Shown: in pieces, positions 1-64,000 of the stretch
How positions within the stretch are numbered: the stretch's first letter is position 1
How the letters are laid out: every line of letters starts with the position of its first letter
From: Acaryochloris sp. CCMEE 5410
GTDB taxonomy: Bacteria; Cyanobacteriota; Cyanobacteriia; Thermosynechococcales; Thermosynechococcaceae
Length of the DNA stretch: 64,000 bases
Direction of reading: 5' to 3'
Assembly (NCBI RefSeq): GCF_000238775.2
Contig: NZ_AFEJ02000001.1
Location: 3,782,001 to 3,846,000, forward strand
Program-made: the position numbers and the translations under genes
Notes under the pieces: generated by a model
Seen by the model: the letters and a program-made list of their open reading frames with translations, nothing else
The model's database searches: none
What the model was told of the DNA's origin: nothing

Positions 1-1
1 G

Positions 2-661
2 GATCACAAGGACGAAGAGAATCATGCAGATAAACATGATCATGGACATTCCGAAGACGATCATGCGGATGAAAAACAGGAAGCCCATGCCCAAGAAGCA
101 GATCAAACACCGGACCCCCATGTGTGGCATAGCCCCAAACAGGGGGCTGAGATGGTGACTGTATTAGCAGGGAGCCTAGCCAAGCTCGTCCCCGACCAAG
201 CGGAGACCTATGCTCAAAACTCAAAAGAAGTGGTTACAGAACTAGACAAAATAGACGGTTGGATTCAGGCACAAATTCAGACGATTCCTGCACCACAGCG
301 CAAGCTGTTTACCACCCATGAATCCTTGGCCTACTTTGCCAACGCCTATGGTCTCACAGTAGAAGGGACGTTACAGGGATTCAGCACGGAAGAAAAACCG
401 TCCGCTGCCCGAGTTAAAGATGTAGTAGAAGATATCAAGGCGGCTAAAGTCCCGGCGATTTTTTTAGAATCCGGTGAAACCCCAAAACTGATGCGAACGG
501 TTGCTAAAGAAGCGGGCGTTCAAATTGCGTCAACTGAGTTATTTGCTGATGCGTTGGGAGAAGAGAACAGCCGGGGAAGCACCTATCAAACAATGTTGAT
601 CGCCAATACTGAAACCATCGTCAAGGGCTTGGGAGGACAATACACTGCCTATCGTAATTGA
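2..661 (+). CDS. znuA: Zinc ABC transporter substrate-binding protein, 3' part (ZnuA-like)
   Basis: This is the C-terminal part of a periplasmic solute-binding protein of the cluster A-1 (ZnuA/TroA) family, which captures Zn2+ for an ABC importer. The reading frame is open from base 2, so the start lies outside the window. The visible part opens with a His/Asp/Glu-rich loop (DHKDEENHADKHDHGH and on to about base 120), typical of ZnuA. It continues with HVWHSP and FTTHESLAYF, which carry the metal-binding histidines, and ends with a family-like TYQTMLIANTETIVKGL. No permease or ATPase gene follows. The next gene is a metal efflux protein, so this locus handles transition-metal balance. Family is confident; zinc rather than manganese is inferred from the His-rich loop. 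Confidence 0.88.
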   Translation, partial: DHKDEENHADKHDHGHSEDDHADEKQEAHAQEADQTPDPHVWHSPKQGAEMVTVLAGSLAKLVPDQAETYAQNSKEVVTELDKIDGWIQAQIQTIPAPQRKLFTTHESLAYFANAYGLTVEGTLQGFSTEEKPSAARVKDVVEDIKAAKVPAIFLESGETPKLMRTVAKEAGVQIASTELFADALGEENSRGSTYQTMLIANTETIVKGLGGQYTAYRN

Positions 662-1077
662 CCCGTCCCTGTAAAAAGGTAGGAAGCCGAGGTCAAATCT
701 CCTACGAATATCTCGTTGTCCTTCTCCTCCCATTGCTCTGATCTAAAATAAGCGAGATAAGAAACATCGTCGCTGTGTAGAAACCATCTTAGATTTATAA
801 CAACCCTTGCTAACCATATTGCCTTGTTTGTTTTACTGCAGCCATATACTTACTTGGAAAACGGGATGGCTGGCATGGCCAAGGATGGCGACGTTGCCTT
901 ATTAGTTTCCGCCGAAACCTTCAACATTTTCACAACTCACAATCTAAATTCTGTGAGGCGCAAGCGAGCGCTGTATAACTCCCTCCTATCACCCCATCTC
1001 GCAGGGGCATCCAGTTGGGTTGTAAAATTCAGGAATACTGGCTGGTAAAGTCCTCAACTCAAGGATTTAGAGATTCA
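662..1077. other. Intergenic region before the metal efflux gene
   Basis: This stretch of 416 bases lies between the zinc-binding protein stop and the efflux gene start. A short open frame from a TTG at 824 shows no recognisable protein and I do not call it. No convincing Zur-type palindrome or terminator hairpin is visible by eye. AAGGA at 1061-1065 may serve as the ribosome binding site of the next gene. Confidence 0.5.
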
Positions 1078-2046
1078 ATGCACATTCAAACCCTTGATCA
1101 TTGGCAACATTCTCACGACTTCTCGGTTGATCAGAATCAAGCGGAGAAAAATACCAAGATTGTGATGCTCATTACCGCAGCCACGATGATTGCTGAGATT
1201 ACAGCGGGTACTATTTTGGGGTCGATGGCCCTGTTGGCGGATGGCTGGCACATGGCCACTCACGTCGCAGCATTCGGCATCACCGTGTTTGCATATCGCT
1301 ATGCTCGTCGACATGCTACCGATGCGAGATACACCTTTGGTACGGGCAAAGTCAGTGTACTGGGCGGGTTTGCCAGTGCTGTTGCGCTGGCGGTTATCGC
1401 GTTTGTAATGGCATTTGAATCAGTCGGTCGGTTTTTCCAACCCCAGGCGATTCAGTTTAACGAGGCCATTGGAGTCGCCATGCTTGGATTAATGGTCAAT
1501 TTAGTGAGTGCCTGGTTACTCCACGATGATCGTGGCTGTGGCCATGATCATCATGGCAGTCATAGTCACGACCATCATGCGGATCACAATCTTCGGGCTG
1601 CCTATGTACACGTTTTAGCGGATGCCCTCACCTCAGTTTTGGCCATCATTGCCTTATTTGCAGGGAAGTTCCTAGGTTGGATCTGGCTGGATGCCGCAAT
1701 GGGAATAGTGGGTGCCGGAGTCATCACTAAATGGGCCTCCGACTTGGTGAGAGAAACGGGTTCAATCTTGCTGGATGGCGGAATTGATAAGCGCATCAAG
1801 CAGGATATTTTAAACGCCATTGAAGACGATGCGGATAATCGTGTGGTCTGGCGTGTTAGCCAAAAGCATCTCTCTACAACTGTTTCGCTAGTAACCCACT
1901 ATCCGCAAGCGCCAGAGTATTACAAGCGCCTCCTCAGCCAGATTCCATCTCTTGCTCATGTTCTTATTGAGGTCAATCCCTGTCATGGTGAACCTTGTTT
2001 GGAAATCGACCACAGCCTCAACCAAGCCTCGGCCCCGCTAGGGTGA
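1078..2046 (+). CDS. Cation diffusion facilitator, DmeF-like metal efflux protein
   Basis: This is a membrane antiporter that exports divalent metals (Co/Zn/Cd/Ni class) from the cytoplasm in exchange for protons. The start ATG at 1078 opens MHIQTLDHWQHSHDF, a His-containing N-terminus as in the DmeF group. The CDF signature MALLADGWHMATH supplies the D and H metal ligands of helix II, and YVHVLADALTSV the matching H and D of helix V. A cytoplasmic His-rich loop (HDDRGCGHDHHGSHSHDHH) joins the two halves. About six membrane segments and a short C-terminal domain ending in a Cys/His region (NPCHGEPC) follow. At 322 residues the length is normal. Upstream extension to 1015 is possible but lacks family similarity. 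Confidence 0.9.
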   Translation: MHIQTLDHWQHSHDFSVDQNQAEKNTKIVMLITAATMIAEITAGTILGSMALLADGWHMATHVAAFGITVFAYRYARRHATDARYTFGTGKVSVLGGFASAVALAVIAFVMAFESVGRFFQPQAIQFNEAIGVAMLGLMVNLVSAWLLHDDRGCGHDHHGSHSHDHHADHNLRAAYVHVLADALTSVLAIIALFAGKFLGWIWLDAAMGIVGAGVITKWASDLVRETGSILLDGGIDKRIKQDILNAIEDDADNRVVWRVSQKHLSTTVSLVTHYPQAPEYYKRLLSQIPSLAHVLIEVNPCHGEPCLEIDHSLNQASAPLG

Positions 2047-2051
2047 TAAAT

Positions 2052-2371
2052 GGCACTGGTTCCGTTGCGTGGGAAATCTATAAAGCTTACAGAGAAAGGG
2101 ATACAACCTCATATACCACTAGAGACAATGCAAGACAATTTGGCCGTCAAAACTCGCAAACCCTTGATATACTGCCAACGGCTGAGGGCTTAACATTTCA
2201 GATTGAGCTATAACTCTCTCTACCAAGGAATTTGAAGCTCATCTAAAAAGTAAACTTTCAACTCGTTCGGAGTATAGCTCATTTCAGGATATCTAAGCCT
2301 CTCTTGAGGCTTAATTTCTAAACCCCTTAATCAAAAAGGCTTTCAGAGTCCCATGTAGCGGAACCAGTGCC
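2052..2371. repeat. MITE-like or IS-remnant element bounded by inverted repeats
   Basis: Imperfect terminal inverted repeats lie at 2052-2073 (starting GGCACTGGTTCCG) and 2350-2371 (its complement), matching at 19 of 22 positions with the outer 13 identical. The interior of about 275 bases has no recognisable transposase. The left repeat begins only a few bases after the stop codon of the efflux gene. I could not identify a clear target-site duplication. A non-autonomous element or a gutted insertion sequence is the simplest reading. Confidence 0.5.
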
Positions 2372-2388
2372 CAAAATCTATCAAATGC

Positions 2389-2432
2389 CGATATCACTGA
2401 TGCATCAATCATTAAATGATGAGCTGATATCG
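2389..2432. promoter_or_regulatory. Nested palindromes upstream of the toxin-antitoxin operon (putative operator)
   Basis: Three symmetric elements are packed together: CGATATCA at 2389-2396 paired with TGATATCG at 2425-2432, the perfect palindrome TGATGCATCA at 2398-2407, and ATCATTAAATGAT at 2408-2420. They lie about 85-130 bases before the antitoxin start at 2517. Toxin-antitoxin operons are usually autoregulated through such sites, so an operator is likely, but this is inference from position and symmetry only. Confidence 0.4.
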
Positions 2433-2528
2433 CCAAACTCAGTCATGATTGATTAGAATCAAGGCCAAAAGCAATGTTTAGTCAATTGATGCTGGTGTCT
2501 ATTTAAGGAGATAGTGATGGAACTCATA

Positions 2529-3669
2529 CCAAATCCGATTTATATAACTCCGATATAATGCATAATTAGAGAATGCCAAGAAAACTATATCTCGAACCCC
2601 ATTTTTCGCCTGACGAGCTGAAGTCTCATTATCGAGCCAGCCAAGACCCAGTAGAATCGCGCCGCTGGCATCTGCTGTGGCTCGTCAGTGAGCAAACAAC
2701 GCTAACTCAAGCAGCCCAAGTGGTCGGTCTCAACTACGATTACGCTCGAGAAATCGTCAGGGAGTATAACCACAATGGCGCCCATGGGTTACGCAACCGA
2801 CGCAAAGATAAGCGACCTCATCAATCTCGCAGTCTTCTGACTCAAGACCAATGTGCACAATTGTTGACTCGTCTACAACCCCACCCGCCGACGGTGGTCT
2901 ATGGAACGGCCCCAAAGTAGCCCAGGTCATCGCTCAGATGACAGGAGTCGATAAGGTTTGGCCCCAACGCGGTTGGGACTATCTCAAGCGATTGGAGCAG
3001 TCCCTGCAATGCCCACGTCCTCACCACCGTAAAGGTGAACCAGAGGCCCAAGCCGCTTTTAAAAAAACTGCCTGAGTACAAAGCAGAATTGGAGCGACGC
3101 TACCCTAAGGCTCAGGTCGAAGTTTGGTCCTTGGATGAACATCGTTTAGGCCTTAAACCCATTATTCGAAAGATTTGGGCGCCTGTGGGTCAGCGTCCAA
3201 TTGCTGAGGTGGACCATCGCTATGAATGGACCTATCTGTATGGATTCGTTCATCCCGCAACTGGCAATACCGAATGGTTCATTCTGCCTCGGGTCAATGG
3301 AGAATGGTTTAATCAAGCCCTACAAAGCTTTGCTCAGCAAGTTGGAGCGGGAAAGCACAAACAGATTCTTCTCGTTCTCGATGGAGCCGGATGGCATACC
3401 TGTAAGAATCGGGTGGTGCCACCTGGCATTCATCTGAAGGTTTTACCCCCCTATTCTCCAGAGCTACAGCCCGCTGAACGGTTGTGGCGGCTAGCGGATG
3501 AACCACTGGCCAATCGGTGTTTTGAGACCCTGGAAGACCTCGAAGATGTTCTCGAACAGCGCTGTCGAACTTTAATGACAATGCAATCAGACATTCAAGC
3601 TCTCACTCACTACCATTGGTGGCCAGTTTGACAGATGAGATATTTCGGGGTTTAATGAGTCGGATTTGG
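2529..3669 (+). mobile_element. IS630-family insertion sequence
   Basis: The element is about 1.14 kb with terminal inverted repeats CCAAATCCGA at the left end (2529) and TCGGATTTGG at the right end (3669). The match extends imperfectly to about 23 of 29 positions. It is flanked by TA on both sides (2527-2528 and 3670-3671), the IS630/Tc1 target. Because the flanks read ATACC and GGTAT, a duplication of AT with the ends one base further out is equally compatible, and that reading restores the antitoxin frame. The transposase is frameshifted, so the copy is probably not self-mobile. Confidence 0.85.
2573..3631 (+). pseudogene. IS630-family transposase, two frameshifts
   Basis: The N-terminal part (2573-2920) contains a winged-helix/HTH region (LTQAAQVVGLNYDYAREIV). 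The continuation lies in another frame (DGGLWNGPKVAQVIAQMTG and GWDYLKRLEQSLQCPRP). The DDE catalytic part (from about 3060) returns to the first frame with WSLDEHRLGLKP, LLVLDGAGWH and PELQPAERLW, which supply the D, D and E. The first shift falls in a C/G-rich run near 2884-2892; the second falls at an A7 run near 3061-3067. A slippage-prone A7 could in principle be programmed, but two separate shifts favour a dead gene. Confidence 0.85.
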
Positions 3670-4034
3670 TATCAATACTTCTTTAGAAGAACGACTAGCT
3701 GTAGTAGAAGCCACAATCACTGAGTTACAGAACCAAATTGCCCTTTCTCGGCAGGACAGTTGGCTACAAAATATCACAGGGTCTTTCAAAAATGAGCCTG
3801 CTTTTGAAGAAGTGCTTGCGTATGGACGAGCCGTTCGACAGGGTGATGAGTCGGTACTTGAAACTCCAGATGAGTGATGCGATATCTGCTAGATACAGAC
3901 CACTTGAGTATTCTCCAACGCCAGACAGGTGATAGTTACGTTAATCTTTCAAGACGCATGGCCCAACACTCATTATCAGACTTTGCGGTATCCATCGTGA
4001 CGTTTCATGAACAAATGCTGGGTTGCCACGCCTA

Positions 4035-4946
4035 GGTCGTGCATCAAATAAAGTGTGGGTTTGCTAAACCTATAAGGAGTTGAGTTTTTCTATTCCCTGA
4101 TGCAATGTCCTCTATGTGGTCATCCCAAGACCCACAAACACGGTACAACTAGTAAAGGCAGTAAAGGCAGCCAACGTTACCGTTGCCCACACTGCCACCA
4201 AACCTTCAGTGAAACCTTTGATACCCTCTATTATCGCCGTCAGGTTTCTCCTCAAATCATTCAGACCATCCTTCAATCGCATGCCGAGGGCAGCAGCCTC
4301 AGAGGTCTATCTCGCATCACAGGTGTAGCTTACAACACCTGTGTGAGTGTGATTCGTTCAGCGAGTCATAAAGCCCAACTGATTCACAATCATAAAGTTC
4401 AGGCCGTTTCGACTGACGTCATCAATGCAGATGAGTTGTGGTCCTTTGTCAAAAAAAGCAAAAGCACTGTGAACCGGAAGAATTGAGTGTAGGTGACTGC
4501 TGGGTAGCATTAAGCCTAGCCAAAGACAGTGGCTTGGTGCTCAGTAGCCGTATTGGCAAACATACTGACTAATTAGCTCAAGAATGGATTGAGAATACTG
4601 AAGGTAAAACCGCCTGTCACCATTGGCAAACGGATGGGTGGGAAGGGTATTCACGACAATTACCCGATGAGGTGATCCATCAAGTGAGTAAAACCCTGAC
4701 CCAACGGTTAGAGCGGACCAATGGAATTCTGCGTCAACAGACTGGGCGATGGCATCGACGACAGAATAAATTTGGCAAAGTCTGGCAACAGAGTGCAGTG
4801 ACCTTAAGACTGGTGCTGAGCTATTTCAACTGGATCTGGAGTCACTCGCGATTCAAGAACACGGCTGCCCAACGAGCTGGACTGACGGAGCATTCCTGGG
4901 GATGGCAAGACTTAGTCACCTATCCCACACTTTGTTGAGGCACAAT
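4035..4946 (+). mobile_element. IS1-like insertion sequence inside the PIN toxin gene
   Basis: The element is about 0.91 kb and is bounded by a perfect 9-bp target duplication CCACGCCTA (4026-4034 and 4947-4955), a normal size for IS1. Its ends carry an imperfect inverted repeat: GTGCATCAAATAAAGTGTGGG near the left end matches the complement of CCCACACTTTGTTGAGGCAC near the right end, with AAAGTGTGGG identical. The left end starts GGT as in IS1. Removing the element and one duplication copy restores the toxin frame exactly at HAY, which independently confirms the boundaries. Confidence 0.85.
4100..4938 (+). pseudogene. IS1-like transposase, frameshifted and nonsense-mutated
   Basis: The N-terminal half (4100-4486) has the InsA-like zinc finger (CPLCGHPKTHKHG and YRCPHCHQTF) and HTH region. 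It reaches DELWSFV, the first DDE aspartate region. At the A7 run near 4450-4456 the frame must slip by -1 to continue as HCEPEELSVGDCWVALSL. This second frame has an in-frame TAA at 4570-4572 before resuming to the C-terminal RLERTNGILRQQTGRWHRRQ, with the IS1-type H/R-rich catalytic end. IS1 itself uses a programmed -1 shift at an A-run, but further upstream. The internal TAA makes this copy inactive either way. Confidence 0.8.
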
Positions 4947-5252
4947 CCACGCCTATACTAATCGTGCTCGTTCCCTGAGTGAGGTGGTGAAAGGCTACGG
5001 AATGATGGCGCGACTTATAAGGGTTACCAATGCTTGCTTTTGATGAAAATGCAGCTTCAGCCTATTCTGCCCTGGAACCACAACGCCAGCAATTAGCAAA
5101 AATGGATGCTCGGATTGCTGCAATTGCCTTGTCTCAGCAATTAATTTTGTTGACTCGAAATTATCGAGACTTTAGCAAAGTTGTAGGCTTAACGATTGAA
5201 GACTGGACAGTTTCTTCTTAGAAACGATTGAATGCTGTTTGAACAAGAGGCA

Positions 5253-5316
5253 GATCGCGTCGATTCATCTCTGGCTAACACCATGACAGTAAATCAGCCG
5301 TGATTGACCGTTGTAG
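5253..5316 (-). pseudogene. Scrap of a second ferredoxin copy
   Basis: Two short blocks here match the neighbouring ferredoxin gene in the same order: GATCGCGTCGATTCA at 5253-5267 is identical to 5464-5478, and the 36 bases at 5281-5316 match the stretch at about 5532-5567 with five mismatches. The sequence between the blocks is much shorter than in the gene. This looks like a decayed partial duplication left immediately downstream of the live gene. Confidence 0.6.
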
Positions 5317-5323
5317 TTTGAAT

Positions 5324-5656
5324 TCACTCAGGCCATTCAGAGTTAGTGCCTTGCCCCCAAAATCCATCAAATTTAGTGACGGTAATATCGCCTAACACTT
5401 TTGTTTGGCAAGCCAGTCGCAGATCGCGTTGCGAATCATGGGGCGGTAAGGAACGGCGGATGCGATCGCGTCGATTCACCTCAGATACTTCACCCGTAAT
5501 CGCCACAGCACAAGTCCCACAGGTGCCAATGCCATGGCAGTTAATCAACCGAGCTTGACCGTTGTAGATCTCTACTTGGTTTTCCAGTAAAACTTGACGT
5601 AAATTAGCGCCAACGGGGCAAGAAAACGTTTTCCCTTGAGCTATAACTTGGGGCAT
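5324..5656 (-). CDS. 2Fe-2S ferredoxin (plant-type fold)
   Basis: This is a small soluble electron carrier of 110 residues. The four cluster ligands are visible as NCHGIGTCGTCAV (residues about 40-50, C-X5-C-X2-C) and LACQTKV (about residue 83). Compared with photosynthetic PetF the first spacing is C-X5-C rather than C-X4-C, and the charged surface differs. It is thus one of the divergent cyanobacterial ferredoxins rather than the main photosystem I acceptor. The start ATG is clear (MPQVIAQGKTFSCP). No partner gene is adjacent. A partial, degraded copy of it lies just downstream. Confidence 0.85.
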   Translation of the reverse strand: MPQVIAQGKTFSCPVGANLRQVLLENQVEIYNGQARLINCHGIGTCGTCAVAITGEVSEVNRRDRIRRSLPPHDSQRDLRLACQTKVLGDITVTKFDGFWGQGTNSEWPE

Positions 5657-5800
5657 AGTCAGACATGATTTTTTGAGACGCCATTCTTAACTGTACTGAG
5701 AAGTCAAATTCTGTACTTTTTGCAGAGCAATACCCATAAGAGCTGTGATAGAACGGACTTCTTTAGGCAGAGCACCCCAATATTCTAAAAATTCATCCCT

Positions 5801-6433
5801 ATGAGTACCGACTATTCTTGGCTGATATGCCATCCTTCTGAACAAGATGAGCAAATTTTGCAACCCCTATTTAAGGAAGCTTTGCAGTCAGCTACGTTAC
5901 CTACTCAATCTAAAGCTGTTCTCCATAAGTGGCAGCAGAATCCCGACCACTTATTTCAAGACTGGACAACCGGAACCGGTGACATTTATAACCACTTCGT
6001 CTTAGCCTTTATGATCGAGAGTTTCCAAACATTATGGAACGCTCTGGCGACCCCAGAAGGTAAAAATGGCTTTTATTTTAGCCCTGACAACTGTATTGAT
6101 ATTCTCAGCATTAACAGATGCTCAATTGGTGCAATTCTCGCTTATGGCTTAGGTCCCCAACGCTTTGCCCAACTGCCAGGCTTTATGGGAAACATGTTGT
6201 GAACCCATGATCAGATACCTGCCAGTCTCCAGACCATCCATCGAACGTTTGAGACGCTTGATCTGCCACCCCTATATCAACGGCTGCAACAACTTTGCCT
6301 GAGTAACTATACATACAGCCACGCCTTAGACATTTTCCAAGTTTTACCCAGGGAATTACAGCGAGCACAGGAATCGCACAGAGGTTTTATGACGATTGGC
6401 ATGTTGATGTCTCAGGAAAAAATCAGACGTTAA
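5801..6433 (+). pseudogene. Unrecognised protein gene with an in-frame TGA
   Basis: The frame opens at ATG 5801 (MSTDYSWLICHPSEQDEQ) and meets TGA at 6200-6202 after 133 codons. It continues open in the same frame for a further 76 codons (THDQIPASLQTIHRTFETLD and on) to TAA at 6431-6433. The composition before and after the TGA is alike, and a single G-to-A change from TGG would explain it. I do not recognise the family; it looks like a soluble helical protein. Either the gene is broken by one nonsense mutation or the real product is the 133-residue form. Its end overlaps the convergent next gene by 4 bases. Confidence 0.55.
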
Positions 6434-6787
6434 TTTTCGGTACTTCCATACCATTCAGCACATCCATACCGTGTCGAAAAACACTTAGCTGATACGTCAG
6501 CAGCAATGACATAAGAAGAATCAAAAGTCAGTATCTGAAAGTCTTTTTTCTCCTCAACCCATCCTCGATTACTGTCGTACCATGACGGTAAGTCAGAGAC
6601 ATAAGCAGAATAGTCAATCTCCATTTCATCCAGAACTGTTTGATAGTCCAAGATCAGGGTTTCTGGAGCTTGGGCAATGACATAACCACCTCGCAACAAC
6701 TTATATTTACTGATCTTGAAAGGTATCCAAATCCCCACTCGTTCTTGATGGATACAATACCAACGACCAAGCAGGTAGTTTACTTGA

Positions 6788-7952
6788 CAGGGTTGTTTTA
6801 CGTTCCTCCTAGAAAAAATAGGATGGTTCTACTGACCAACAGTAGAGAGACCGATGAGCCATCTAATCGATACTTTGAAGCAAGTCCCGGATTTCCGCAG
6901 TGCCCATGGCCGTACTCATCCGTTATGGCTTCTGTTGCTGTTGATGGTGATGGGTATGCTTGCTGGATACCAGGGATATCGCCCCTTAGAAACCTTTACG
7001 AGCGATTATCGCCAGCCTTTAAGTGAGCTATTGGGACTTGAGAGCCTTGAAGTTCCGTCTCACTGTACCTTTCGTCGAGTGATGAAGGGGCTTGACTTCC
7101 AAGCGTTGAGCCACCAATTTGAAGCATGGATGCTCTCGAAAGCCCAGACTCACTCTCCCGATAATTATGCAGCCTCCATTGATGGCAAACGGATTCGTCA
7201 GGGGCTGACAGATGCCAAGGGGAAGCAGCGTTTTGTGGGCTTGGTGAGTTTATTTGCGGTGGAAGCAGGCATCACCCTCAAGCTCGAAGCCCTCACTCAG
7301 GAGGATAATAGCGAAATCAAAGTCGTGCAGGCACTGTTGGAAACCCTTCAACTCGATGGCTTACTGATTACCATGGATGCCTTACACGCCCAAAAAACAC
7401 TTGAGAAGATTGTGGCCTCGGGTAATGACTATCTCGTGGCGGTCAAATCCAACCAGGGAAGACTTTACGACCACCTCCAGACTTACTTTGAGTGTCTTAA
7501 ACCCATGGCTGAGCACATCCACTCCGCCCAAAGTAGAGGACGAGATGAACATCGGTGTATACAGGTTTATGAGCCTGTCGGCATAGCCCTACAAGAATGG
7601 ACAGCAATTCGCTCTGTACTTTGTGTCCAACGATGGGGTACTCGCAAAGGAAAGGAGTATCACAATACGGCCTATTACATCAGTTCAGCTGCCACCTCAC
7701 CCCATCATTGGCAATCTCTGGTCCGAGAACATTGGGGCATTGAAAATCGGTTGCATTGGCCGAAGGATGTTGTTTTTGGCGAAGATGATTATCGACTCGA
7801 AGATGAACAAGCACTGCTCAATTGGTCAGTGCTTAGAACTATTGGGATTAATATCCTGCGGCTAAACGACTATCAATCCCTCAAAACCGCGATGACTAAG
7901 CTTGCTAATCGGGTCGATATTATTTTTTCGCTGCTAACTTAAAACAGCCCTG
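6788..7952 (+). mobile_element. Intact ISAs1-family insertion sequence
   Basis: The element is 1165 bp with terminal inverted repeats CAGGGTTGTTTTACGTT (left) and CAGGGCTGTTTTAAGTT (complement of the right end), matching at 15 of 17 positions. It is flanked by a perfect 10-bp direct repeat GTTTACTTGA (6778-6787 and 7953-7962). The target duplication, undamaged transposase and clean split of the host gene together indicate a recent insertion. Confidence 0.93.
6854..7942 (+). CDS. ISAs1-family transposase
   Basis: This is a full-length 362-residue DDE transposase. The N-terminus MSHLIDTLKQVPDFRSAHGR and the hydrophobic LWLLLLLMVMGMLAGYQGYR segment are family hallmarks. The catalytic aspartates sit in ASIDGKRIRQ and ITMDALHAQKT. 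The glutamate sits in REHWGIENRLHWPKDVVFGED. The reading frame is uninterrupted and spans almost the whole element, so the enzyme is probably functional. It moves its own element by cut-and-paste. Confidence 0.93.
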   Translation: MSHLIDTLKQVPDFRSAHGRTHPLWLLLLLMVMGMLAGYQGYRPLETFTSDYRQPLSELLGLESLEVPSHCTFRRVMKGLDFQALSHQFEAWMLSKAQTHSPDNYAASIDGKRIRQGLTDAKGKQRFVGLVSLFAVEAGITLKLEALTQEDNSEIKVVQALLETLQLDGLLITMDALHAQKTLEKIVASGNDYLVAVKSNQGRLYDHLQTYFECLKPMAEHIHSAQSRGRDEHRCIQVYEPVGIALQEWTAIRSVLCVQRWGTRKGKEYHNTAYYISSAATSPHHWQSLVREHWGIENRLHWPKDVVFGEDDYRLEDEQALLNWSVLRTIGINILRLNDYQSLKTAMTKLANRVDIIFSLLT

Positions 7953-8486
7953 GTTTACTTGAGCCTCTTCTATAGGATTAGGAATCACCACAGACTTTAT
8001 GGGTTGCTGATAACACCATAAAAGACAATGCTCTGGCGACAGATGGCTGTGTCGTGAATACCCCAATGAGATTGAATTTGCTTGAACTTGTTCTAAATCC
8101 AAACGCCAATACTCCGTCATTTCTACCCCAGGCTCTGACAAAATAGCCATTTGTAGCATCAGCGCTATATTTAGATGCCCCATATTTTTTCTCTGTTGAA
8201 CAGACAAAATCTCTATAAATCCCGTTTCACAAAAGTCTTGCGTATTGATGGTGTCGATAAAAGTATCTAGCATATCCACTCAAATTGCAGGTTAATTCTG
8301 ACTTGCATGAGAAATTTCATTCAACCTGAAAGATAGAATTCCCCAGGGAATGGCAGTCCTCTCTAACTAACTGTTCCACTTTGTTGATTCAGAACTATCC
8401 TTTAGCTCGTGAAGCTTGTAACTTTGATATCAAATGCTTTTTAACAAGATTTCTCATCCATCTCAAAAGATATAGGCTGCAACGAT

Positions 8487-9182
8487 ATGCGAAATAGGCA
8501 AGTATTAATCACAGGCGGAACAGGCGGATTAGGACTAGGTGTGACGCCAAAAGTCTTAGCCACAGGGGCAGAAGTAACGCTGCCTTACATCGCTGAATCA
8601 GAAGTTGAGCGACTGAAGCATATCCTCTCCCCCGCAGAATTAGTCAGAACTCATTTTGTACCCACCGATCTGGGCAAAGAAGCCTCGGTCGCAGAACTCG
8701 TAGAAGACATGGATCGAGTGGATGCCTTGATTCACTTAGTCGGTGGGTTCTCCATGGGCAAAACCCATGAATATGCCTTTGAAGACTGGCAGCGAGATTT
8801 GAATTTGAATCTGAACACTACCTTTTTGGTTTGCAAATATAGTCTTAAACGAATGTTGCAGCATCACTATGGCCGGATCGTTACAGTCGGCTCTAGAGGG
8901 GCCGTTGATCCAGGAGGGCAGTTGGCAGCTTACTGTGCTGCCAAGGCAGGTGTGGTGGCATTGACGCAAGCGATCGCAGATGAAACCAAAGGCACCAACA
9001 TCACTGCCAACTCCGTATTGCCCAGCATTATTGATACCCCCACGAATCGAGAAGCCATGGGTGCAGCCAACGCCGACCAATGGGTTAAACCTGAATCTTT
9101 AGCAGACGTCATCTGCTTTCTAGCCTCTGATGCCGCCCAGGATGTTAGAGGTGCCGCTATTCCTGTATACGGGAATGCTTAA
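8487..9182 (+). CDS. Short-chain dehydrogenase/reductase
   Basis: This is an NAD(P)-dependent oxidoreductase of the classical SDR superfamily, 231 residues. The cofactor motif is TGGTGGLGLG near the N-terminus. The active site is VTVGSRGAV (Ser) followed by YCAAKAG (Tyr and Lys). An NNAG-like segment is replaced by HLVGGFSMG, as in some divergent members. The substrate cannot be told from the sequence. It stands alone, between the IS-damaged zone and an unrelated convergent gene. Confidence 0.88.
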   Translation: MRNRQVLITGGTGGLGLGVTPKVLATGAEVTLPYIAESEVERLKHILSPAELVRTHFVPTDLGKEASVAELVEDMDRVDALIHLVGGFSMGKTHEYAFEDWQRDLNLNLNTTFLVCKYSLKRMLQHHYGRIVTVGSRGAVDPGGQLAAYCAAKAGVVALTQAIADETKGTNITANSVLPSIIDTPTNREAMGAANADQWVKPESLADVICFLASDAAQDVRGAAIPVYGNA

Positions 9183-9206
9183 TCTGTTTACCAGCCATCA
9201 AAAACG

Positions 9207-9240
9207 TTTTCACACCTATAAATTCTCTTTTCACACCTAT
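9207..9240. repeat. Short direct repeat between convergent genes
   Basis: TTTTCACACCTAT occurs twice, at 9207-9219 and 9228-9240, 21 bases apart. The second copy is followed by TAAAGGTG, which pairs with CACCT to form a small hairpin (9234-9248). The spot is just downstream of the dehydrogenase gene. It may be a weak terminator or a protein-binding site; nothing decides between these. Confidence 0.3.
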
Positions 9241-9428
9241 TAAAGGTGAAGCGTATTGCTAATCGCGCTATTGATATCTCGCTGCGGCAATGGTCCTCAA
9301 ACAATCTACATCTCGTCATAGCAGCTCAACTGAACTCACTTACAACACTCCCAGATTGCTTCTTCAAAATCATGACAATTCAAGCTGTCACTTGCCACGA
9401 AGATGACCTTTAGTGCTCGCCCAAGATA

Positions 9429-9998
9429 TTAGTCATGAGTCACGCAGGTCCATTGCTCATTCACTTTTCGAAAACCATAGAACATCGTAGATTTTTGATC
9501 TGCTTGAGAGGGTTTACCCGGCACCCATAAGGTATGCACTGCAGCTTGTAAGTGTCTTTTGGTCCGAGTAGGCAGAGCAGCCCTAAATAGCAATCTTCGC
9601 TTTTCGTGAAATTTGTCTACAGGGAGCCAAGTCCGCTGACCGGCATCCCAAATCCTCAAAATAGACCAATCAAACTCTGGTAGCCCTAACCGTGAATATC
9701 CACTTCCTCCATAGCCGGTTGGCCAAGCAAATCCTCCAGCAGCTTTCCAGCGGGTTTGGTGAGGCCGCAACCAATGAGAACAAGCACCCAGCTGAGCATA
9801 AATCGGTCTCTTAGTCGGAAAAGCATCTAACTCTGCTTCCACGTCTTGAAATAGGGTTGCAATTGCAACATTCCAAAACTCAGGATCATCATCTGACTCC
9901 AAACAACTCAGGAACTGCTCTGGATAACCCACGATTGCTGCCATTGATTTCAACAACAAAGAAGAATCTATCCTCAATCTGGCATATCGAACCAACAT
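9429..9998 (-). CDS. Hypothetical protein, 189 residues
   Basis: I do not recognise this protein. It begins MLVRYARLRIDSSLLLKSM and has a soluble N-terminal half. A Gly/Trp/Tyr-rich middle (GGFAWPTGYGGSGYSRLG) follows, then a basic C-terminal part (PTRTKRHLQAAVHTLWVPG). No signal peptide, membrane segment or catalytic motif is apparent. Sequence composition is coding-like and no overlapping frame competes. It is convergent with the dehydrogenase and divergent from the transporter that follows. Confidence 0.6.
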   Translation of the reverse strand: MLVRYARLRIDSSLLLKSMAAIVGYPEQFLSCLESDDDPEFWNVAIATLFQDVEAELDAFPTKRPIYAQLGACSHWLRPHQTRWKAAGGFAWPTGYGGSGYSRLGLPEFDWSILRIWDAGQRTWLPVDKFHEKRRLLFRAALPTRTKRHLQAAVHTLWVPGKPSQADQKSTMFYGFRKVNEQWTCVTHD

Positions 9999-10102
9999 AA
10001 CGCTCTACAAAATTGAAGCCAGACTTTTACTCGACTTAATTCAATATCATTGGGAATAATCCAAGGTCCTGACATAGGAACCAACCTAGGAAATCAGGGT
10101 AT

Positions 10103-10146
10103 GATACAAACATTGATATTTGTAAACTATTATCAATGTTTGTATC
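10103..10146. promoter_or_regulatory. 16-bp perfect inverted repeat spanning the transporter start codon
   Basis: GATACAAACATTGATA (10103-10118) and its exact complement TATCAATGTTTGTATC (10131-10146) flank a 12-base spacer. The ATG at 10136 used by the transporter frame lies inside the right arm. In RNA this would sequester the start codon; in DNA it would be a strong dimer-binding site. If translation really starts at the GTG at 10166, the repeat becomes a normal leader or operator. Confidence 0.6.
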
Positions 10147-11539
10147 TCAGTCGAGACTCGACTCAGTGCGCGATTTCCTAAAAGAAAACGTCTTTTATGG
10201 CCAAGATCCCACACCTGAGCTGCTGGCCATATTGATGGTCTACTTTGTCCAGGGAATTTTGGGATTAGCGCGGTTAGCCGTCAGTTTCTTTTTAAAAGAC
10301 GACCTCGGTTTAACCCCCGCTCAAGTGGCCGCCATGATGGGAATTGCTGCACTCCCTTGGGTAATCAAGCCCATCTTTGGGTTTGTGTCCGATAGCGTCC
10401 CCATCTTTGGATATCGTCGTCGGTCTTATCTCGTCTTGTCCGGGATACTGGGCTGCCTAGCCTGGGCAGGCATGGCTAGCATCGTTCATACCTCTCTAGC
10501 CGCCACCATTGCCATCGTTCTCAGTTCCCTGTCCGTCGCCATCAGCGATGTGATTGTCGATTCTCTTGTGGTTGAGCGGGTTCGCCAAGAATCTCAGAGC
10601 GATGCTGGCTCCCTACAATCCCTTTGCTGGTCTGCCACCGCATTGGGCGGAATTCTGACCGCCTACTTTAGCGGCTGGCTACTTGCCCATATGAGTACCC
10701 AAAGCGTTTTTTGGATCACGGCCACTTTTCCTCTGCTGGTTTCTGCCATTGCTGGACTAATTGCAGACCCCAAGGTTGAGACTCAGATCAATTTAGACAC
10801 GACCAAGCAGCAAGTCAGCCAGCTTTGGCAAGCCATTACCCAAAAACAGATTTTGTTGCCGGTGATCTTTGTCTTTCTCTGGCAAGCCACCCCCAGTTCG
10901 GAAGCCGCCTTTTTCTTTTTCACCACTAATGATTTAGGCTTTGAACCGGAATTTCTCGGTCGAGTCCGACTAGTAACCAGTCTGGCAGCCTTGCTGGGCA
11001 TCTGGGTATTTCAGCGTTATCTCAAAGCCGTTCCCGTACGCCGCATCTTTCTATGGAGCACGTTAATTGCTGCAGCCCTCGGCATGACTACGCTCTTGTT
11101 GGTCACCCATACCAACCGGACCTTAGGCATTAGTGACGAATGGTTTAGCCTGGGCGACAGCCTGATTTTGACGGTGATGGGGCAAATTGCCTATATGCCT
11201 GTCTTAGTGTTGGCCGCTCGCCTCTGTCCCCCTGGCATCGAAGCCACGATGTTTGCCCTATTGATGTCTGTGAGCAACCTAGCGGGCCTACTGTCTCATG
11301 AATCTGGCGCTCTGATTATGCATGGGCTGGGCATTACAGAAACTAATTTCCAGCAGTTGTGGCTGCTAGTGATTATTGCCAATCTCAGCACCCTTTTACC
11401 GTTGCCCCTGCTGAATTGGCTACCCAACCAAGGGACGGATGTCCTGGATCAAGACCTCGCTTTAGACCCCTCTCCCTCTCTAGAACCCCTGGTGTCTGAA
11501 GCCCTCGCTGTTGAACTTGTTACTGAACCTCGTAATTAA
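10136..11539 (+). CDS. Folate-biopterin transporter family (BT1/FBT) membrane protein
   Basis: This is a 12-helix transporter of the FBT branch of the major facilitator superfamily, whose plant and cyanobacterial members carry folates or pterins. Family features include PTPELLAILMVYFVQGILGL at the N-terminus, ALPWVIKPIFGFVSDSVPIF and YRRRSYL after helix 2, and SDVIVDSLVVERVR in helix 4. The C-terminal tail is acidic. Length 467 is typical. The ATG at 10136 lies inside a perfect inverted repeat; a GTG at 10166 (VRDFLKENVFYG) is an alternative start. It heads an operon with the carotenoid oxygenase (7-base gap) and a phosphatase. Family is firm; the exact substrate is not. Confidence 0.85.
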   Translation: MFVSQSRLDSVRDFLKENVFYGQDPTPELLAILMVYFVQGILGLARLAVSFFLKDDLGLTPAQVAAMMGIAALPWVIKPIFGFVSDSVPIFGYRRRSYLVLSGILGCLAWAGMASIVHTSLAATIAIVLSSLSVAISDVIVDSLVVERVRQESQSDAGSLQSLCWSATALGGILTAYFSGWLLAHMSTQSVFWITATFPLLVSAIAGLIADPKVETQINLDTTKQQVSQLWQAITQKQILLPVIFVFLWQATPSSEAAFFFFTTNDLGFEPEFLGRVRLVTSLAALLGIWVFQRYLKAVPVRRIFLWSTLIAAALGMTTLLLVTHTNRTLGISDEWFSLGDSLILTVMGQIAYMPVLVLAARLCPPGIEATMFALLMSVSNLAGLLSHESGALIMHGLGITETNFQQLWLLVIIANLSTLLPLPLLNWLPNQGTDVLDQDLALDPSPSLEPLVSEALAVELVTEPRN

Positions 11540-11546
11540 ATCCCCT

Positions 11547-12998
11547 ATGACCGTTTCCGCTCCCTCCCATAACACTTACCTTGACCACAACTGGCAAGGC
11601 GGCCACCAATCTCTAAAAGATGAATACGACTATGCGATCGCAGACATCGACGGTGAAATTCCTGCCGAGTTGAGCGGCACGCTATTTCGCAATGGTCCAG
11701 GGCTATTGGATGTCAACGGTACCCCACTCCAGCATCCCTTTGATGGGGACGGCATGATTTGTTCGATCCAGTTCGATCAGGGCAAGGCTCATTTTCGCAA
11801 CCGCTTTGTCCGTACAGAAGGCTATCTAGCAGAGCAGGAAGCGGGCAAGATTCTGTATCGTGGCGTATTTGGTACCCCTAAACCCGGCGGTTTTCTGGCC
11901 AACGCCTTTGATATTAACTTCAAAAATATTGCCAACACTCATATCATCTACTGGGCAGGCAAGCTACTAGCCCTTTGGGAAGCCGATCAGCCCTATCGTC
12001 TCGATCCATCCACCTTAGACACGTTGGGATTGGAAGACTTTTCCGGTCTCCTCAACCCCGGTGATCCATTTTCTGCCCATCCTCGCATCTTGCCCCATGG
12101 AGAGGGCGATCGCCTCGTCAACTTTGCCATCAAACCTGGCCTCTCTAGCAAGGTAAAACTGTTCGAGTTTGATCAGTCGGGTGAGGTGGTTCATCAGCAG
12201 CAATTCGTGATTCCGGGATTTGCCTTTATCCACGATTTTGCCGTTACCCCCAATTACTACATCTTTTTCCAAAATCCCGTCATTCTGAATCCCATTCCCT
12301 TTCTATTGGGGTTCAAGGGAGCAGGGGAATGCATCTCTTTTAAGTCTGGCAGTCCCACCAAAATCTGGCTGGTCCGACGCGGCGAGCATAAACCCCAGCA
12401 GCTAGACACCGATGCCTGCTTTGTCTTCCATCATGCCAATGCCTATGAAGCAGACGGTCAAGTAATAGTAGACTCCATCTGCTACGACACCTTCCCAGGC
12501 TTAGAATCAGGGATTGATTTCCGCACGATTGATTTTGACGGGGTTCCTCCCGGTTCCTTATGGCGATTCCACCTCAATCCTGAGACCAACACTGTTGAGA
12601 AAACACCGCTGATCCAGCGCAGCTGTGAGTTTCCGACCCTCAATCCTGCTAATGTGGGCCACGATTATCGCTACGTTTATATTGGTGCCACGGATGCCAG
12701 CACTGGCAATGCGCCTTTACAAGCCATCCTTAAGCAAGACGTTAAAACGGGAGAAGAACAAGTCTGGAGTGCAGCTCCTCAAGGGTTTATGGGAGAACCC
12801 GTGTTTATTCCTAAACCCAAAGCTACCCAAGAAGACCAAGGCTGGTTGATCGCTCTGGTTTACGATGGCGATCACAATCGATCCGATGTGGTCATTCTCG
12901 ATGCCGAGCGAATCGAACAGGGACCGCTAGCCCGCTTGCACTTAAAGCACCATATCCCCTACGGTTTACATGGCAGTTTTACGCCGACACTGTTTTAA
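11547..12998 (+). CDS. Carotenoid/apocarotenoid cleavage oxygenase (RPE65 family)
   Basis: This non-haem iron dioxygenase of 483 residues cleaves carotenoids or apocarotenals to retinal-like products. The seven-bladed propeller fold is signalled by GTLFRNGPGLLDVNG and HPFDGDGMI near the N-terminus. The four iron-binding histidines are in AHPRILPHGEGD, FIHDFAVTPNYY, VFHHANAYE and the C-terminal YGLHGSFTPTLF. The ATG at 11547 is chosen because family similarity begins soon after and it lies just past the transporter stop. It closely matches the cyanobacterial apocarotenoid oxygenase type. Co-transcription with a transporter and a phosphatase is likely, but the functional link is unclear. Confidence 0.9.
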   Translation: MTVSAPSHNTYLDHNWQGGHQSLKDEYDYAIADIDGEIPAELSGTLFRNGPGLLDVNGTPLQHPFDGDGMICSIQFDQGKAHFRNRFVRTEGYLAEQEAGKILYRGVFGTPKPGGFLANAFDINFKNIANTHIIYWAGKLLALWEADQPYRLDPSTLDTLGLEDFSGLLNPGDPFSAHPRILPHGEGDRLVNFAIKPGLSSKVKLFEFDQSGEVVHQQQFVIPGFAFIHDFAVTPNYYIFFQNPVILNPIPFLLGFKGAGECISFKSGSPTKIWLVRRGEHKPQQLDTDACFVFHHANAYEADGQVIVDSICYDTFPGLESGIDFRTIDFDGVPPGSLWRFHLNPETNTVEKTPLIQRSCEFPTLNPANVGHDYRYVYIGATDASTGNAPLQAILKQDVKTGEEQVWSAAPQGFMGEPVFIPKPKATQEDQGWLIALVYDGDHNRSDVVILDAERIEQGPLARLHLKHHIPYGLHGSFTPTLF

Positions 12999-13012
12999 CC
13001 CGTCTTAACCCG

Positions 13013-13483
13013 ATGCCCCAAAAGCTTTTATTTGTTTGTCTAGGCAATATCTGCCGCTCTCCCTCTGCCGAAGGGATTATGAATCACCTGCTGCAGCAAG
13101 AGCAGCTCACCCATCAATACCAATGTGATTCAGCAGGCACTAGCAGCTATCATATCGGTGCTTCTCCAGACCGGAGAATGGCAGCCGCTGGCTTACGGCA
13201 AGACATCGTCCTCACTGGCAACAGCCGCCAGGTCCAGCCAGAAGATTTTGCAGACTTCGATCTAATTCTGGCCATGGATCGCCAAAATTATCGCGATTTA
13301 GTGGCGATGAATCCTGATGAGCAATACGCCGACAAAATCCAGATGATGTGCGATTTTTGCTCCAACTTCGCCGATAAAGAGGTGCCCGATCCTTATTACG
13401 GAGGACCTTCAGGGTTTGATTATGTGATTGATCTTCTGCTGGATGCTTGCAGTGGCTTATTGGATCATTTGCAACAAGCCTAG
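13013..13483 (+). CDS. Low-molecular-weight protein tyrosine phosphatase
   Basis: This cytoplasmic phosphatase of 156 residues removes phosphate from tyrosines through a cysteinyl-phosphate intermediate. The P-loop VCLGNICRSPSAEG lies at residues 8-21, with C and R of the CX5R motif. The general-acid aspartate is in VPDPYYGG near the C-terminus. It follows the carotenoid oxygenase by 14 bases and is probably the last gene of that operon. Its stop overlaps the convergent response-regulator gene by 4 bases. The target protein is unknown. Confidence 0.92.
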   Translation: MPQKLLFVCLGNICRSPSAEGIMNHLLQQEQLTHQYQCDSAGTSSYHIGASPDRRMAAAGLRQDIVLTGNSRQVQPEDFADFDLILAMDRQNYRDLVAMNPDEQYADKIQMMCDFCSNFADKEVPDPYYGGPSGFDYVIDLLLDACSGLLDHLQQA

Positions 13484-14142
13484 GGATCGTTCTCTATCAC
13501 CCCTAATAAATGATGTTCCATGGCAAACCGGACGATTTCGGCTCGATTACTAGTTTCTGTTTTTTGCAAGAGCTTACTCACATACTTTTCCACCGTCCGG
13601 GAGCTGAGATGGAGTTGTTCACCAATTTGGGCATTGGATAGCCCTTCCATCAACAATCGCAACACTTGCTGTTCTCGCTGGGTCAGATCGAGCGCGTTGA
13701 TTAATGCAGTATCCACTGGTTCACGGCTAGGAGTCGCTTGAGAGACTGCCTGAATTTCCGTTTGCACAATTTGCACTCGGTCTAATAGGTTACGGATGAC
13801 GGCCGCCAATTCTTCCAAGTTGAATGGCTTAGCCAAGTAAGCATCACACCCTAATTTGTATCCTCGAATTCGCTCTTGGGTTTGGGAGCATTCCGTTAAA
13901 TAGATGACGGGAAGCAATCGAAAAGCCGGTTGTTGTCTCACCAGCTTCACTAACTCATAGCCATCCATCTGTGGCATTCTAATATCAGTCACGAGCAGAT
14001 GAGGACGATACTGTTGGACCAGCTGCCACGCTTGTTTGCCCGTTGCGGCTGAAATCACTGTATATCCCACTGCTTCCAGATAGTCGGTGACCGCTAACCG
14101 AATGCCCGGTTCATCATCCACGATCAACACGGTTAAAGGCAT
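13480..14142 (-). CDS. NarL/LuxR-family response regulator, Ycf29-like
   Basis: This is a two-domain transcription regulator of 220 residues. The receiver domain (1-120) has the acidic pair DDE near the start, the phospho-acceptor D in LLVTDIRMPQMDGYEL and the conserved lysine in YLAKPFNLEEL. After a linker comes a LuxR-type HTH (about 150-212) with LTQREQQVLRLLMEG and SSRTVEKYVSKLLQKT. The overall form matches the chloroplast/cyanobacterial Ycf29 (TctD-like) group. No histidine kinase is adjacent, so it is an orphan. The following glycosyltransferase is transcribed divergently, 17 bases away. Confidence 0.85.
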   Translation of the reverse strand: MPLTVLIVDDEPGIRLAVTDYLEAVGYTVISAATGKQAWQLVQQYRPHLLVTDIRMPQMDGYELVKLVRQQPAFRLLPVIYLTECSQTQERIRGYKLGCDAYLAKPFNLEELAAVIRNLLDRVQIVQTEIQAVSQATPSREPVDTALINALDLTQREQQVLRLLMEGLSNAQIGEQLHLSSRTVEKYVSKLLQKTETSNRAEIVRFAMEHHLLGVIENDP

Positions 14143-14159
14143 AAAATATCGCGTGCGCT

Positions 14160-15272
14160 TTGCAGGTATCGTCTCCTTTGTTTAGTTATAACAATCCCTT
14201 GACATCATTCAGTTCCCCTTCATCAATTGCAAGCAATTCGGATCAAACAGGTAATGTAACGTATTCTTTCGTTATTCCGATTTACAACGAAGAAGAGAAT
14301 ATTGCTGAACTGTACCAACGCCTGCAGGCCTTAATCAAAACCTTGGATGGTCCTGCAGAACTGATTTTGGTGGATGACGGTAGTTGCGATCGCACCCTCC
14401 CTCTCATTCGCCAACTGCACCAAGATGACCCTACGGTTCGATACGTCAGTCTAGCCCGTAACTTTGGCCATCAAATCGCCTTAACCGCTGGTCTCCAGTT
14501 TGCCACTGGCCAAGCCATTATCGTCATGGATGCTGACCTCCAAGATCCACCCGAAGTCGTTCCTGATCTAATTCAGCAATGGCAGCAGGGATACCAGGTC
14601 GTTTACGCTCAAAGAATTTCGCGACAGCGAGAAGGCATCATTAAACGCTTGACCGCTTATCTGTTTTACCGATTTCTCCAGCAGCTCTCTGATATTCACA
14701 TTCCCACGGACACCGGTGACTTTTGCCTAATGGATCGGCAAGTGGTAGATTTGCTGAACCAAATGCCCGAGCGCAACCGCTATATCCGGGGTCTCCGGGC
14801 TTGGGTGGGCTTTCGACAAACGGCCATTACCCTTCATCGTCCCCCTCGATTTGCGGGAGACGTCAAATACACCTTTCACAAATCCCTGACCTTGGCTCTC
14901 AGCAGCATTATGGCCTTCTCCAAAGTACCCTTACGCTTGGCCACGTATCTGGGGTTATTTGCGTCAGCTTTAGCGGTCTTTATGATGTTCTTGACCCTCT
15001 ACTGGCGATTTTTCAATCCTTCCAGCCAGTTAATCGGCTACACCATGATTACCATGGCCATCTTTTTCCTGGGGGCTGTACAGCTGATTTGTCTCGGCAT
15101 TTTAGGAGAATATGTCGGCCAAATTTACGAAGAAATTAAAGGCCGTCCCCTCTATACGGTCAAAGAGATTGGGAAATTCCCTAGCCCACCCCCCCCTATT
15201 CTCAGGCATCATCCCTGCCTCGTACCCACTAGGTTCAACCCCATGCGTTCCGACCCTACGCGCACCTCATAA
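14160..15272 (+). CDS. Glycosyltransferase family 2, polyprenyl-phosphate sugar transferase type
   Basis: This membrane-bound GT2 enzyme probably moves a sugar from a nucleotide donor to polyprenyl phosphate (DPM1/GtrB/ArnC type). The catalytic domain starts at [14 protein letters not shown] (about residue 36). It has [10 protein letters not shown], the metal-binding [11 protein letters not shown] and TGDFCLMDR. Two membrane helices lie near the C-terminus (about residues 255-320), followed by [16 protein letters not shown], a signature of this subgroup. The only upstream start in frame is a TTG at 14160, so the true start is uncertain. The proline-rich tail after residue 345 is unusual for the family. 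Confidence 0.85.
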
Positions 15273-15361
15273 CCCTGCAAGCCCCCCAAAAGCCCATTTC
15301 TTGAATTTGATAGGCTTGGACAAGAAGACCAATCGTATTCCTTCGTTGGGAGCCGAGCCAT

Positions 15362-17335
15362 ATGTCTGTCCAATCATCCTCTAAGGTTCAAAAAATCTGG
15401 TTATGGGGGAAAAACTTTTTTTTCCATCGATTTCGACCGTTTTTAGGCTTGATGTGCTTATCTTTTCTGCTTTCCTTAGCCTGCACACCGGCAGCATCTA
15501 ATCGATCGGCACCACCAAACCCTCCCCATGTAGCCACCAACCCGACCTTAGCGGCCGTTCCCATTAATCGGCCAGCCATTGTCTTTCCCAGGGATGCAGG
15601 CATCATTGATGTCACCCAATTCGGAGCGATTCCGGACGATGGTCAAGATGATACCGCTGCCATCCAAGCTGCCATTTCAGCTCATCCTACGAAAAACCAT
15701 ATCTTTTACTTTCCCAACGGCACCTACGATATCAGCGACATGCTGACCTTAGCAGGTAGCCAAAAGCGCAATATCTTCCAAGGGCAAAGTCAGCAAGGAA
15801 CCATTCTTCGCCTCATGGATAGTGTGCCCTCTACCTATACCAAAGCCATTCTCAATTTTGGCCCTGCCCCCGCTCAGCGCTTTCGTAACGCCATCCGCGA
15901 TATGACTATCAATGTGGGTCGTAATCATCCTCAAAGTATTGGTGTTCAATTTAATGCCAGTAATCAGGGCACAGCCCAGAATGTAACCATCCTGTCTGAA
16001 GATAGAAAAGGCAATATCGGCCTCGATATGAGCTACACAGACGAGATTGGCCCGTTATTGGTCAAAGCCATCACCGTCAACGGCTTTGACTATGGCATCA
16101 AAACCCGTTGGCCCACTGCCAGCCAAACCTTTGAAAATATTACTCTGCTCAACCAAAACGTCTGTGGATGGTGGAACACCAATTCCCAGAAAGTGTTTGC
16201 CCGACAGGTGCGCAGCCAGAATACTGTGCCCGCCATTATCAACGATGGCGAAGCAGGCTTTGTGTTGCTGGATTCTACCTTAACAGGCTCTGGTGCTGCA
16301 GCCTCTGAACCGGCCATCAGCAATCAAAAATCCATGTATATTGACCGGACCCAGACCACAGGCTATAAGCTAGCGGTCAAAAGTAACGTGAATTGGGGCC
16401 GTGGCAATGGCAATGTACCCAGCGGCAACATCAGCCACTATTTAGCCAATGGCTTTGGTGAAAATAGAAAAGGCGGGCCAGTCACCCTCTTTCCCTCCGC
16501 CAACCAAATGTTAGGGTTGCCGATCAAGGAAACCCCTGAAATGCCTTGGGAACAAGACTTGAGTAAGTGGGATGGTCCCCATAAGCATCTGCTCGGTACC
16601 AGTGGTCTTCCGGATGATGACCTAGATGACACACCATCGATTCAGGCCGCTATCGATTCTGGAGCCACGACCGTTTACTTACCGAGGGGGACATGGACCA
16701 TCAATCAGCCTCTAGAACTCCGGAAGAATGTCCGGCGGTTGATGGGCACAGAAGCCAAAGTCAAAATGGCGAAGAATGCTGTGATTCGAGTCGGTCCGGG
16801 TCAGTCTCCCACGGTCACCATTGAGCGATTGGAGAAGGTAGAAACCATTGAACATACCTCTCAGCGAACCTTGGTACTGAACAACTTACTGGGATTCCAC
16901 TATGTCCCTAAAGCCTCAAAGCCTGGAGATGTGTTTATTAATGACTGTGTCGGTTCTTCCGTTATCTTTAAAAATCAAAATGTCTGGGCTCGACAGCTGA
17001 ATCTTGAAAGTAATACCCAATCTCAACCCAACATTACCGCCAAAGTACTGAATGATAACGCCCAGGTGTGGATTCTCGGCTACAAAACCGAAGATGAAGG
17101 AACCACAATTAAAACCATCAATGGCGGCAAAACGGAATTGTTTGGCGCAGCCCATGTCGGCAGTGGTGTCTCCAATGCCGATAATCCCCGATTTATCACG
17201 GAAGACTCTTCTTTTTCAGTAGCAGGCATTTACGGTAAAGGCTTCTCTATTGTTGCCAAGGAAACCCGCAAGGGGAAAACTCAAACCACTGATACCTTTC
17301 AAAATGCTGATGCCTATATTGCCTATCCCCAGTAA
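15362..17335 (+). CDS. Exported lipoprotein with two pectate-lyase-3-type beta-helix domains
   Basis: The N-terminus has a basic segment and a hydrophobic core ending in SFLLSLACTPAAS, a lipobox, so the 657-residue product is probably anchored outside the inner membrane. Two repeats of the Pectate_lyase_3/GH55-like unit are visible. The first starts at DVTQFGAIPDDGQDDTAAIQ (about residue 82) and the second at LDDTPSIQAAIDSGATTVYL (about residue 420); each leads into a right-handed beta-helix. Such proteins bind or cleave polysaccharides. No catalytic residues can be assigned. It follows the glycosyltransferase and ends at a strong terminator, so both may serve surface polysaccharide. Confidence 0.8.
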   Translation: MSVQSSSKVQKIWLWGKNFFFHRFRPFLGLMCLSFLLSLACTPAASNRSAPPNPPHVATNPTLAAVPINRPAIVFPRDAGIIDVTQFGAIPDDGQDDTAAIQAAISAHPTKNHIFYFPNGTYDISDMLTLAGSQKRNIFQGQSQQGTILRLMDSVPSTYTKAILNFGPAPAQRFRNAIRDMTINVGRNHPQSIGVQFNASNQGTAQNVTILSEDRKGNIGLDMSYTDEIGPLLVKAITVNGFDYGIKTRWPTASQTFENITLLNQNVCGWWNTNSQKVFARQVRSQNTVPAIINDGEAGFVLLDSTLTGSGAAASEPAISNQKSMYIDRTQTTGYKLAVKSNVNWGRGNGNVPSGNISHYLANGFGENRKGGPVTLFPSANQMLGLPIKETPEMPWEQDLSKWDGPHKHLLGTSGLPDDDLDDTPSIQAAIDSGATTVYLPRGTWTINQPLELRKNVRRLMGTEAKVKMAKNAVIRVGPGQSPTVTIERLEKVETIEHTSQRTLVLNNLLGFHYVPKASKPGDVFINDCVGSSVIFKNQNVWARQLNLESNTQSQPNITAKVLNDNAQVWILGYKTEDEGTTIKTINGGKTELFGAAHVGSGVSNADNPRFITEDSSFSVAGIYGKGFSIVAKETRKGKTQTTDTFQNADAYIAYPQ

Positions 17336-17343
17336 GCATCTAT

Positions 17344-17387
17344 AAAAATATCCCCCCGGAACCCAACTGTTCCGGGGGGATATTTTT
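17344..17387. terminator. Strong bidirectional Rho-independent terminator
   Basis: A perfect 19-bp stem pairs 17344-17362 with 17369-17387 around a 6-base loop (CCAACT). It has a GC-rich core (CCCCCCGGAAC) and A5/T5 at its base. It serves the beta-helix lipoprotein on the plus strand and the small secreted gene arriving on the minus strand. Confidence 0.92.
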
Positions 17388-17418
17388 ATTCAGGAATTTA
17401 GATTAGTAATTGTTGAAA

Positions 17419-17628
17419 TTAATCGCGGCAACCTGGCCAATGTTCTTCATCTTCAGGAGGTTGGTCAGCGACGATGGGGGTCAACGCACAATCGTTTTCT
17501 GAATCGACAAAAGCAGGCTCAGCCGTTTCTGTCACAGTGAGAAATGAACGCATAGCGTTAGCAGTGCTGGCAAAGACACTCACCAAGCTCACGGATAACA
17601 CCAAAATCACGATTTCTTTCATTCTCAT
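17419..17628 (-). CDS. Small exported protein, 69 residues
   Basis: The protein begins MRMKEIVILVLSVSLVSVFA followed by STANA, a clear Sec signal peptide with cleavage expected after ANA. The mature part of about 44 residues is acidic and has two cysteines (NDCALTPI and HWPGCRD) that could form a disulfide. I do not recognise the family. AAAGGG before the ATG supports the start. It is followed by the shared terminator at 17344-17387. Confidence 0.6.
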   Translation of the reverse strand: MRMKEIVILVLSVSLVSVFASTANAMRSFLTVTETAEPAFVDSENDCALTPIVADQPPEDEEHWPGCRD

Positions 17629-17839
17629 AACCCTTTAGACAGTTGGCTGAAGGATGGACTGATATGCATTGGAGGATCAAATTCTAGAAGATCTTCTCTT
17701 CAAATTTCAATCTATCCGTCAAACTTAACTCAGTTTATCCGTCAGCAATATAAATAGTCTACTCACTCATACTTTAGACCATGGGTCAATTTAAATAGTT
17801 CCCCATATTACTTAAGATACCCATAATTTATGGGCTAGG

Positions 17840-18958
17840 CTAACTGCGAATTTGAATCGGCATGATCAAATAGGTAATTTGACGACCCGACAAAGGCGAT
17901 AAAACCGCTGGCATAGTCGCCGAATTCATTTGCAGTTGTACTTCTTGGCTATCCAGTGCCTTTAAGCCATCACTCAAATATTTCACATTAAAGGCGATGT
18001 CTAAATCTTCTCCTGAGATTTGAGCTGGCAAACGTTCCTCTCCCATACCCAACTCAGGCGCCTCTGCTGATAGAGCCACATTCTGTTTAGCACTATCGAT
18101 CTTTAAACGAATAATATTATTTTTGCGGGCAGCTAATACCGCAATCCGTTCCACACTACTGAGCAACAGCTGCCGCTCCACTGTCACTTGCCGCTCAAAC
18201 TGCTTCGGTACGAGTTGAGGATAGGCTGGATATTGCCCTTCCAATAATCGACAGCTCAGGCGCTCCGTTCCTTGTTCGCCAATCAGTTCAAAAATGGCCT
18301 GATTGGTATCAAATCGTAGGGCTACATCGGCATTGACTCTTCCCAGCATCCGCTCTAGCTCTCGTAAGGCTTTCGCAGGTATGGTCATGGTCATGGGCTC
18401 TGGAGTGACGAGGTCAGGAAAGTTTGCGATCGCAAGTCGATGCCCATCCGTTGTTGCAAATTCAAACCCTGACTCTGAAGTATTCAGATGCAGCCCCGTC
18501 AGAATTTGTTTGCTTTCATCGGTGCTCGCGGCGAACAAAGTGGCCTGCAAACCCTCAAGAAACACGTCTATGGGAAGATCTAGGGCAGGTATTTCATCTA
18601 AACTCGGCAGTTCTGGAAATTCTTCCGCCACTAACCCCTGCATTTGGTAGTGGCCCGAATCGCAGGTCAACGTTATAGCTGTGTCATCAGTTTCGACTTC
18701 GATATCGCAGTTGGGTAAACGCGAGACAATATCGTTGAGAAACCGGGCTGGCAACGTTAAAGCGCCAGTTTCTTCGACGTCTGCAGCAATCCAAACTTGA
18801 ATTCCTAAACTCAAATCAAACACAGTCAAACCGAGGCGTTCGGCTTGAGCCGTCAATAAAACATTCGCCAGAACCGGGTGGGTAGGATTCGAAGGGACCA
18901 CTCGACTAAGGAGTGACAGCTTGGAATTTAGATCACTTTGCTGACAGACCAACTTCAT
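17840..18958 (-). CDS. dnaN: DNA polymerase III beta subunit (sliding clamp)
   Basis: This is the ring-shaped processivity clamp that tethers DNA polymerase III and many repair proteins to DNA. The start ATG at 18958 opens MKLVCQQSDLNSKLSLLSRV, the usual N-terminus; an upstream extension to 19030 adds residues with no family similarity. The three clamp domains follow, with TTDGHRLAIANF in the middle domain and the C-terminal YLIMPIQIRS typical of DnaN. At 372 residues the length is normal. It lies on the same strand as dnaA, with the DnaA-box cluster between them. Confidence 0.97.
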   Translation of the reverse strand: MKLVCQQSDLNSKLSLLSRVVPSNPTHPVLANVLLTAQAERLGLTVFDLSLGIQVWIAADVEETGALTLPARFLNDIVSRLPNCDIEVETDDTAITLTCDSGHYQMQGLVAEEFPELPSLDEIPALDLPIDVFLEGLQATLFAASTDESKQILTGLHLNTSESGFEFATTDGHRLAIANFPDLVTPEPMTMTIPAKALRELERMLGRVNADVALRFDTNQAIFELIGEQGTERLSCRLLEGQYPAYPQLVPKQFERQVTVERQLLLSSVERIAVLAARKNNIIRLKIDSAKQNVALSAEAPELGMGEERLPAQISGEDLDIAFNVKYLSDGLKALDSQEVQLQMNSATMPAVLSPLSGRQITYLIMPIQIRS

Positions 18959-19059
18959 AAGGCTTCTAGGGACTTCAACACTTTCTAAACTCTGGGAGCA
19001 ACATCGTAACATCATTGCCCTGTCCCTCAAAGTTGCAAGAAATGCTGGTCAAAAATCAG

Positions 19060-19490
19060 GTCTATCTATATTCTCCTCTTTTTAAATTTAAAATAATAGT
19101 AGTAATAGTAGGGGCTGTGGAAAATGTGGAAAAAGTAGAAAACCTCATTAAGAACAAGGCTTTAGCCGATCGCTCACCTGTGGAAAACCTGTGGAAAAGA
19201 TCGGGGGGTTTTCCACAGGTTGTGAATTAATATTTTTTTCTCCACAAGACCCCTTGGTTTTCCACAAAGTTTCACCCATGTTTTCCACAGAAAAATGGCG
19301 GTTTTCCACAGGGGTAAATAGGACGTTTAAAATTCTTGATGAAAGATTTAAGATTGTGTTTATAATTGCCTGTAATCATTGCCAAACAAAGGTTTCAAAG
19401 AATTATAGTCTTTCCTAAAGAAAATTTGCAGCCCGTCGTTCGGAACGCCTAATCATCCACAGGTTTTGCACAATATCCACAGTGTTCCTC
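19060..19490. other. Chromosomal replication origin (oriC) between dnaA and dnaN
   Basis: DnaA boxes of the cyanobacterial type TTTTCCACA cluster here. Complement-strand copies TGTGGAAAA lie at 19116, 19125, 19179 and 19190; plus-strand copies lie at 19209, 19258, 19281 and 19302. Weaker ones are TTCTCCACA at 19238, TCATCCACA at 19453, TTTTGCACA at 19464 and ATATCCACA at 19473. An AT-rich tract (about 19060-19096) next to dnaN is a candidate unwinding element. The flanking rpmH, dnaA and dnaN genes are the classical bacterial origin neighbourhood. Short open frames in this stretch run through the boxes and are not genes. Confidence 0.9.
19097..19111 (+). other. DnaA-trio-like repeat (TAG TAG TAA TAG TAG) in the origin
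   Basis: Five trinucleotides TAG/TAA run without a break, followed by GGGC and then two tandem DnaA boxes at 19116 and 19125, with an AT-rich tract on the other side. This is the order described for the basal unwinding system of bacterial origins: AT-rich, DnaA-trio, GC-rich, DnaA boxes. It predicts strand opening at the dnaN-proximal side. Confidence 0.7.
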
Positions 19491-19585
19491 TGGTATAGCA
19501 ATGACTACCAGAGTTCAATATCACTGGATTGCAGCACTTCGCCCTCTTCCCATTCGGGAGAGATAAATAACAAGCTGGCTTCCCC

Positions 19586-20953
19586 TTAGGGTTGGTTGGC
19601 CAGCTTAATCCGGTCACCTAACTGTCGTAGAGATTGGGCGAGTTCAGGATTTTTCTTTTGTAAGTCTGAGACTTTGTCACAGCTATACATAACCGTGGTG
19701 TGGTCTTTGCCACCGAATTCCTCGCCAATTTTTGGCAGGCTGAGGTCAGTATGCTGACGCATAAGATACATGCCAATTTGGCGGGCCATGCTAATTTCCC
19801 GGCGTCGAGAATTGCCTTTGAGATCATCAATCGAGATGCCATAGGTATCTGCGACGGCGTTAATGATGCTTTCGGGGGAAGCCGATATTTTGGCAGTCGG
19901 TGGATTGAGTACTGGAGCGATATTTTCCACATTCATGGGCAGTCCAGAAATGGAAATATAGGCCACTGCTCGAATGAGAGCGCCTTCGAGTTCTCGAATG
20001 TTGGAGGTATAGCTAGACGCAATATATTCAATGACTTCTCTAGGGAGGCGAATATTTTCGTATTCTGCTTTCTTTTGTAGAATGGCCATCCGTGTTTCTA
20101 AATCAGGGGGCTGAATATCTGCAATCAATCCCATGGAAAAGCGGGAACAGAGACGCTCCTGTAGCCGTGGAATTTGGCTGGGTGGACGGTCAGACGCGAG
20201 TACAACCTGCTTGCCTGCCTCATGCAGGGTATTGAAGGTATGAAAAAATTCTTCTTGGGTATATTCTTTGCCTTCAATAAATTGGATGTCATCGACCAAC
20301 ATCACATCTACAGCTCGGTAATGTTCGCGAAACTTTTGCATACCATCCTTGCGAATGGCGGCAATGAGATCATTGGTGAATTGTTCCGTAGAAATGTAGA
20401 AAATACGTGAGTTCGGCGAAATCTCTAGTCGGTAATGGCCGATGGCCTGCATTAGGTGGGTTTTTCCCAATCCAACACCGCCACAGAGAAATAATGGATT
20501 AAATTCGCGCCCTGGAGATTCTGCAACGGCTAAACAAGCGGCATGGGCCATGCGATTATTGGGGCCGACCACATAGCGAGAAAACACATATTTAGGATTG
20601 AGGCTGGCTTGTTGGCGTTGGCTAGTGTTGGTATTTTCCACTGGGCTAGAGGTGGGCGGTGGTGAGGCAACCTCCGGAGCTGAAATCGTAGCGTTGGAAT
20701 CCCCTTGGGCAATTTCAATTTGAATTTCGACGGGATGTCCCAAAATCTCATGGACGACATCTCGAATGGTTTTGACATAGTATTTCTGCAACCAATTCCG
20801 GGCAAACGGATTAGGCGTGCGAATCACCAGGCGATTCTCATCTAGCTGTTCAGCATTGGCGGTTTTAATCCAAGTTTCGAAAGTGGGGCGGCTGAGCTGA
20901 AGCTGCAAGCGCTCTAAAACTTGGCTCCAAAGAGTTTCAAGAGAAGTTTCCAT
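19586..20953 (-). CDS. dnaA: Chromosomal replication initiator DnaA
   Basis: This AAA+ ATPase of 455 residues binds the origin and opens it. Domain I starts [21 protein letters not shown] Ser/Pro-rich linker follows at about residues 90-125. The ATPase has Walker [17 protein letters not shown], Walker [21 protein letters not shown] and the arginine-finger region [10 protein letters not shown]. The C-terminal DNA-binding domain has the signature [17 protein letters not shown]. It is divergent from rpmH and its 3' end faces the DnaA-box cluster. Start ATG at 20953 agrees with the usual length. Confidence 0.98.
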
Positions 20954-21105
20954 GGATTACCTCGACAGCAAGCTGAGCAACATTGAGCGTAAGGGGTTTC
21001 ATCCGGTCTGGCAAGAGTGGGTGATAAGATTGTAAACTATGGGTTCTGGGTCAAACGCTCGACCTAAATGCCTTGACCTTGTGAAATCTTTTGACTGAAT
21101 AAATT

Positions 21106-21243
21106 ATGACTAAACGAACCTTGGGCGGAACCTGCCGCAAGCGCAAAAGAACGTCTGGATTTAGAGCCCGGATGCGTTCTCAGAGTGGCCAAAATGTGAT
21201 TAGCTCTCGCCGACGTAAAGGTCGTAAGCGTTTATCCGTATAG
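21106..21243 (+). CDS. rpmH: Ribosomal protein bL34
   Basis: This 45-codon gene encodes [20 protein letters not shown] followed by [20 protein letters not shown] and KRLSV, the compact basic protein bL34 of the large ribosomal subunit. The T-x-R-T-L-G-G-T N-terminus is the cyanobacterial form. It starts the conserved rpmH-rnpA-yidC cluster, divergent from dnaA, in the ancestral arrangement next to the origin. Confidence 0.97.
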
Positions 21244-21305
21244 CGAAGAGTGAGTGAGCCGAAGGCTGCTGAACGTTTTGAATCCATGGGCATAACGCAG
21301 GCTAA

Positions 21306-21665
21306 ATGTTAGCAACCTCCCATCGACTCAAAAAAAACCGAGAATTTAGTGTTGTGTACCGTAAAGGTAAACGCCAAAGCACAAAATATTTGGTACTAAG
21401 AACCTATCGATCGGGTGTAAATTCACAAAAAAAACCAATACGAATTGGTTTTTCGATTAGCCAAAAAGTAAGCAAGCGAGCCGTCGTTCGTAATCGAATT
21501 AAGCGGCAGTTAAGAGCGGCATGTCGCCAGCTTCTGCCTGAATTACAGCCAGGTTGGGATGTCGTGATCGTTGTTCGGACAGCTGCCGTTCAGTGCGATT
21601 ACTTTCAATTTCTGCAACAATTAAGGAAGTTATTTGCAGACGCGGAGATTCTAAATGGGTATTAA
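21306..21665 (+). CDS. rnpA: Ribonuclease P protein component
   Basis: This 119-residue basic protein assists the RNase P RNA in cutting tRNA 5' leaders. The sequence shows MLATSHRLKKNREFSVVYRK and GKRQSTKYLVLR at the N-terminus. The family signature is SKRAVVRNRIKRQLRAACRQ, the RNR box that contacts RNA. It lies 62 bases after rpmH in the standard order. The following small membrane-protein gene starts inside its last codons (11-base overlap), which implies translational coupling. Confidence 0.96.
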   Translation: MLATSHRLKKNREFSVVYRKGKRQSTKYLVLRTYRSGVNSQKKPIRIGFSISQKVSKRAVVRNRIKRQLRAACRQLLPELQPGWDVVIVVRTAAVQCDYFQFLQQLRKLFADAEILNGY

Positions 21666-22056
21666 GGAGGAGGTCTACTTTGAAGGAGGACCTCATATTG
21701 GTGATTTAATCTTAAATTCTTTCTTAGCTTTAACTATATTTTTTATTCCTCTGACGATTGGTGCATTGGTCAGAGCCATTTGGCTACGGTTTCGGATTAC
21801 CAGCCGACGTGTAACAGTGAATGGGGGCTGGTTTGGACGTAGCCGGACTGACTTGGTCTATTCTGAAATTTCTGAAGTATCTGTGATTCCCAGAGGATTA
21901 GGCTTTTGGGGAGATATGCTGATTATTTTAAAAGATGGCAGTCGGATTGAATTGAAATCTTTGCCGAAATTTAGGGAAATTGCTGCCTATATAGAAGAGA
22001 GAGTGGAAGCAAAATCTCAGGCAAAATCCACCGTTGCGAGTGGGTCTGCATCTTAA
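21655..22056 (+). CDS. Membrane-associated PH-domain protein
   Basis: This 133-residue protein has a hydrophobic segment at residues about 18-44 (DLILNSFLALTIFFIPLTIG). It continues with a bacterial PH-like domain (DUF304 type): WLRFRITSRRVTVNGGWFGR, YSEISEVSVIPRG and FWGDMLIILKDGSRIEL. A charged C-terminal helix and a Ser/Ala tail end it. Genes of this kind lie between rnpA and yidC in many cyanobacteria, which suggests a membrane-biogenesis role, but no function is established from sequence. Its ATG overlaps the end of rnpA. Confidence 0.8.
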   Translation: MGIKEEVYFEGGPHIGDLILNSFLALTIFFIPLTIGALVRAIWLRFRITSRRVTVNGGWFGRSRTDLVYSEISEVSVIPRGLGFWGDMLIILKDGSRIELKSLPKFREIAAYIEERVEAKSQAKSTVASGSAS

Positions 22057-22305
22057 AAATTTGGGTTGGGCGATCCGCTCAGATTTCAACATTTGTTGCT
22101 CAGATGAGTATGATGGAAAAGATTGTCTCAGTTTGTGCTCAATCTTAAAATAGTATTGGGATTGGCTGGCTATTTGCCCACAGTATGTATTACCAGTAAA
22201 ATCATGCTTGTAAAGGCTAGAAGCTTTTATATTTCCTGGACACAGTGAAAAGCTCAGTCAACTCAGTATTTTGCTAATTTCCGCACTTAGGTCGGCTATA
22301 CACGA

Positions 22306-23520
22306 ATGAACTTTATTGGATTTATCTCGGACAACATTATGTTGCCGATCCTGGATTTTTTCTACGGGATCGTACCTAGTTATGGATTGGCCATCGTTGC
22401 CCTAACGCTGGTGATTCGCTCTGTTTTGTATCCGGTGAGTGCAGGCCAAATTCGCAATATGCGGCGAATGAAAGTCTCACAGCCGGTGATGCAAAAGCGC
22501 CAAAAGGAGCTGCAAGAGCGCTACAAAGATGATCCAGCGAAGCTGCAAGAGGAGCAAACCAAGCTATTTAAAGAGTTTGGTAATCCTCTTGCCGGATGTT
22601 TTCCGCTGTTAATCCAAATGCCGATTCTATTTGCGTTGTTTGCAACGTTGAGAGGATCGCCCTTCGCCAACGTTAACTATTCGGTGAACTTAAAAATTCT
22701 GCCCCAGGATAAGATTGCGGAAGTTCAGCCTGAGCCATTTACGACTAAATCACAGAATATTTTTGTGGCGGAGAAAACCCACTACCCTGTAGTGGGTATT
22801 GTGCCTTCTGGTAAAGAGTTAGGGGTGGGTCAATCTACTGACTTCCAGTTTCAAACGATTGGTGGGAAACCGCTCCAAGATATTATTCCTGAGTCTGAAG
22901 CTAACGATATCGTTCCTACTTGGAAGGTGATGAAGGGTGAAGATCGGGTCAGCATTGATGACAACGGTCATATTGTTGCCCTTCAACCCGGTGATGTCAC
23001 GATTCAAGGGACGTTGACTGGAATTGCCGCTGAAAAAGGGTTCTTATTTATTAAAGCCTTAGGTCGTGTGGGTGCTGTTGAGGGTGAAATCTTTACCACG
23101 ACAGATGATGGCGCTCAGTTCAACTCGGATGCCATCCATTGGGATATTTTGTTTATGGTGATTGGGTTTGGCGTATCTTTATACGTCAACCAGTTACTGT
23201 CAGGACAAAGCGGTGGTGACTCTGGGTCGCAGCAGCAAGCAATGAATAAGTATATGCCGGTGATGTTTTCCGGCATGTTTTTATTCTTCCCTTTGCCTGC
23301 GGGGGTGCTGTTGTATATGCTGCTAGCCAACATCTTCCAAACGGTTCAAAGCTATTTCTTGTCGAAGGAGCCTCTACCTGAGAATCTACAAAAAATTGTG
23401 GATGAACAAGAGCGTAAGAAAGCCAAAGAAGAACGGGCATCAAAAGTGGTGGCTGAAGATGGTGAGCGGGGTGCGCTACCCTTTGAACCTGAATACTCTA
23501 AAAAGAAAGCATCGAGTTGA
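22306..23520 (+). CDS. yidC: Membrane protein insertase YidC/Oxa1/Alb3
   Basis: This insertase folds membrane proteins, alone or with SecYEG, in plasma and thylakoid membranes. The first helix ([20 protein letters not shown]) is followed by the cytoplasmic helical hairpin ([20 protein letters not shown] and on). The second helix has [17 protein letters not shown], with the family proline/glycine pattern. Later helices are [20 protein letters not shown] and [20 protein letters not shown]. Between helices two and three is an insert of about 120 residues. Part of it ([20 protein letters not shown] and on) resembles a bacterial Ig-like group 2 fold. Length is 404. The 249 bases before it hold no gene. 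Confidence 0.95.
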
Positions 23521-23525
23521 CGCCC

Positions 23526-24050
23526 ATGAGTGAGTCGAATGTTCAACGGGGACAAGAATGGTTGTCCAATTTGTTAGGCCATTTGGGAGTGGAGACTCCG
23601 GTCAGTATCGATAAGCCGGATATTGCCCAAACTAAGTTTAGAGATTTTGGTGGGTTCTGGTTGACCATTGATGATAGTGGCTTGTCCCCAGAGCAAGTTG
23701 ACTTACTCATTGGCAACAATGGCCGCATGCTGGATGCGATTCAATATTTGATTAATTCAACTTTGAATTTGGGCAAGGATAAAGAAGCCCGAACGGCCTA
23801 TACGATTGAGATGTCTGATGTTCGCGTCAACCGCTATGAAGAGTTGACGCAGCTCGCAGATAAAGCGGCTCAATCGGTTCGAGAAACCGGGCAAGAATAT
23901 GTGATGCCTCCGATTAATTCAGCGGAACGGCGGTTAGTCCATACGATTTTGTTTGATGAGTCGGATTTAGAGACGGTCAGCCGTGGTCAAGAACCCGATC
24001 GCCGTTTGGTGGTGATGCTGGCAGCGCATGAGGATGCTCAGGACGATTAG
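23526..24050 (+). CDS. Jag/KhpB-type RNA-binding protein (KH and R3H domains)
   Basis: This RNA-binding protein of 174 residues is routinely encoded just after yidC. The KH-like domain includes LSPEQVDLLIGNNGRMLDAI. The R3H domain includes VRVNRYEELTQLADKAAQSV, and PPINSAERRLVHTIL follows. The ATG at 23526, five bases after the yidC stop, is preferred over an overlapping TTG at 23517. Related proteins influence cell-wall synthesis and RNA stability. The N-terminal Jag domain of firmicutes is reduced here to a short helical stretch. Confidence 0.9.
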   Translation: MSESNVQRGQEWLSNLLGHLGVETPVSIDKPDIAQTKFRDFGGFWLTIDDSGLSPEQVDLLIGNNGRMLDAIQYLINSTLNLGKDKEARTAYTIEMSDVRVNRYEELTQLADKAAQSVRETGQEYVMPPINSAERRLVHTILFDESDLETVSRGQEPDRRLVVMLAAHEDAQDD

Positions 24051-24089
24051 ACGATTAAGTAGACAAGGGATGGAGAAAGGTGCCCCGCG

Positions 24090-24593
24090 ATGGACAAGGT
24101 TTACATCCCAGACATTGAAAATGCGCCTAAGCAGACCCTGGTTTTGGATGTTGATGAGTTTTTAACTGAACTTTCTTCCCTAACGACAGTGCAAGGGCAA
24201 GTTACCCTGATGCACCAGGGTAATTATCTTCAGGTGAGCAGCCAAGCAAAAACGATTGTGACTCTGAATTGCGATCGCTGTTTGCAGCAATATAATCATC
24301 GGCTGACAGTAGATGCCTCAGAGATGATTTGGTTATCGGCAGATGTCCCGGCAGATGAGCCTGGATTGGAAATTGAAGTCACCCTTGATGACCCGGTAGA
24401 AACATTATCTCCCCGAGGGTACTTTAGTCCTGAAGATTGGCTGTATCAGCAATTGAGTTTGCAATTGCCCCATCGCCAGCTTTGCGATCAAAACTGTGAA
24501 GGCTTATTGAAAGAGGCAGAGAAGATTGAGCAACCCGTTGATCGACGTTGGGCTGCATTGGAGTCTTTAAAAGAACAAATGCAGGGAAACTAA
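24090..24593 (+). CDS. YceD/DUF177 family protein
   Basis: This 167-residue protein belongs to DUF177. Members are linked to 23S rRNA accumulation and ribosome assembly in bacteria and chloroplasts. The conserved core is IVTLNCDRCLQQYNHRLTV, and a second cysteine pair lies in CDQNCEGLL, a likely metal site. It follows the KhpB gene by 39 bases and probably ends the rpmH-rnpA-yidC transcription block. Its stop overlaps the convergent moaE gene. The usual partner rpmF (bL32) is not next to it here. Confidence 0.88.
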   Translation: MDKVYIPDIENAPKQTLVLDVDEFLTELSSLTTVQGQVTLMHQGNYLQVSSQAKTIVTLNCDRCLQQYNHRLTVDASEMIWLSADVPADEPGLEIEVTLDDPVETLSPRGYFSPEDWLYQQLSLQLPHRQLCDQNCEGLLKEAEKIEQPVDRRWAALESLKEQMQGN

Positions 24594-25084
24594 GCGTTTT
24601 CCTGTTCACAGTCCCCAATATTGACCCAGCTACTAGAACCGTCGGCCCAGTGTTCTTTCTTCCAGATCGGGGCATTGTGCTTGAGGGTGTCGATGGCGTA
24701 TTGACAGGCGGCAAAGGCTTCGGCTCGGTGGGGACAGCCCACGGCGACGAGAACACTAATCTCGCTAATTTTGAGGTGGCCGGTGCGGTGATGGATGGCA
24801 ATTTGGTTAACGTCGGGCCAGCGTTGACGAATGTCTTGAGCAATGCCCTGGAAGACTTTTAGGGCCATGGGTTCGTAGGCTTGATATTCGAGGGAGAGCA
24901 CTGCTTTACCGTCCGTTTGGTCACGAACAGTGCCACTCATGACGACCACAGCGCCGTTATGGGGATGATCGGCTTGATGATATAGCTCCTCTACGTTCAG
25001 TGGAGCAAAGGTAATCAGAAAGTGATCGTCTGTAGAAGCAACAGAGGAAGTCATGGCGGGAGAAGGGCACTGCTTCTCTATCAT
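24590..25084 (-). CDS. moaE: Molybdopterin synthase catalytic subunit
   Basis: MoaE with MoaD inserts two sulfurs into precursor Z to make molybdopterin. The protein of up to 164 residues shows GAVVVMSGTVRDQTDGKAV, LSLEYQAYEPMA, IAIHHRTGHLKISEISVLVA and the catalytic-lysine region NAPIWKKEHWADGSS. The start may be the ATG at 25084 or the ATG at 25054 (MTSSVAST); family similarity begins only after both. No other moa gene is adjacent. LipB follows upstream on the same strand with a 19-base gap. Confidence 0.95.
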   Translation of the reverse strand: MIEKQCPSPAMTSSVASTDDHFLITFAPLNVEELYHQADHPHNGAVVVMSGTVRDQTDGKAVLSLEYQAYEPMALKVFQGIAQDIRQRWPDVNQIAIHHRTGHLKISEISVLVAVGCPHRAEAFAACQYAIDTLKHNAPIWKKEHWADGSSSWVNIGDCEQENA

Positions 25085-25103
25085 GACGGATTATCGTAAT
25101 GAC

Positions 25104-25832
25104 TTAATCAAGGGATGAAGGATAACGGGTAAAAGGCGCAGGACCATCTCGTCTTAGATTCAGATCAAACACCTGGGAAAACTGATGCAGCAGTGTGGTG
25201 GTGACCTTAGCACTGTCTAGATTGGGAATAAATTGCTCTAAGCTGCCGACGGCCCGATTCTGGATACCGCAAGGAACAATTTGGTCAAAGCCAGATAGAT
25301 CGGGGTTGAGATTGAGGGAAAAGCCATGCATGGTAATCCAGCGGCTGACTTTAATACCGATGGCTGCAACTTTGCGATTGTTTAGCCATACTCCTGTGAG
25401 TCCAGGAATACGGTCTGCTTTTAAGTCATAGATGCTTAACGTGCGGATAATCACTTCTTCTAGCTGCCGTAGATACCAGTGCAAATCCGTTTGATGGTGC
25501 TTGAGATTGAGAATGGGATAGCCGACGAGCTGACCCGGACAGTGATAGGTGACTTCTCCGCCCCGCTCAATCCGGTGCAGGGCATAGTCTGATTGGTCGG
25601 GATTGAATTTAAGAAAGTCTAAACTGGCACCCTGCCCCAGGGTATAAACAGGAGGATGCTCTAGCAGGAGTAATGTATCGGGAAGTTGAGGATTGTGAAT
25701 GCGATCACACACCAGTTGCCGCTGCCAATCCCACGCTTTTTGGTAGTCCACCAGACCCAGTTGGTACAGCCAACAGGGACGTTTAGGGAGAGATGAGTCC
25801 GAATCCTTAACCGATTGGTGAGATGAAATCAA
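25104..25832 (-). CDS. lipB: Octanoyl-[ACP]:protein octanoyltransferase
   Basis: LipB transfers octanoate from acyl carrier protein to lipoyl domains, the first step of lipoate assembly for pyruvate dehydrogenase and glycine cleavage. The conserved [51 protein letters not shown] with its catalytic lysine, and [16 protein letters not shown] are all present in order. At 242 residues the protein is of normal length. The ATG at 25832 gives a slightly long Ser-rich N-terminus. It may be co-transcribed with moaE. Confidence 0.96.
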
Positions 25833-25979
25833 GGGTATTTCCGAGTAATCCTATGACGATAGCATTTAAGAATTATCACGGGATGCAAAGCAAGTTGAAG
25901 ACACGGTAGAACAGCACCCCCTTGCAGAAAACAAAGTGTTAGGGTGAGGTTAACACTGACCATTAGGGGAGGCAACCCT

Positions 25980-26618
25980 ATGAAGCTTGTTATTCACGGC
26001 AAGAATATTGAGATCACCGATGCCATTCGTGAATATGTCCACCAAAAGATAGAGAAGGCTGCCAATCATTATCAGAATTTAACGACCGAAATCGATGTGC
26101 ATCTATCGGTTGCTCGTAATCCTAGAATAACGACGAAACAAACTGCGGAAGTAACCCTATTTGTAAATGGTTCTGTCATTCGAGCAGAAGAAAGTTCAGA
26201 AAACCTATATGCCAGCATTGATCTGGTCGCCGATAAAATTGCTCGCCAGCTACGGAAGTATAAAGAGAAGCGGCAAACGAAAGGGCCAAACAAAGGCTCT
26301 AATCGGTCGAAAGCTGTTGCTCTCCAAACTCCAGAAGAGCAGCCACTTATTGGGGATCTAACGAGAGATCGTGCCCCTGAATTGCCCGAGGAAGTGGTGC
26401 GGTGTAAGTACTTTGCCATTTCTCCCATGTCCGTTCATGATGCCCTTGAGCAATTAGATCTGGTTGACCATGATTTTTATGTGTTTGAAAATGCTGACAC
26501 GGGTCAACTGAATGTGATTTACGAGCGCAATCATGGGGGGTATGGAGTGATTCAGCCTCGCCAAGGTAATCCCAGTAGCAATGGCCACGTGAAACAAGCT
26601 GATTTTCAAACTGCATAG
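25980..26618 (+). CDS. lrtA: Long-form ribosome hibernation promoting factor (LrtA/HPF)
   Basis: This 212-residue factor binds 70S ribosomes and drives 100S dimer formation in the dark or in stationary phase. The N-terminal S30AE domain starts at [20 protein letters not shown] and includes [21 protein letters not shown] basic linker ([15 protein letters not shown]) follows, then the C-terminal dimerisation domain [20 protein letters not shown] with [18 protein letters not shown]. The ATG at 25980 follows GGGGAGG and is preferred over the upstream frame to 25944. The cyanobacterial homologue was described as a light-repressed transcript. Confidence 0.95.
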
Positions 26619-26641
26619 CTTTTTCTCAACCTAACGATATC

Positions 26642-26663
26642 AACCCCTGCTTTGTCAGGGGTT
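26642..26663 (+). terminator. Terminator hairpin after the hibernation factor gene
   Basis: AACCCCTG (26642-26649) pairs with CAGGGGTT (26656-26663) around a 6-base loop, 23 bases after the gene's stop. The T run after it is short (TTT with the stem end), so termination may be partial. Confidence 0.65.
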
Positions 26664-26833
26664 TAATGCTATGTATGGACTATCTTTATGGTTGATATAG
26701 AGAGGCCAATTTCGGCAAAGCCCCCTATTTGAGTACAATATTGCGGTTGCTTGAGTTGTGTCTTGCCCTGGGACTGGGCAGTCTATGAGTACACTTCCTC
26801 GCTTTCCAACCGATGACATCATGATGCGGATTT

Positions 26834-28123
26834 ATGCAGACTCCTGAACCCCAACCCTCTAACGGTGGATTTCGTTCCCTGATGGATAATCGGGCCTTTG
26901 TGGTGCTGTGGGCAGGACAGATTATTTCACAGTTAGCGGACAAATTTTTTTTTGTACTGCTCATTACCTTGGTGGGAGACTATCAACCCCCAGAAAATAT
27001 TGAGAATTCCATGCGGTCATCGGTGATGATTGCCAATACGCTGCCTGCCGTTTTCTTTGGGTCCGCAGCTGGAATTTTTGTGGATCGGTGGTCTAAGAAG
27101 CAGATCTTGTGGACCACGACTCTGATGCGGGGCTTGCTGACCTTAGTCATTATTGTGTTGCCCAAGTCCCTGCCCTTCTTTCCGCTCCTGTTGACGGTGG
27201 CATTCTTGGAGTCGATCTTGACCCAGTTCTTTGCTCCAGCTGAACAAGCGGCTATCCCGGTATTGGTGAAACCGAATAATCTGATGCCTGCCAATGCCTT
27301 ATTTACGACGACGATGATGGGTTCTTTAGTAGTGGGATTTGCTGTGGGTGATCCGTTGCTGAGCTGGTCGCAGAACTGGGGCGGTGTGAATGGGCGAGAA
27401 TTTTTGGTCGGTGGGCTGTATGTTTTGTCAGCCATTGTTCTGGGGATTATGCTGCCCTTGCGGGAGAAAAAGCATAACGAAGCAGTGGCCTTGCATCCCT
27501 TTAGCGACCTCAAATTGGGATTTGCTTACCTGCGTAAAAATCGTTTGATTAGTAATGCCATGGTGCAGCTGACGATGCTGTACTGCGTTTTTGCGGCCCT
27601 GTCGGTTTTATCCATCGGCTTGGCTGAAAAAGTGGGCTTTGAGAAACCCAGTCAGTTTGGCTTTTTGCTGGCGGCGGCTGGAGTAGGTCTAGTCATCGGG
27701 GCTGGCGTGCTCGGTCAATGGGGTGACCGCTTTCATCATTTACCCCTCCCCCTGTTTGGCTTTTTCAGCATGGGCATTGTGCTGGTATTGTTCTCGTTTA
27801 TTCATAAAGATTGGTTGGGAATTGACCTCAGTATTGCCTTGAGCCTGAGCTTAAGTATGTTCCTGGGCATGGGGGCAGCCATGATTGGGGTACCGATGCA
27901 AACCCTGATTCAAGTGAAAACGCCGCCAGATATGCGCGGTAAAGTGTTTGGATTTCAAAACAATGTGGTCAATATTGCCTTGAGCGTGCCGTTGGCTATT
28001 GCGGGTATTTTGGCAGACGTTTTAGGGCTACGGCGCGTGCTGATTGCTATGGGGATCACCGTTGTGGTGGCGGGTTTCCTGGTTTGGCGCAGTACTCGGA
28101 AGGTGCTCCAGGATGTGATCTAG
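26834..28123 (+). CDS. MFS transporter, drug/lipid exporter-like (MFS_3 type)
   Basis: This is a 429-residue membrane protein with about 12 predicted helices. The N-terminal NRAFVVLWAGQIISQLADKF and GIFVDRWSKKQILW carry the MFS loop 2-3 motif. FAPAEQAAIPVLVKPNNLMP and PPDMRGKVFGFQNNVVNIAL are typical of the EntS/LplT-related branch. The substrate cannot be assigned. It stands alone between the hibernation factor terminator and ilvB. The upstream gap of about 170 bases should contain its promoter. Confidence 0.85.
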   Translation: MQTPEPQPSNGGFRSLMDNRAFVVLWAGQIISQLADKFFFVLLITLVGDYQPPENIENSMRSSVMIANTLPAVFFGSAAGIFVDRWSKKQILWTTTLMRGLLTLVIIVLPKSLPFFPLLLTVAFLESILTQFFAPAEQAAIPVLVKPNNLMPANALFTTTMMGSLVVGFAVGDPLLSWSQNWGGVNGREFLVGGLYVLSAIVLGIMLPLREKKHNEAVALHPFSDLKLGFAYLRKNRLISNAMVQLTMLYCVFAALSVLSIGLAEKVGFEKPSQFGFLLAAAGVGLVIGAGVLGQWGDRFHHLPLPLFGFFSMGIVLVLFSFIHKDWLGIDLSIALSLSLSMFLGMGAAMIGVPMQTLIQVKTPPDMRGKVFGFQNNVVNIALSVPLAIAGILADVLGLRRVLIAMGITVVVAGFLVWRSTRKVLQDVI

Positions 28124-28266
28124 ATGGTTGGGTTGTAAACTCTTCTGCAATTTCTCTCGACAGGTTGAAGTCACTCCGCTTAAACTATATAGATCTACCC
28201 GATTGTCACTTCTCAACGGACGATAAACACCCTTTTTGCCATTGGATCTGAATGTGAGGTTCTCCT

Positions 28267-30075
28267 GTGCGTGCGACCGGAGCTTTTGCTTTAATCGATA
28301 GTCTGAAAAATCACGGCGTCAAACATATTTTTGGCTATCCCGGTGGTGCGATTTTGCCGATTTATGATGAGGTTTATAAGGCAGAACAGCGGGGTGATCT
28401 AAAACATATTTTGGTCCGCCATGAACAAGGTGCCTCCCATGCTGCTGATGGCTATGCCAGAGCCACGGGGCAAGTGGGCGTTTGCTTTGGCACCTCTGGT
28501 CCTGGGGCGACTAATTTAGTCACCGGAATTGCTACGGCCCACATGGATTCGATTCCGATGGTGGTGATTACGGGACAGGTGCCTCGACCCGCTATTGGCA
28601 GTGATGCGTTTCAGGAAACGGATATTTTTGGGATTACCCTGCCGTTGGTAAAGCATTCCTATGTGGTTCGTGATCCGGCGGATATGGCTCGGGTGGTGGC
28701 GGAAGCTTTTCATATTGCCGGAACCGGACGACCTGGACCCGTCTTAATTGATGTGCCCAAGGATGTTGGTAATGAAGAATTTGACTATGTGCCTGTGCAG
28801 CCTGGTACTGTCAGCTTGAAGGGCTATCGCCCCACGGTCAAAGGCAATCCTCGCCAGATTAAACAAGCCCTAGATCTCATCAGACGGGCTAAATCTCCTC
28901 TCTTATATGTAGGAGGTGGAGCCATTTCGTCGGGAGCCCATGCTGAACTGAAAGAGCTGGCTGAGTGGTTCCATATTCCGGTGACCACAACGCTGATGGG
29001 GAAAGGCTCCTTTGATGAGGCGCACCCATTATCCGTTGGCATGTTAGGCATGCATGGCACGGCCTATGCAAATTTTGCCGTGAGTGAATGCGATTTGCTG
29101 ATTGCAGTGGGTGCCCGCTTTGATGATCGGGTAACGGGTAAGTTGGATGAATTCGCTTCTAGAGCGAAGGTGGTTCATATCGATATTGACCCAGCAGAGG
29201 TGGGTAAAAATCGGGCTCCTACCGTTCCGATTGTCGGGAGCGTTAAGCCTGTCTTAGTAGAGCTGTTGAAGCTGGCAAAACAGTCTTCGCCGGCGGATCC
29301 AGCCCAAACTCAAGAGTGGCGCTCGCGAGTGGAGCGCTGGCAGCGAGATTATCCTCTAACTGTACCGAGACCGGCAGAGAAGTTATCGCCACAAGAAGTA
29401 ATTTTTGAGCTGCGTAAGCAGGCCCCCCATGCCTACTACACGACGGATGTCGGTCAACATCAGATGTGGGCCGCTCAGTTTTTGCAAAATGGTCCTCGGC
29501 AGTGGGCTACCAGTGGTGGCTTAGGAACGATGGGCTATGGTTTGCCTGCGGCGATGGGGGTGCAGGTGGCCTTACCGAATGATCAGGTGATTTGTATTAG
29601 CGGTGATGCCAGCTTCCAGATGAATTTGCAAGAATTGGCAACGCTGGCCCAGTATGGCATCAAGGTAAAAACGGTTATCATCAACAATTTCTGGCAGGGT
29701 ATGGTGCGTCAGTGGCAGCAAGCCTTTTTTGGTGAGCGCTATTCTAATTCCAATATGGAAGCGGGGATGCCTAATTTTGAGAAATTGGCGGAGGCATTTG
29801 GGGTCAAAGGTGGCATCCTGCGAGAACGCGATGACTTAGAAAGTGCGGTTGCGGAGATGTTGGCCTTCGATGGTCCCTATCTTTTAGATGCCCAGGTGAC
29901 GCGGGATGAAAACTGCTATCCGATGGTGGCACCGGGTAAGAGCAATGCTCAAATGTTGGGATTGCCAGATCACAAAACCTTAGAAAAGGCAGCGGAGCTG
30001 ATTTATTGCAGTAACTGCGGGGCTAAAAATACCTCAACGAATCACTTTTGTCCTGAGTGCGGAACAAAGTTGTAA
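28267..30075 (+). CDS. ilvB: Acetolactate synthase large subunit with C-terminal zinc ribbon
   Basis: This thiamine-diphosphate enzyme makes acetolactate or acetohydroxybutyrate, the first common step of valine, leucine and isoleucine synthesis. The start is a GTG at 28267. The N-terminal domain has [17 protein letters not shown] and [18 protein letters not shown] with the catalytic glutamate. The C-terminal domain has the ThDP site [20 protein letters not shown] and [12 protein letters not shown]. After the usual end (about residue 572) comes a zinc ribbon, [20 protein letters not shown] and GTKL. This tail is absent from enterobacterial enzymes. ilvD lies 5 kb downstream. Confidence 0.95.
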
Positions 30076-30077
30076 GC

Positions 30078-30539
30078 ATGGATTTGCAGCCCCAGGTGCA
30101 AGCACTGATTGACGAAGCGCCGCAAGACGGTGGGATGCCTGCTGCAATTCGGATTATTGCGCCGTTGTTGCAAGGGTTGGCGGAGCAGCGTTTGAAGTTT
30201 GAGCAGTACTATATTCTGCAAAATTTGCAGGGAAATTGGCAGTTAACGACCTTGCAGCATCGGCAAAAGCCAGGGTTGGAGAAGACGGTGGTCTATGGGT
30301 TTGCCAATTTACAGGATGCAACTCGGTCCAGTCGGTCATCGGATTTAGTGGCGTTGCCAGTGCCAGTGATTCCGCTATTGTTTCAGCTGTTAGCGTTGGA
30401 ACCTGTAGATAGCATTCTCTTTTTGGAGACGATGGGTGATTTGGATAAAGGGGAAGAAATTACTCGCTATGAGCTGCAACAGTTAATTCAGACAGCCCTG
30501 AGACAAAATCAACCTTCTCCGCCCATGGATATAGCTTAG
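30078..30539 (+). CDS. Hypothetical protein downstream of ilvB, 153 residues
   Basis: I do not recognise a named family. The ATG at 30078 lies 2 bases after the ilvB stop, so the gene is probably co-transcribed. The product is soluble and mostly helical: MDLQPQVQALIDEAPQDGG at the start, then a beta-rich middle (YYILQNLQGNWQLTTLQHRQ) and a Leu-rich C-terminal part (PVIPLLFQLLALEPVDSILF). No cysteine cluster, signal peptide or membrane helix is clear. Its end overlaps the small convergent gene by 4 bases. The position suggests a cyanobacterial conserved hypothetical. Confidence 0.7.
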   Translation: MDLQPQVQALIDEAPQDGGMPAAIRIIAPLLQGLAEQRLKFEQYYILQNLQGNWQLTTLQHRQKPGLEKTVVYGFANLQDATRSSRSSDLVALPVPVIPLLFQLLALEPVDSILFLETMGDLDKGEEITRYELQQLIQTALRQNQPSPPMDIA

Positions 30540-30736
30540 CTGTGCTCTAAGGTTTCAATATCAAGCCAACTAAGTTTTTCTTTATTGACGCACAATCCAA
30601 CGGTATGCAGAATGATGGATCGAATTGCAATTTTTTCGACTGAACGTGGGCATGGCTCTCCCACCTGCTCCTTAAAGGGAACGGTTGCTTCGATGCATAC
30701 GCCATGAGCTTGAGTCCATTCTATGGTGGTAGTCAT
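30536..30736 (-). CDS. Small hypothetical protein, 66 residues
   Basis: The frame runs MTTTIEWTQAHGVCIEATVP to LSWLDIETLEHS. It has a good coding look, fills the space between two convergent or co-directional genes, and overlaps the preceding gene's stop by 4 bases. It is a soluble protein with no recognised motif. The cupin gene lies upstream of it on the same strand with a 39-base gap, so the two may be co-transcribed. Confidence 0.55.
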   Translation of the reverse strand: MTTTIEWTQAHGVCIEATVPFKEQVGEPCPRSVEKIAIRSIILHTVGLCVNKEKLSWLDIETLEHS

Positions 30737-30775
30737 GATGCGAATGATGGGGGCGGTTTACCTCTTGGCGAGTCC

Positions 30776-31246
30776 TTAACTGTCTTGATTTGGGTAAGGT
30801 CTGCCATCCTTATGGGTAAATTGCCACGTTTCCTCAACCCATTGAGCCACTAAGTCATCATCGGGATATTCCACCCGATCATCAGGGGTGCGATCGCCAA
30901 TTTCTAGATACACTGCATCCGCATCAGACTCATTGCATAAATGGTGGCCATCCGCTTCTCCAGCAGGAAAACCAGCCGCCATCCCTGCCGTCAGATTTTC
31001 CTTGCCTGCATTGGTTTTCAGAACCAATTCACCTTCCACCACATAGATCAATTCGTCCTGTCGGCTATGCCAATGACGGAGTGCAGAACAACTGCCTGGT
31101 GCTAACCGGACTAGGTTAACGCCAAAGTTTTTGAGACCGGCTGCATCCCCAAGCCGTTGTTTACTGCGACCCGCCACTTGAGCCTTAAAAATCGAAGGGT
31201 AGTTGGAGCCAGTGCGGATGGGAATTTGAGAGAGATTGAGTCGCAT
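30776..31246 (-). CDS. Cupin-domain protein
   Basis: This is a small beta-barrel protein of 156 residues. The cupin motif 1 is RHWHSRQDELIYVVEGELVL, with the two histidines and the glutamate that bind a metal. Motif 2 is GFPAGEADGHHLCNESDADA. The reaction is unknown, as cupins range from isomerases to sugar-binding regulators. It starts with MRLNLSQIPIRTGSNYP. The small gene at 30536 follows it on the same strand. Confidence 0.85.
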   Translation of the reverse strand: MRLNLSQIPIRTGSNYPSIFKAQVAGRSKQRLGDAAGLKNFGVNLVRLAPGSCSALRHWHSRQDELIYVVEGELVLKTNAGKENLTAGMAAGFPAGEADGHHLCNESDADAVYLEIGDRTPDDRVEYPDDDLVAQWVEETWQFTHKDGRPYPNQDS

Positions 31247-31328
31247 GGGGGGTCCTAGTGAAGGAGGCTATGATGATTGTGGTGGGTTTCCTCGCCATGT
31301 AAAGATTTTGTGGTGAGGATTTTAAGGT

Positions 31329-31619
31329 ATGAAGTGGGTTCGCGCTATTGGCGGTATTGCCGTAGCTGTGGGGCTGGTTGTGGGTTGGAAGTTTTATAAC
31401 CGGTTCAATACGGCGGCAAATGTCAGACAAATATTTCTAGCAGCCTGTGCTGAAGAGAGTCAATGCACAGGTGCAGTTGAACAGCATTTCCAGTCTTGTT
31501 TTGATGCTAACTATCATTGGGGAGGGCGTCGCCAAGCGGGTCATTTAAATGGGAATAAATTTACAGATTGTCTAAGGGAGAAGGCTGGCGCACCGGTCCT
31601 CCCAGATCCATCAAAATAA
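31329..31619 (+). CDS. Small membrane-anchored protein with four cysteines
   Basis: The 96-residue product starts with an uncleaved signal anchor (MKWVRAIGGIAVAVGLVVGW). It has a periplasmic part with cysteines in LAACAEESQCTGAV, FQSCFDANYHW and FTDCLREKAG, four in a C-X5-C-X11-C-X23-C-like layout that could form two disulfides. I do not recognise the family. It stands alone between the cupin gene (divergent) and the DUF1499 gene. Confidence 0.6.
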   Translation: MKWVRAIGGIAVAVGLVVGWKFYNRFNTAANVRQIFLAACAEESQCTGAVEQHFQSCFDANYHWGGRRQAGHLNGNKFTDCLREKAGAPVLPDPSK

Positions 31620-31725
31620 ATGGATCCGTCCTACCCTGTTTTCTTGTGGCTGTCTACAATGCTTATGGGCGGTCTTAAAGGACGGGCTCATCCCTTTTCA
31701 AGTTTTGAGGAACATCCTAGAAAAT

Positions 31726-32232
31726 ATGCTGCATCGATTGACTGCCTTAGCTTGGGCAAGCTTGGTCTCTATTGTCCTTCTCATGAGTCCTTCGGCTTCT
31801 GCCGCCACCTTAGGGGCATTGCCTGGAGCTGCGAGCTTGTTTGCCGGTAACGCCCCTGAGTTGGGTGTGCAGGAAGGTCAGCTCTCCCCCTGTCCTGATT
31901 CGCCGAATTGTGTGGTCAGCCAAAACGCAGATGCAGATCATGGGATCGCACCCCTGTCTTACAGCAGTGATCGCGACACTGCCCGAGCAACGCTGTTAAA
32001 AGTATTAACCGTTGTGCCTCGCACCCGAGTGGTGGAGCAGACCAACGATTACATCCGTTTTGAATCCAGTAGTCGATTGTTGGGTTTTGTCGATGATGGT
32101 GAATTTTATTTTCCCGCCGAAGACAATATTATCCAGATGCGTTCCGCCTCCCGTGTTGGAGAGTCCGATCTCAGCGTTAATCGCCGACGGATGGAGCAAA
32201 TTCGCCTCGCGCTCCAGGACTTAGGTGTGTAG
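31726..32232 (+). CDS. DUF1499 protein with signal peptide
   Basis: The ATG at 31726 opens MLHRLTALAWASLVSIVLLM, followed by SPSASAATL, a cleavable signal peptide. The 168-residue product continues with the DUF1499 core: LSPCPDSPNCVVSQNADADH, IRFESSSRLLGFVDDGEFYF and IQMRSASRVGESDLSVNRRR. DUF1499 proteins are widespread in cyanobacteria and chloroplast lumens; their role is unknown. The esterase-like lipoprotein gene begins 2 bases after its stop, so the two form an operon. Confidence 0.85.
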   Translation: MLHRLTALAWASLVSIVLLMSPSASAATLGALPGAASLFAGNAPELGVQEGQLSPCPDSPNCVVSQNADADHGIAPLSYSSDRDTARATLLKVLTVVPRTRVVEQTNDYIRFESSSRLLGFVDDGEFYFPAEDNIIQMRSASRVGESDLSVNRRRMEQIRLALQDLGV

Positions 32233-32234
32233 AC

Positions 32235-33392
32235 GTGACCAAATTACTGCGGTATTGCTTGCCGCTGTTGTGCTGTGTACTGTTACTGACGGGCTGTGAT
32301 CTGCCCCAAGTGACAGCAGAGGCCCGCATCTTTCTCAATCTATCTATGGATTATTTGGGAGGATATCAGCTCTATGAAACGGAGTTTGACGGGACGCGTT
32401 TCGGTGGGATTTCTGCGATTACCTATGATCGGAATCGCGATCGCTTCTATGCCTTGTCCGATGATCGGGCGCAACCTCGCTTTTACACCTTGAATCTGAA
32501 ATTGGATCAAGAGAAACCCAATCGCCCCCAGATTAAAACCCTGGAAATTGAAAATGTCACTTTCTTCCAAAACGAAGAAGCACAGCCTTATAAGACCGAT
32601 CGAATTGATCCAGAAGGCATCGCCCTGACCCCTCAAGACAAGTTGTGGGTGAGCAGTGAAGGCGTCTCCCGTTTACAGAGTCCCCCTGCTCTAATCGAAT
32701 TTGATCTGAAAGGTCAGTGGCAACAACAGCTCACCTTGCCCAAGCAATTTTTGCCGATTCCTGCCACTGACGAGAATCCTAACCCACCGCCCCACGGCAT
32801 TGACGATAATCGCGGTTTTGAAGCGTTGACTCTGAATCCAGAAGGCGATCGCATCTTCGTAGCCATCGAAGCCCCCTTACAGCAAGATTACCCAGATGCC
32901 GAGGTGGAAGGAGAAACCCAGCATTACAACCGCTTTCTTCACTATTGGATTGGCGAACCTCAGCCCCAATTGTTAGCCAACTACCTTTATCCTCTCAAGT
33001 CAGCCGATCTACTCAAAGGGCTAAACGGCCTGACCGAACTGTTGACCGTGGACAGTGCCGGACATTTCCTCAGCCTTGAGCGGTCCTACAGTCCATTTAC
33101 AGGGTTCAGTGCTGAAATCTTTCAAATGACGACGGCCCTTGCCCGAGATACCTCCAAAATTGATCCCTTACCCAGCGACCTCACCGGTATTACACCCATT
33201 CAAAAACAGCCCCTGCTGGATCTGAAGCAGCTCAAAATTCCCGGCAGCAATTTGGAAGGCATGATGTGGGGACCTCAGTTAGCCGATGGCAGCCAGTCTC
33301 TAGTCCTGGTCAGCGACAACAACTTTGAGCCGAATGAACCGACTCAGTTCTTGCTATTTCGTCTCCGCCAAGATAGTCAGCTGGTGTCTTAA
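32235..33392 (+). CDS. Esterase-like-of-phytase domain lipoprotein
   Basis: The GTG at 32235 opens MTKLLRYCLPLLCCVLLLTG and then CDL, a lipoprotein signal with the lipid-carrying cysteine. The 385-residue product matches the esterase-like-of-phytase beta-propeller family (PF13449 type). Signs are YQLYETEFDGTRFGGISAIT, DRFYALSDDRA, DPEGIALTPQDKLWVSSEG, RGFEALTLNPEGDRIFVAIE and NLEGMMWGPQLADGSQSLVL. The catalytic activity is not established for this family. It is translationally close to the DUF1499 gene and convergent with lepB, three bases away. Confidence 0.82.
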   Translation: MTKLLRYCLPLLCCVLLLTGCDLPQVTAEARIFLNLSMDYLGGYQLYETEFDGTRFGGISAITYDRNRDRFYALSDDRAQPRFYTLNLKLDQEKPNRPQIKTLEIENVTFFQNEEAQPYKTDRIDPEGIALTPQDKLWVSSEGVSRLQSPPALIEFDLKGQWQQQLTLPKQFLPIPATDENPNPPPHGIDDNRGFEALTLNPEGDRIFVAIEAPLQQDYPDAEVEGETQHYNRFLHYWIGEPQPQLLANYLYPLKSADLLKGLNGLTELLTVDSAGHFLSLERSYSPFTGFSAEIFQMTTALARDTSKIDPLPSDLTGITPIQKQPLLDLKQLKIPGSNLEGMMWGPQLADGSQSLVLVSDNNFEPNEPTQFLLFRLRQDSQLVS

Positions 33393-33395
33393 TTT

Positions 33396-34070
33396 CTATT
33401 CGCCGATGGTCACTTCCGCGGGTGGTAAAGTGCCAATGCGATCAAAGGGGAGAAAACGAAAGACCGCTCGTCCTACTAGATCGGCATGGGCAACTAATCC
33501 CCAACAGCGGCCATCATAGCTATTGCCTCGGTTATCGCCTAACACAAGGTAATGCTTGTCTGGAATCGTTTGAGGCTTTTCTAAAAAGATAGGAACGGGC
33601 GGTTCAATGGGCTGGCTATCGACATCTGAAGTGACATAATTGTTACGACAGTGGTCTTCGCTAGGTCCAACCGTGACGCCTTCAGCGGTGTAATTTTCTT
33701 TAGTGGGCTGATTGTTGACCCAAACCACCCCATTTTTGATTTCAACTTGATCACCAGGGACGCCCACGACCCGTTTAATAAACGCTTCTTTAAAATTGGC
33801 TCGCTTTAAGGATTCGGTGGGATTGAACACCACTACATCACCCCGTTCAGGATCCCGAAAACGATAGGTGACTTTATCAATGATCAAACGATCATGAATT
33901 TGCAAAGTGGGTTCCATCGACCCAGATGGAATAAAGCGGGCTTCTGCGACAAAAGTGCGAATTCCAAATGCCAAAAGTAGACTTAACCCGACCGTCTTGG
34001 CTGCTTCCACCCACCAAGATTCTTCTGGTTGTTCCGTTGGTTTCAGATCAGGGGGTTGGGATTGCGTCAT
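33396..34070 (-). CDS. lepB: Signal peptidase I, copy 1
   Basis: This membrane serine protease cuts signal peptides from exported and thylakoid-lumen proteins. A single N-terminal helix (VGLSLLLAFGIRTFVAEARF) precedes the nucleophile box PSGSMEPTLQIHDRLIIDKV. The general-base lysine is in AFIKRVVGVPGDQVEIKNG. The C-terminal box is YLVLGDNRGNSYDGRCWGLV. At 224 residues the length is normal. It has a close paralogue directly upstream at 34192-34800, so the pair arose by tandem duplication. Cyanobacteria often keep two LepB enzymes. Confidence 0.95.
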   Translation of the reverse strand: MTQSQPPDLKPTEQPEESWWVEAAKTVGLSLLLAFGIRTFVAEARFIPSGSMEPTLQIHDRLIIDKVTYRFRDPERGDVVVFNPTESLKRANFKEAFIKRVVGVPGDQVEIKNGVVWVNNQPTKENYTAEGVTVGPSEDHCRNNYVTSDVDSQPIEPPVPIFLEKPQTIPDKHYLVLGDNRGNSYDGRCWGLVAHADLVGRAVFRFLPFDRIGTLPPAEVTIGE

Positions 34071-34191
34071 AAAGATAGGTACAGGCCTTGAAGGATTAGG
34101 GATGGGTTACGTCTTACAAATCAGTTTTCCCAGTAAGTTGATTTATAACACAATCCTGTCTGGTCAGCGTTTGTGCTTGATCACAGCCGTC

Positions 34192-34800
34192 CTACTCTAA
34201 ATTTCCGATTCGGTGAACCGGCCAATAGCGAAAGACTGCTCGACCCAATAAATCTGAACGAGATACTAATCCCCAACAGCGGCCATCGTAGCTGTTGAGA
34301 CGATTATCACCCAGAACGAGATAGTGGTCTGCAGGTACCACTTGGGGCAAAGCCAGGAAGGATTGAGATAGAGAGGGTGGACAGACTTGAACAGATGTTT
34401 TGGCCTTGTGAGCCACATATTGTTCTCGAATCTTGACCTGATTGCGATAGACAGCGCCATCTTTAAGCTCTAATTGATCTCCCGGGATGCCAATCACGCG
34501 TTTAATAATCGTGTCCATGGAGAGTGGAGCACCCTGTCGATCGGTATCCTGTCGTAAAGCCTGGGGTGGACGGAAAACAATAATATCTCCCCGTTGAGGG
34601 GCATTAAATTGGTAAGTGACTTTATCGATAATCAAGCGATCGTGAATTTGCAGCGTTGGCTCCATGGACCCTGAAGGGATAAAGCGAGCCTCGGCGACAA
34701 AAGACCGAATACCAAAGGCCAACAACAAGCTGAGTCCCATCGCTTTGGCCGCTTCCCGCCATCCCACTTTTGTAGAGAATAAAAATGACTTTTTCGGCAT
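34192..34800 (-). CDS. lepB: Signal peptidase I, copy 2
   Basis: This is a second type I signal peptidase of 202 residues, with one N-terminal helix (AMGLSLLLAFGIRSFVAEAR). It has the Ser box SGSMEPTLQIHDRLIIDKVT, the Lys box TIIKRVIGIPGDQLELKDG and YLVLGDNRLNSYDGRCWGLV. Between the boxes it differs from copy 1 (for example VCPPSLSQSFLALPQVVPAD), which suggests different substrates or membranes. The spacing of 121 bases between the two genes allows a separate promoter for copy 1. Confidence 0.95.
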   Translation of the reverse strand: MPKKSFLFSTKVGWREAAKAMGLSLLLAFGIRSFVAEARFIPSGSMEPTLQIHDRLIIDKVTYQFNAPQRGDIIVFRPPQALRQDTDRQGAPLSMDTIIKRVIGIPGDQLELKDGAVYRNQVKIREQYVAHKAKTSVQVCPPSLSQSFLALPQVVPADHYLVLGDNRLNSYDGRCWGLVSRSDLLGRAVFRYWPVHRIGNLE

Positions 34801-35056
34801 AGCTGGAAGAAAAGTGAGTCTTGGCTGTATTGGGGGTTAGCGCTTGCCCTATCGTTCCCAAGGAGGAATGAGAATAGATAAGTCAGCACCCGTTGAGAAA
34901 AGCGCCAGTGAGTTGCTGTTCAGATTCCCACTCGGTCATCGATTCTGGGACAATAGACAGTTGAGTAAGGCCATTGGTTCCAAACTGAGTTCTGCCACTC
35001 ACGGGTCGTAATCCTAGCCTTCTCTTGCTTTTGCGTCGTGAATAGAAAGAAGTCGT

Positions 35057-36742
35057 ATGTCTGACAATCGAAATAGCCAAGTCGTCACTCAAGGGGTGCA
35101 ACGAGCCCCCAACCGGGCCATGCTAAGGGCTGTGGGGTTTGGAGATGATGATTTCGCCAAGCCGATTGTCGGGTTAGCCAATGGTTTCAGTACGATTACC
35201 CCTTGCAATATGGGCATCGACTCTCTGGCTACACGGGCAGAGGCCAGTATCAGAACGGCTGGAGCCATGCCCCAAAAGTTTGGCACCATCACCATTAGTG
35301 ATGGAATTTCCATGGGCACGGAAGGGATGAAATATTCCTTGGTCTCCCGGGAAGTGATTGCAGATTCCATTGAGACGGTCTGTATGGGCCAAAGCATGGA
35401 TGGAGTACTCGCCATTGGCGGCTGTGATAAAAATATGCCAGGGGCTATGCTTGCCATGGCTCGGATGAATATTCCAGCCATCTTTGTTTACGGCGGAACC
35501 ATTAAACCCGGCCATCTGAATGGTCAAGATCTCACTGTTGTCAGTGCCTTTGAAGCTGTTGGCCAGCATAGTGCCGGGCGGATTAGTGAAGCCGAGTTAA
35601 CGGCGGTGGAGAAACATGCTTGTCCGGGGGCTGGATCCTGTGGCGGTATGTATACGGCCAACACCATGTCCTCAGCGTTTGAGGCGATGGGCATGAGCTT
35701 GATGTATTCTTCCACCATGGCAGCGGAAGATGAAGAAAAAGCTGTCAGTGCAGAACAGTCTGCTGCTGTTTTAGTAGAAGCGATCCGCCAGCAAATTCTG
35801 CCCCGCGATATCTTAACCCGCAAAGCCTTTGAAAATGCTATTTCTGTGATTATGGCGGTCGGCGGATCCACCAATGCCGTTCTCCACCTGTTGGCTATTT
35901 CCCGTGCCGCTGGAGATCCCCTTACCCTAGATGACTTTGAAACCATCCGGGCCAAAGTTCCAGTGATTTGCGATCTCAAACCGTCGGGGCGCTATGTCGC
36001 CACAGATCTCCATAAAGCCGGTGGAATCCCATTGGTGATGAAAATGCTGTTAGAGCATGGTCTTCTCCATGGTGATGCTCTGACCATTACGGGTAAAACC
36101 ATTGCTGAACAGTTGGCGGATGTGCCATCAAAGCCTTCCCCCGATCAGGATGTGATTCGGCCTTGGGACAATCCCATGTATAAACAAGGCCACCTCGCGA
36201 TTCTCCGGGGTAACCTGGCTACGGAAGGAGCGGTTGCCAAAATCACGGGCATTAAAAATCCCCAAATTACGGGTCCAGCTCGGGTGTTTGAATCGGAAGA
36301 AGCTTGCTTGGCAGCGATTTTGGCAGGCAAAATTCAGCCTAATGATGTGATTGTGGTTCGCTATGAAGGGCCGAAAGGTGGACCTGGAATGCGAGAAATG
36401 TTAGCGCCCACGTCTGCGATTATTGGGGCAGGTTTGGGTGACTCGGTGGGATTGATTACGGATGGTCGCTTTTCCGGGGGGACTTACGGTATGGTTGTCG
36501 GGCATGTAGCCCCGGAAGCTGCTGTGGGTGGCACGATTGCTCTAGTGCAGGAAGGCGATCAGATCACGATTGATGCCCATGCTCGGAAGTTGGAGGTGCA
36601 TGTGCCTGACCAGGAGTTAGAAGGGCGAAGGGCGAAGTGGCAGCGACCTCAGCCTCGATATACCAAAGGGGTGTTGGCGAAATATGCCAAATTAGTCTCT
36701 TCTAGTAGTGTTGGTGCCGTAACCGATCTGAATTTAGTATGA
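35057..36742 (+). CDS. ilvD: Dihydroxy-acid dehydratase
   Basis: IlvD dehydrates dihydroxy-isovalerate and its homologue in branched-chain amino acid synthesis. The 561-residue protein has cluster-binding cysteines in [29 protein letters not shown] and [31 protein letters not shown] and the C-terminal [19 protein letters not shown] complete the family pattern. It stands alone but is near ilvB (about 5 kb upstream), so two steps of the pathway are loosely clustered. Confidence 0.97.
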
Positions 36743-36947
36743 CTCTAAATGTACTATCGATGCTGTAAATAGAAGAACTCTAATCAATTAAGTCTTCTCA
36801 AAAATTCTGAATTTTCAGCTATCTTTGCTAATCAATAAGATTAGCGATTGGTAATGGCTAAAAAGAACTACAAGGTCAAAGCCCTTTTTCTACAAGGGTT
36901 TCTAATCGATAGTCACGAAGAATCCTCTAACGCTTATGAAAGAAGGG

Positions 36948-37367
36948 CTATGGAGTAATAGATTCTGATAAGAGACCAGTGCCAGGTTGTAAAGCATTCC
37001 CTGGCACTGGATTAGGCGATAGAGAATGTGGTGCTTTCGCTTCAGCCTTTTTTAGATTTTTCACTTCTAAAAGATATGTCAGAATCGCATTCCAAAATCC
37101 TGAACCTCCACTAGCTAACAGTCCAAGCACAACAAAAGACAAATTATCTATATCTACTGGCAAAGTATCTTTTGAAAGGAAGGCTGTAAGTACACCAGAA
37201 AAAACTGCAAGTATTTGAAGAAGTGATCTTCGAATTCCTTCTTTCTTAGGAGTACTTTTTTCTTCATTAAGCCAAGGTAAAATACCTTTGATAATTTCAA
37301 CGAGGCGTTCTGACGCAATGCTCAGTGCCAATATGAAACCAATAACTTCAACAATCCTATCAATCAT
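36948..37367 (-). CDS. Small membrane protein, holin-like candidate
   Basis: The 139-residue product has two to three hydrophobic segments (IVEVIGFILALSIASERLVE, LLQILAVFSGVLTAF and LSFVVLGLLASGGSGFWNAI) and a Pro-rich, charged tail. The order of helix, basic loop and helix is compatible with a phage holin or a small anchor, but no family match is certain. It is the last gene of the AT-rich minus-strand cassette. Its final codons hold an 11-bp inverted repeat (CCAGTGCCAGG at 36976 and its complement at 37000-37010), which could act as an intragenic terminator. Confidence 0.55.
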   Translation of the reverse strand: MIDRIVEVIGFILALSIASERLVEIIKGILPWLNEEKSTPKKEGIRRSLLQILAVFSGVLTAFLSKDTLPVDIDNLSFVVLGLLASGGSGFWNAILTYLLEVKNLKKAEAKAPHSLSPNPVPGNALQPGTGLLSESITP

Positions 37368-37402
37368 AAAACATACTCACAAAAGAGTTAATAACTTTTT
37401 AG

Positions 37403-39055
37403 TCAAAAATCAAGTAGCAAAAAGCTTGTGTTTGCACAAATAGTAACCTCTGCATCTTCTGAAATAGGAAATGGACCATCAGTCTCTGGAGCACTACCCA
37501 TTTGGTACTTATAAATGCCTCGAGGTACGAATCGATATCCTGTATCTGTGTTAAAAAATAATTGTGCTTTATTTTTATTGTCAATATCTTGACGTGAACA
37601 ATCTTTTTCCATTATCAAAGAAATAGGATTAATAGAAGAATTGTTCCATTTTATAAATGCAAGATTTGATGAAATTTCATCACTCACTTTTCCCCAGTCA
37701 CCACCAGTCTCATTATTATCAACTATCAAAGACTTAATTTGTTTTTTCCCGCCAATAAGTTGTGATAAATCTAAAGAAATTAAGCCAGCAGGATCAATAG
37801 AAGTACTCTCATTTTGTTCAGAGATTCTAGCACCAGCTGAAAAGGTTAATACAGAGTATTGAAGGCTAGGACCAATATAGAGAGGAGTTGTACCTATTGT
37901 ACCTACACCAAATATGACACCTCCTTTTGCTCGACCGATGTCAAACACTTCTAAGTTGACACCTGAAATAGGTTCTACAAATCCATCCCCAATTAAGCCG
38001 CCAGTTATGATACTTGCTTCTGTATTGCTTCCGAATAAATTACTACTGTCTGTTGGATTGAAACCCCCCAAAAAAGATATAGCTGTTTCTAATTCACTAG
38101 GTGCTGTACTATCTAAAAGGGATTGCACATTTGGTGGTAAATCAATAGAAAATTGTGGTGGCAAGAATGTTAGGTTTGGCTGTAGTATGCCGACGGTACC
38201 TTCTCCAGGAGTAAACTGCATATTGACTGTTATTGTTTTTTCTTTGGTATCACCTGCGTTAGGGTAAGTCAGTTTTAATGGTTTAGCAATTGCTTTAGCT
38301 GAGAATCGATAGTAGGATGTATCTTTTGAAATTTTGTATTTGTAAACTTTGATTTTCCATTCAATACCCTCTGATATATATTTGGGGAAATCTCCTTGTG
38401 CTCCTTCAGCCTCAATGGCATAAGTAATTCCACTACTAGCTAATAAAGCAGTTAATTGTAGATGATCTCTCAGTAAACTAAAATATTGTGGTGTTGGTAT
38501 TGATGTAAGTGCTAGATTAAATCCCTTACCTTGTTCATCCACCCAGAAACCTTGAAATTTTTTTAATTCTTTACTCCATATTTCAAGAAATTTAATTTGA
38601 GATGAATCGTTAATATTTTCAGTTGGATTCAGTCTTTGGCTCTCTGATGCTTCAACTGAGTGAAAGTTACTCAGATTTGATAAGTCGATCATCAGGGCTT
38701 CTTGTAGCTCATTCTTACATTCCTTAGATAAAGAGTTTATCCATTTTTCGGAAACACTGAGATCTGTATTTTTAATTGAACAGGTAATGACCTTTCCATT
38801 TGTTGGGAAAGGCGTTTTTGAAATATTAGGTGGTGGTAGTAGTTCCCACTCCAGTTGAATAGTTGCTTGTTTTGCATTCTTGACATAGTTAACAATTCCG
38901 TTTTTAATCGATGCAGTAATAGCGCTTGGAGCATTGCTAATATCAAATCCAGAAGTAGAATTATCTGACGAATCAGCACTACCTTCTTGTGAAAATGCAG
39001 CAGATCCTGTAAACATGCTGATGCATACTGTTAATGCAATAAGCTTATATTTCAT
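37403..39055 (-). CDS. Large exported protein of unknown function, 550 residues
   Basis: The ATG at 39055 opens MKYKLIALTVCISMFTGSAA followed by FSQEG, a Sec signal peptide with cleavage near FS-QE. The body is Ser/Asn/Thr-rich. It has long beta-prone stretches and a late segment with alternating hydrophobic residues (GGVIFGVGTIGTTPLYIGPS, LQYSVLTFSAGARI) like an outer-membrane strand pair. Two or more cysteine pairs (ITCSIKNTD, SKECKNE; DCSRQDI, TICANTS) could be disulfides. I do not recognise the family. The low-GC codon use matches the whole cassette and differs from ilvD next door. It starts 22 bases after the stop of the gene upstream. Confidence 0.6.
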   Translation of the reverse strand: MKYKLIALTVCISMFTGSAAFSQEGSADSSDNSTSGFDISNAPSAITASIKNGIVNYVKNAKQATIQLEWELLPPPNISKTPFPTNGKVITCSIKNTDLSVSEKWINSLSKECKNELQEALMIDLSNLSNFHSVEASESQRLNPTENINDSSQIKFLEIWSKELKKFQGFWVDEQGKGFNLALTSIPTPQYFSLLRDHLQLTALLASSGITYAIEAEGAQGDFPKYISEGIEWKIKVYKYKISKDTSYYRFSAKAIAKPLKLTYPNAGDTKEKTITVNMQFTPGEGTVGILQPNLTFLPPQFSIDLPPNVQSLLDSTAPSELETAISFLGGFNPTDSSNLFGSNTEASIITGGLIGDGFVEPISGVNLEVFDIGRAKGGVIFGVGTIGTTPLYIGPSLQYSVLTFSAGARISEQNESTSIDPAGLISLDLSQLIGGKKQIKSLIVDNNETGGDWGKVSDEISSNLAFIKWNNSSINPISLIMEKDCSRQDIDNKNKAQLFFNTDTGYRFVPRGIYKYQMGSAPETDGPFPISEDAEVTICANTSFLLLDF

Positions 39056-39077
39056 TTTATAAATACTTCCTATTGAG

Positions 39078-39680
39078 TTAACCAATTAGATGTGATGGAA
39101 AAACCATTGCATCACAAGTACCATCTAGTAGATTTTGTGTAGCAATAAGCATTCCTAATAAAGTACTTGAAGAATCTATAAAAACTCTTCCGCCGTGTAA
39201 TGAAGGAAGAATATGGCGGCTAAAATTTATTTGGTAGTGCTGTACGCGACTACTAAAACTGGGATAGGGGAGAGTAAGAATATTACTTGACACAACGGTA
39301 CCAGGAACACTCCCTACTGTTCCCTGAAATGTAACTGGGCTACCTACAGAGATGGGTGGTGCAGAATCTACTTTGGTATCGGGTATTGCACCTAGAGTTA
39401 CTCCATCTGCAGGCTCAATTTTTACAAATGGTTTTATATTAAATGGATCTGCAGGGGGAAAGTCATAACTCTGGATTGTTCCAACATTTCCGCCAACAGG
39501 AGTCCTAATGGCAAAACCGTTGAGTGTACCTGGCGAGGTTGGCGGTCTAAAACTTGGACTACCATCCAGTTGTATCAAGACAAGATCTAGTGGAGCAATA
39601 ATAACTCCATCTTGTCTGCCATACATTTCAAAAACAGGTGATTGAAGAATAGTAGGTGAATCTACTCGAAAAACTTGCAT
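39078..39680 (-). CDS. Protease-like protein lacking an evident catalytic serine
   Basis: The 200-residue protein has no signal peptide. Several parts recall the chymotrypsin-like fold: IAPLDLVLIQLDGS at the place of a triad aspartate; ISVGSPVTFQGTVGSVPGTV like the KxGxTTGxTxGxV segment; and a C-terminal SLHGGRVFIDSSSTLLGMLI plus MVFPSHLIG like the stretch after GDSG. Where GDSG would be expected the sequence reads LHGG, so a catalytic serine is not evident. This resemblance is weak and by eye. It lies between the M23 peptidase gene and the large exported protein on one strand. Confidence 0.5.
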   Translation of the reverse strand: MQVFRVDSPTILQSPVFEMYGRQDGVIIAPLDLVLIQLDGSPSFRPPTSPGTLNGFAIRTPVGGNVGTIQSYDFPPADPFNIKPFVKIEPADGVTLGAIPDTKVDSAPPISVGSPVTFQGTVGSVPGTVVSSNILTLPYPSFSSRVQHYQINFSRHILPSLHGGRVFIDSSSTLLGMLIATQNLLDGTCDAMVFPSHLIG

Positions 39681-40169
39681 AATTTATCTCACTAATATTT
39701 TTTTCAGAAACTACAAAACCGAAACTAGCGCTAATTCTAATTATCAAAACATCCTTAAACCTTATAGAAATAAGCAGAGAATATTTAAATCTTATTAATT
39801 AAATTACAGTTATAATAATCCTGCATGATTTAAAAGAGAGAGTATCAAGCTATATAAAACCTCTATTTTATTCTGATTTTACTGATGGAATCAGATTGCT
39901 ATATTACTGAAAAATATAATAAAAATCTGAAAGATTTACTAATCAAAAAGTATACGGTAGTGAACTGCAGATTTTACTCTTTTACAGGTTTAGGAACATA
40001 CAATATTTTGCTTTCAAGAAATCTGCGATTATCTGTCAGCTTTAAAAGCACGATTCTAAACTTATTTGTGCTTGTTTTTTTATTTAGTTAATATTCAAAG
40101 AATGCTTACCACGCTCAAATTAACTGCAGCAATCGTTTTATATTATCTAGTGAAAGTATTTTTTTGAAT
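39681..40169. other. AT-rich intergenic stretch inside the lysis-like cassette
   Basis: This 489-base, very AT-rich gap separates the M23 peptidase from the protease-like gene. One plus-strand frame of 68 codons (39885-40091) has a hydrophobic end but no support; its codons mirror the AT bias. A promoter for the downstream minus-strand genes is likely here, but no clear boxes can be singled out. The gap implies that the cassette has at least two transcription units. Confidence 0.45.
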
Positions 40170-40889
40170 TTAGTTCAATAAACTAAACTCTATACCTCTA
40201 GCAGGAAAAGCAACCTTATCACGGGGGTTAATAAAACTACCATTTTGTAAAATCTCAAAGTGAAGATGCGGTCCTGTCACTCCACCTGTTTGACCTACAC
40301 GACCGATCAAATCACCTTGATTGACAGTGTCACCAACGTTAACGAAAAAATTTTCCATATGCGCATAAGCACTTGAGAATATATTGTTATGCTGAATTTC
40401 AATAAAGTTTCCATAACCTGAAACGAATCCAGCTATGCTAACAGTTCCTCCTGATGCAGCAAAAATTGGCTTTCGATTATTTCCACCAATATCGATTCCC
40501 GCATGTAGCCTATTGAGACCAGTCAGCGGATGTATTCTATATCCGAACTCACTTGTAACAACACCTTGTTCTACTGGACGAATAAAAAAATTATCTTGAC
40601 CAGGCCCAGCAGAAAAGCTTGGTGGAGGAGCATCAAGTAGTTTTTGTGCAAAGGTTGGACCAATAAGTTGAGTTTGCATATTATCTAAGAACACAGCATT
40701 ACAAAATTTATTTAGAGCTATTTCCGTTCTTGGTCCATACAAGCCATCTAATATAAAAGTATATGCTCCAATATCTTTTAATTTAGACTGAATATTTTCT
40801 AACAGAATAGTCTTCCCTTCTCGAAATGTTTCTAAACTAATGACAGCTTGTTTATCAATTATCTGCTGAAGTGTTTCTATTGTTGCCAT
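40170..40889 (-). CDS. M23-family metallopeptidase with N-terminal peptidoglycan-binding-like domain
   Basis: This 239-residue enzyme would cut cross-bridges in peptidoglycan using Zn2+. Residues about 15-85 look like a PG_binding_1 helical unit (SKLKDIGAYTFILDGLYGPR, TEIALNKFC). The LytM/M23 domain starts at VVTSEFGYRIHPLTGLNRLH. Its zinc ligands are in RLHAGIDIGG (H and D) and TGPHLHFEILQNG (second H of HLH). It has no signal peptide, as in phage endopeptidases delivered through a holin. It sits 49 bases after the GH104 endolysin gene on the same strand. Confidence 0.88.
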   Translation of the reverse strand: MATIETLQQIIDKQAVISLETFREGKTILLENIQSKLKDIGAYTFILDGLYGPRTEIALNKFCNAVFLDNMQTQLIGPTFAQKLLDAPPPSFSAGPGQDNFFIRPVEQGVVTSEFGYRIHPLTGLNRLHAGIDIGGNNRKPIFAASGGTVSIAGFVSGYGNFIEIQHNNIFSSAYAHMENFFVNVGDTVNQGDLIGRVGQTGGVTGPHLHFEILQNGSFINPRDKVAFPARGIEFSLLN

Positions 40890-40938
40890 AATAAATTCCT
40901 CAAAAGCTTATAATTTGAATCTTAAGTCTTGAAATCAG

Positions 40939-41655
40939 CTAGATCTGTAGTGTTCCTCCAGCTTGAACAAAAGCATTTTTCACTTGTTGTAATGTTTTTA
41001 TAGGCTGACCATATTGGCCAGGAGGAAGTGAAGCCCACTCAAAACTCACACCATTATCAGTAGCAGGATCATACAGTGCTTTCTCAATATTACCTGCATC
41101 CACTTCATCTAAAGAACCTCTATTTTTTATTAAAAATAATGCAGCCCTTTCCTGGCTAGAAGGTGAGAAATCAGGAAGGTTGAGTGAGAGTTGGCAAAAA
41201 TCCCATGTGGTTGATAAAAATTGGTAACGCCCTGCAGCATCTGAGCATAAATTGCCCGAACAACGGATACGCCGCGGATGGTCAGAAAAATTTGTAAAAC
41301 GGTCAAAGGTAAAGATTATGTCATATCCAGTTCGAGCACTATTCAAGTTTTGATCAGTACCTTCTGCAAACGCAACCATATCTAAAAATGCTTGACGCTG
41401 ATCTGATAGATTTGATTCTGTAGGAATACCAAAAACTGTGACGTGATCTTTGAAGGCAAACCAATTAAAGAAACCTAATTTTGGAGATTTTAGTTCAAAC
41501 TCCCAATGATTATTGGATGCATTACGAATCCAATTTACTCCAATACTGTTGCTTAAAGATAATGAAAATTTCTGTGAATTGGGAAGTTCAGTACTATTAA
41601 CTGGTAGTCGCTTGATAACGGTAGGGACTTTAGCTCTTACACTTATTTCTGACAT
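40939..41655 (-). CDS. GH104 lysozyme-like endolysin (lambda R type)
   Basis: This is a lytic transglycosylase of the lambda endolysin type, 238 residues. The catalytic domain begins RQAFLDMVAFAEGTDQNLNS, with the family glutamate in AEGTD. It continues TGYDIIFTFDRFTNFSDHPR, AAGRYQFLSTTWDFC, LPDFSPSSQERAALFLIKNR and FEWASLPPGQYGQP, closely parallel to lambda R. An extra N-terminal domain of about 85 residues (VPTVIKRLPVNSTELPNSQK to FNWFAFKDHVTVFG) is not in lambda R. It may be a wall-binding or SH3-like module. There is no signal peptide. It heads the minus-strand cassette. Confidence 0.88.
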   Translation of the reverse strand: MSEISVRAKVPTVIKRLPVNSTELPNSQKFSLSLSNSIGVNWIRNASNNHWEFELKSPKLGFFNWFAFKDHVTVFGIPTESNLSDQRQAFLDMVAFAEGTDQNLNSARTGYDIIFTFDRFTNFSDHPRRIRCSGNLCSDAAGRYQFLSTTWDFCQLSLNLPDFSPSSQERAALFLIKNRGSLDEVDAGNIEKALYDPATDNGVSFEWASLPPGQYGQPIKTLQQVKNAFVQAGGTLQI

Positions 41656-42179
41656 ATATAATACCTTAATAATGTGCTAAAAATATAGGCATGGAAATAA
41701 TAATAGAATATGAATCTTCAAAAAATATTTATTTTGACTCAAACACTAGAGTAATTTTTATGTGATTATTACTTATATATTGAGTCTCATGCTGGAGCTT
41801 CAGTAAAAGCGATAAATCAAGACATTCATATAGAACAAACTAGTTAATCAATAAAGCTATTTAATTAAATTATTTAAGAATTTAGCTTAATTAATAGATT
41901 ACAGCTCATCACGGGGAATCAATAGTATAAAAAAGTGTCAAAAAGTGACTAATTTAATATGAAGAACTATTTAGAGTTTTTGCTTTGAGCAAGGCATTCA
42001 AGGATTGCGAGTTGAGCTTTCTACTGTGAGCTTGGAATATCAATAGCCTCTATAGAGCTATCGAAAAACCGTTAAGTTTGCATAAATATCACATCAAGAA
42101 CTGACAGTTAGTACATAAGGATGTGATCTAAGTTACATCTAGTTTTGTTGGAATACCCTATTCGGTGTGGACAATTACG
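41656..42179. other. AT-rich divergent promoter region
   Basis: These 524 bases separate the endolysin gene (minus) from the first STAND gene (plus) and so must hold both promoters. The sequence is strongly AT-rich with many TTAATT-like words. No terminator hairpin, tRNA or repeat family member stands out. The boundary between the low-GC cassette and the more normal downstream sequence lies in its right half. Confidence 0.5.
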
Positions 42180-43679
42180 ATGACTATTGAGGATGCCTTA
42201 GCCCTAATTGATACAGCTCTTGATCCCTCTTGCTTCAAAAATCTCCATCAAGATATCTTTCGCTTATCCTGGCAGGGCAAATCCTATCAAGAAATAGCCG
42301 AAACCTGTGGCTATGATACTGATTATGTCCGCCATGTCGGCTATCAACTTTGGCAAAACCTCTCTCAAGCTTTGGCACAAAAAGTGACTAAAAGGAACTT
42401 GCAAGTTGTGTTCCGTCGCTTAGAACAACAAAGCCGAATCGCAAGTAATGAAGTAGAAGAGATTGCTAGTCTTATTCTCACGCCTCAACATGCCAAAAGC
42501 AATATCAACCCTTACCCCAATAAAGTTGAACTCATCTCAGATCAAACCACCTACCCACTCCTATGGCCTGATTCACCCAACCATCTCTATACCAAACATA
42601 GTCAGCATTTTGTCGGTCGCCAACAGGAACAGCAAACTCTGTGTCAGTGGCTAACTCGCACAGGACAAGACCAAACACTTCCTGTTCAACTCATTAGTCT
42701 TCTAGGCATGGCAGGAATTGGCAAAACCTCCCTAGTTCAACAAGTGATTCATCAGATACAAGGCCACTTTCAAAAGGTGATTTGGTGCTCCCTTCGTAAT
42801 GCTTCAACCTTTACTGAAACCTTTGCCAACATAGTCAATACGGATGACCAAGAAGCCCTACAATGGCCTACTTATATTGATGCCCAAATTGAAATTCTGA
42901 TGCGCTATTTCTGTCAGCATCGGTGCTTATTGGTGTTAGATAACTTTGAAACCATCTTGCAACCAGGGCAATTGGGAGGACGCTATCAATCGAATTATCA
43001 AGCCTACGGTCAACTCCTCAGGCATCTGATGGATTCCCCTCACCAAAGTTGTGTTCTACTCACCAGTAGAGAACAACCCATTGGCATTAACTTGCGCAAT
43101 CAACCCACCGTTCAAACCCTGTATTTAAAAGGACTTTCATCCTCGGAAACCCACCTCTTCTTGAACCATCAGGAGGTAAAGACAACCCAAACCGGCGCTG
43201 AAACCTTATACGCCTACTATGGTGGCAACCCCTATGCACTTAAAGTCGCAGCAACCAATGTGACATCTTTATTTCACCGCCAAGTTGCTGAATGGATCAA
43301 ACAAGGCAACTTTGTATTTGGAACCATTCAGCAACTCTTAAAACAGCAGCTCCAAAGACTAGCACCTCCCGAGCAGCAGATTGTTAACTTTATTGCTGCA
43401 GAAACAGGCAACGTCACCCTGGATCAACTTCATGCAGCATTAGTCCTCAAAGATCTCGTTTCAACTACCGATCTTTTACCTGCATTGCAATCTCTTCAGA
43501 GTCGTTCTTTACTCTGCAACCAGGAAGATGGTCTACAACTATTGCCGTATCTCCGTGAATATTTGCGTTGTTACCAGACCCTGATTGGTGCAAAACATAG
43601 AGCCAGTACACCCGCAGTATTGACGAGTTTTCAGCCTGCAGCACTTCTCTCTACTTCTCTGCCCTTAGCTCATGGCTAG
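42180..43679 (+). CDS. STAND NTPase without sensor repeats (vMAP-type N-terminus, NB-ARC)
   Basis: This 499-residue signal-transducing ATPase starts with a helical domain (MTIEDALALIDTALDPSCFK, FRLSWQGKSYQEIAETCGYD). That domain is shared with the WD40 STAND protein at 49103 and with vWA-MoxR-associated proteins. The NB-ARC part has FVGRQQEQQTLCQWL, Walker A LLGMAGIGKTSLVQQV, Walker B CLLVLDNFETI, LLTSREQP and GNPYALKVAA. A winged-helix region follows, then the protein ends (STSLPLAHG) without WD40 or TPR repeats. The start ATG at 42180 is preferred to a GTG at 42165. The 3' end overlaps a convergent gene by 15 bases, which suggests a truncated but still open gene. Confidence 0.8.
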   Translation: MTIEDALALIDTALDPSCFKNLHQDIFRLSWQGKSYQEIAETCGYDTDYVRHVGYQLWQNLSQALAQKVTKRNLQVVFRRLEQQSRIASNEVEEIASLILTPQHAKSNINPYPNKVELISDQTTYPLLWPDSPNHLYTKHSQHFVGRQQEQQTLCQWLTRTGQDQTLPVQLISLLGMAGIGKTSLVQQVIHQIQGHFQKVIWCSLRNASTFTETFANIVNTDDQEALQWPTYIDAQIEILMRYFCQHRCLLVLDNFETILQPGQLGGRYQSNYQAYGQLLRHLMDSPHQSCVLLTSREQPIGINLRNQPTVQTLYLKGLSSSETHLFLNHQEVKTTQTGAETLYAYYGGNPYALKVAATNVTSLFHRQVAEWIKQGNFVFGTIQQLLKQQLQRLAPPEQQIVNFIAAETGNVTLDQLHAALVLKDLVSTTDLLPALQSLQSRSLLCNQEDGLQLLPYLREYLRCYQTLIGAKHRASTPAVLTSFQPAALLSTSLPLAHG

Positions 43680-44078
43680 ACTCCACCGCTGAATCCAAGT
43701 CACCAATTCTTTAGGTAGGGGCTGGCGTTGCCGATTAATAGGATTAATACACACATGCCGAATCGTCGCTTTGGCGATTAGCCGTTCCCCTTTATTCACC
43801 GCCGTAATGTTGTAGCGAACTTCAAATTCATCCTCAGCGAGTTGGTGAGTACTCAGTTGAAGGGTTAGCTGATCGCCACAAAAACTGGGCTTGAGAAAAT
43901 CTATATCGGCATGGATGATTGGTGTTGCTGTATCTGGGTTGCTAAAGAATGTACGAATATCAATCCCCGCCCCCATCAGTGAATCTTCAAAAGCTTCATG
44001 GCAGATATCAAGCGCGCTGGTGAAATAGACTACCCCCGCAGCATCAGTATCTTGGAGACGAACGGTACGTGTGTACAT
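43665..44078 (-). CDS. 4HBT thioesterase, probable DHNA-CoA hydrolase
   Basis: This hotdog-fold thioesterase has 137 residues from the ATG at 44078 (MYTRTVRLQDTDAAGVVYFT). The DTDAAGVVYF stretch contains the catalytic aspartate of the 4-hydroxybenzoyl-CoA thioesterase family. The close form in cyanobacteria (Slr0204 type) hydrolyses 1,4-dihydroxy-2-naphthoyl-CoA for phylloquinone synthesis, and the opening segment fits this group. A frame extension upstream to 44201 adds residues unlike the family and is rejected. Its stop lies inside the last codons of the convergent STAND gene. The substrate assignment is inference. Confidence 0.8.
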   Translation of the reverse strand: MYTRTVRLQDTDAAGVVYFTSALDICHEAFEDSLMGAGIDIRTFFSNPDTATPIIHADIDFLKPSFCGDQLTLQLSTHQLAEDEFEVRYNITAVNKGERLIAKATIRHVCINPINRQRQPLPKELVTWIQRWSLAMS

Positions 44079-44173
44079 GGGCCACTGTATAAAACTGAAT
44101 ATTAAGAGGATAGACACAGATGGTCCCCTCTTGATCAGTGCATATTTTCTGGCAGAGAAAGAGAATTTAGATA

Positions 44174-45043
44174 TTAGCCTTCTTTCAGCAAATAGGCGCA
44201 CCCTGCACCCATCATCTCAGCCCCAACATTGATAAACCGATAAATGGCGACTGCTGCTAACAACAGCCCAGGAGACAAGTATGGATGCAAGATATCAATA
44301 GCGGATGCTTCAAATACGCCCATACCTGCTGGTGTAGGAATGACTAAGCTCAGTAGCCAAGCCATGCTAAAACCACTCATCAATGGACTGAGAGCTGACC
44401 AATTAATCGGTGTAAAAGCCAAGACAATTAGGATAAAAATTAGCCCTCGTAAAACCATAAAAAAGATTGCTCCTAGTAGGACTCGCAGCGGGTAGTATTG
44501 CATCTTGACACTACTCACTTGCTTGCCCTTGAGCTTACGAACCTGTTGCCACAAAAAATTGAGAACTCGGGGATGAAGAATCAGCAAAATCACTCCCAGT
44601 AATGCGCCGAGCCAAAGACCATAGGACGTATTCCATAACGCCAATCCGATGGCAGCAGCAATGACGAAGAGTGGCTCCAGTAAAACACTTAAAGTCGCTA
44701 ACTCTAGCCCTAAGCCTTTTTTCTGAGCAGCTTTGACCTGACCATATAAATGCCACACACTACCTGGAATATATTTAGCGAGGGTATGTCGTAAGAATGT
44801 GATGATGGCCCATCGTTTAGGGAGTGGATGTTTAAAGGCGGCTAAAATCCAGCACCATAATATACCTAACCAGAGTTGTGCGAAGAGTGCGATCGCAAAT
44901 GCAGCACCCCCATATAACCAGGCCTGTTGCTGTAGTTCCAGGGCTTTGACATCCTGCCAATGACTGAGCAACGTCTTGATCAGGAAAATAAGGGTTGCCC
45001 CCAATATTCCCCAGCGAACAAAAAAATTGAAGTACCGATGCAT
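44174..45043 (-). CDS. UPF0104 / flippase-like membrane protein
   Basis: This is a 289-residue integral membrane protein with about eight helices, of the lysylphosphatidylglycerol synthase transmembrane (PF03706) family. RHTLAKYIPGSVWHLYGQVK, SVLLEPLFVIAAAIGLAL and SLVIPTPAGMGVFEASAI are the conserved parts. Members flip or transfer lipid-linked molecules; the substrate here is unknown. It lies upstream of the thioesterase on the same strand with a 95-base gap, so co-transcription is possible. Confidence 0.82.
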   Translation of the reverse strand: MHRYFNFFVRWGILGATLIFLIKTLLSHWQDVKALELQQQAWLYGGAAFAIALFAQLWLGILWCWILAAFKHPLPKRWAIITFLRHTLAKYIPGSVWHLYGQVKAAQKKGLGLELATLSVLLEPLFVIAAAIGLALWNTSYGLWLGALLGVILLILHPRVLNFLWQQVRKLKGKQVSSVKMQYYPLRVLLGAIFFMVLRGLIFILIVLAFTPINWSALSPLMSGFSMAWLLSLVIPTPAGMGVFEASAIDILHPYLSPGLLLAAVAIYRFINVGAEMMGAGCAYLLKEG

Positions 45044-45264
45044 GAACCTAATTCCTAACTGCCCCCGGCTCTGCCCTTAAAGTACCCAGGTCAACCACAG
45101 GTCCATAATGCAGATAAAAGACTTAACCCTTGGAATGTGCCTATCATGCGCGATCTGTCTCAGATGATGTTGTATGGTGGGTCACATGAGCATTTCAAGG
45201 AAAAGGTTGCACTCCACTGAAGTTTTAGCAGCAGCCCTAATCGAACTATTCGCCTGCGGACATC

Positions 45265-45690
45265 ATGAGAGATATCGGACTAACCCATATTGCCCTCCCG
45301 GTGGCAGACATTCATCGCAGTATTGAGTTTTATGCCACCTATGCTCAGATGCAGGTTGTTCACAAACGTCTCGATGGGGCATCCGGTATCCCTGTCGTGT
45401 GGTTATCGGATGGCATCCGACCTTTTGTGATCGTGTTGATTCAAAAAGAAGTGGTACAACCCGTGTTAACCCCATTAGCCCACTTAGGAGTTGGGTGTCC
45501 CAGCCGGGAAGCATTGGATCGCCTCTGTGATCAAGCGAAACAACAGGGAATTCTGTTAGATGGGCCTCAAGATTCTGGCTATCCCGTTGGTTATTGGGCC
45601 TTTCTACGAGATCCAGATGGTCACACCTTAGAGTTATCCTATGGCCAAGAAGTGGGCCTGACTGTTGAGCAAGCTATCCAACAAGACTAG
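45265..45690 (+). CDS. VOC-superfamily protein (glyoxalase/dioxygenase fold)
   Basis: This single-domain protein of 141 residues has the VOC metal-binding pattern: LTHIALPVADIHRSIEFY with the first histidine, LAHLGVGCPSREAL with the second, and FLRDPDGHTLELSYGQ with the glutamate. The fold serves glyoxalases, fosfomycin-resistance enzymes and ring-cleaving dioxygenases. Nothing in the neighbourhood indicates which. It is monocistronic, divergent from the flippase-like gene across 221 bases. Confidence 0.85.
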   Translation: MRDIGLTHIALPVADIHRSIEFYATYAQMQVVHKRLDGASGIPVVWLSDGIRPFVIVLIQKEVVQPVLTPLAHLGVGCPSREALDRLCDQAKQQGILLDGPQDSGYPVGYWAFLRDPDGHTLELSYGQEVGLTVEQAIQQD

Positions 45691-45812
45691 ACATCTCTCA
45701 CCCCATCATTTGACGAGCACAATCCACATCAGCCTTGGGCAGTCGCCACCATCCCTCAGCAAGATCGGTATACTGATAAACGGTTGAACAAGCATTAGGG
45801 CAAAACTTCAAT

Positions 45813-46649
45813 ATGCAGGATAGTCGCAGTAATAGTTTGATCACAGTTTTCAGTGTTGCCTTAATTGTATTAGTGGTCGTCTTCAGTAGTTTTTTTGTGA
45901 TTAACCCTGGTCAAGCAGGTGTCGTCAGCATCTTAGGAAAAGCCAGAGATACTCCATTCTTAGAAGGCATTCACCTCAAGCCTCCTGTGATTTCGGCTGT
46001 CGATGTCTATGACCTCACAGTGCAAAAGTTTGAAGTCCCCGCCCAGAGTTCGACCAAAGATCTTCAAGATCTCAATGCTCGATTTGCCATTAACTTCCGA
46101 CTTGACCCGATGCAAGTCGTAGAAATTCGCCGTACCCAAGGGACCTTAGCGAACATTGTCTCCAAAATTATTGCCCCTCAAACGCAAGAATCCTTTAAAA
46201 TCGCAGCTGCAAGAAGGACAGTCGAAGAAGCCATTACCCAACGGGCAGAACTCAAGCAGGATTTTGATGATGTCTTAGAGAACCGTTTAGAGAAATACGG
46301 CATCCTTGTCTTGGATACCAGCGTGATTGACTTAGAATTTTCGCCTGAGTTTGCTAAATCTGTAGAAGATAAACAAGTCGCAGAACAACGGTCTAAACGC
46401 GCTGTTTTTGTTGCCCAAGAAGCTGAGCAACAAGCCCAAGCAGATATTAATCGTGCTAAAGGAAAGGCGGAAGCCCAAAGATTATTGGCAGAAACCCTCA
46501 AAGCCCAAGGCGGCAACTTAGTATTGCAAAAAGAAGCCATCTCGGCATGGCGCGAAGGGGGATCTCAAATGCCGGAAGTACTAGTCACCAGCGGTTCTGA
46601 ACAAGCGAATGCTCCATTCCTGTTCAATTTCAATGACTTGCCGAAATAA
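45813..46649 (+). CDS. SPFH-domain membrane protein (prohibitin/HflC-like)
   Basis: This 278-residue protein has an N-terminal signal anchor (SLITVFSVALIVLVVVFSSF) followed by the SPFH domain (INPGQAGVVSILGKARDTPF, GIHLKPPVISAVDVYDLTVQ, RTQGTLANIVSKIIAPQTQE). A long coiled coil (VAEQRSKRAVFVAQEAEQQA and on) and a C-terminal FLFNFNDLPK complete it. It resembles prohibitins, which form ring assemblies at membranes and modulate proteases such as FtsH. It is monocistronic and convergent with the NADPH oxidase gene. Confidence 0.9.
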   Translation: MQDSRSNSLITVFSVALIVLVVVFSSFFVINPGQAGVVSILGKARDTPFLEGIHLKPPVISAVDVYDLTVQKFEVPAQSSTKDLQDLNARFAINFRLDPMQVVEIRRTQGTLANIVSKIIAPQTQESFKIAAARRTVEEAITQRAELKQDFDDVLENRLEKYGILVLDTSVIDLEFSPEFAKSVEDKQVAEQRSKRAVFVAQEAEQQAQADINRAKGKAEAQRLLAETLKAQGGNLVLQKEAISAWREGGSQMPEVLVTSGSEQANAPFLFNFNDLPK

Positions 46650-46706
46650 GCGACTTTGATCGGTCGGTAGCTACCAGTATTCTGAAATATTAGCCCAAGC
46701 GCCATC

Positions 46707-48686
46707 CTAGAAATTCTCTTTTCGGTAAGAAAATTGATGTTGATAGCATAGGCGTCTTAACGTGCTAGATAACCCTCTAGGACCACAATAGTAAACGTCG
46801 ACGGGCTCTGTTGGATATTGCTTCTTTAATTGGGTAAAAATCGTATTCCAATCGGGCCGACCAGCCTGAATTTGGTTCTTTAAACCTGTAATTAAATCAA
46901 CCTGATGCTCTTGATGGAGTAGGTCAAAGGCAGCATATGTAGTTAAAAACTGCAGATTACTCCCTTTGGGGGCACCGGTTAAATACAAATTAAGATCAAA
47001 TAAATCAAAACTATCTTCTGCTTCTAGTCGTTGGAACATCTCCAATAACCATTCAAATGAGTCTTGACTGCGATTAAACCAATAGAAATGGACTTTCTGA
47101 AGCTGAAGGAGAGTTGACTCGGCTTGACGCTGATGCAAAATACTTTGTAGTAATGAGGCATAGGGGGTTACGCCAATGCCTCCAGCAATTAAAACGGCAT
47201 ATGTGGATTGATAGATATGGCTGCTGGGGCTGTGATAAGGGCCATCTAAATACACTGGAATTTTGGGCAAAGCAGTCTGACCATTCCGTTTTTCTGTGAA
47301 GTCTCGAAATTGACTATAGAGAGTGCCCGTCCAGCTCCCTAGTGCTCGTATATGTAAAGACAAAGTGTCCTCTCGTTCAGGGGGACTGCTAATCGTAAAA
47401 GGATGCCATTCATAGGTGGCAATATGGGGACATCGTAAATAGAGATAGTCAGATGCTTTGAACGTGAAGTCGTGGGGACGAGCAATTTCTAATGCTAGGA
47501 CATTACTGGGTAAAACTTGGGCATTGACGATATGGGTTTGTTGCGTGCTACGACGATATCGAACAACTTGCTCAATTAGAAAAGCGCCAATGGATACAGC
47601 TGCCCACTTATAAAAATGAGGACCATGTAAAAGCATGAGTCCGATCCAAGGGATATACGCTAAATGCATGGTGAAAAAGAGATTAAAATTCCCCTGCTCT
47701 CGAATAAAAGGTAGGGCAGTAAACCACATTAACAACAGCAAGAGCATCAGCAATAAGCCGGTCCATCCTGAGCCGTAAAGTAAGAAAAGACGTACAGGAT
47801 AATCAATTTGAAAAGCTGCTGTTTCTGCAAGGTGGTTATTCAGATGAGCCACGGTATGGACAAGGCCTAACCCAAAAATCACTTGGCCAACTAGTTTATG
47901 GAATGCAAGATGTTCATCAATGGGTAAATAGTCATTCAGCTTGGTTTTTCTCAGCCATGTCATCCAACGCCGCATGATGGGGACTAAAATCAATGCGCCA
48001 TTAAAATTAAGGGCTAACCCACAGCCTCGAGCTATTCGATACCAAACAGTATGGAGCCTATACTGCGGTAAACGATAGGCGTAACAAAATAAAGCAATAT
48101 TGATTCCAAAATACAGCGCTAGAAATAGAAGCTTAATCCAATTGTTTTGGACATAATGCCATCGCTGTAGCCAATATTCTGGCTGGCTCTGTTGATCTGA
48201 TCTGTCAGACGTTGGCTGCAACCATTGCGCTGGACTGACAGATAATATGTCTTTCAATCGAGGAGATTGGCTTAGTAGATCTTTAAATTCTGATAAGGAT
48301 ATTTCTTCGTTTTGATTAGTATCTGCTTTCTCAAATAGAATATCTCTGACTTGCTGTAGTTGAGCAGTTGAGAGATCAAAGTTACCCTCTCTCAAGCTAC
48401 TTCGAATAAATTTTGCGAGTTCTTGCTTATCAATACAGCCATCATCATTGCCATCATGGAGTTGAAAAGCAAATTCGAGCGGATTCTCTTGCGCTTGATG
48501 AATGCCGCTGTGAAACTCTTCAAAACTAATCCCTTTCGTTTGATCAGCATCAAAAATATGAAATAGACGTTTGCACAAATATTTGTTCGTCAACTCCAAA
48601 GCGATTTGGAATTCTTCAATCGTGAGTCTTAGATCATCGCCAGCATAGTCTTGGAATTTTTGTTCTAATTTTTTTAGGTTATTCAT
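46707..48686 (-). CDS. EF-hand NADPH oxidase-like flavocytochrome (NOX5 type)
   Basis: The 659-residue protein combines three EF-hand loops (DADQTKGISFEE, DGNDDGCIDKQE, DTNQNEEISLSE; residues about 45-140) with a six-helix ferric-reductase/NOX haem domain. Paired histidines are in FHKLVGQVIFGLGLVHTVAH and FTMHLAYIPWIGLMLLHGPH. The FAD site is WHPFTISSPPE. The NADPH site is LIAGGIGVTPYASLLQSILH, with VYYCGPRG near the end. The layout is that of eukaryotic Ca2+-regulated NOX5, which passes electrons across the membrane to O2 to make superoxide. Ca2+ control is inferred from the loops; the second is canonical. No assembly partner is nearby. Confidence 0.88.
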   Translation of the reverse strand: MNNLKKLEQKFQDYAGDDLRLTIEEFQIALELTNKYLCKRLFHIFDADQTKGISFEEFHSGIHQAQENPLEFAFQLHDGNDDGCIDKQELAKFIRSSLREGNFDLSTAQLQQVRDILFEKADTNQNEEISLSEFKDLLSQSPRLKDILSVSPAQWLQPTSDRSDQQSQPEYWLQRWHYVQNNWIKLLFLALYFGINIALFCYAYRLPQYRLHTVWYRIARGCGLALNFNGALILVPIMRRWMTWLRKTKLNDYLPIDEHLAFHKLVGQVIFGLGLVHTVAHLNNHLAETAAFQIDYPVRLFLLYGSGWTGLLLMLLLLLMWFTALPFIREQGNFNLFFTMHLAYIPWIGLMLLHGPHFYKWAAVSIGAFLIEQVVRYRRSTQQTHIVNAQVLPSNVLALEIARPHDFTFKASDYLYLRCPHIATYEWHPFTISSPPEREDTLSLHIRALGSWTGTLYSQFRDFTEKRNGQTALPKIPVYLDGPYHSPSSHIYQSTYAVLIAGGIGVTPYASLLQSILHQRQAESTLLQLQKVHFYWFNRSQDSFEWLLEMFQRLEAEDSFDLFDLNLYLTGAPKGSNLQFLTTYAAFDLLHQEHQVDLITGLKNQIQAGRPDWNTIFTQLKKQYPTEPVDVYYCGPRGLSSTLRRLCYQHQFSYRKENF

Positions 48687-49102
48687 GGCTTGGCTACATG
48701 ATAAAGAAGATTTTGGAGTCTCTAGCTATTGATTAAATCTAGAATTTTAAGATTGATTATTAAAGAAATAAAACGGGATAAATTCTTGAGATTTCATGTA
48801 TAAAATACTATTTATTCTAAATGATATTTAAGCTATATTTAGCTAAAATTTAGAGGGATACTGAGATGTCACTCTTGGGTATGACTGTGACTTAGATTAG
48901 GCTAAAAATAAATAACTTGAACCTATATAATGCTCTATAAGGTTTGAAAATATAAAAATCTCAAAAAATATAAAGATAATGACGATAGTCTATATTTTTT
49001 GAGATTCTGTGTCTAGTAATACATAAAGTCGCTATACTAACGCTGAATAAGAAGAAAATTTTTATTTTCTAGATGTAAAAATATCTTCATATTTTGAATA
49101 TC
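48687..49102. other. AT-rich divergent intergenic region
   Basis: These 416 bases hold the promoters of the oxidase (minus) and the WD40 STAND gene (plus). The region is very AT-rich. Apart from the hairpin at 48957-49006, no gene, tRNA or repeat is visible. Confidence 0.5.
48957..49006. repeat. 16-bp perfect inverted repeat upstream of the WD40 STAND gene
   Basis: AATCTCAAAAAATATA (48957-48972) is exactly complementary to TATATTTTTTGAGATT (48991-49006), with an 18-base spacer. It ends about 96 bases before the STAND start codon. In RNA it would form an A/U-rich hairpin in the leader. It is not followed by a separate T tract. An attenuator, an operator or a trace of a small mobile element are all possible. 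Confidence 0.55.
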
Positions 49103-52100
49103 ATGCTTGACCAATCGTCTAAACATACCTACAACCCTGCAATTAATGATGAAGTAGCTTGGATAGAAACAGTCTTATACCAAGGTAGTGAGAAAAGCTT
49201 AAATGATGTTCAAGTCTTGGTATTAGAACAATCTTGGCAAGGACTAACCTATCAACAAATTGCTGATGAATCGGGTTATGAACATGACTATATTAAGCAG
49301 ATCGGGGCTCAGTTATGGTCACAGTTATCAGAAGTATTACAAACCAAAATCACAAAAAGCAATCTCAAGACGGTTCTTCAGCGTCATTACCACTTACAGA
49401 CGCAAAGCCAAGTATCTAGTTGCACTATAGATTGGGGTACTGCTGCCGATATTCCCCACTTCTATGGTCGTGACTTAGAAGTATCGACTTTGAAGCAGTG
49501 GATTTTAGCGGATCATTGTCGTCTGATCACTGTCCTAGGCGGTGGTGGAATTGGTAAAAGTGCCCTGATCATCCACTTGGCACAATTACTCCATGATCAG
49601 TTTGATGTCTTGATTTGGAGATCACTGAAAACTGAACCCCCCTTTAGTGACTTACTAGTTGATATTCTGAGTCAGCTAGCTCGTTCACCCTCGGAACTCT
49701 TAAAAATTGATACCGATGCCTTACGGATTGAGCAGCTAATGCACTACCTGCAGAATCAGCGATGCTTAATGATTCTCGACAACTTGGATGCCCTCTTTGA
49801 ATTGGGGGGAAGTTGTGGAGAATTCAACCCAGACCAACAATCGTATGCTCTTTGTTTGCAAGCATTAGGTAGTGTGTCTCATCAAAGCTGTGTTGTGGTG
49901 ACGAGTCGTGAACAGCCACAATCTATTGATGAATTAGAAGGTATATCATCCCCAGTCCGTAGTTTAGTACTGGGTGGCCTTGATTTATCGTCTTGTCAGA
50001 AAATATTGGCTTTTAAGGGATTACTAGGTTCTGAAGAAGAAATCAGTAAGCTCAATGACTTTTATCGAGGTAATCCTTTAGCCCTAAAAATTATCTCTAC
50101 GACCATCAAAGACTTATTTCATGGCAATATTTCATTCTTTTTGCGCGAGGGATACGGGGTTTATAAAGGCCTCCGATCACTCTTAGATGAACAGTTTGCC
50201 CGATTATCTGAGATTGAAAAAACGATTTTGTATTGGCTAACGATCAATAGTCAACCCGTATCGATTGATCAACTTTTAGATGATTTACTTCCTCGGCCCT
50301 ACCATAAATCGATTCTAGAAGCCTTAGACTCTCTCCGAAAAAGATCATTGATTGAGACGACTACTATAAGTGAATTTAATACGTCATCTACCCATGAATT
50401 AGCCTACCAATCACTTGAGCAATCTTGTTCAGTAGAGTCTTCTTTAGTAGCAGATGAAGCCCATGATATATCGTATATTAGTTTAAATCTAGATCTGGAT
50501 AGTCAGCATGTAATTGTTTGTGCATATACGCTTCAGCCAGTCTTAGCAGAATACTTAATTGAGCACTTTACTGATTCAATTTTGATAGAAATACTGTCTT
50601 TATCTGTTCAAGATTTTTTGAATCATCCTTTAATTAAAGCTCAGTCTTCAAATAATATTCGTGATATACAATCTCGCTTAATTGTAGGTCCGCTGGTGAC
50701 GCAGCTTATTTCAGAATTAGGCTCTGAAGCAGAAGTTATTCGTCACTTGCATGTCTTATTGGAGCGCTTGTTTGAGCTGCCGAGCCATCAAGTGAAATAT
50801 GCGGGCGGCAATGTGATGAATCTATTTAGATATCTCAAGGCTGATCTAATCGGCTATTCCTTTGCTAAGCTGCCTATTCGTCAGGCAATTCTACAAGATC
50901 TCACCTTACAAAATACTGATTTTTCCGAGGTTGAATTTAGTAAATGCTTATTTGCAAATACATTTGGTGGGATCCTCTGTATTGCTTTTAGTCAAGATGG
51001 TTCTTGCTTTGCGACCAGTGACACGAATGGTAATGTCATTGTTTGGTCCGTGGCTGAGATGAAACCGATTGTCCAGTGCAAAGGACATGATACATGGACA
51101 TGGTCTGTTGCTTTTCACCCACATAAGCCGATGCTTGCAAGTTGTGGAGATGATCTAACTATCCGTCTTTGGGATACGAATAATGGTCATTGCTTAACCA
51201 TTTATCATGGCGGACATACAAGTGTCATTCTAGATTTGGCTTTTAGTCCTGATGGTCAATATCTAGTGTCAACGAGTAATGATACACGGATTAAGATTTG
51301 GGATCTGGCGACTCATACATGTCATCAAACTGTCCACAACAATCAATGTGCTCAGTGCTTGGTGTATGCCTCAGATGGCAACAGTATCTACAGTGGTGGA
51401 GAAGATTGTTGTGTCCGCAAATGGGATGTTTTGAAAGGCGAGTTTATTCAGACCTTTGAAGGACATGCCCATTGGGTGATGGATGTTGCTGTTTCTCAAG
51501 ATAGTCAGTATCTGGCTAGTGCCAGTCTCGATGGTACTGTGAAAGTTTGGGACACTTCGACGGGCCAGTGTTTGCAAACGTTACAAGGGCACCAAGCCTC
51601 AGTTGTTGGAGTTGCATTCAGCCCAGATGCTAAAACCGTCGTTTCCGGGAGTTATGACCAGACTGTAAGGCTTTGGGATTGGGAGTCGGGTCACTGCACT
51701 CAGATTTTGAAGGGACATACGAATCTTATTTGGTCTGTAGATTTTCATCCTTCTAGTCAACTGATAGCCAGCGGTGGTGAAGACTATACAACTCGGTTCT
51801 GGCACACCCGATCAGGTCATTCTGTCGCTACGCTGCAAGGATATAGCAATGCTATTTATGAAATCGCTCTTCATCCTGATAGCGCTGTGCTGGCAAGTGG
51901 TCATGAAGATCAATTGGTGCATCTGTGGGATGTCTCAACGGTGGAAGATGAGACGAATTCATCTCATGGGATTGAACCGTATCAGAGTCTTCGAGGACAT
52001 CATGGACGAGTCATTACAGTGGGCTTTAGTCCTGATGGTGCAATCCTGGCGAGTGGTAGTTTCGATCGCACGATTAAGCTGTGGAACCCAACAACGTTTG

Positions 52101-52849
52101 AATGCATAATGACGCTTCAAGGCCACAAGAGTTGGGTGTGGCACATTGCATTTCATCCCAATAGTCAAATTTTAGCGAGTGCGAGTTATGACAAGACGAT
52201 TCGCTTTTGGGATGTGGATACAGGGAAATGCTTAGAAATTCTAGAATGTGGTGATAAATCTCCTTATCGTTTAGCGTTTAGCCCGAACGGGCAGTGGCTG
52301 GTGAGCGGTGGTTACAAACAATGCCTAAAATTATGGGATGTGAGTTCATGTTCATGTGTGCACACCTGGTCCGTTCATGAAAATAGAATTTGGGCAGTGA
52401 CCTTCAGTGACAACAACCGTTACTTTGCAAGTGCTGGTGAAGACCACAATATTGCAGTGTGGGATGTAGATAGCAAGCAGCAGATCCTAGTTCTGCAAGG
52501 TCATCGGAAATCGGTGCTCAGTCTGCAATTTAGTACAGATGATCGATACCTGTTTAGCAGTAGTGCCGACCATACGATTAAACAATGGGATTTAGCGACG
52601 GGACATTGTCTGCAAACATTTTCAGGACATGAACATTGGGTGAGTTCAATTGTGACCACGGCTGATCATCAGCTATTCAGTGGTAGTAGAGATGGAACGG
52701 TAAGGGTATGGGATTTGAATACTCAGCAGCTGTGGCGTAAGTTAGCGATTCCTCGCCCCTATGCAGGGATGAATATTACGGGGGTTCAGGGAATAACCGA
52801 TGGTCAGCAAAAAGCGCTGATGGCACTTGGGGCTGTGGTCGACGATTGA
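49103..52849 (+). CDS. Giant STAND NTPase with 14 WD40 repeats
   Basis: The 1248-residue protein has three parts. Residues 1-100 form a helical domain like that of the 42180 gene (LVLEQSWQGLTYQQIADESG, KITKSNLKTVLQRHY). Residues about 115-450 form an NB-ARC ATPase with FYGRDLEVSTLKQWI, Walker A VLGGGGIGKSALIIHL, Walker B CLMILDNLDAL, VVTSREQP and GNPLALKIIS. After a pentapeptide-like stretch (LTLQNTDFSEVEFSKCLF), 14 WD40 units run from about residue 620 to 1220, enough for two seven-bladed propellers. The end GMNITGVQGITDGQQKALMA is a tail often seen in such cyanobacterial proteins. STAND proteins oligomerise on ligand binding. The start ATG at 49103 is preferred to a TTG at 49094. Confidence 0.9.
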   Translation: MLDQSSKHTYNPAINDEVAWIETVLYQGSEKSLNDVQVLVLEQSWQGLTYQQIADESGYEHDYIKQIGAQLWSQLSEVLQTKITKSNLKTVLQRHYHLQTQSQVSSCTIDWGTAADIPHFYGRDLEVSTLKQWILADHCRLITVLGGGGIGKSALIIHLAQLLHDQFDVLIWRSLKTEPPFSDLLVDILSQLARSPSELLKIDTDALRIEQLMHYLQNQRCLMILDNLDALFELGGSCGEFNPDQQSYALCLQALGSVSHQSCVVVTSREQPQSIDELEGISSPVRSLVLGGLDLSSCQKILAFKGLLGSEEEISKLNDFYRGNPLALKIISTTIKDLFHGNISFFLREGYGVYKGLRSLLDEQFARLSEIEKTILYWLTINSQPVSIDQLLDDLLPRPYHKSILEALDSLRKRSLIETTTISEFNTSSTHELAYQSLEQSCSVESSLVADEAHDISYISLNLDLDSQHVIVCAYTLQPVLAEYLIEHFTDSILIEILSLSVQDFLNHPLIKAQSSNNIRDIQSRLIVGPLVTQLISELGSEAEVIRHLHVLLERLFELPSHQVKYAGGNVMNLFRYLKADLIGYSFAKLPIRQAILQDLTLQNTDFSEVEFSKCLFANTFGGILCIAFSQDGSCFATSDTNGNVIVWSVAEMKPIVQCKGHDTWTWSVAFHPHKPMLASCGDDLTIRLWDTNNGHCLTIYHGGHTSVILDLAFSPDGQYLVSTSNDTRIKIWDLATHTCHQTVHNNQCAQCLVYASDGNSIYSGGEDCCVRKWDVLKGEFIQTFEGHAHWVMDVAVSQDSQYLASASLDGTVKVWDTSTGQCLQTLQGHQASVVGVAFSPDAKTVVSGSYDQTVRLWDWESGHCTQILKGHTNLIWSVDFHPSSQLIASGGEDYTTRFWHTRSGHSVATLQGYSNAIYEIALHPDSAVLASGHEDQLVHLWDVSTVEDETNSSHGIEPYQSLRGHHGRVITVGFSPDGAILASGSFDRTIKLWNPTTFECIMTLQGHKSWVWHIAFHPNSQILASASYDKTIRFWDVDTGKCLEILECGDKSPYRLAFSPNGQWLVSGGYKQCLKLWDVSSCSCVHTWSVHENRIWAVTFSDNNRYFASAGEDHNIAVWDVDSKQQILVLQGHRKSVLSLQFSTDDRYLFSSSADHTIKQWDLATGHCLQTFSGHEHWVSSIVTTADHQLFSGSRDGTVRVWDLNTQQLWRKLAIPRPYAGMNITGVQGITDGQQKALMALGAVVDD

Positions 52850-53457
52850 AATGCAGTGTCAATATTTTTCCAACTGCTCATATCGTATGTGAGAGTAATT
52901 CAATCTGTGAATATTAGACCTCTTGCAATATTCGTTTCATGATGTACTACTTACGCAAAAAATGTCGTGATCTAACTCGAATTTTAAGTCCTCTACCATA
53001 TCGTTAGTTTAATTATGCAAGAGGTCTATTGATAATAGTTAATCAATGCCAATAAAATCATTGATCATTCTAACTGAATTGATTGAGCTATTGATAGTAC
53101 TTAAAGTCAAATCTTTGCCTTAAAAATTGATTAGCTTTTTGAGCTTGTATTGCTTGACAGTAGATGCTTTTACTTCAAATATTAAGGATAATTTTTTGGA
53201 TCAATAATATGATTTTTTGGAAAATTAAAGAGAGATATGAGGGATTGTAATGCAATTTTACTCACCTTTTCTTACAAAAACTCACTGATTTTAAAAAAGT
53301 GCATACAGTATAGTGAAACCCGCAAATTGCCCAACGAAGACTGAAGAACAATAGCCTTCGTCTGAGCATGTTTGTTCATTGATATCGCATGTAGAGGAAG
53401 TGTGCATGTAATGGCGCACTACATTTTTATGACATCTAATGAACTGATGAGGGAAAT
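52850..53457. other. Intergenic region between the STAND and vWD genes
   Basis: These 608 bases are AT-rich and non-coding in all frames by eye. They contain the short inverted-repeat element at 52915-53028. The remainder (53029-53457) shows no recognisable gene or terminator. The promoter of the vWD-domain gene must lie in its last part. Confidence 0.5.
52915..53028. repeat. Short MITE-like element with 13-bp terminal inverted repeats
   Basis: TAGACCTCTTGCA at 52915-52927 is the exact complement of TGCAAGAGGTCTA at 53016-53028. The 88-base interior is AT-rich and has no coding capacity. Size and structure fit a miniature inverted-repeat element mobilised by a transposase encoded elsewhere. 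No clear target duplication longer than two or three bases can be read. Confidence 0.6.
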
Positions 53458-54639
53458 ATGACAGTTGGTAATTTTAATGAGGTTAACGGTACTAATGGAG
53501 TTGACAACCTAACAGGACAAGATCTCCAAATTCTTTATGGGCTGAATGGTGATGATAGTCTGACGGCAAACACTGGTGTTGCAGGTGCTGATCAGGTGGT
53601 TTGGGCTGTAGGTGGAGATGGTAATGACACTTATACGGTGAACAATAACACTACGCTCATTGTCCAAGAAGATGGGAATTCAGGGGCTGATTCAATTATT
53701 GCTCGAGGCATATCACTGAACGGTGCCAATACGGAAGCAGTCACGATTGAGGGAAGACACTTGCTTGTGCGAGACCTGGTGACTGACCAGCAAGTTCTTA
53801 TCGTCGATGGTGAAGTTCAAGCGAACAGATTGGAATCATTTGAGTTAGCAGATGGGACCTTTACATTTCAGCAAGTCTTAGCCGCTGTTAATGCTGCTAG
53901 TATGGGAGACTTTACGTTTCAGGAACTAGCAGCGATGGGGGTGTTAGATTTTAATCGCATTGGCATTAATCCTAGTGATGTTGATGCTGCTCTTGCAGCT
54001 GTTGACAGTCGTCAAAATGATTTAGTGCAGGCCCATTCAATTGGTGATCCACACATCACGACTTTTGACGGGTTATATTATGACTTCCAAGCGGTTGGAG
54101 AATTTAAGCTGGTTGAGTCTTTGGATACGGGACTTGAAATTCAGGTTCGTCAAGATAATCCAGAAGGCTATGACCATGTGACTGTCAATACTGCACTAGC
54201 AACACAGCTAGGAGATCATCGAATTGAGTTGTATGCAGGTGAAACTCCTCAACTGGAAGTTGATGATGTTTTAGTTAATTTGGCACCTGGTGAGGTTCAG
54301 CTGGTTGGTCCTGGCCGTATTTCCTTAGATAGCTCAGAACATGAAAGTGGATCAACTATTCTGACTTACAGTATCAACTTCGGCAATGGAGAAAAAGTTG
54401 TTACTCATGTCTATGATTCCTTGGGAGGCTATCTAGACCCTTATGTCTCGCTGTATGACAATCAACAAACAGAAGGATTGTTAGGAAATTTCGACGGTAT
54501 TGCAGATAACGATTTGCAATTAGCGAATGGTTCTGTGATTTCAAGACCAGATGATCCCCTGGATTTAAATGGTGCCTATGCTGAGACTTGGCAAATCGAT
54601 AGTAATGATTTGCTGTTCAATGATGTTATGGTTGCCTAA
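53458..54639 (+). CDS. RTX-like protein with a von Willebrand factor type D domain
   Basis: The 393-residue protein starts without a signal peptide: MTVGNFNEVNGTNGVDNLTG followed by YGLNGDDSLTAN and GGDGNDTYTVNNNTT. These Gly/Asp-rich units recall RTX calcium repeats. A linker with LAAMGVLDFNRIGINPSDVD leads to a vWD domain: SIGDPHITTFDGLYYDFQAV at its start and EGLLGNFDGIADNDLQLANG near its end, the family signatures. It ends YAETWQIDSNDLLFNDV. Such proteins are usually exported by a type I system through a C-terminal signal; no transporter is adjacent. A role in adhesion or in a surface layer is inference. Confidence 0.8.
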   Translation: MTVGNFNEVNGTNGVDNLTGQDLQILYGLNGDDSLTANTGVAGADQVVWAVGGDGNDTYTVNNNTTLIVQEDGNSGADSIIARGISLNGANTEAVTIEGRHLLVRDLVTDQQVLIVDGEVQANRLESFELADGTFTFQQVLAAVNAASMGDFTFQELAAMGVLDFNRIGINPSDVDAALAAVDSRQNDLVQAHSIGDPHITTFDGLYYDFQAVGEFKLVESLDTGLEIQVRQDNPEGYDHVTVNTALATQLGDHRIELYAGETPQLEVDDVLVNLAPGEVQLVGPGRISLDSSEHESGSTILTYSINFGNGEKVVTHVYDSLGGYLDPYVSLYDNQQTEGLLGNFDGIADNDLQLANGSVISRPDDPLDLNGAYAETWQIDSNDLLFNDVMVA

Positions 54640-54811
54640 TCTTTTCTAACCGCCATCGTTTGTAGGCATAGTAAGGCAGTTTTTCAGGAGCTTTGCTATG
54701 CCTCTCTCATATTTAGAAGTTTTTGCTGTCGAATGCTGCTTGGGGTATCCAGCAGATAGTCCACGATCTTAGGGCTAGGTATTGAGGCGATATGGAGCGA
54801 GTCAGCATGAT

Positions 54812-56293
54812 TTACGGTAACCATTGTGGATTTAAGCCAGAGCCAATGGAATAAGGCTGCTGATTATCGCTGTCTAAGGGCAAAATCCAGAGATTGCTGG
54901 TGGTCACTGCCCCCCCCTGATTGGTCTGAATTATCTCTGCATTGCTCGGACTAGCCTCAACTTTTTCAGGACTAGCTTCAATGGCTTGGTCAAATAGCAA
55001 CGCTGAACCATCTGGAGCGAGGGCCATAGTGGTATCGCGCTGATTGGGTAAATTCAAAAGCCTCGTTTCTTTTTGAGTGGCTATATCAATCGTTGCCAGA
55101 TAAGGGATTTCGACATACTCTTCGCCAGAGCCTACCTCGGTCAGCAAGCAGTAAAGCAACTTTTTTTGAGAGTCAAATGTGGCCCTCAGAATTGAGCCCG
55201 TGGTTTTAAGCAGTTCAGTTTGCTGGCCCTGATTCGTCACTAAAAACAAAGACTTCGTGAAATCAGGATTGAACTTGATCATTGTAGCGGCTGATCCGTC
55301 CCTCGCAAAGCTTAAAACCATCCCAAATTTGGGTAGAAACTCTAAGGGCTGATCATTTACACTGCTATCCAGGGGTAGGATCGCGAGTCCTTGGCCTTGG
55401 GCAATCACTAACGAGCGACTATCAGGGGCAATCAAGAAATCGCCTCCTTGTACATTTTCTAAGAGCTGGAGAGATTGGCCTTCGGGAATTTGCCAAAGGC
55501 TGACTTGCCCTAGGGCAGCACCGTCTTTGGGCGCTCGCTGGATCACAATTCGACTGCCGTCTAAGGCGAGGTCGAATTTGAGGATTTGATATTGCCGATT
55601 GTCCAAGACCTGTTCAATTTCGCCAGCCGGTTTTTGAGGACCGCTATCGAGATCAGGCGGATTGGCCTGTAACCCTGTCGTGACGGTGTAGAGTTCGGGA
55701 TTAAACTCTCCTGCAGATGCAATACTTTTGGCGGTGGCGGCGAATAAAATGCGGTCGCCATAGGGATACGGCTTAAATTCGGTGACGACTAGGTCGGCCG
55801 GTGTCAGAATCGTTTTTTGGTCTTGGGTTAAATTCCGGAGAATTAACCGCCCAGATTCTTCCCCATTGACCCCGATGTAGACATAGGCGCGATCGCGGCT
55901 CCGAAACGTCCCCGAAAACGGTTGCATCATCTTGGGCCGAGCAGTAGGACTCCGGCGAGCTTCCTTCACTTGGCTCAGCTGAACTTTGAAGTCCGTTCCG
56001 TAGGGGATGGGCTCCGTTAACGTATAGGCCAGTCGTCGGCCTGACCAGCTCAACTTCCCCAACAACTCAGGGGTTAAGGTCAGATTTTCTTCCACCTTGG
56101 GCCAATCCATCGTCCGATTAAACGACAAGATAAAGGCCGTATCCTCAATCCCCACCTGTTTCTCTAGCCAATTAAAGTCTCGAACAAGCGGCATTGTATG
56201 GTCACCCCCCATGATGATAAAGCTGATCAGAAGCGTAAGAACGACCATCATGGAAATGGCAGCACGATCGAGGGGGTAAGGCCGATGCTTCAT
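54812..56293 (-). CDS. Membrane-anchored beta-propeller protein of unknown function
   Basis: The 493-residue product starts with a basic segment and one hydrophobic helix (AISMMVVLTLLISFIIMGGD), so it is anchored with the bulk outside. An Ig-like segment (TAFILSFNRTMDWPKVEENL, YTLTEPIPYGTDFKVQLSQV) precedes a long stretch of repeated TolB/DPP-like units (YPYGDRILFAATAKS, LALDGSRIVIQRAPKDG, IAPDSRSLVIAQGQG, MALAPDGSALLFDQA). I do not know its function. It lies alone, 93 bases from fabI on the same strand. Confidence 0.7.
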   Translation of the reverse strand: MKHRPYPLDRAAISMMVVLTLLISFIIMGGDHTMPLVRDFNWLEKQVGIEDTAFILSFNRTMDWPKVEENLTLTPELLGKLSWSGRRLAYTLTEPIPYGTDFKVQLSQVKEARRSPTARPKMMQPFSGTFRSRDRAYVYIGVNGEESGRLILRNLTQDQKTILTPADLVVTEFKPYPYGDRILFAATAKSIASAGEFNPELYTVTTGLQANPPDLDSGPQKPAGEIEQVLDNRQYQILKFDLALDGSRIVIQRAPKDGAALGQVSLWQIPEGQSLQLLENVQGGDFLIAPDSRSLVIAQGQGLAILPLDSSVNDQPLEFLPKFGMVLSFARDGSAATMIKFNPDFTKSLFLVTNQGQQTELLKTTGSILRATFDSQKKLLYCLLTEVGSGEEYVEIPYLATIDIATQKETRLLNLPNQRDTTMALAPDGSALLFDQAIEASPEKVEASPSNAEIIQTNQGGAVTTSNLWILPLDSDNQQPYSIGSGLNPQWLP

Positions 56294-56386
56294 AAGGTGG
56301 AAATCAGACGGCTAGTCATCTCAAGATAGAGTTCTAGTCTAGTTCAGGCCTGTTAAAAGTGACCGATTCAACAGATGATCTAGGTC

Positions 56387-57163
56387 TTACATGCCCATAA
56401 TCGAATAGCCGGAATCGACATAGAGAATTTGTCCGGTAATGCCCGTCGATAAATCACTACAGAGGAAGGCTGCAGTGTTGCCGACTTCGGTTTGGGTGAC
56501 GGTTCGCTTCAGGGGAGCCACTTCTTCGACATGGTGAATCATATCTAAAATGCCGCCCACAGCAGAGGAAGCCAAGGTTCGGATCGGTCCAGCCGAAATG
56601 CCATTGACGCGAACGTTCTGGGGACCCATTTCTGCCGCTAAATAGCGAACATTCATTTCTAAGGCTGCTTTGGCAATACCCATCACGTTGTAATTGGGCA
56701 CGACTCGGGCACCACCTAAGTAAGTCAAGGTCACAATGCTGCCCCCTTCCGTCATCAGTGGTTTGGCGGCAGCACTCAATTGCACCAAGGAGTAGGCGCT
56801 GACATCCAGAGCCAGGTTGAAGTTGTCTTGTTGGACCGCACTAAAATCACCGCCCAAATCCTCTCGGTTGGCAAACGCCAAGCAATGAATCAAGATATCT
56901 AACTTGCCCCACTGCTGCTGAATCGAACTGAAGGTAGCGTCTACTTGAGCTTGATCTTGAACATTACAGGGTAAAAACAAGCTGGGCGCTAAGGGTTCAA
57001 CCAGCTTTTTAACTTTGGACTCGTTCCGTCCTTTCTCATCGGGTAGATATGTAATTCCCAGATTGGCCCCGGCGCTGTGGAGTTGTTGGGCAATACCCCA
57101 GGCAATGGATCGGTTATTGGCAATTCCAGTGACCAGGGCGTTTTTTCCAGTTAAATCAAGCAT
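56387..57163 (-). CDS. fabI: Enoyl-[acyl-carrier-protein] reductase (NADH)
   Basis: FabI carries out the last reduction of each fatty-acid elongation round. The 258-residue SDR-type protein starts MLDLTGKNALVTGIANNRSI with the atypical cofactor loop of FabI. It has HCLAFANREDLGGDF, the active-site YNVMGIAKAALEMNV (Tyr-X6-Lys) and the C-terminal TGITGQILYVDSGYSIMGM. Length and order are standard. It is divergent from ntcA across 340 bases. Confidence 0.97.
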   Translation of the reverse strand: MLDLTGKNALVTGIANNRSIAWGIAQQLHSAGANLGITYLPDEKGRNESKVKKLVEPLAPSLFLPCNVQDQAQVDATFSSIQQQWGKLDILIHCLAFANREDLGGDFSAVQQDNFNLALDVSAYSLVQLSAAAKPLMTEGGSIVTLTYLGGARVVPNYNVMGIAKAALEMNVRYLAAEMGPQNVRVNGISAGPIRTLASSAVGGILDMIHHVEEVAPLKRTVTQTEVGNTAAFLCSDLSTGITGQILYVDSGYSIMGM

Positions 57164-57315
57164 GAAAATCAGTTGAATAGAAGTATGACAAGCCAGGGGA
57201 AGGATGCGGTCAACAAAAGCCTGAACCTTGACTCCAGATCTAGCTTAGAACGAGATGTGAGCAAAACTGATATCTTTGCAGTTGAGGGCTGATTCAAAGG
57301 GGAGTTTGTATATAT

Positions 57316-57358
57316 GTATATTTTGATACATAAAGGAACCCATCAGTCCGCTTAATTT
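57316..57358 (+). promoter_or_regulatory. NtcA-activated promoter of ntcA
   Basis: GTATATTTTGATAC at 57316-57329 is an exact GTA-N8-TAC NtcA-binding site. TAATTT at 57353-57358 fits the -10 box TAN3T, 23 bases further on. This is the canonical class II NtcA promoter layout. Transcription would start near 57365, giving a leader of about 145 bases. It implies that ntcA activates itself under nitrogen limitation, as known in other cyanobacteria. Confidence 0.85.
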
Positions 57359-57511
57359 ATGTAAACCACACTTTTTGATAAATCTGACTTTGATATAAAC
57401 CCTAAGATTGCAGAAGCGACTGTAATTTCATTGTTTTACCTCAGAAATAAACACTAATTTTTTTTGCTTGTCTCTTCCTACACATCTTCCGTATCGAGTC
57501 AGGGTATGAGT

Positions 57512-58207
57512 ATGTTAATGGCCTCGCCTCAAGCTAATCGATTAACCCCCGAAAGTCCTCTTGCAGCCGTTTTTCGGCAGATGGGGAGCGGACTATTTCC
57601 CCCCGTCACCGAAACCTTTGATCGAGGAAAAACAATTTTTTTTCCAGGTGATCCAGCAGAACGCGTTTACTTTTTAATCAAAGGAGCGGTGAAGCTGTCC
57701 CGCGTTTACGAAGCAGGTGAAGAAATTACCGTTGCCCTGCTTCGGGAAAATAGCGTCTTTGGCGTTTTATCTCTACTGACGAAGCAGCGCTCTGATCGCT
57801 TCTACCATGCGGTGGCCTTTACCCCCGTTGAACTTCTCTCTGTGCCCATTGAGCAGGTGGAAAAAGCCCTGCTAAGTGATCCTGACTTACCGATGGTGCT
57901 GCTGCGGGGCTTGTCTTCTCGGATTATTCAAACCGAGATGATGATTGAAACATTGGCTCATCGGGATATGGAATCTCGTTTGATCAGTTTTCTCCTCATT
58001 CTCTGCCGTGATTTTGGAATCCCCAATGGCAGCGGCATTACAGTGGACCTAAAATTGTCTCACCAAGCGATCGCAGAAGCGATTGGCTCCACCCGAGTGA
58101 CTGTGACTCGCTTACTCGGGGATCTACGGGATCAGGAAAAAATTTCCATTCACAAGAAAAAGATCACGGTTCACGATCCGGTAATGCTCGGGCAGAGCTT
58201 TGCTTAG
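57512..58207 (+). CDS. ntcA: Global nitrogen regulator NtcA
   Basis: NtcA is the CRP-family activator of nitrogen assimilation genes in cyanobacteria and binds 2-oxoglutarate. The effector domain shows [40 protein letters not shown] and [20 protein letters not shown]. The C helix is [20 protein letters not shown]. The HTH is [20 protein letters not shown], nearly identical to other NtcA proteins. Candidate starts are 57506, 57512 and 57518. AGGG at 57501-57504 best fits 57512 (MLMASPQAN), giving 231 residues, a few more than usual. Confidence 0.96.
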
Positions 58208-58217
58208 GGCTATATCC

Positions 58218-59804
58218 TTAGGGTTTGTAAGGACGGTTGGATAAACCGAGCATTTGTCGCTCCTTTTGGGCCGCTACGGCAGTAGTTTGGGCCGGGTTGA
58301 AGGTAAGGGTTGGTGATTGACCCCTGGCTTCTAGCAAGGCGGTTTCTGACTGTAGCGCTTTGAGAATGGCAGCTTGATGCTCTTTCAGCCATTTATATTG
58401 TTTCCACTCCTTGTCGTCCGTGGCGGCGGCAATGGCATCAGCGTAATGAAATAGATCGGCGAGCTGTTGAACTTTGGGTTTGGCGGTTTGCCAGCGCTTG
58501 AGATACTCGGCGATCACGTCCTGATAGTCTTCGGTCTGCTGGTATCGTTTTTTCCACCCCTCGAAGCTTGGGGTGGTCTTTTTGAGATCGGTGGTGTCTT
58601 CGAGATCGGTTGATTCTTTGGGAGAGGTTTGAGCGATTAAAAAAGGCTGGCTGGCCATCTGCGTAGGTTGGGTGGGCAGTGAGAGACTTTGACTGCTGGC
58701 CTTCTGCATTAATGTCCAGCCTATGTTGGCGAGGGTCACTTTTTCTGGAGGGGCTGTTTTGGAGGTTGTTCGAATAAAGCGAATTTCTGAAAAAGCATAA
58801 CCGACAAGATTGGGATCATCGGGAATGGCTAACGGGGTTGCGGTATCGTCGTAGTCTGTTTCAATTCGGTTACCTGCGGTATCTGCGATCGCAACAATAC
58901 GACCCATGGTATCGCGCTGAACCTGATACTTTTCCGGTACAGCAATTTGGATCTCAGTGCGGTTATAGTCCGCGGGTAAATACCGGATAAAAAATCCATT
59001 CGGGTGATAAGACCATCGCCCTTGGGGCACGGTTCGATCCTTGGCGTCAACCTTGGGGTTGCCGGATTGGACTGCAATCTTGGCTAGATCACCATAGCTT
59101 TTCTTTTGGGCGAGAGCGGCTCTCATGCTGGCTTCTGCCTTGACTGTAGTTAGAGCAGCTGCAGGCACATTGGTAAAAATCGCTTCTTGTTGATCGGCAG
59201 GAATTAGCCCCAAGGCTTGCTGATTCAGAGTCTTAATCTCTTTAGATGTCAGGAGTTGTTTTGCCGTGGCCTGCAATTCTTTAGATAAGCCTTTCATCTC
59301 GGCCCGAGAGAGAATGGCCCAAATTAGCGTTTGGATTTGAGCTTGAGGGATATCGGGCAGCTTTGCAGCTTGTTGTAGCATACGACCAATCAGCGCTTGA
59401 TTATTCTCCACTAGAGAGGCCGGTAGATACCCACTTCGTTGACTAGGACCATAAAAACCTACTTGGAGACTGTAACTTTCGACCTCTAGGGTATAAAGAC
59501 CAGGCTTAAGCTGGAAACTACCCTCAGCATCTTGAGGAAGATCCGTCAGGGGCTGCATGTCTTGGGGTTGCCAATCATCGAACAGTATAACTTCAGGATA
59601 GGCTTTTGCTAAGGATGTTGTAATGGGGGGAGATGGGTTAACTAGATCGGTCGCAGTAGGAACGGGCAGGCCTCTCGGTTTAATCTGGGTGGCTTCCGGT
59701 GCCTTGGGCACTTCCACAGGTAAGCCAAACTGAGCAATTGCCCCCGCTGGAATTAACGCCAGTGCTGGTAAGGCGAAAAGTCCGAATGTTAACAGTGCTT
59801 TCAT
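58218..59804 (-). CDS. Exported protein of unknown function, 528 residues
   Basis: The ATG at 59804 opens MKALLTFGLFALPALALIPA followed by GAIAQFG, a signal peptide. The mature protein has a Pro-rich start and a short beta-sheet segment (EGSFQLKPGLYTLEVESYSL). A helical middle with repeated Gln/Ala/Leu stretches follows, then RFIRTTSKTAPPEKVTLAN in a beta region, and a C-terminal charged helical part (TDDKEWKQYKWLKEHQAAIL). I do not recognise the family, though cyanobacterial proteins of this general build are common. It converges on ntcA with a 10-base gap. A perfect palindrome (59849-59873) lies 45 bases before its start. Confidence 0.7.
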   Translation of the reverse strand: MKALLTFGLFALPALALIPAGAIAQFGLPVEVPKAPEATQIKPRGLPVPTATDLVNPSPPITTSLAKAYPEVILFDDWQPQDMQPLTDLPQDAEGSFQLKPGLYTLEVESYSLQVGFYGPSQRSGYLPASLVENNQALIGRMLQQAAKLPDIPQAQIQTLIWAILSRAEMKGLSKELQATAKQLLTSKEIKTLNQQALGLIPADQQEAIFTNVPAAALTTVKAEASMRAALAQKKSYGDLAKIAVQSGNPKVDAKDRTVPQGRWSYHPNGFFIRYLPADYNRTEIQIAVPEKYQVQRDTMGRIVAIADTAGNRIETDYDDTATPLAIPDDPNLVGYAFSEIRFIRTTSKTAPPEKVTLANIGWTLMQKASSQSLSLPTQPTQMASQPFLIAQTSPKESTDLEDTTDLKKTTPSFEGWKKRYQQTEDYQDVIAEYLKRWQTAKPKVQQLADLFHYADAIAAATDDKEWKQYKWLKEHQAAILKALQSETALLEARGQSPTLTFNPAQTTAVAAQKERQMLGLSNRPYKP

Positions 59805-59848
59805 CAATCTTGCATCCCCCAACAACCTCATTCGCTAACATAAGAAAT

Positions 59849-59873
59849 AACCTCATGCAACTTGCATGAGGTT
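59849..59873. promoter_or_regulatory. 25-base palindrome between aroE and the exported-protein gene
   Basis: AACCTCATGCAA and TTGCATGAGGTT are exactly complementary around a single central C. The site lies 45-69 bases before the start of the minus-strand gene at 59804, where an operator would be expected. It is also downstream of aroE on the minus strand, where the T-rich TTATTTCTT after it could make a weak terminator. Position favours an operator slightly. Confidence 0.5.
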
Positions 59874-60028
59874 GTCATAACTAACTATTTAGATTAGTTT
59901 GCCCATCTATTGAAGAGATTGAGCAGCTTAAGTAAAAGAATTTGCTGATTTTTTCGTGAATAAAGTCTAATACAGCTGATTTTACCCTGTTTGGAGAATT
60001 AAAGGGTTTTCCTGAGCTTGCCAATAAC

Positions 60029-60907
60029 CTAAGTAAAACAGGCCAGGAGTGCCTCTCGCATAATGTCTACCGGTGCCGGTTGATCGATCCATAAAGATAA
60101 GGCTGCAGCCCCCTGCTGAACCAGCATCTCTACTCCAGTGATGGCGATGCGGCCACTGGCTTGGGTTTGCTTTAGCAATACCGTGGGATTGGGGGTGTAA
60201 ATCAAGTCATAGACAATGGCCTCTTGGGGCAACTGATCAATCTCTGCTCCTGAAAGGGGCGAGGCTTGGATATGAGGAGACATACCGACCGGCGTGGTAT
60301 TGATCAGCAAAGCAGCTTGGGGTAATAGAGGGGCAAGATCCTCCCACAGATGAATTTGAATATCAATGGATAGGGCAGTGGCACAAGTTGATTTGAGGTG
60401 TTCTAACTTGGCGGGTTGACGGCCAATCATATGGACTTGGGGACAGCCGAGCTGAGCACAACCAGCTAACACCGCTCGGGCAGCGCCACCACACCCTAAG
60501 ATGCAGGGGGTGATGGTCGACCAATCACGATTCAGGGGCTGTAAAGGGGATAAAAATCCTTCCACATCCGTATTGGTCCCTGCCCAGCCATCATCCGTGG
60601 GCCAAACGGTATTGACGGCACCCACTGCTTTGGCGATGGCGGTCGTTTCCGTTAGCAAAGGCATAATCGCTTGCTTGTGGGGGATGGTGATATTAAAACC
60701 ACAGCACCCCAGCTCCCTTAAGCTGGAGACCACAGCCGGGAGGGCATTGGCGGTTACCGGAAAAGGGATATAAACATACTCCAAAAAACGATGTTGCTGG
60801 GTCGCTAACGCTTGGAGGGCGGCATTGTGCATCACTGGGGATAGAGAATGTTCCACGGGATGACCCATGACGCCCAACAACTTTGTGGCACCCGTAATCT
60901 GAACCAT
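60029..60907 (-). CDS. aroE: Shikimate dehydrogenase
   Basis: AroE reduces 3-dehydroshikimate with NADPH in aromatic amino acid synthesis. The 292-residue protein has the substrate-binding VMGHPVEHSLSPVMHNAALQ, the catalytic lysine in NITIPHKQAIMPLL and TNTDVEGFLSPL. The cofactor loop is LGCGGAARAVLAGCAQLGCP, and the C-terminal GVEMLVQQGAAALSLW completes it. Length is normal. It lies 62 bases after glnB on the same strand, so co-transcription is possible. Confidence 0.97.
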   Translation of the reverse strand: MVQITGATKLLGVMGHPVEHSLSPVMHNAALQALATQQHRFLEYVYIPFPVTANALPAVVSSLRELGCCGFNITIPHKQAIMPLLTETTAIAKAVGAVNTVWPTDDGWAGTNTDVEGFLSPLQPLNRDWSTITPCILGCGGAARAVLAGCAQLGCPQVHMIGRQPAKLEHLKSTCATALSIDIQIHLWEDLAPLLPQAALLINTTPVGMSPHIQASPLSGAEIDQLPQEAIVYDLIYTPNPTVLLKQTQASGRIAITGVEMLVQQGAAALSLWIDQPAPVDIMREALLACFT

Positions 60908-60969
60908 CTTTTGGCAATCGCTACTTTTGAATTTTGACTTAAAGGTGCATTAAAGGCACGTCTATCAGG

Positions 60970-61906
<937 letters not shown>

Positions 61907-63001
61907 ATGATTGATTCTGTTATTTTGCAGCTAGACAACCTGACAAAGCGTTATAACGCCCATATGCCAGCCGCAGTCAATCGCGTTTCTCTACAGCTAA
62001 AGCAAGGAGAAATCTTGGGGTTATTAGGACCGTCCGGTTGTGGCAAAACAACGTTATTGCGTTTAATTGCTGGTTTTGAGCAGGCCGATGCTGGGCAATT
62101 GCTATTGAATGGTCAAGTGATTGCTGGTGTCCGGCAATGGACGTCTCCTGAACAGCGCATGATTGGCATGGTATTTCAAGATTTTGCCTTGTTCCCCCAT
62201 CTCACGGTTGCGGATAATGTCACCTTTGGTTTGAAGCAAACGAAAAAGATTTCGACTGAGGTGCAACAGCAACGCCAAACAGAGGTCTTGCGATTAGTGG
62301 GATTGCTAGGTATGGAAAACCGTTATCCCCATGAACTGTCTGGTGGTCAGCAGCAACGCGTGGCCTTGGCACGAGCTCTGGCCCCCCAGCCCCAGTTGGT
62401 GCTCTTAGACGAACCCCTTAGTAATTTAGATGTGCAAGTTAGGCTGCGCTTGAGACAGGAGCTGAGAGATATTCTCAAAACGGCTGGGACGACGGCAGTG
62501 TTTGTGACCCATGACCAAGAAGAAGCTCTTGCGATCGCAGATCAAGTAGCAGTGATGCGTCAGGGCTGTTTGGAGCAAATCGGTACCCCAGAAGAGATTT
62601 ATCAGCGTCCTCAATCGCAATTTGTGGCAGAATTTGTCACCCAGGCCAACTTTTTGGAAGCTCAGCGATACGGTAATGCTTGGCAAACAGAAGTCGGGGC
62701 GTTTACTCCCAGTGAAGGGGGGGACCTCTCGGCTGAGGATAGCCAAGCCGTGGTTATGATTCGTCAAGAAGATTTAATCCTCCAGCCCGATCAGACCGCC
62801 TCCACCATCATTCGCGATCGCCAATTTTTAGGTCGGGAATATCGATATTGCCTAAAAACTCAGTCGGGCCGAGAGTTACATGCCCGCTCAACGTCTGCAG
62901 AGGCGTTACCCATTGGCACCTCTGTCAGCTTATCAGTCGTGCCTCAAAACCTTAGAATTTTTCTTCAGAGCTCGAGTCAGCCTGCCCAAATAGCTGCTTG
63001 A
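61907..63001 (+). CDS. futC: Iron(III) ABC transporter ATP-binding protein (FutC/FbpC-like)
   Basis: This 364-residue ATPase powers an ABC importer. Walker A is GPSGCGKTTLLRLIAG, the Q-loop is in GMVFQDFALFPHLTVADNV, the signature is LSGGQQQRVALARAL, Walker B is LVLLDEPLSNLD and the switch histidine is in VFVTHDQEEALA. A C-terminal TOBE-like regulatory part follows. The overall form fits the iron (FbpC/FutC) branch, close to polyamine and molybdate ATPases. Permease and binding-protein genes are not adjacent, as in cyanobacteria where fut genes are scattered. The last 50 bases overlap the convergent kinase gene. Confidence 0.85.
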   Translation: MIDSVILQLDNLTKRYNAHMPAAVNRVSLQLKQGEILGLLGPSGCGKTTLLRLIAGFEQADAGQLLLNGQVIAGVRQWTSPEQRMIGMVFQDFALFPHLTVADNVTFGLKQTKKISTEVQQQRQTEVLRLVGLLGMENRYPHELSGGQQQRVALARALAPQPQLVLLDEPLSNLDVQVRLRLRQELRDILKTAGTTAVFVTHDQEEALAIADQVAVMRQGCLEQIGTPEEIYQRPQSQFVAEFVTQANFLEAQRYGNAWQTEVGAFTPSEGGDLSAEDSQAVVMIRQEDLILQPDQTASTIIRDRQFLGREYRYCLKTQSGRELHARSTSAEALPIGTSVSLSVVPQNLRIFLQSSSQPAQIAA

Positions 63002-63932
63002 TCAAGGTATTTGCACTGGGGAACAGCCATTTTTGGGTAAAGGCACCATAGGCCAACCCAACTCCCAGCATACCTGCACCCCAAGATGCAGCGGTTTGCA
63101 GCATCTGACGCCGTTCAATGGACGGCACTTCTGTAATTAGCTCATTGACATCTGCCAAAGCTTCAATGGCCGAAGGATATCGCTGGCGGAAATCATAGCG
63201 GACCATCTTATCAATAATGTCTCCCAGAACAGGGTTAACGGAGATATAGCGTCGCCAGGCAATCTCACCCGTCTTCAAATCAAAGGAAATTTTGCCTTTG
63301 GTCGGATCCATGCCTGTTAACGCTTGAATGGCAATAATACCGACAGCATAAACATCACTACTAAAGTTGGGGCGGCCAATAGACTGTTCGCTTGGCATAT
63401 AGCCATCAGTGCCGATCACAACAGTCTGGGCAATCCGGCGCTTGTTTTTAACAGAGCCAAAATCAATTAAAACAATTTTCTTGTCTTTCTTGCGTCGAAT
63501 CAGATTGGCTGGCTTGATATCTCGATGAATAACTCGGCGCTGGTGAACGTAGGACAGGGTGGTTAAGACATCCTGGAGAAAATTAATCACTTTTGCTTCA
63601 GACCAGCGTCGCCAGCCAAATTCCTGCTTCAGATTTTTGCCTTCGACATATTGCTCGATTAGAAAAAAGTCTTCATTTTCTTCGAAGTCATCAAAAAACT
63701 GGGGGATTTGATCATAGTTACCCAGGCGCTTCAAAACTTTGACTTCCGTCGCGAATAAACGGCGAGAGGTTTTCACCGTGAATAAGTCATCGGACTCAGG
63801 CTGTAGTTTTTTGACGATACAGCGGCGTTTTTCGGGGTGCTGTGTATCCGTTGCTAAATACGTTTTGCTAAATCCACCACTTCCGAGCGCTTTGGTAATT
63901 TTGTAGCGGTCGGCTAATGTGGTTCCCAACAT
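62952..63932 (-). CDS. Serine/threonine protein kinase with C-terminal membrane segment
   Basis: This eukaryotic-type kinase has 326 residues. The glycine loop is LGSGGFSKTYLATDTQ, the catalytic lysine is in RRCIVKKLQ, the catalytic loop is VIHRDIKPANLIRR and the metal loop is LIDFGSVKN. GTDGYMPSEQSIGRP follows, then a C-lobe ending RYPSAIEALADVNEL. A hydrophobic segment (AASWGAGMLGVGLAYGAFTQ) near residue 290 may anchor it to the membrane with almost no external part. The coding end overlaps the convergent ATPase gene by 50 bases. Its substrates are unknown. Confidence 0.93.
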   Translation of the reverse strand: MLGTTLADRYKITKALGSGGFSKTYLATDTQHPEKRRCIVKKLQPESDDLFTVKTSRRLFATEVKVLKRLGNYDQIPQFFDDFEENEDFFLIEQYVEGKNLKQEFGWRRWSEAKVINFLQDVLTTLSYVHQRRVIHRDIKPANLIRRKKDKKIVLIDFGSVKNKRRIAQTVVIGTDGYMPSEQSIGRPNFSSDVYAVGIIAIQALTGMDPTKGKISFDLKTGEIAWRRYISVNPVLGDIIDKMVRYDFRQRYPSAIEALADVNELITEVPSIERRQMLQTAASWGAGMLGVGLAYGAFTQKWLFPSANTLIKQLFGQADSSSEEKF

Positions 63933-64000
63933 GAATGTACTCGGCCCTGCAGTAAATCATCATACTGTAGAGCCGAGCACGGTCGCATAAAATCGTGAAA

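Follow-up and report, generated by a model that had tools for sequence, protein, structure and literature searches.

Type 10 secretion systems (T10SS) are defined (PMC10109510) by an exported protein encoded in one cluster with peptidoglycan hydrolases and a small membrane protein. NTP-dependent conflict systems (Kaur et al. 2020, PMC7159879) contain trypsin-like domains that are nearly all inactive in the effector position of the vWA systems, and also STAND NTPases, with lysozyme- and papain-like wall-attacking effectors in one of them. The window, the whole stretch of 64,000 nucleotides analysed here, holds five minus-strand genes (p1 to p5) that a sequence-only reading had described as a lysis cassette without a phage. 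The description stands in that lysis-type enzymes occur there with no recognisable phage, but the conserved unit is the gene pair p3-p4, to which the hydrolases are an optional addition.

The cassette and its variable site

36743..43664, no strand: site of variable content, bounded by ilvD and a thioesterase (menG-like) gene, holding the cassette and a STAND gene (comparison with sister genomes G005, G001 and G002)
36948..37367, minus strand: p5, 139-aa membrane protein, candidate holin (hydropathy, weak PHROG scores)
37403..39055, minus strand: p4, 550-aa protein, predicted to be exported, second gene of the pair (signal-peptide-like N terminus; frame open from TTG 39085)
39078..39680, minus strand: p3, 200-aa predicted chymotrypsin-fold pseudoprotease, no signal peptide, first gene of the pair (AlphaFold2, Foldseek, alignment)
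39763..39806, minus strand: element of 44 nt that lies 83 bp upstream of p3 and is 73% alike to the one preceding p1
40170..40889, minus strand: p2, M23 endopeptidase-type enzyme with an N-terminal PG-binding-like domain (PF01551, 3slu, likeness to N_337)
40939..41655, minus strand: p1, GH104 (lambda R type) lysozyme/transglycosylase (phmmer to 1am7, phrog_90, hydropathy)
41829..41872, minus strand: second copy of this element, 174 bp upstream of p1 (44 nt; likeness to the p3 element)
42165..43679, plus strand: gene for a STAND (NB-ARC) NTPase whose N-terminal region is HTH-like (PF00931, E 1.1e-12)

All five minus-strand ORFs claimed at 36948–41655 are present and an ORF check found their frames intact, as the sequence-only reading had it. 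The foreign base composition that it reported against ilvD is equally evident, with a G+C content per kb of 0.34–0.36 over 37–42 kb versus 0.52 at 35–36 kb (ilvD), most of the window lying at 0.42–0.52. A second AT-rich stretch is located at 48–51 kb. In the sister genome G005 the site is empty, with ilvD and the menG-like gene ~0.1 kb apart, while in G001 and G002 it is filled with other gene sets. The cassette stretch is probably a laterally acquired island. A search for repeats marking the cassette ends found none and an Rfam search gave no match. Transposase genes are found ~30 kb from the cassette. The gap separating p2 from p3 measures 489 bp (26% G+C), and the set may thus comprise two transcription units, p1-p2 and p3-p5. 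The two 44-nt elements preceding p1 and p3 align with a score of 20, against at most 18 in 150 shuffles, and constitute a possible common control site.

The two different peptidoglycan hydrolases of phage type predicted earlier were recovered, with catalytic motifs in both. Residues 83–236 of p1 align with lambda lysozyme 1am7 (phmmer, E 5.7e-31) and retain the EGTD motif, whose Glu is the catalytic Glu of GH104, placing p1 in this family; it also matches the endolysin family phrog_90 (PHROGs, E 1.4e-34). The extra N-terminal domain attributed to p1 exists, comprising ~80 residues (about 5–85) with weak matches to other cyanobacterial proteins. Similarly, p2 belongs to Peptidase_M23 (Pfam PF01551, E 1.1e-30) and aligns with 3slu (E 1.2e-24), retaining the HxxxD and HLH zinc motifs. 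The PG-binding unit ascribed to p2 corresponds to a PG-binding-like domain at its N-terminus, which resembles the Nostoc plasmid protein N_337 (E 7.5e-5; bit score 32.3 versus at most 21.6 in 2000 shuffles). Hydropathy revealed no recognisable signal peptide or transmembrane stretch in p1, and p2 displays no recognisable signal peptide, these two assignments being weakly supported or read by eye. p5 contains up to three hydrophobic stretches (hydropathy) and obtains weak profile scores (phrog_20258, E 0.0027; holin phrog_785, E 0.16), which together weakly suggest a holin; a search of 281 other class genomes, and of phages and plasmids, found no relatives of p5. The STAND gene is divergent from the cassette and is a possible regulator or sensor. 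The PADLOC profiles of known anti-phage defence systems gave no match for p1–p5 at E 0.01 and weak matches only for the neighbouring STAND gene.

p3-p4 linkage and the properties of the two proteins

The p3-p4 genes occur at 15 cyanobacterial loci and in 13 of these p3 lies directly upstream of p4 on the same strand, the remaining two comprising one locus at a contig end and one remnant. The linked loci span four groups: the window's own family, the Nostoc/Fischerella family, Pseudanabaena and the Gloeobacter order. Divergence of p3 and p4 is closely matched over 12 taxa (Mantel r 0.956, 0 of 9999 permutations). The pair is present in 2/38 genomes of the Pseudanabaena order, in 2/9 of the Gloeobacter order and in 0/36 of the family of G138, and in G458 and G412 p3 and p4 survive in broken or reduced form. 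A scan of genome contigs with p4 alone returned nothing, while a scan with an alignment returned five loci. One copy is carried by a plasmid, Nostoc pNPM5. On this plasmid a single tyrosine recombinase lies about 10 kb from the pair. p3-p4 is a patchily spread module of two families, neither with a usable match in Pfam, NCBIfam or PHROGs.

The structure prediction proposed by the sequence-only reading was informative for p3, whose AlphaFold2 model (pLDDT 70.9) is a chymotrypsin-like fold by comparison with Foldseek. All nine matches at E <= 0.001 are chymotrypsin-fold proteases (best E 4.2e-5, TM about 0.45, prob 1.00), headed by alpha-lytic protease and S. griseus protease B with E 4e-5 to 2e-4. 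The structural Z reaches 10.2 but with an rmsd of 4.8, and was not used alone. A p3 profile search of PDB sequences gave nothing meaningful, no Pfam family matched at a useful score and the Trypsin_2 match of the Gloeobacter-like copy (E 0.05) falls below the cut-off. The position of the catalytic Ser is occupied by His in 9, Arg in 2 and Ile in 1 of 13 copies, with Ser retained only in the Gloeobacter-like copy, and no conserved His was found in the N-terminal part among the 13. Comparison of the Ser and His positions shows the loss of catalytic residues in p3, which makes it a dead protease; the earlier label protease-like fits the fold but not the catalytic residues, which are missing. The nonsynonymous to synonymous ratio is higher in p3 than in p4 in all three close pairs (P 0.0045, 0.09 and 0.04), which would fit a recognition role and, equally, weaker constraint; in Nostoc/Calothrix the p3 dN/dS is ~1.5, not significantly above 1 (P 0.19).

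For p4 the ATG at 39055 is a likelier start than the TTG at 39085, since the signal-peptide-like stretch begins there. A signal-peptide-like N terminus is visible by eye in 13/13 p4 homologues, and p4 looks Sec-exported as judged from its sequence. Searches of Pfam, PHROGs, NCBIfam and PDB sequences assigned p4 to no family at a useful score, and a profile search of the PDB gave nothing meaningful. Structure prediction was uninformative here, the p4 model (pLDDT 43, with a strand meander at 348–429) being too poor for a structure search.

Neighbours of the pair and competing explanations

Wall hydrolases adjoin p3-p4, on the same strand, in three of eight lineages: the window (GH104 and M23), the Nostoc plasmid and a Gloeobacter-like genome. 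On pNPM5 the neighbours include GHL10 and M15 enzymes above the Pfam cut-off, M74-like and GH25-like ones below it, an SH3 protein and one matchless protein. In the Gloeobacter-like G073 a Glucosaminidase and Amidase_3 gene ends within about 20 bp of the likely p3 start. An assumed, unmeasured hydrolase background of 0.02–0.08 per locus gives P 0.0004–0.02 for this recurrence. The other five of the eight lineages with visible flanks have no hydrolase beside the pair (Fischerella with its syntenic relatives, Calothrix, Pseudanabaena and two further Fischerella-family members), and the pair must thus work without a hydrolase or with enzymes encoded elsewhere, which counts against joint action. 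In one Pseudanabaena genome a signal-bearing M23 gene lies 5.5 kb from the pair, with unrelated genes between. The sequence-only reading had proposed a survey for co-occurrence of the unknown genes with GH104 and M23 genes: p3 and p4 are linked to each other, but GH104 and M23 genes do not recur directly beside the pair at other loci, where other hydrolase families are found in two lineages. GH104 matches, many of them weak, are present in 81/194 class genomes, where by eye they stand in prophage-like, conjugation-like and other settings, and the p3 and p4 profiles had no match in any of eight GH104 regions examined; GH104 and M23 were rejected as the conserved part.

STAND genes sharing the N-terminal region of the window gene also lie close to the pair on the Nostoc plasmid and in Pseudanabaena, which together with the window makes three of eight lineages. 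They lie <= 2.5 kb from p3 in all three, the genomes or records holding 1–15 genes of this type (P estimated post hoc at about 4e-5, two lineages having assumed rates). In G001, a sister genome, this same STAND gene has other neighbours, which counts against joint action.

The hydrolases beside the recurring pair hint at an envelope-attack or lysis system. The preferred, though tentative, explanation is that p3-p4 is an envelope-directed conflict or release module recruiting endolysin-type enzymes. An acquired island would carry the pair as its conserved core, with p3 as a cytosolic, dead chymotrypsin-fold protein, probably a peptide-binding switch, and p4 exported to the envelope to act in the periplasm or outer membrane. 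The signal-less hydrolases, recruited to this core in three lineages, would act from inside, passing the inner membrane via p5 as a holin, or after membrane damage, to cut the wall. The neighbouring STAND NTPase would be a possible trigger, as in prokaryotic conflict systems, where trypsin-like domains and STAND proteins are coupled to wall-attacking effectors, and the outcome would be controlled lysis of, or release from, the producing cell. This joint action, like the trigger, the outcome and the holin role of p5, is an inference; in its favour stand the p3-p4 linkage, the hydrolases in three lineages, the domain common to p2 and N_337, the STAND genes and the 44-nt elements; counted on the other side are the lack of p5 relatives, the poor p4 model, the possibly separate transcripts and the broken copies in G458 and G412. 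If the parts act jointly, they would form a cyanobacterial release or self-lysis system, testable in laboratory cyanobacteria.

Almost as likely, the pair is unrelated to the hydrolases and forms a self-contained envelope or surface module, for example a pseudoprotease helping or controlling its exported partner, with the hydrolases, p5 and the STAND protein as island passengers. In Fischerella, G562 and Calothrix the pair is isolated among unrelated genes; in G448 an RTX protein and a Dyp-type peroxidase, and in G482 a pentapeptide-CHAT protein, are encoded near it. The Nostoc and Calothrix p4 copies are 82% alike, with hydrolases beside the Nostoc copy only. The p2-p3 gap and the acceptance of different gene sets at the ilvD-menG site point the same way, whereas the recurrence of same-strand hydrolases, the p2/N_337 domain and the similar elements upstream of p1 and p3 argue against such independence.

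It is rather unlikely that the cassette is a T10SS module in which p5 lets p1 and p2 reach the wall and periplasmic p4 is released as cargo. A small membrane protein, signal-less hydrolases and an exported protein do share one short cluster, as T10SS are described (PMC10109510), with p1 and p2 as the nearby peptidoglycan hydrolases, but p5 is a weak holin candidate for which no relatives were found, most p4 copies have no hydrolase neighbour, and p3 is left without a role.

Two further proposals are improbable. Wall-acting T6SS effectors are expected to have exported immunity partners, and immunity proteins are usually specific. The hydrolases could be effectors against neighbour cells and p4 a periplasmic protection, orphan pairs conferring protection only; varied hydrolases with a constant exported partner, and the frequency of pairs without hydrolases, agree with this, while the constancy of p4 despite differing hydrolase families, the absence of recognised delivery machinery in the cluster and the unexplained p3 do not. 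To a similarly small degree, p3-p4 might be the core of a cyanobacterial abortive self-lysis immune system, in which the STAND protein would sense infection, p3 would recognise a peptide and release control, and the recruited phage-type hydrolases and p4 would lyse the infected cell, hydrolase-free copies using p4 alone or enzymes encoded elsewhere.

A phage origin was judged from several searches. The claimed absence of capsid, tail, terminase and integrase genes agrees with the window ORF list, inspected by eye, and with a PHROGs scan of ten flanking genes, none of which matched a family for head, tail, packaging or integration functions at E 1e-5. ORF lists and gene tables inspected by eye likewise revealed no capsid, tail or other structural genes, no terminase or other packaging genes and no integration genes beside any of the 15 p3-p4 loci, apart from the pNPM5 recombinase about 10 kb from the pair; tail or capsid genes there would have marked an ordinary prophage. 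p3, p4 and p5 had no match in 50,697 phage records, nor p3 and p4 in viral contigs (pattern scan), where p1 had no confirmed relative and p2 one distant M23 locus. An ordinary prophage is thus unsupported and was rejected. A remnant of a prophage or phage satellite with surviving lysis genes is very unlikely on the same absences, although among the nearest relatives of p1 are GH104 genes that lie in prophage-like regions in other cyanobacteria, two such regions carrying by eye a terminase-like ORF (L063) and integrase-like ORFs (L064).

Comparison with described systems

p1 resembles the R endolysin of the lambda lysis cassette, being an R-type GH104 enzyme with the catalytic motif. In contrast with that cassette, the locus has no phage, the partner enzyme is of M23 type and p5 is not recognisable as an S holin. 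The relative G008 has four copies of a gene pair in which an ~80-aa protein containing a hydrophobic stretch precedes a GH104 enzyme, although with another N-terminal domain on the enzyme, no p3-p4 and no M23 seen. The conflict systems (Kaur et al. 2020, PMC7159879) share with this locus a trypsin-like domain, a STAND NTPase and wall-attacking enzymes. In contrast, no NucA, EAD1, VMAP, MoxR or vWA was recognised beside the pair, a Pfam scan of chosen neighbours yielding no NucA gene for the NucA-trypsin system (system 3), neither p3 nor p4 matches a Pfam family at a useful score, and p4 is predicted to be exported. T10SS and holin-endolysin release (ChiA of Salmonella, the typhoid toxin TtsA) likewise combine hydrolases, a small membrane protein and an exported protein without phage structural genes. 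Here, in contrast, the holin is a candidate, the two hydrolases are of different kind and the conserved core is a pseudoprotease with an exported protein, mostly without hydrolases. This core, p3-p4, is the new part: a conserved two-gene module, one member of which is a dead protease, placed beside wall-cutting enzymes outside phages in three lineages.

The cassette and its variable site

Reading of the sequence alone had placed five intact minus-strand genes in an AT-rich, lysis-like cassette next to ilvD, and both the existence of these genes and their intact frames were confirmed. The host is a cyanobacterium with a genome of 8.09 Mb in 23 contigs. The window genes considered here are the following.

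36948-41655, minus strand: p1 (GH104), p2 (M23), p3 (putative pseudoprotease), p4 (putative exported protein) and p5 (small membrane protein)
42165-43679, plus strand: STAND NTPase gene
49094-52849: a second gene of STAND type, whose product shares the N-terminal region and has WD40 repeats
46707-48686: NADPH-oxidase (NOX5)-like gene for an EF-hand and ferric reductase/FAD/NAD-binding protein
53458-54639: von Willebrand type D domain protein of 393 aa
33396-34070 and 34192-34800: adjacent signal peptidase I (S26)-like genes, both matching phrog_15562 and the first also PF10502

Most of the window has a G+C content of 42-52%, with 52% at 35-36 kb (ilvD), but the value drops to 34-36% across 37-42 kb; the cassette genes individually display 35-41%, and two long intergenic stretches 26% and 29%. 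The second STAND-type gene also lies in an AT-rich stretch (34-40% at 48-51 kb). Sister genomes differ at the site between ilvD and the thioesterase gene (menG), and the cassette thus fills a variable site. The two genes are about 0.1 kb apart in sister genome G005, while G001 carries the same STAND gene as the window but a different pair of 34% G+C beside ilvD (L073, 8129-11444), formed by a 702-aa protein of no family with a signal-like N terminus, probably exported, and a 232-aa multi-TM membrane protein that matches a holin profile weakly (E 5e-4). The STAND gene is absent from the G002 site, where the slot holds another lysis-like pair (L075, 2194-4211), encoding a 504-aa protein with a phage-type lysozyme domain (Phage_lysozyme, PF00959) and a YkuD-like domain just below cut-off, and a 167-aa protein in which a single stretch is mildly hydrophobic. 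No repeats were found at the cassette ends and no integration family among the ten flanking genes scanned against PHROGs. A 44-nt element is common to the regions upstream of p1 and p3 (score 20; none of 150 shuffles scored above 18).

The lambda lysozyme match of p1 spans residues 83-236 (E 5.7e-31) and includes the EGTD motif, the M23 enzyme p2 has the zinc motifs of its family, and hydropathy revealed no hydrophobic stretch in either. GH104 domains are widespread among cyanobacteria: 81 of 194 class genomes have matches at E <= 1e-3, many of them weak. Some of the closest relatives of the p1 domain lie by eye within prophage-like regions (L063, L064). Neither p3 nor p4 occurs in the eight GH104 regions examined. 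In a relative, G008, a gene for a ~310-aa YkuD-like/GH104 protein is preceded by one for an ~80-aa protein that has a hydrophobic stretch; this arrangement occurs four times (L059-L062; e.g. L060, 252-1417), and at three of these sites no phage genes were visible by eye.

The p3-p4 pair

Neither p3 nor p4 gave a useful-score match to any Pfam, PHROG, NCBIfam or PADLOC family, p4 matching DUF4859 at E 0.12, below cut-off, and among the papers listed by a literature search no description of the pair was seen. The p3 model (pLDDT 70.9) has chymotrypsin-fold proteases as its top structural matches (TM about 0.45). Of 13 sequences, only the Gloeobacter-like one has Ser at the catalytic-serine position, the other 12 having His, Arg or Ile there, and the N-terminal part contains no conserved histidine; p3 is therefore, by sequence, a pseudoprotease. 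The nonsynonymous to synonymous ratio is higher in p3 than in p4 in three close pairs (P 0.0045, 0.09 and 0.04); purifying selection acts on p3 in two of them, and in the third p3 cannot be distinguished from neutral. All 13 p4 sequences listed display by eye a hydrophobic, signal-peptide-like stretch at the N terminus. The p4 model is poor (pLDDT 43); its antiparallel strand meander at 348-429 might, as a suggestion only, be membrane beta structure.

Fifteen cyanobacterial loci with p3 or p4 were found: the window, Nostoc N6 plasmid pNPM5 (L007 = L087; its size and gene counts are given in the genome paper PMC5987646), Pseudanabaena G148 and G248, Gloeobacterales MAG G134, Fischerella G388, Calothrix MAG G389, Gloeobacter-like G073 and, in the family of the Fischerella genome, G458, G560, G562, G448, G482, G579 and a remnant in G412. 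At 13 of the 15 loci p3 immediately precedes p4, with both genes on the same strand. The G560 contig extends just 147 bases ahead of p4, and both profiles match a single 261-aa ORF in the G412 remnant; the p4 ORF of G458 is reduced to 479 aa, and its match contains stops. Own genome counted, p4 occurs in 5/388 class genomes and p3 in 4/291 genomes; p4 was further found in 10/217 genomes of the Fischerella family, in 2/9 and 2/38 of two orders, in 0/36 of another family and in none of the six other genus genomes (82-92% complete). Over the 12 taxa represented for both proteins, the p3 and p4 identities are correlated (Mantel r 0.956; 0 of 9999 permutations).

Hydrolases and STAND genes beside the pair

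Hydrolases adjoin p3-p4 in the window, pNPM5 and G073, that is, in three of the eight lineages with visible flanks (these three, the Fischerella group, Calothrix, G448, G482 and Pseudanabaena). If the background is assumed to be 2-8% per locus, at least three such lineages would arise by chance with a probability of 0.0004-0.02. The Fischerella group joins G388, G458, G560 and G562 as one synteny; the count leaves out G579 and G134, whose loci run into contig ends, and also the G412 remnant. Six genes follow the pair on pNPM5, encoding GHL10 + PG_binding_1 and M15 + PG_binding_1 proteins above the Pfam cut-off, a PG_binding_1 protein that matches M74 below threshold, a protein whose GH25 match is likewise sub-threshold, an SH3 protein and a protein for which Pfam gave no match. 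G073 has a single Glucosaminidase + Amidase_3 protein immediately upstream of p3. None of nine proteins beside the pair in these three loci has by eye a signal-peptide-like N terminus; mild hydrophobic peaks occur in the pNPM5 proteins N_337, N_SH3 and N_526. The N-terminal domain of window p2 recurs in N_337 (E 7.5e-5; bit score 32.3 versus at most 21.6 in 2000 shuffles). Because this domain is like known PG-binding domains, it does not by itself prove a shared origin of the cassettes.

There are 15 STAND genes sharing this N-terminal region in G000, four each in G148, G248 and Fischerella, three each in Calothrix and G073, and one on pNPM5. One lies near p3, at 2.5 kb (G000), 0.2 kb (G148), 1.1 kb (G248) and 0.5 kb (pNPM5), giving three of eight lineages with an estimated P of 4e-5, for a distance chosen post hoc and assumed rates for G448 and G482. 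In one Pseudanabaena genome, a patatin-like phospholipase split over two ORFs lies directly downstream of p4 (L008, 5375-7152).

The solid conclusion is that p3-p4 is a conserved, patchily distributed two-gene module repeatedly accompanied by wall hydrolases and STAND genes. We infer that the three components act together in lysis or release. Nearly as likely, and ranked just below, is a pair independent of the hydrolases: no hydrolase was found beside it in the Fischerella group, Calothrix, G448, G482 and Pseudanabaena (Pfam for chosen neighbours, the others by eye), a signal-bearing M23 protein about 5.5 kb away in G248, past unrelated genes, being left uncounted.

Membership in either of two known systems is not supported on their defining features, and the likeness is one of pattern. 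The pattern recalls type 10 secretion (PMC10109510) and also the trypsin/STAND conflict systems described by Kaur et al. (PMC7159879), which include inactive trypsin domains and wall-attacking effectors.
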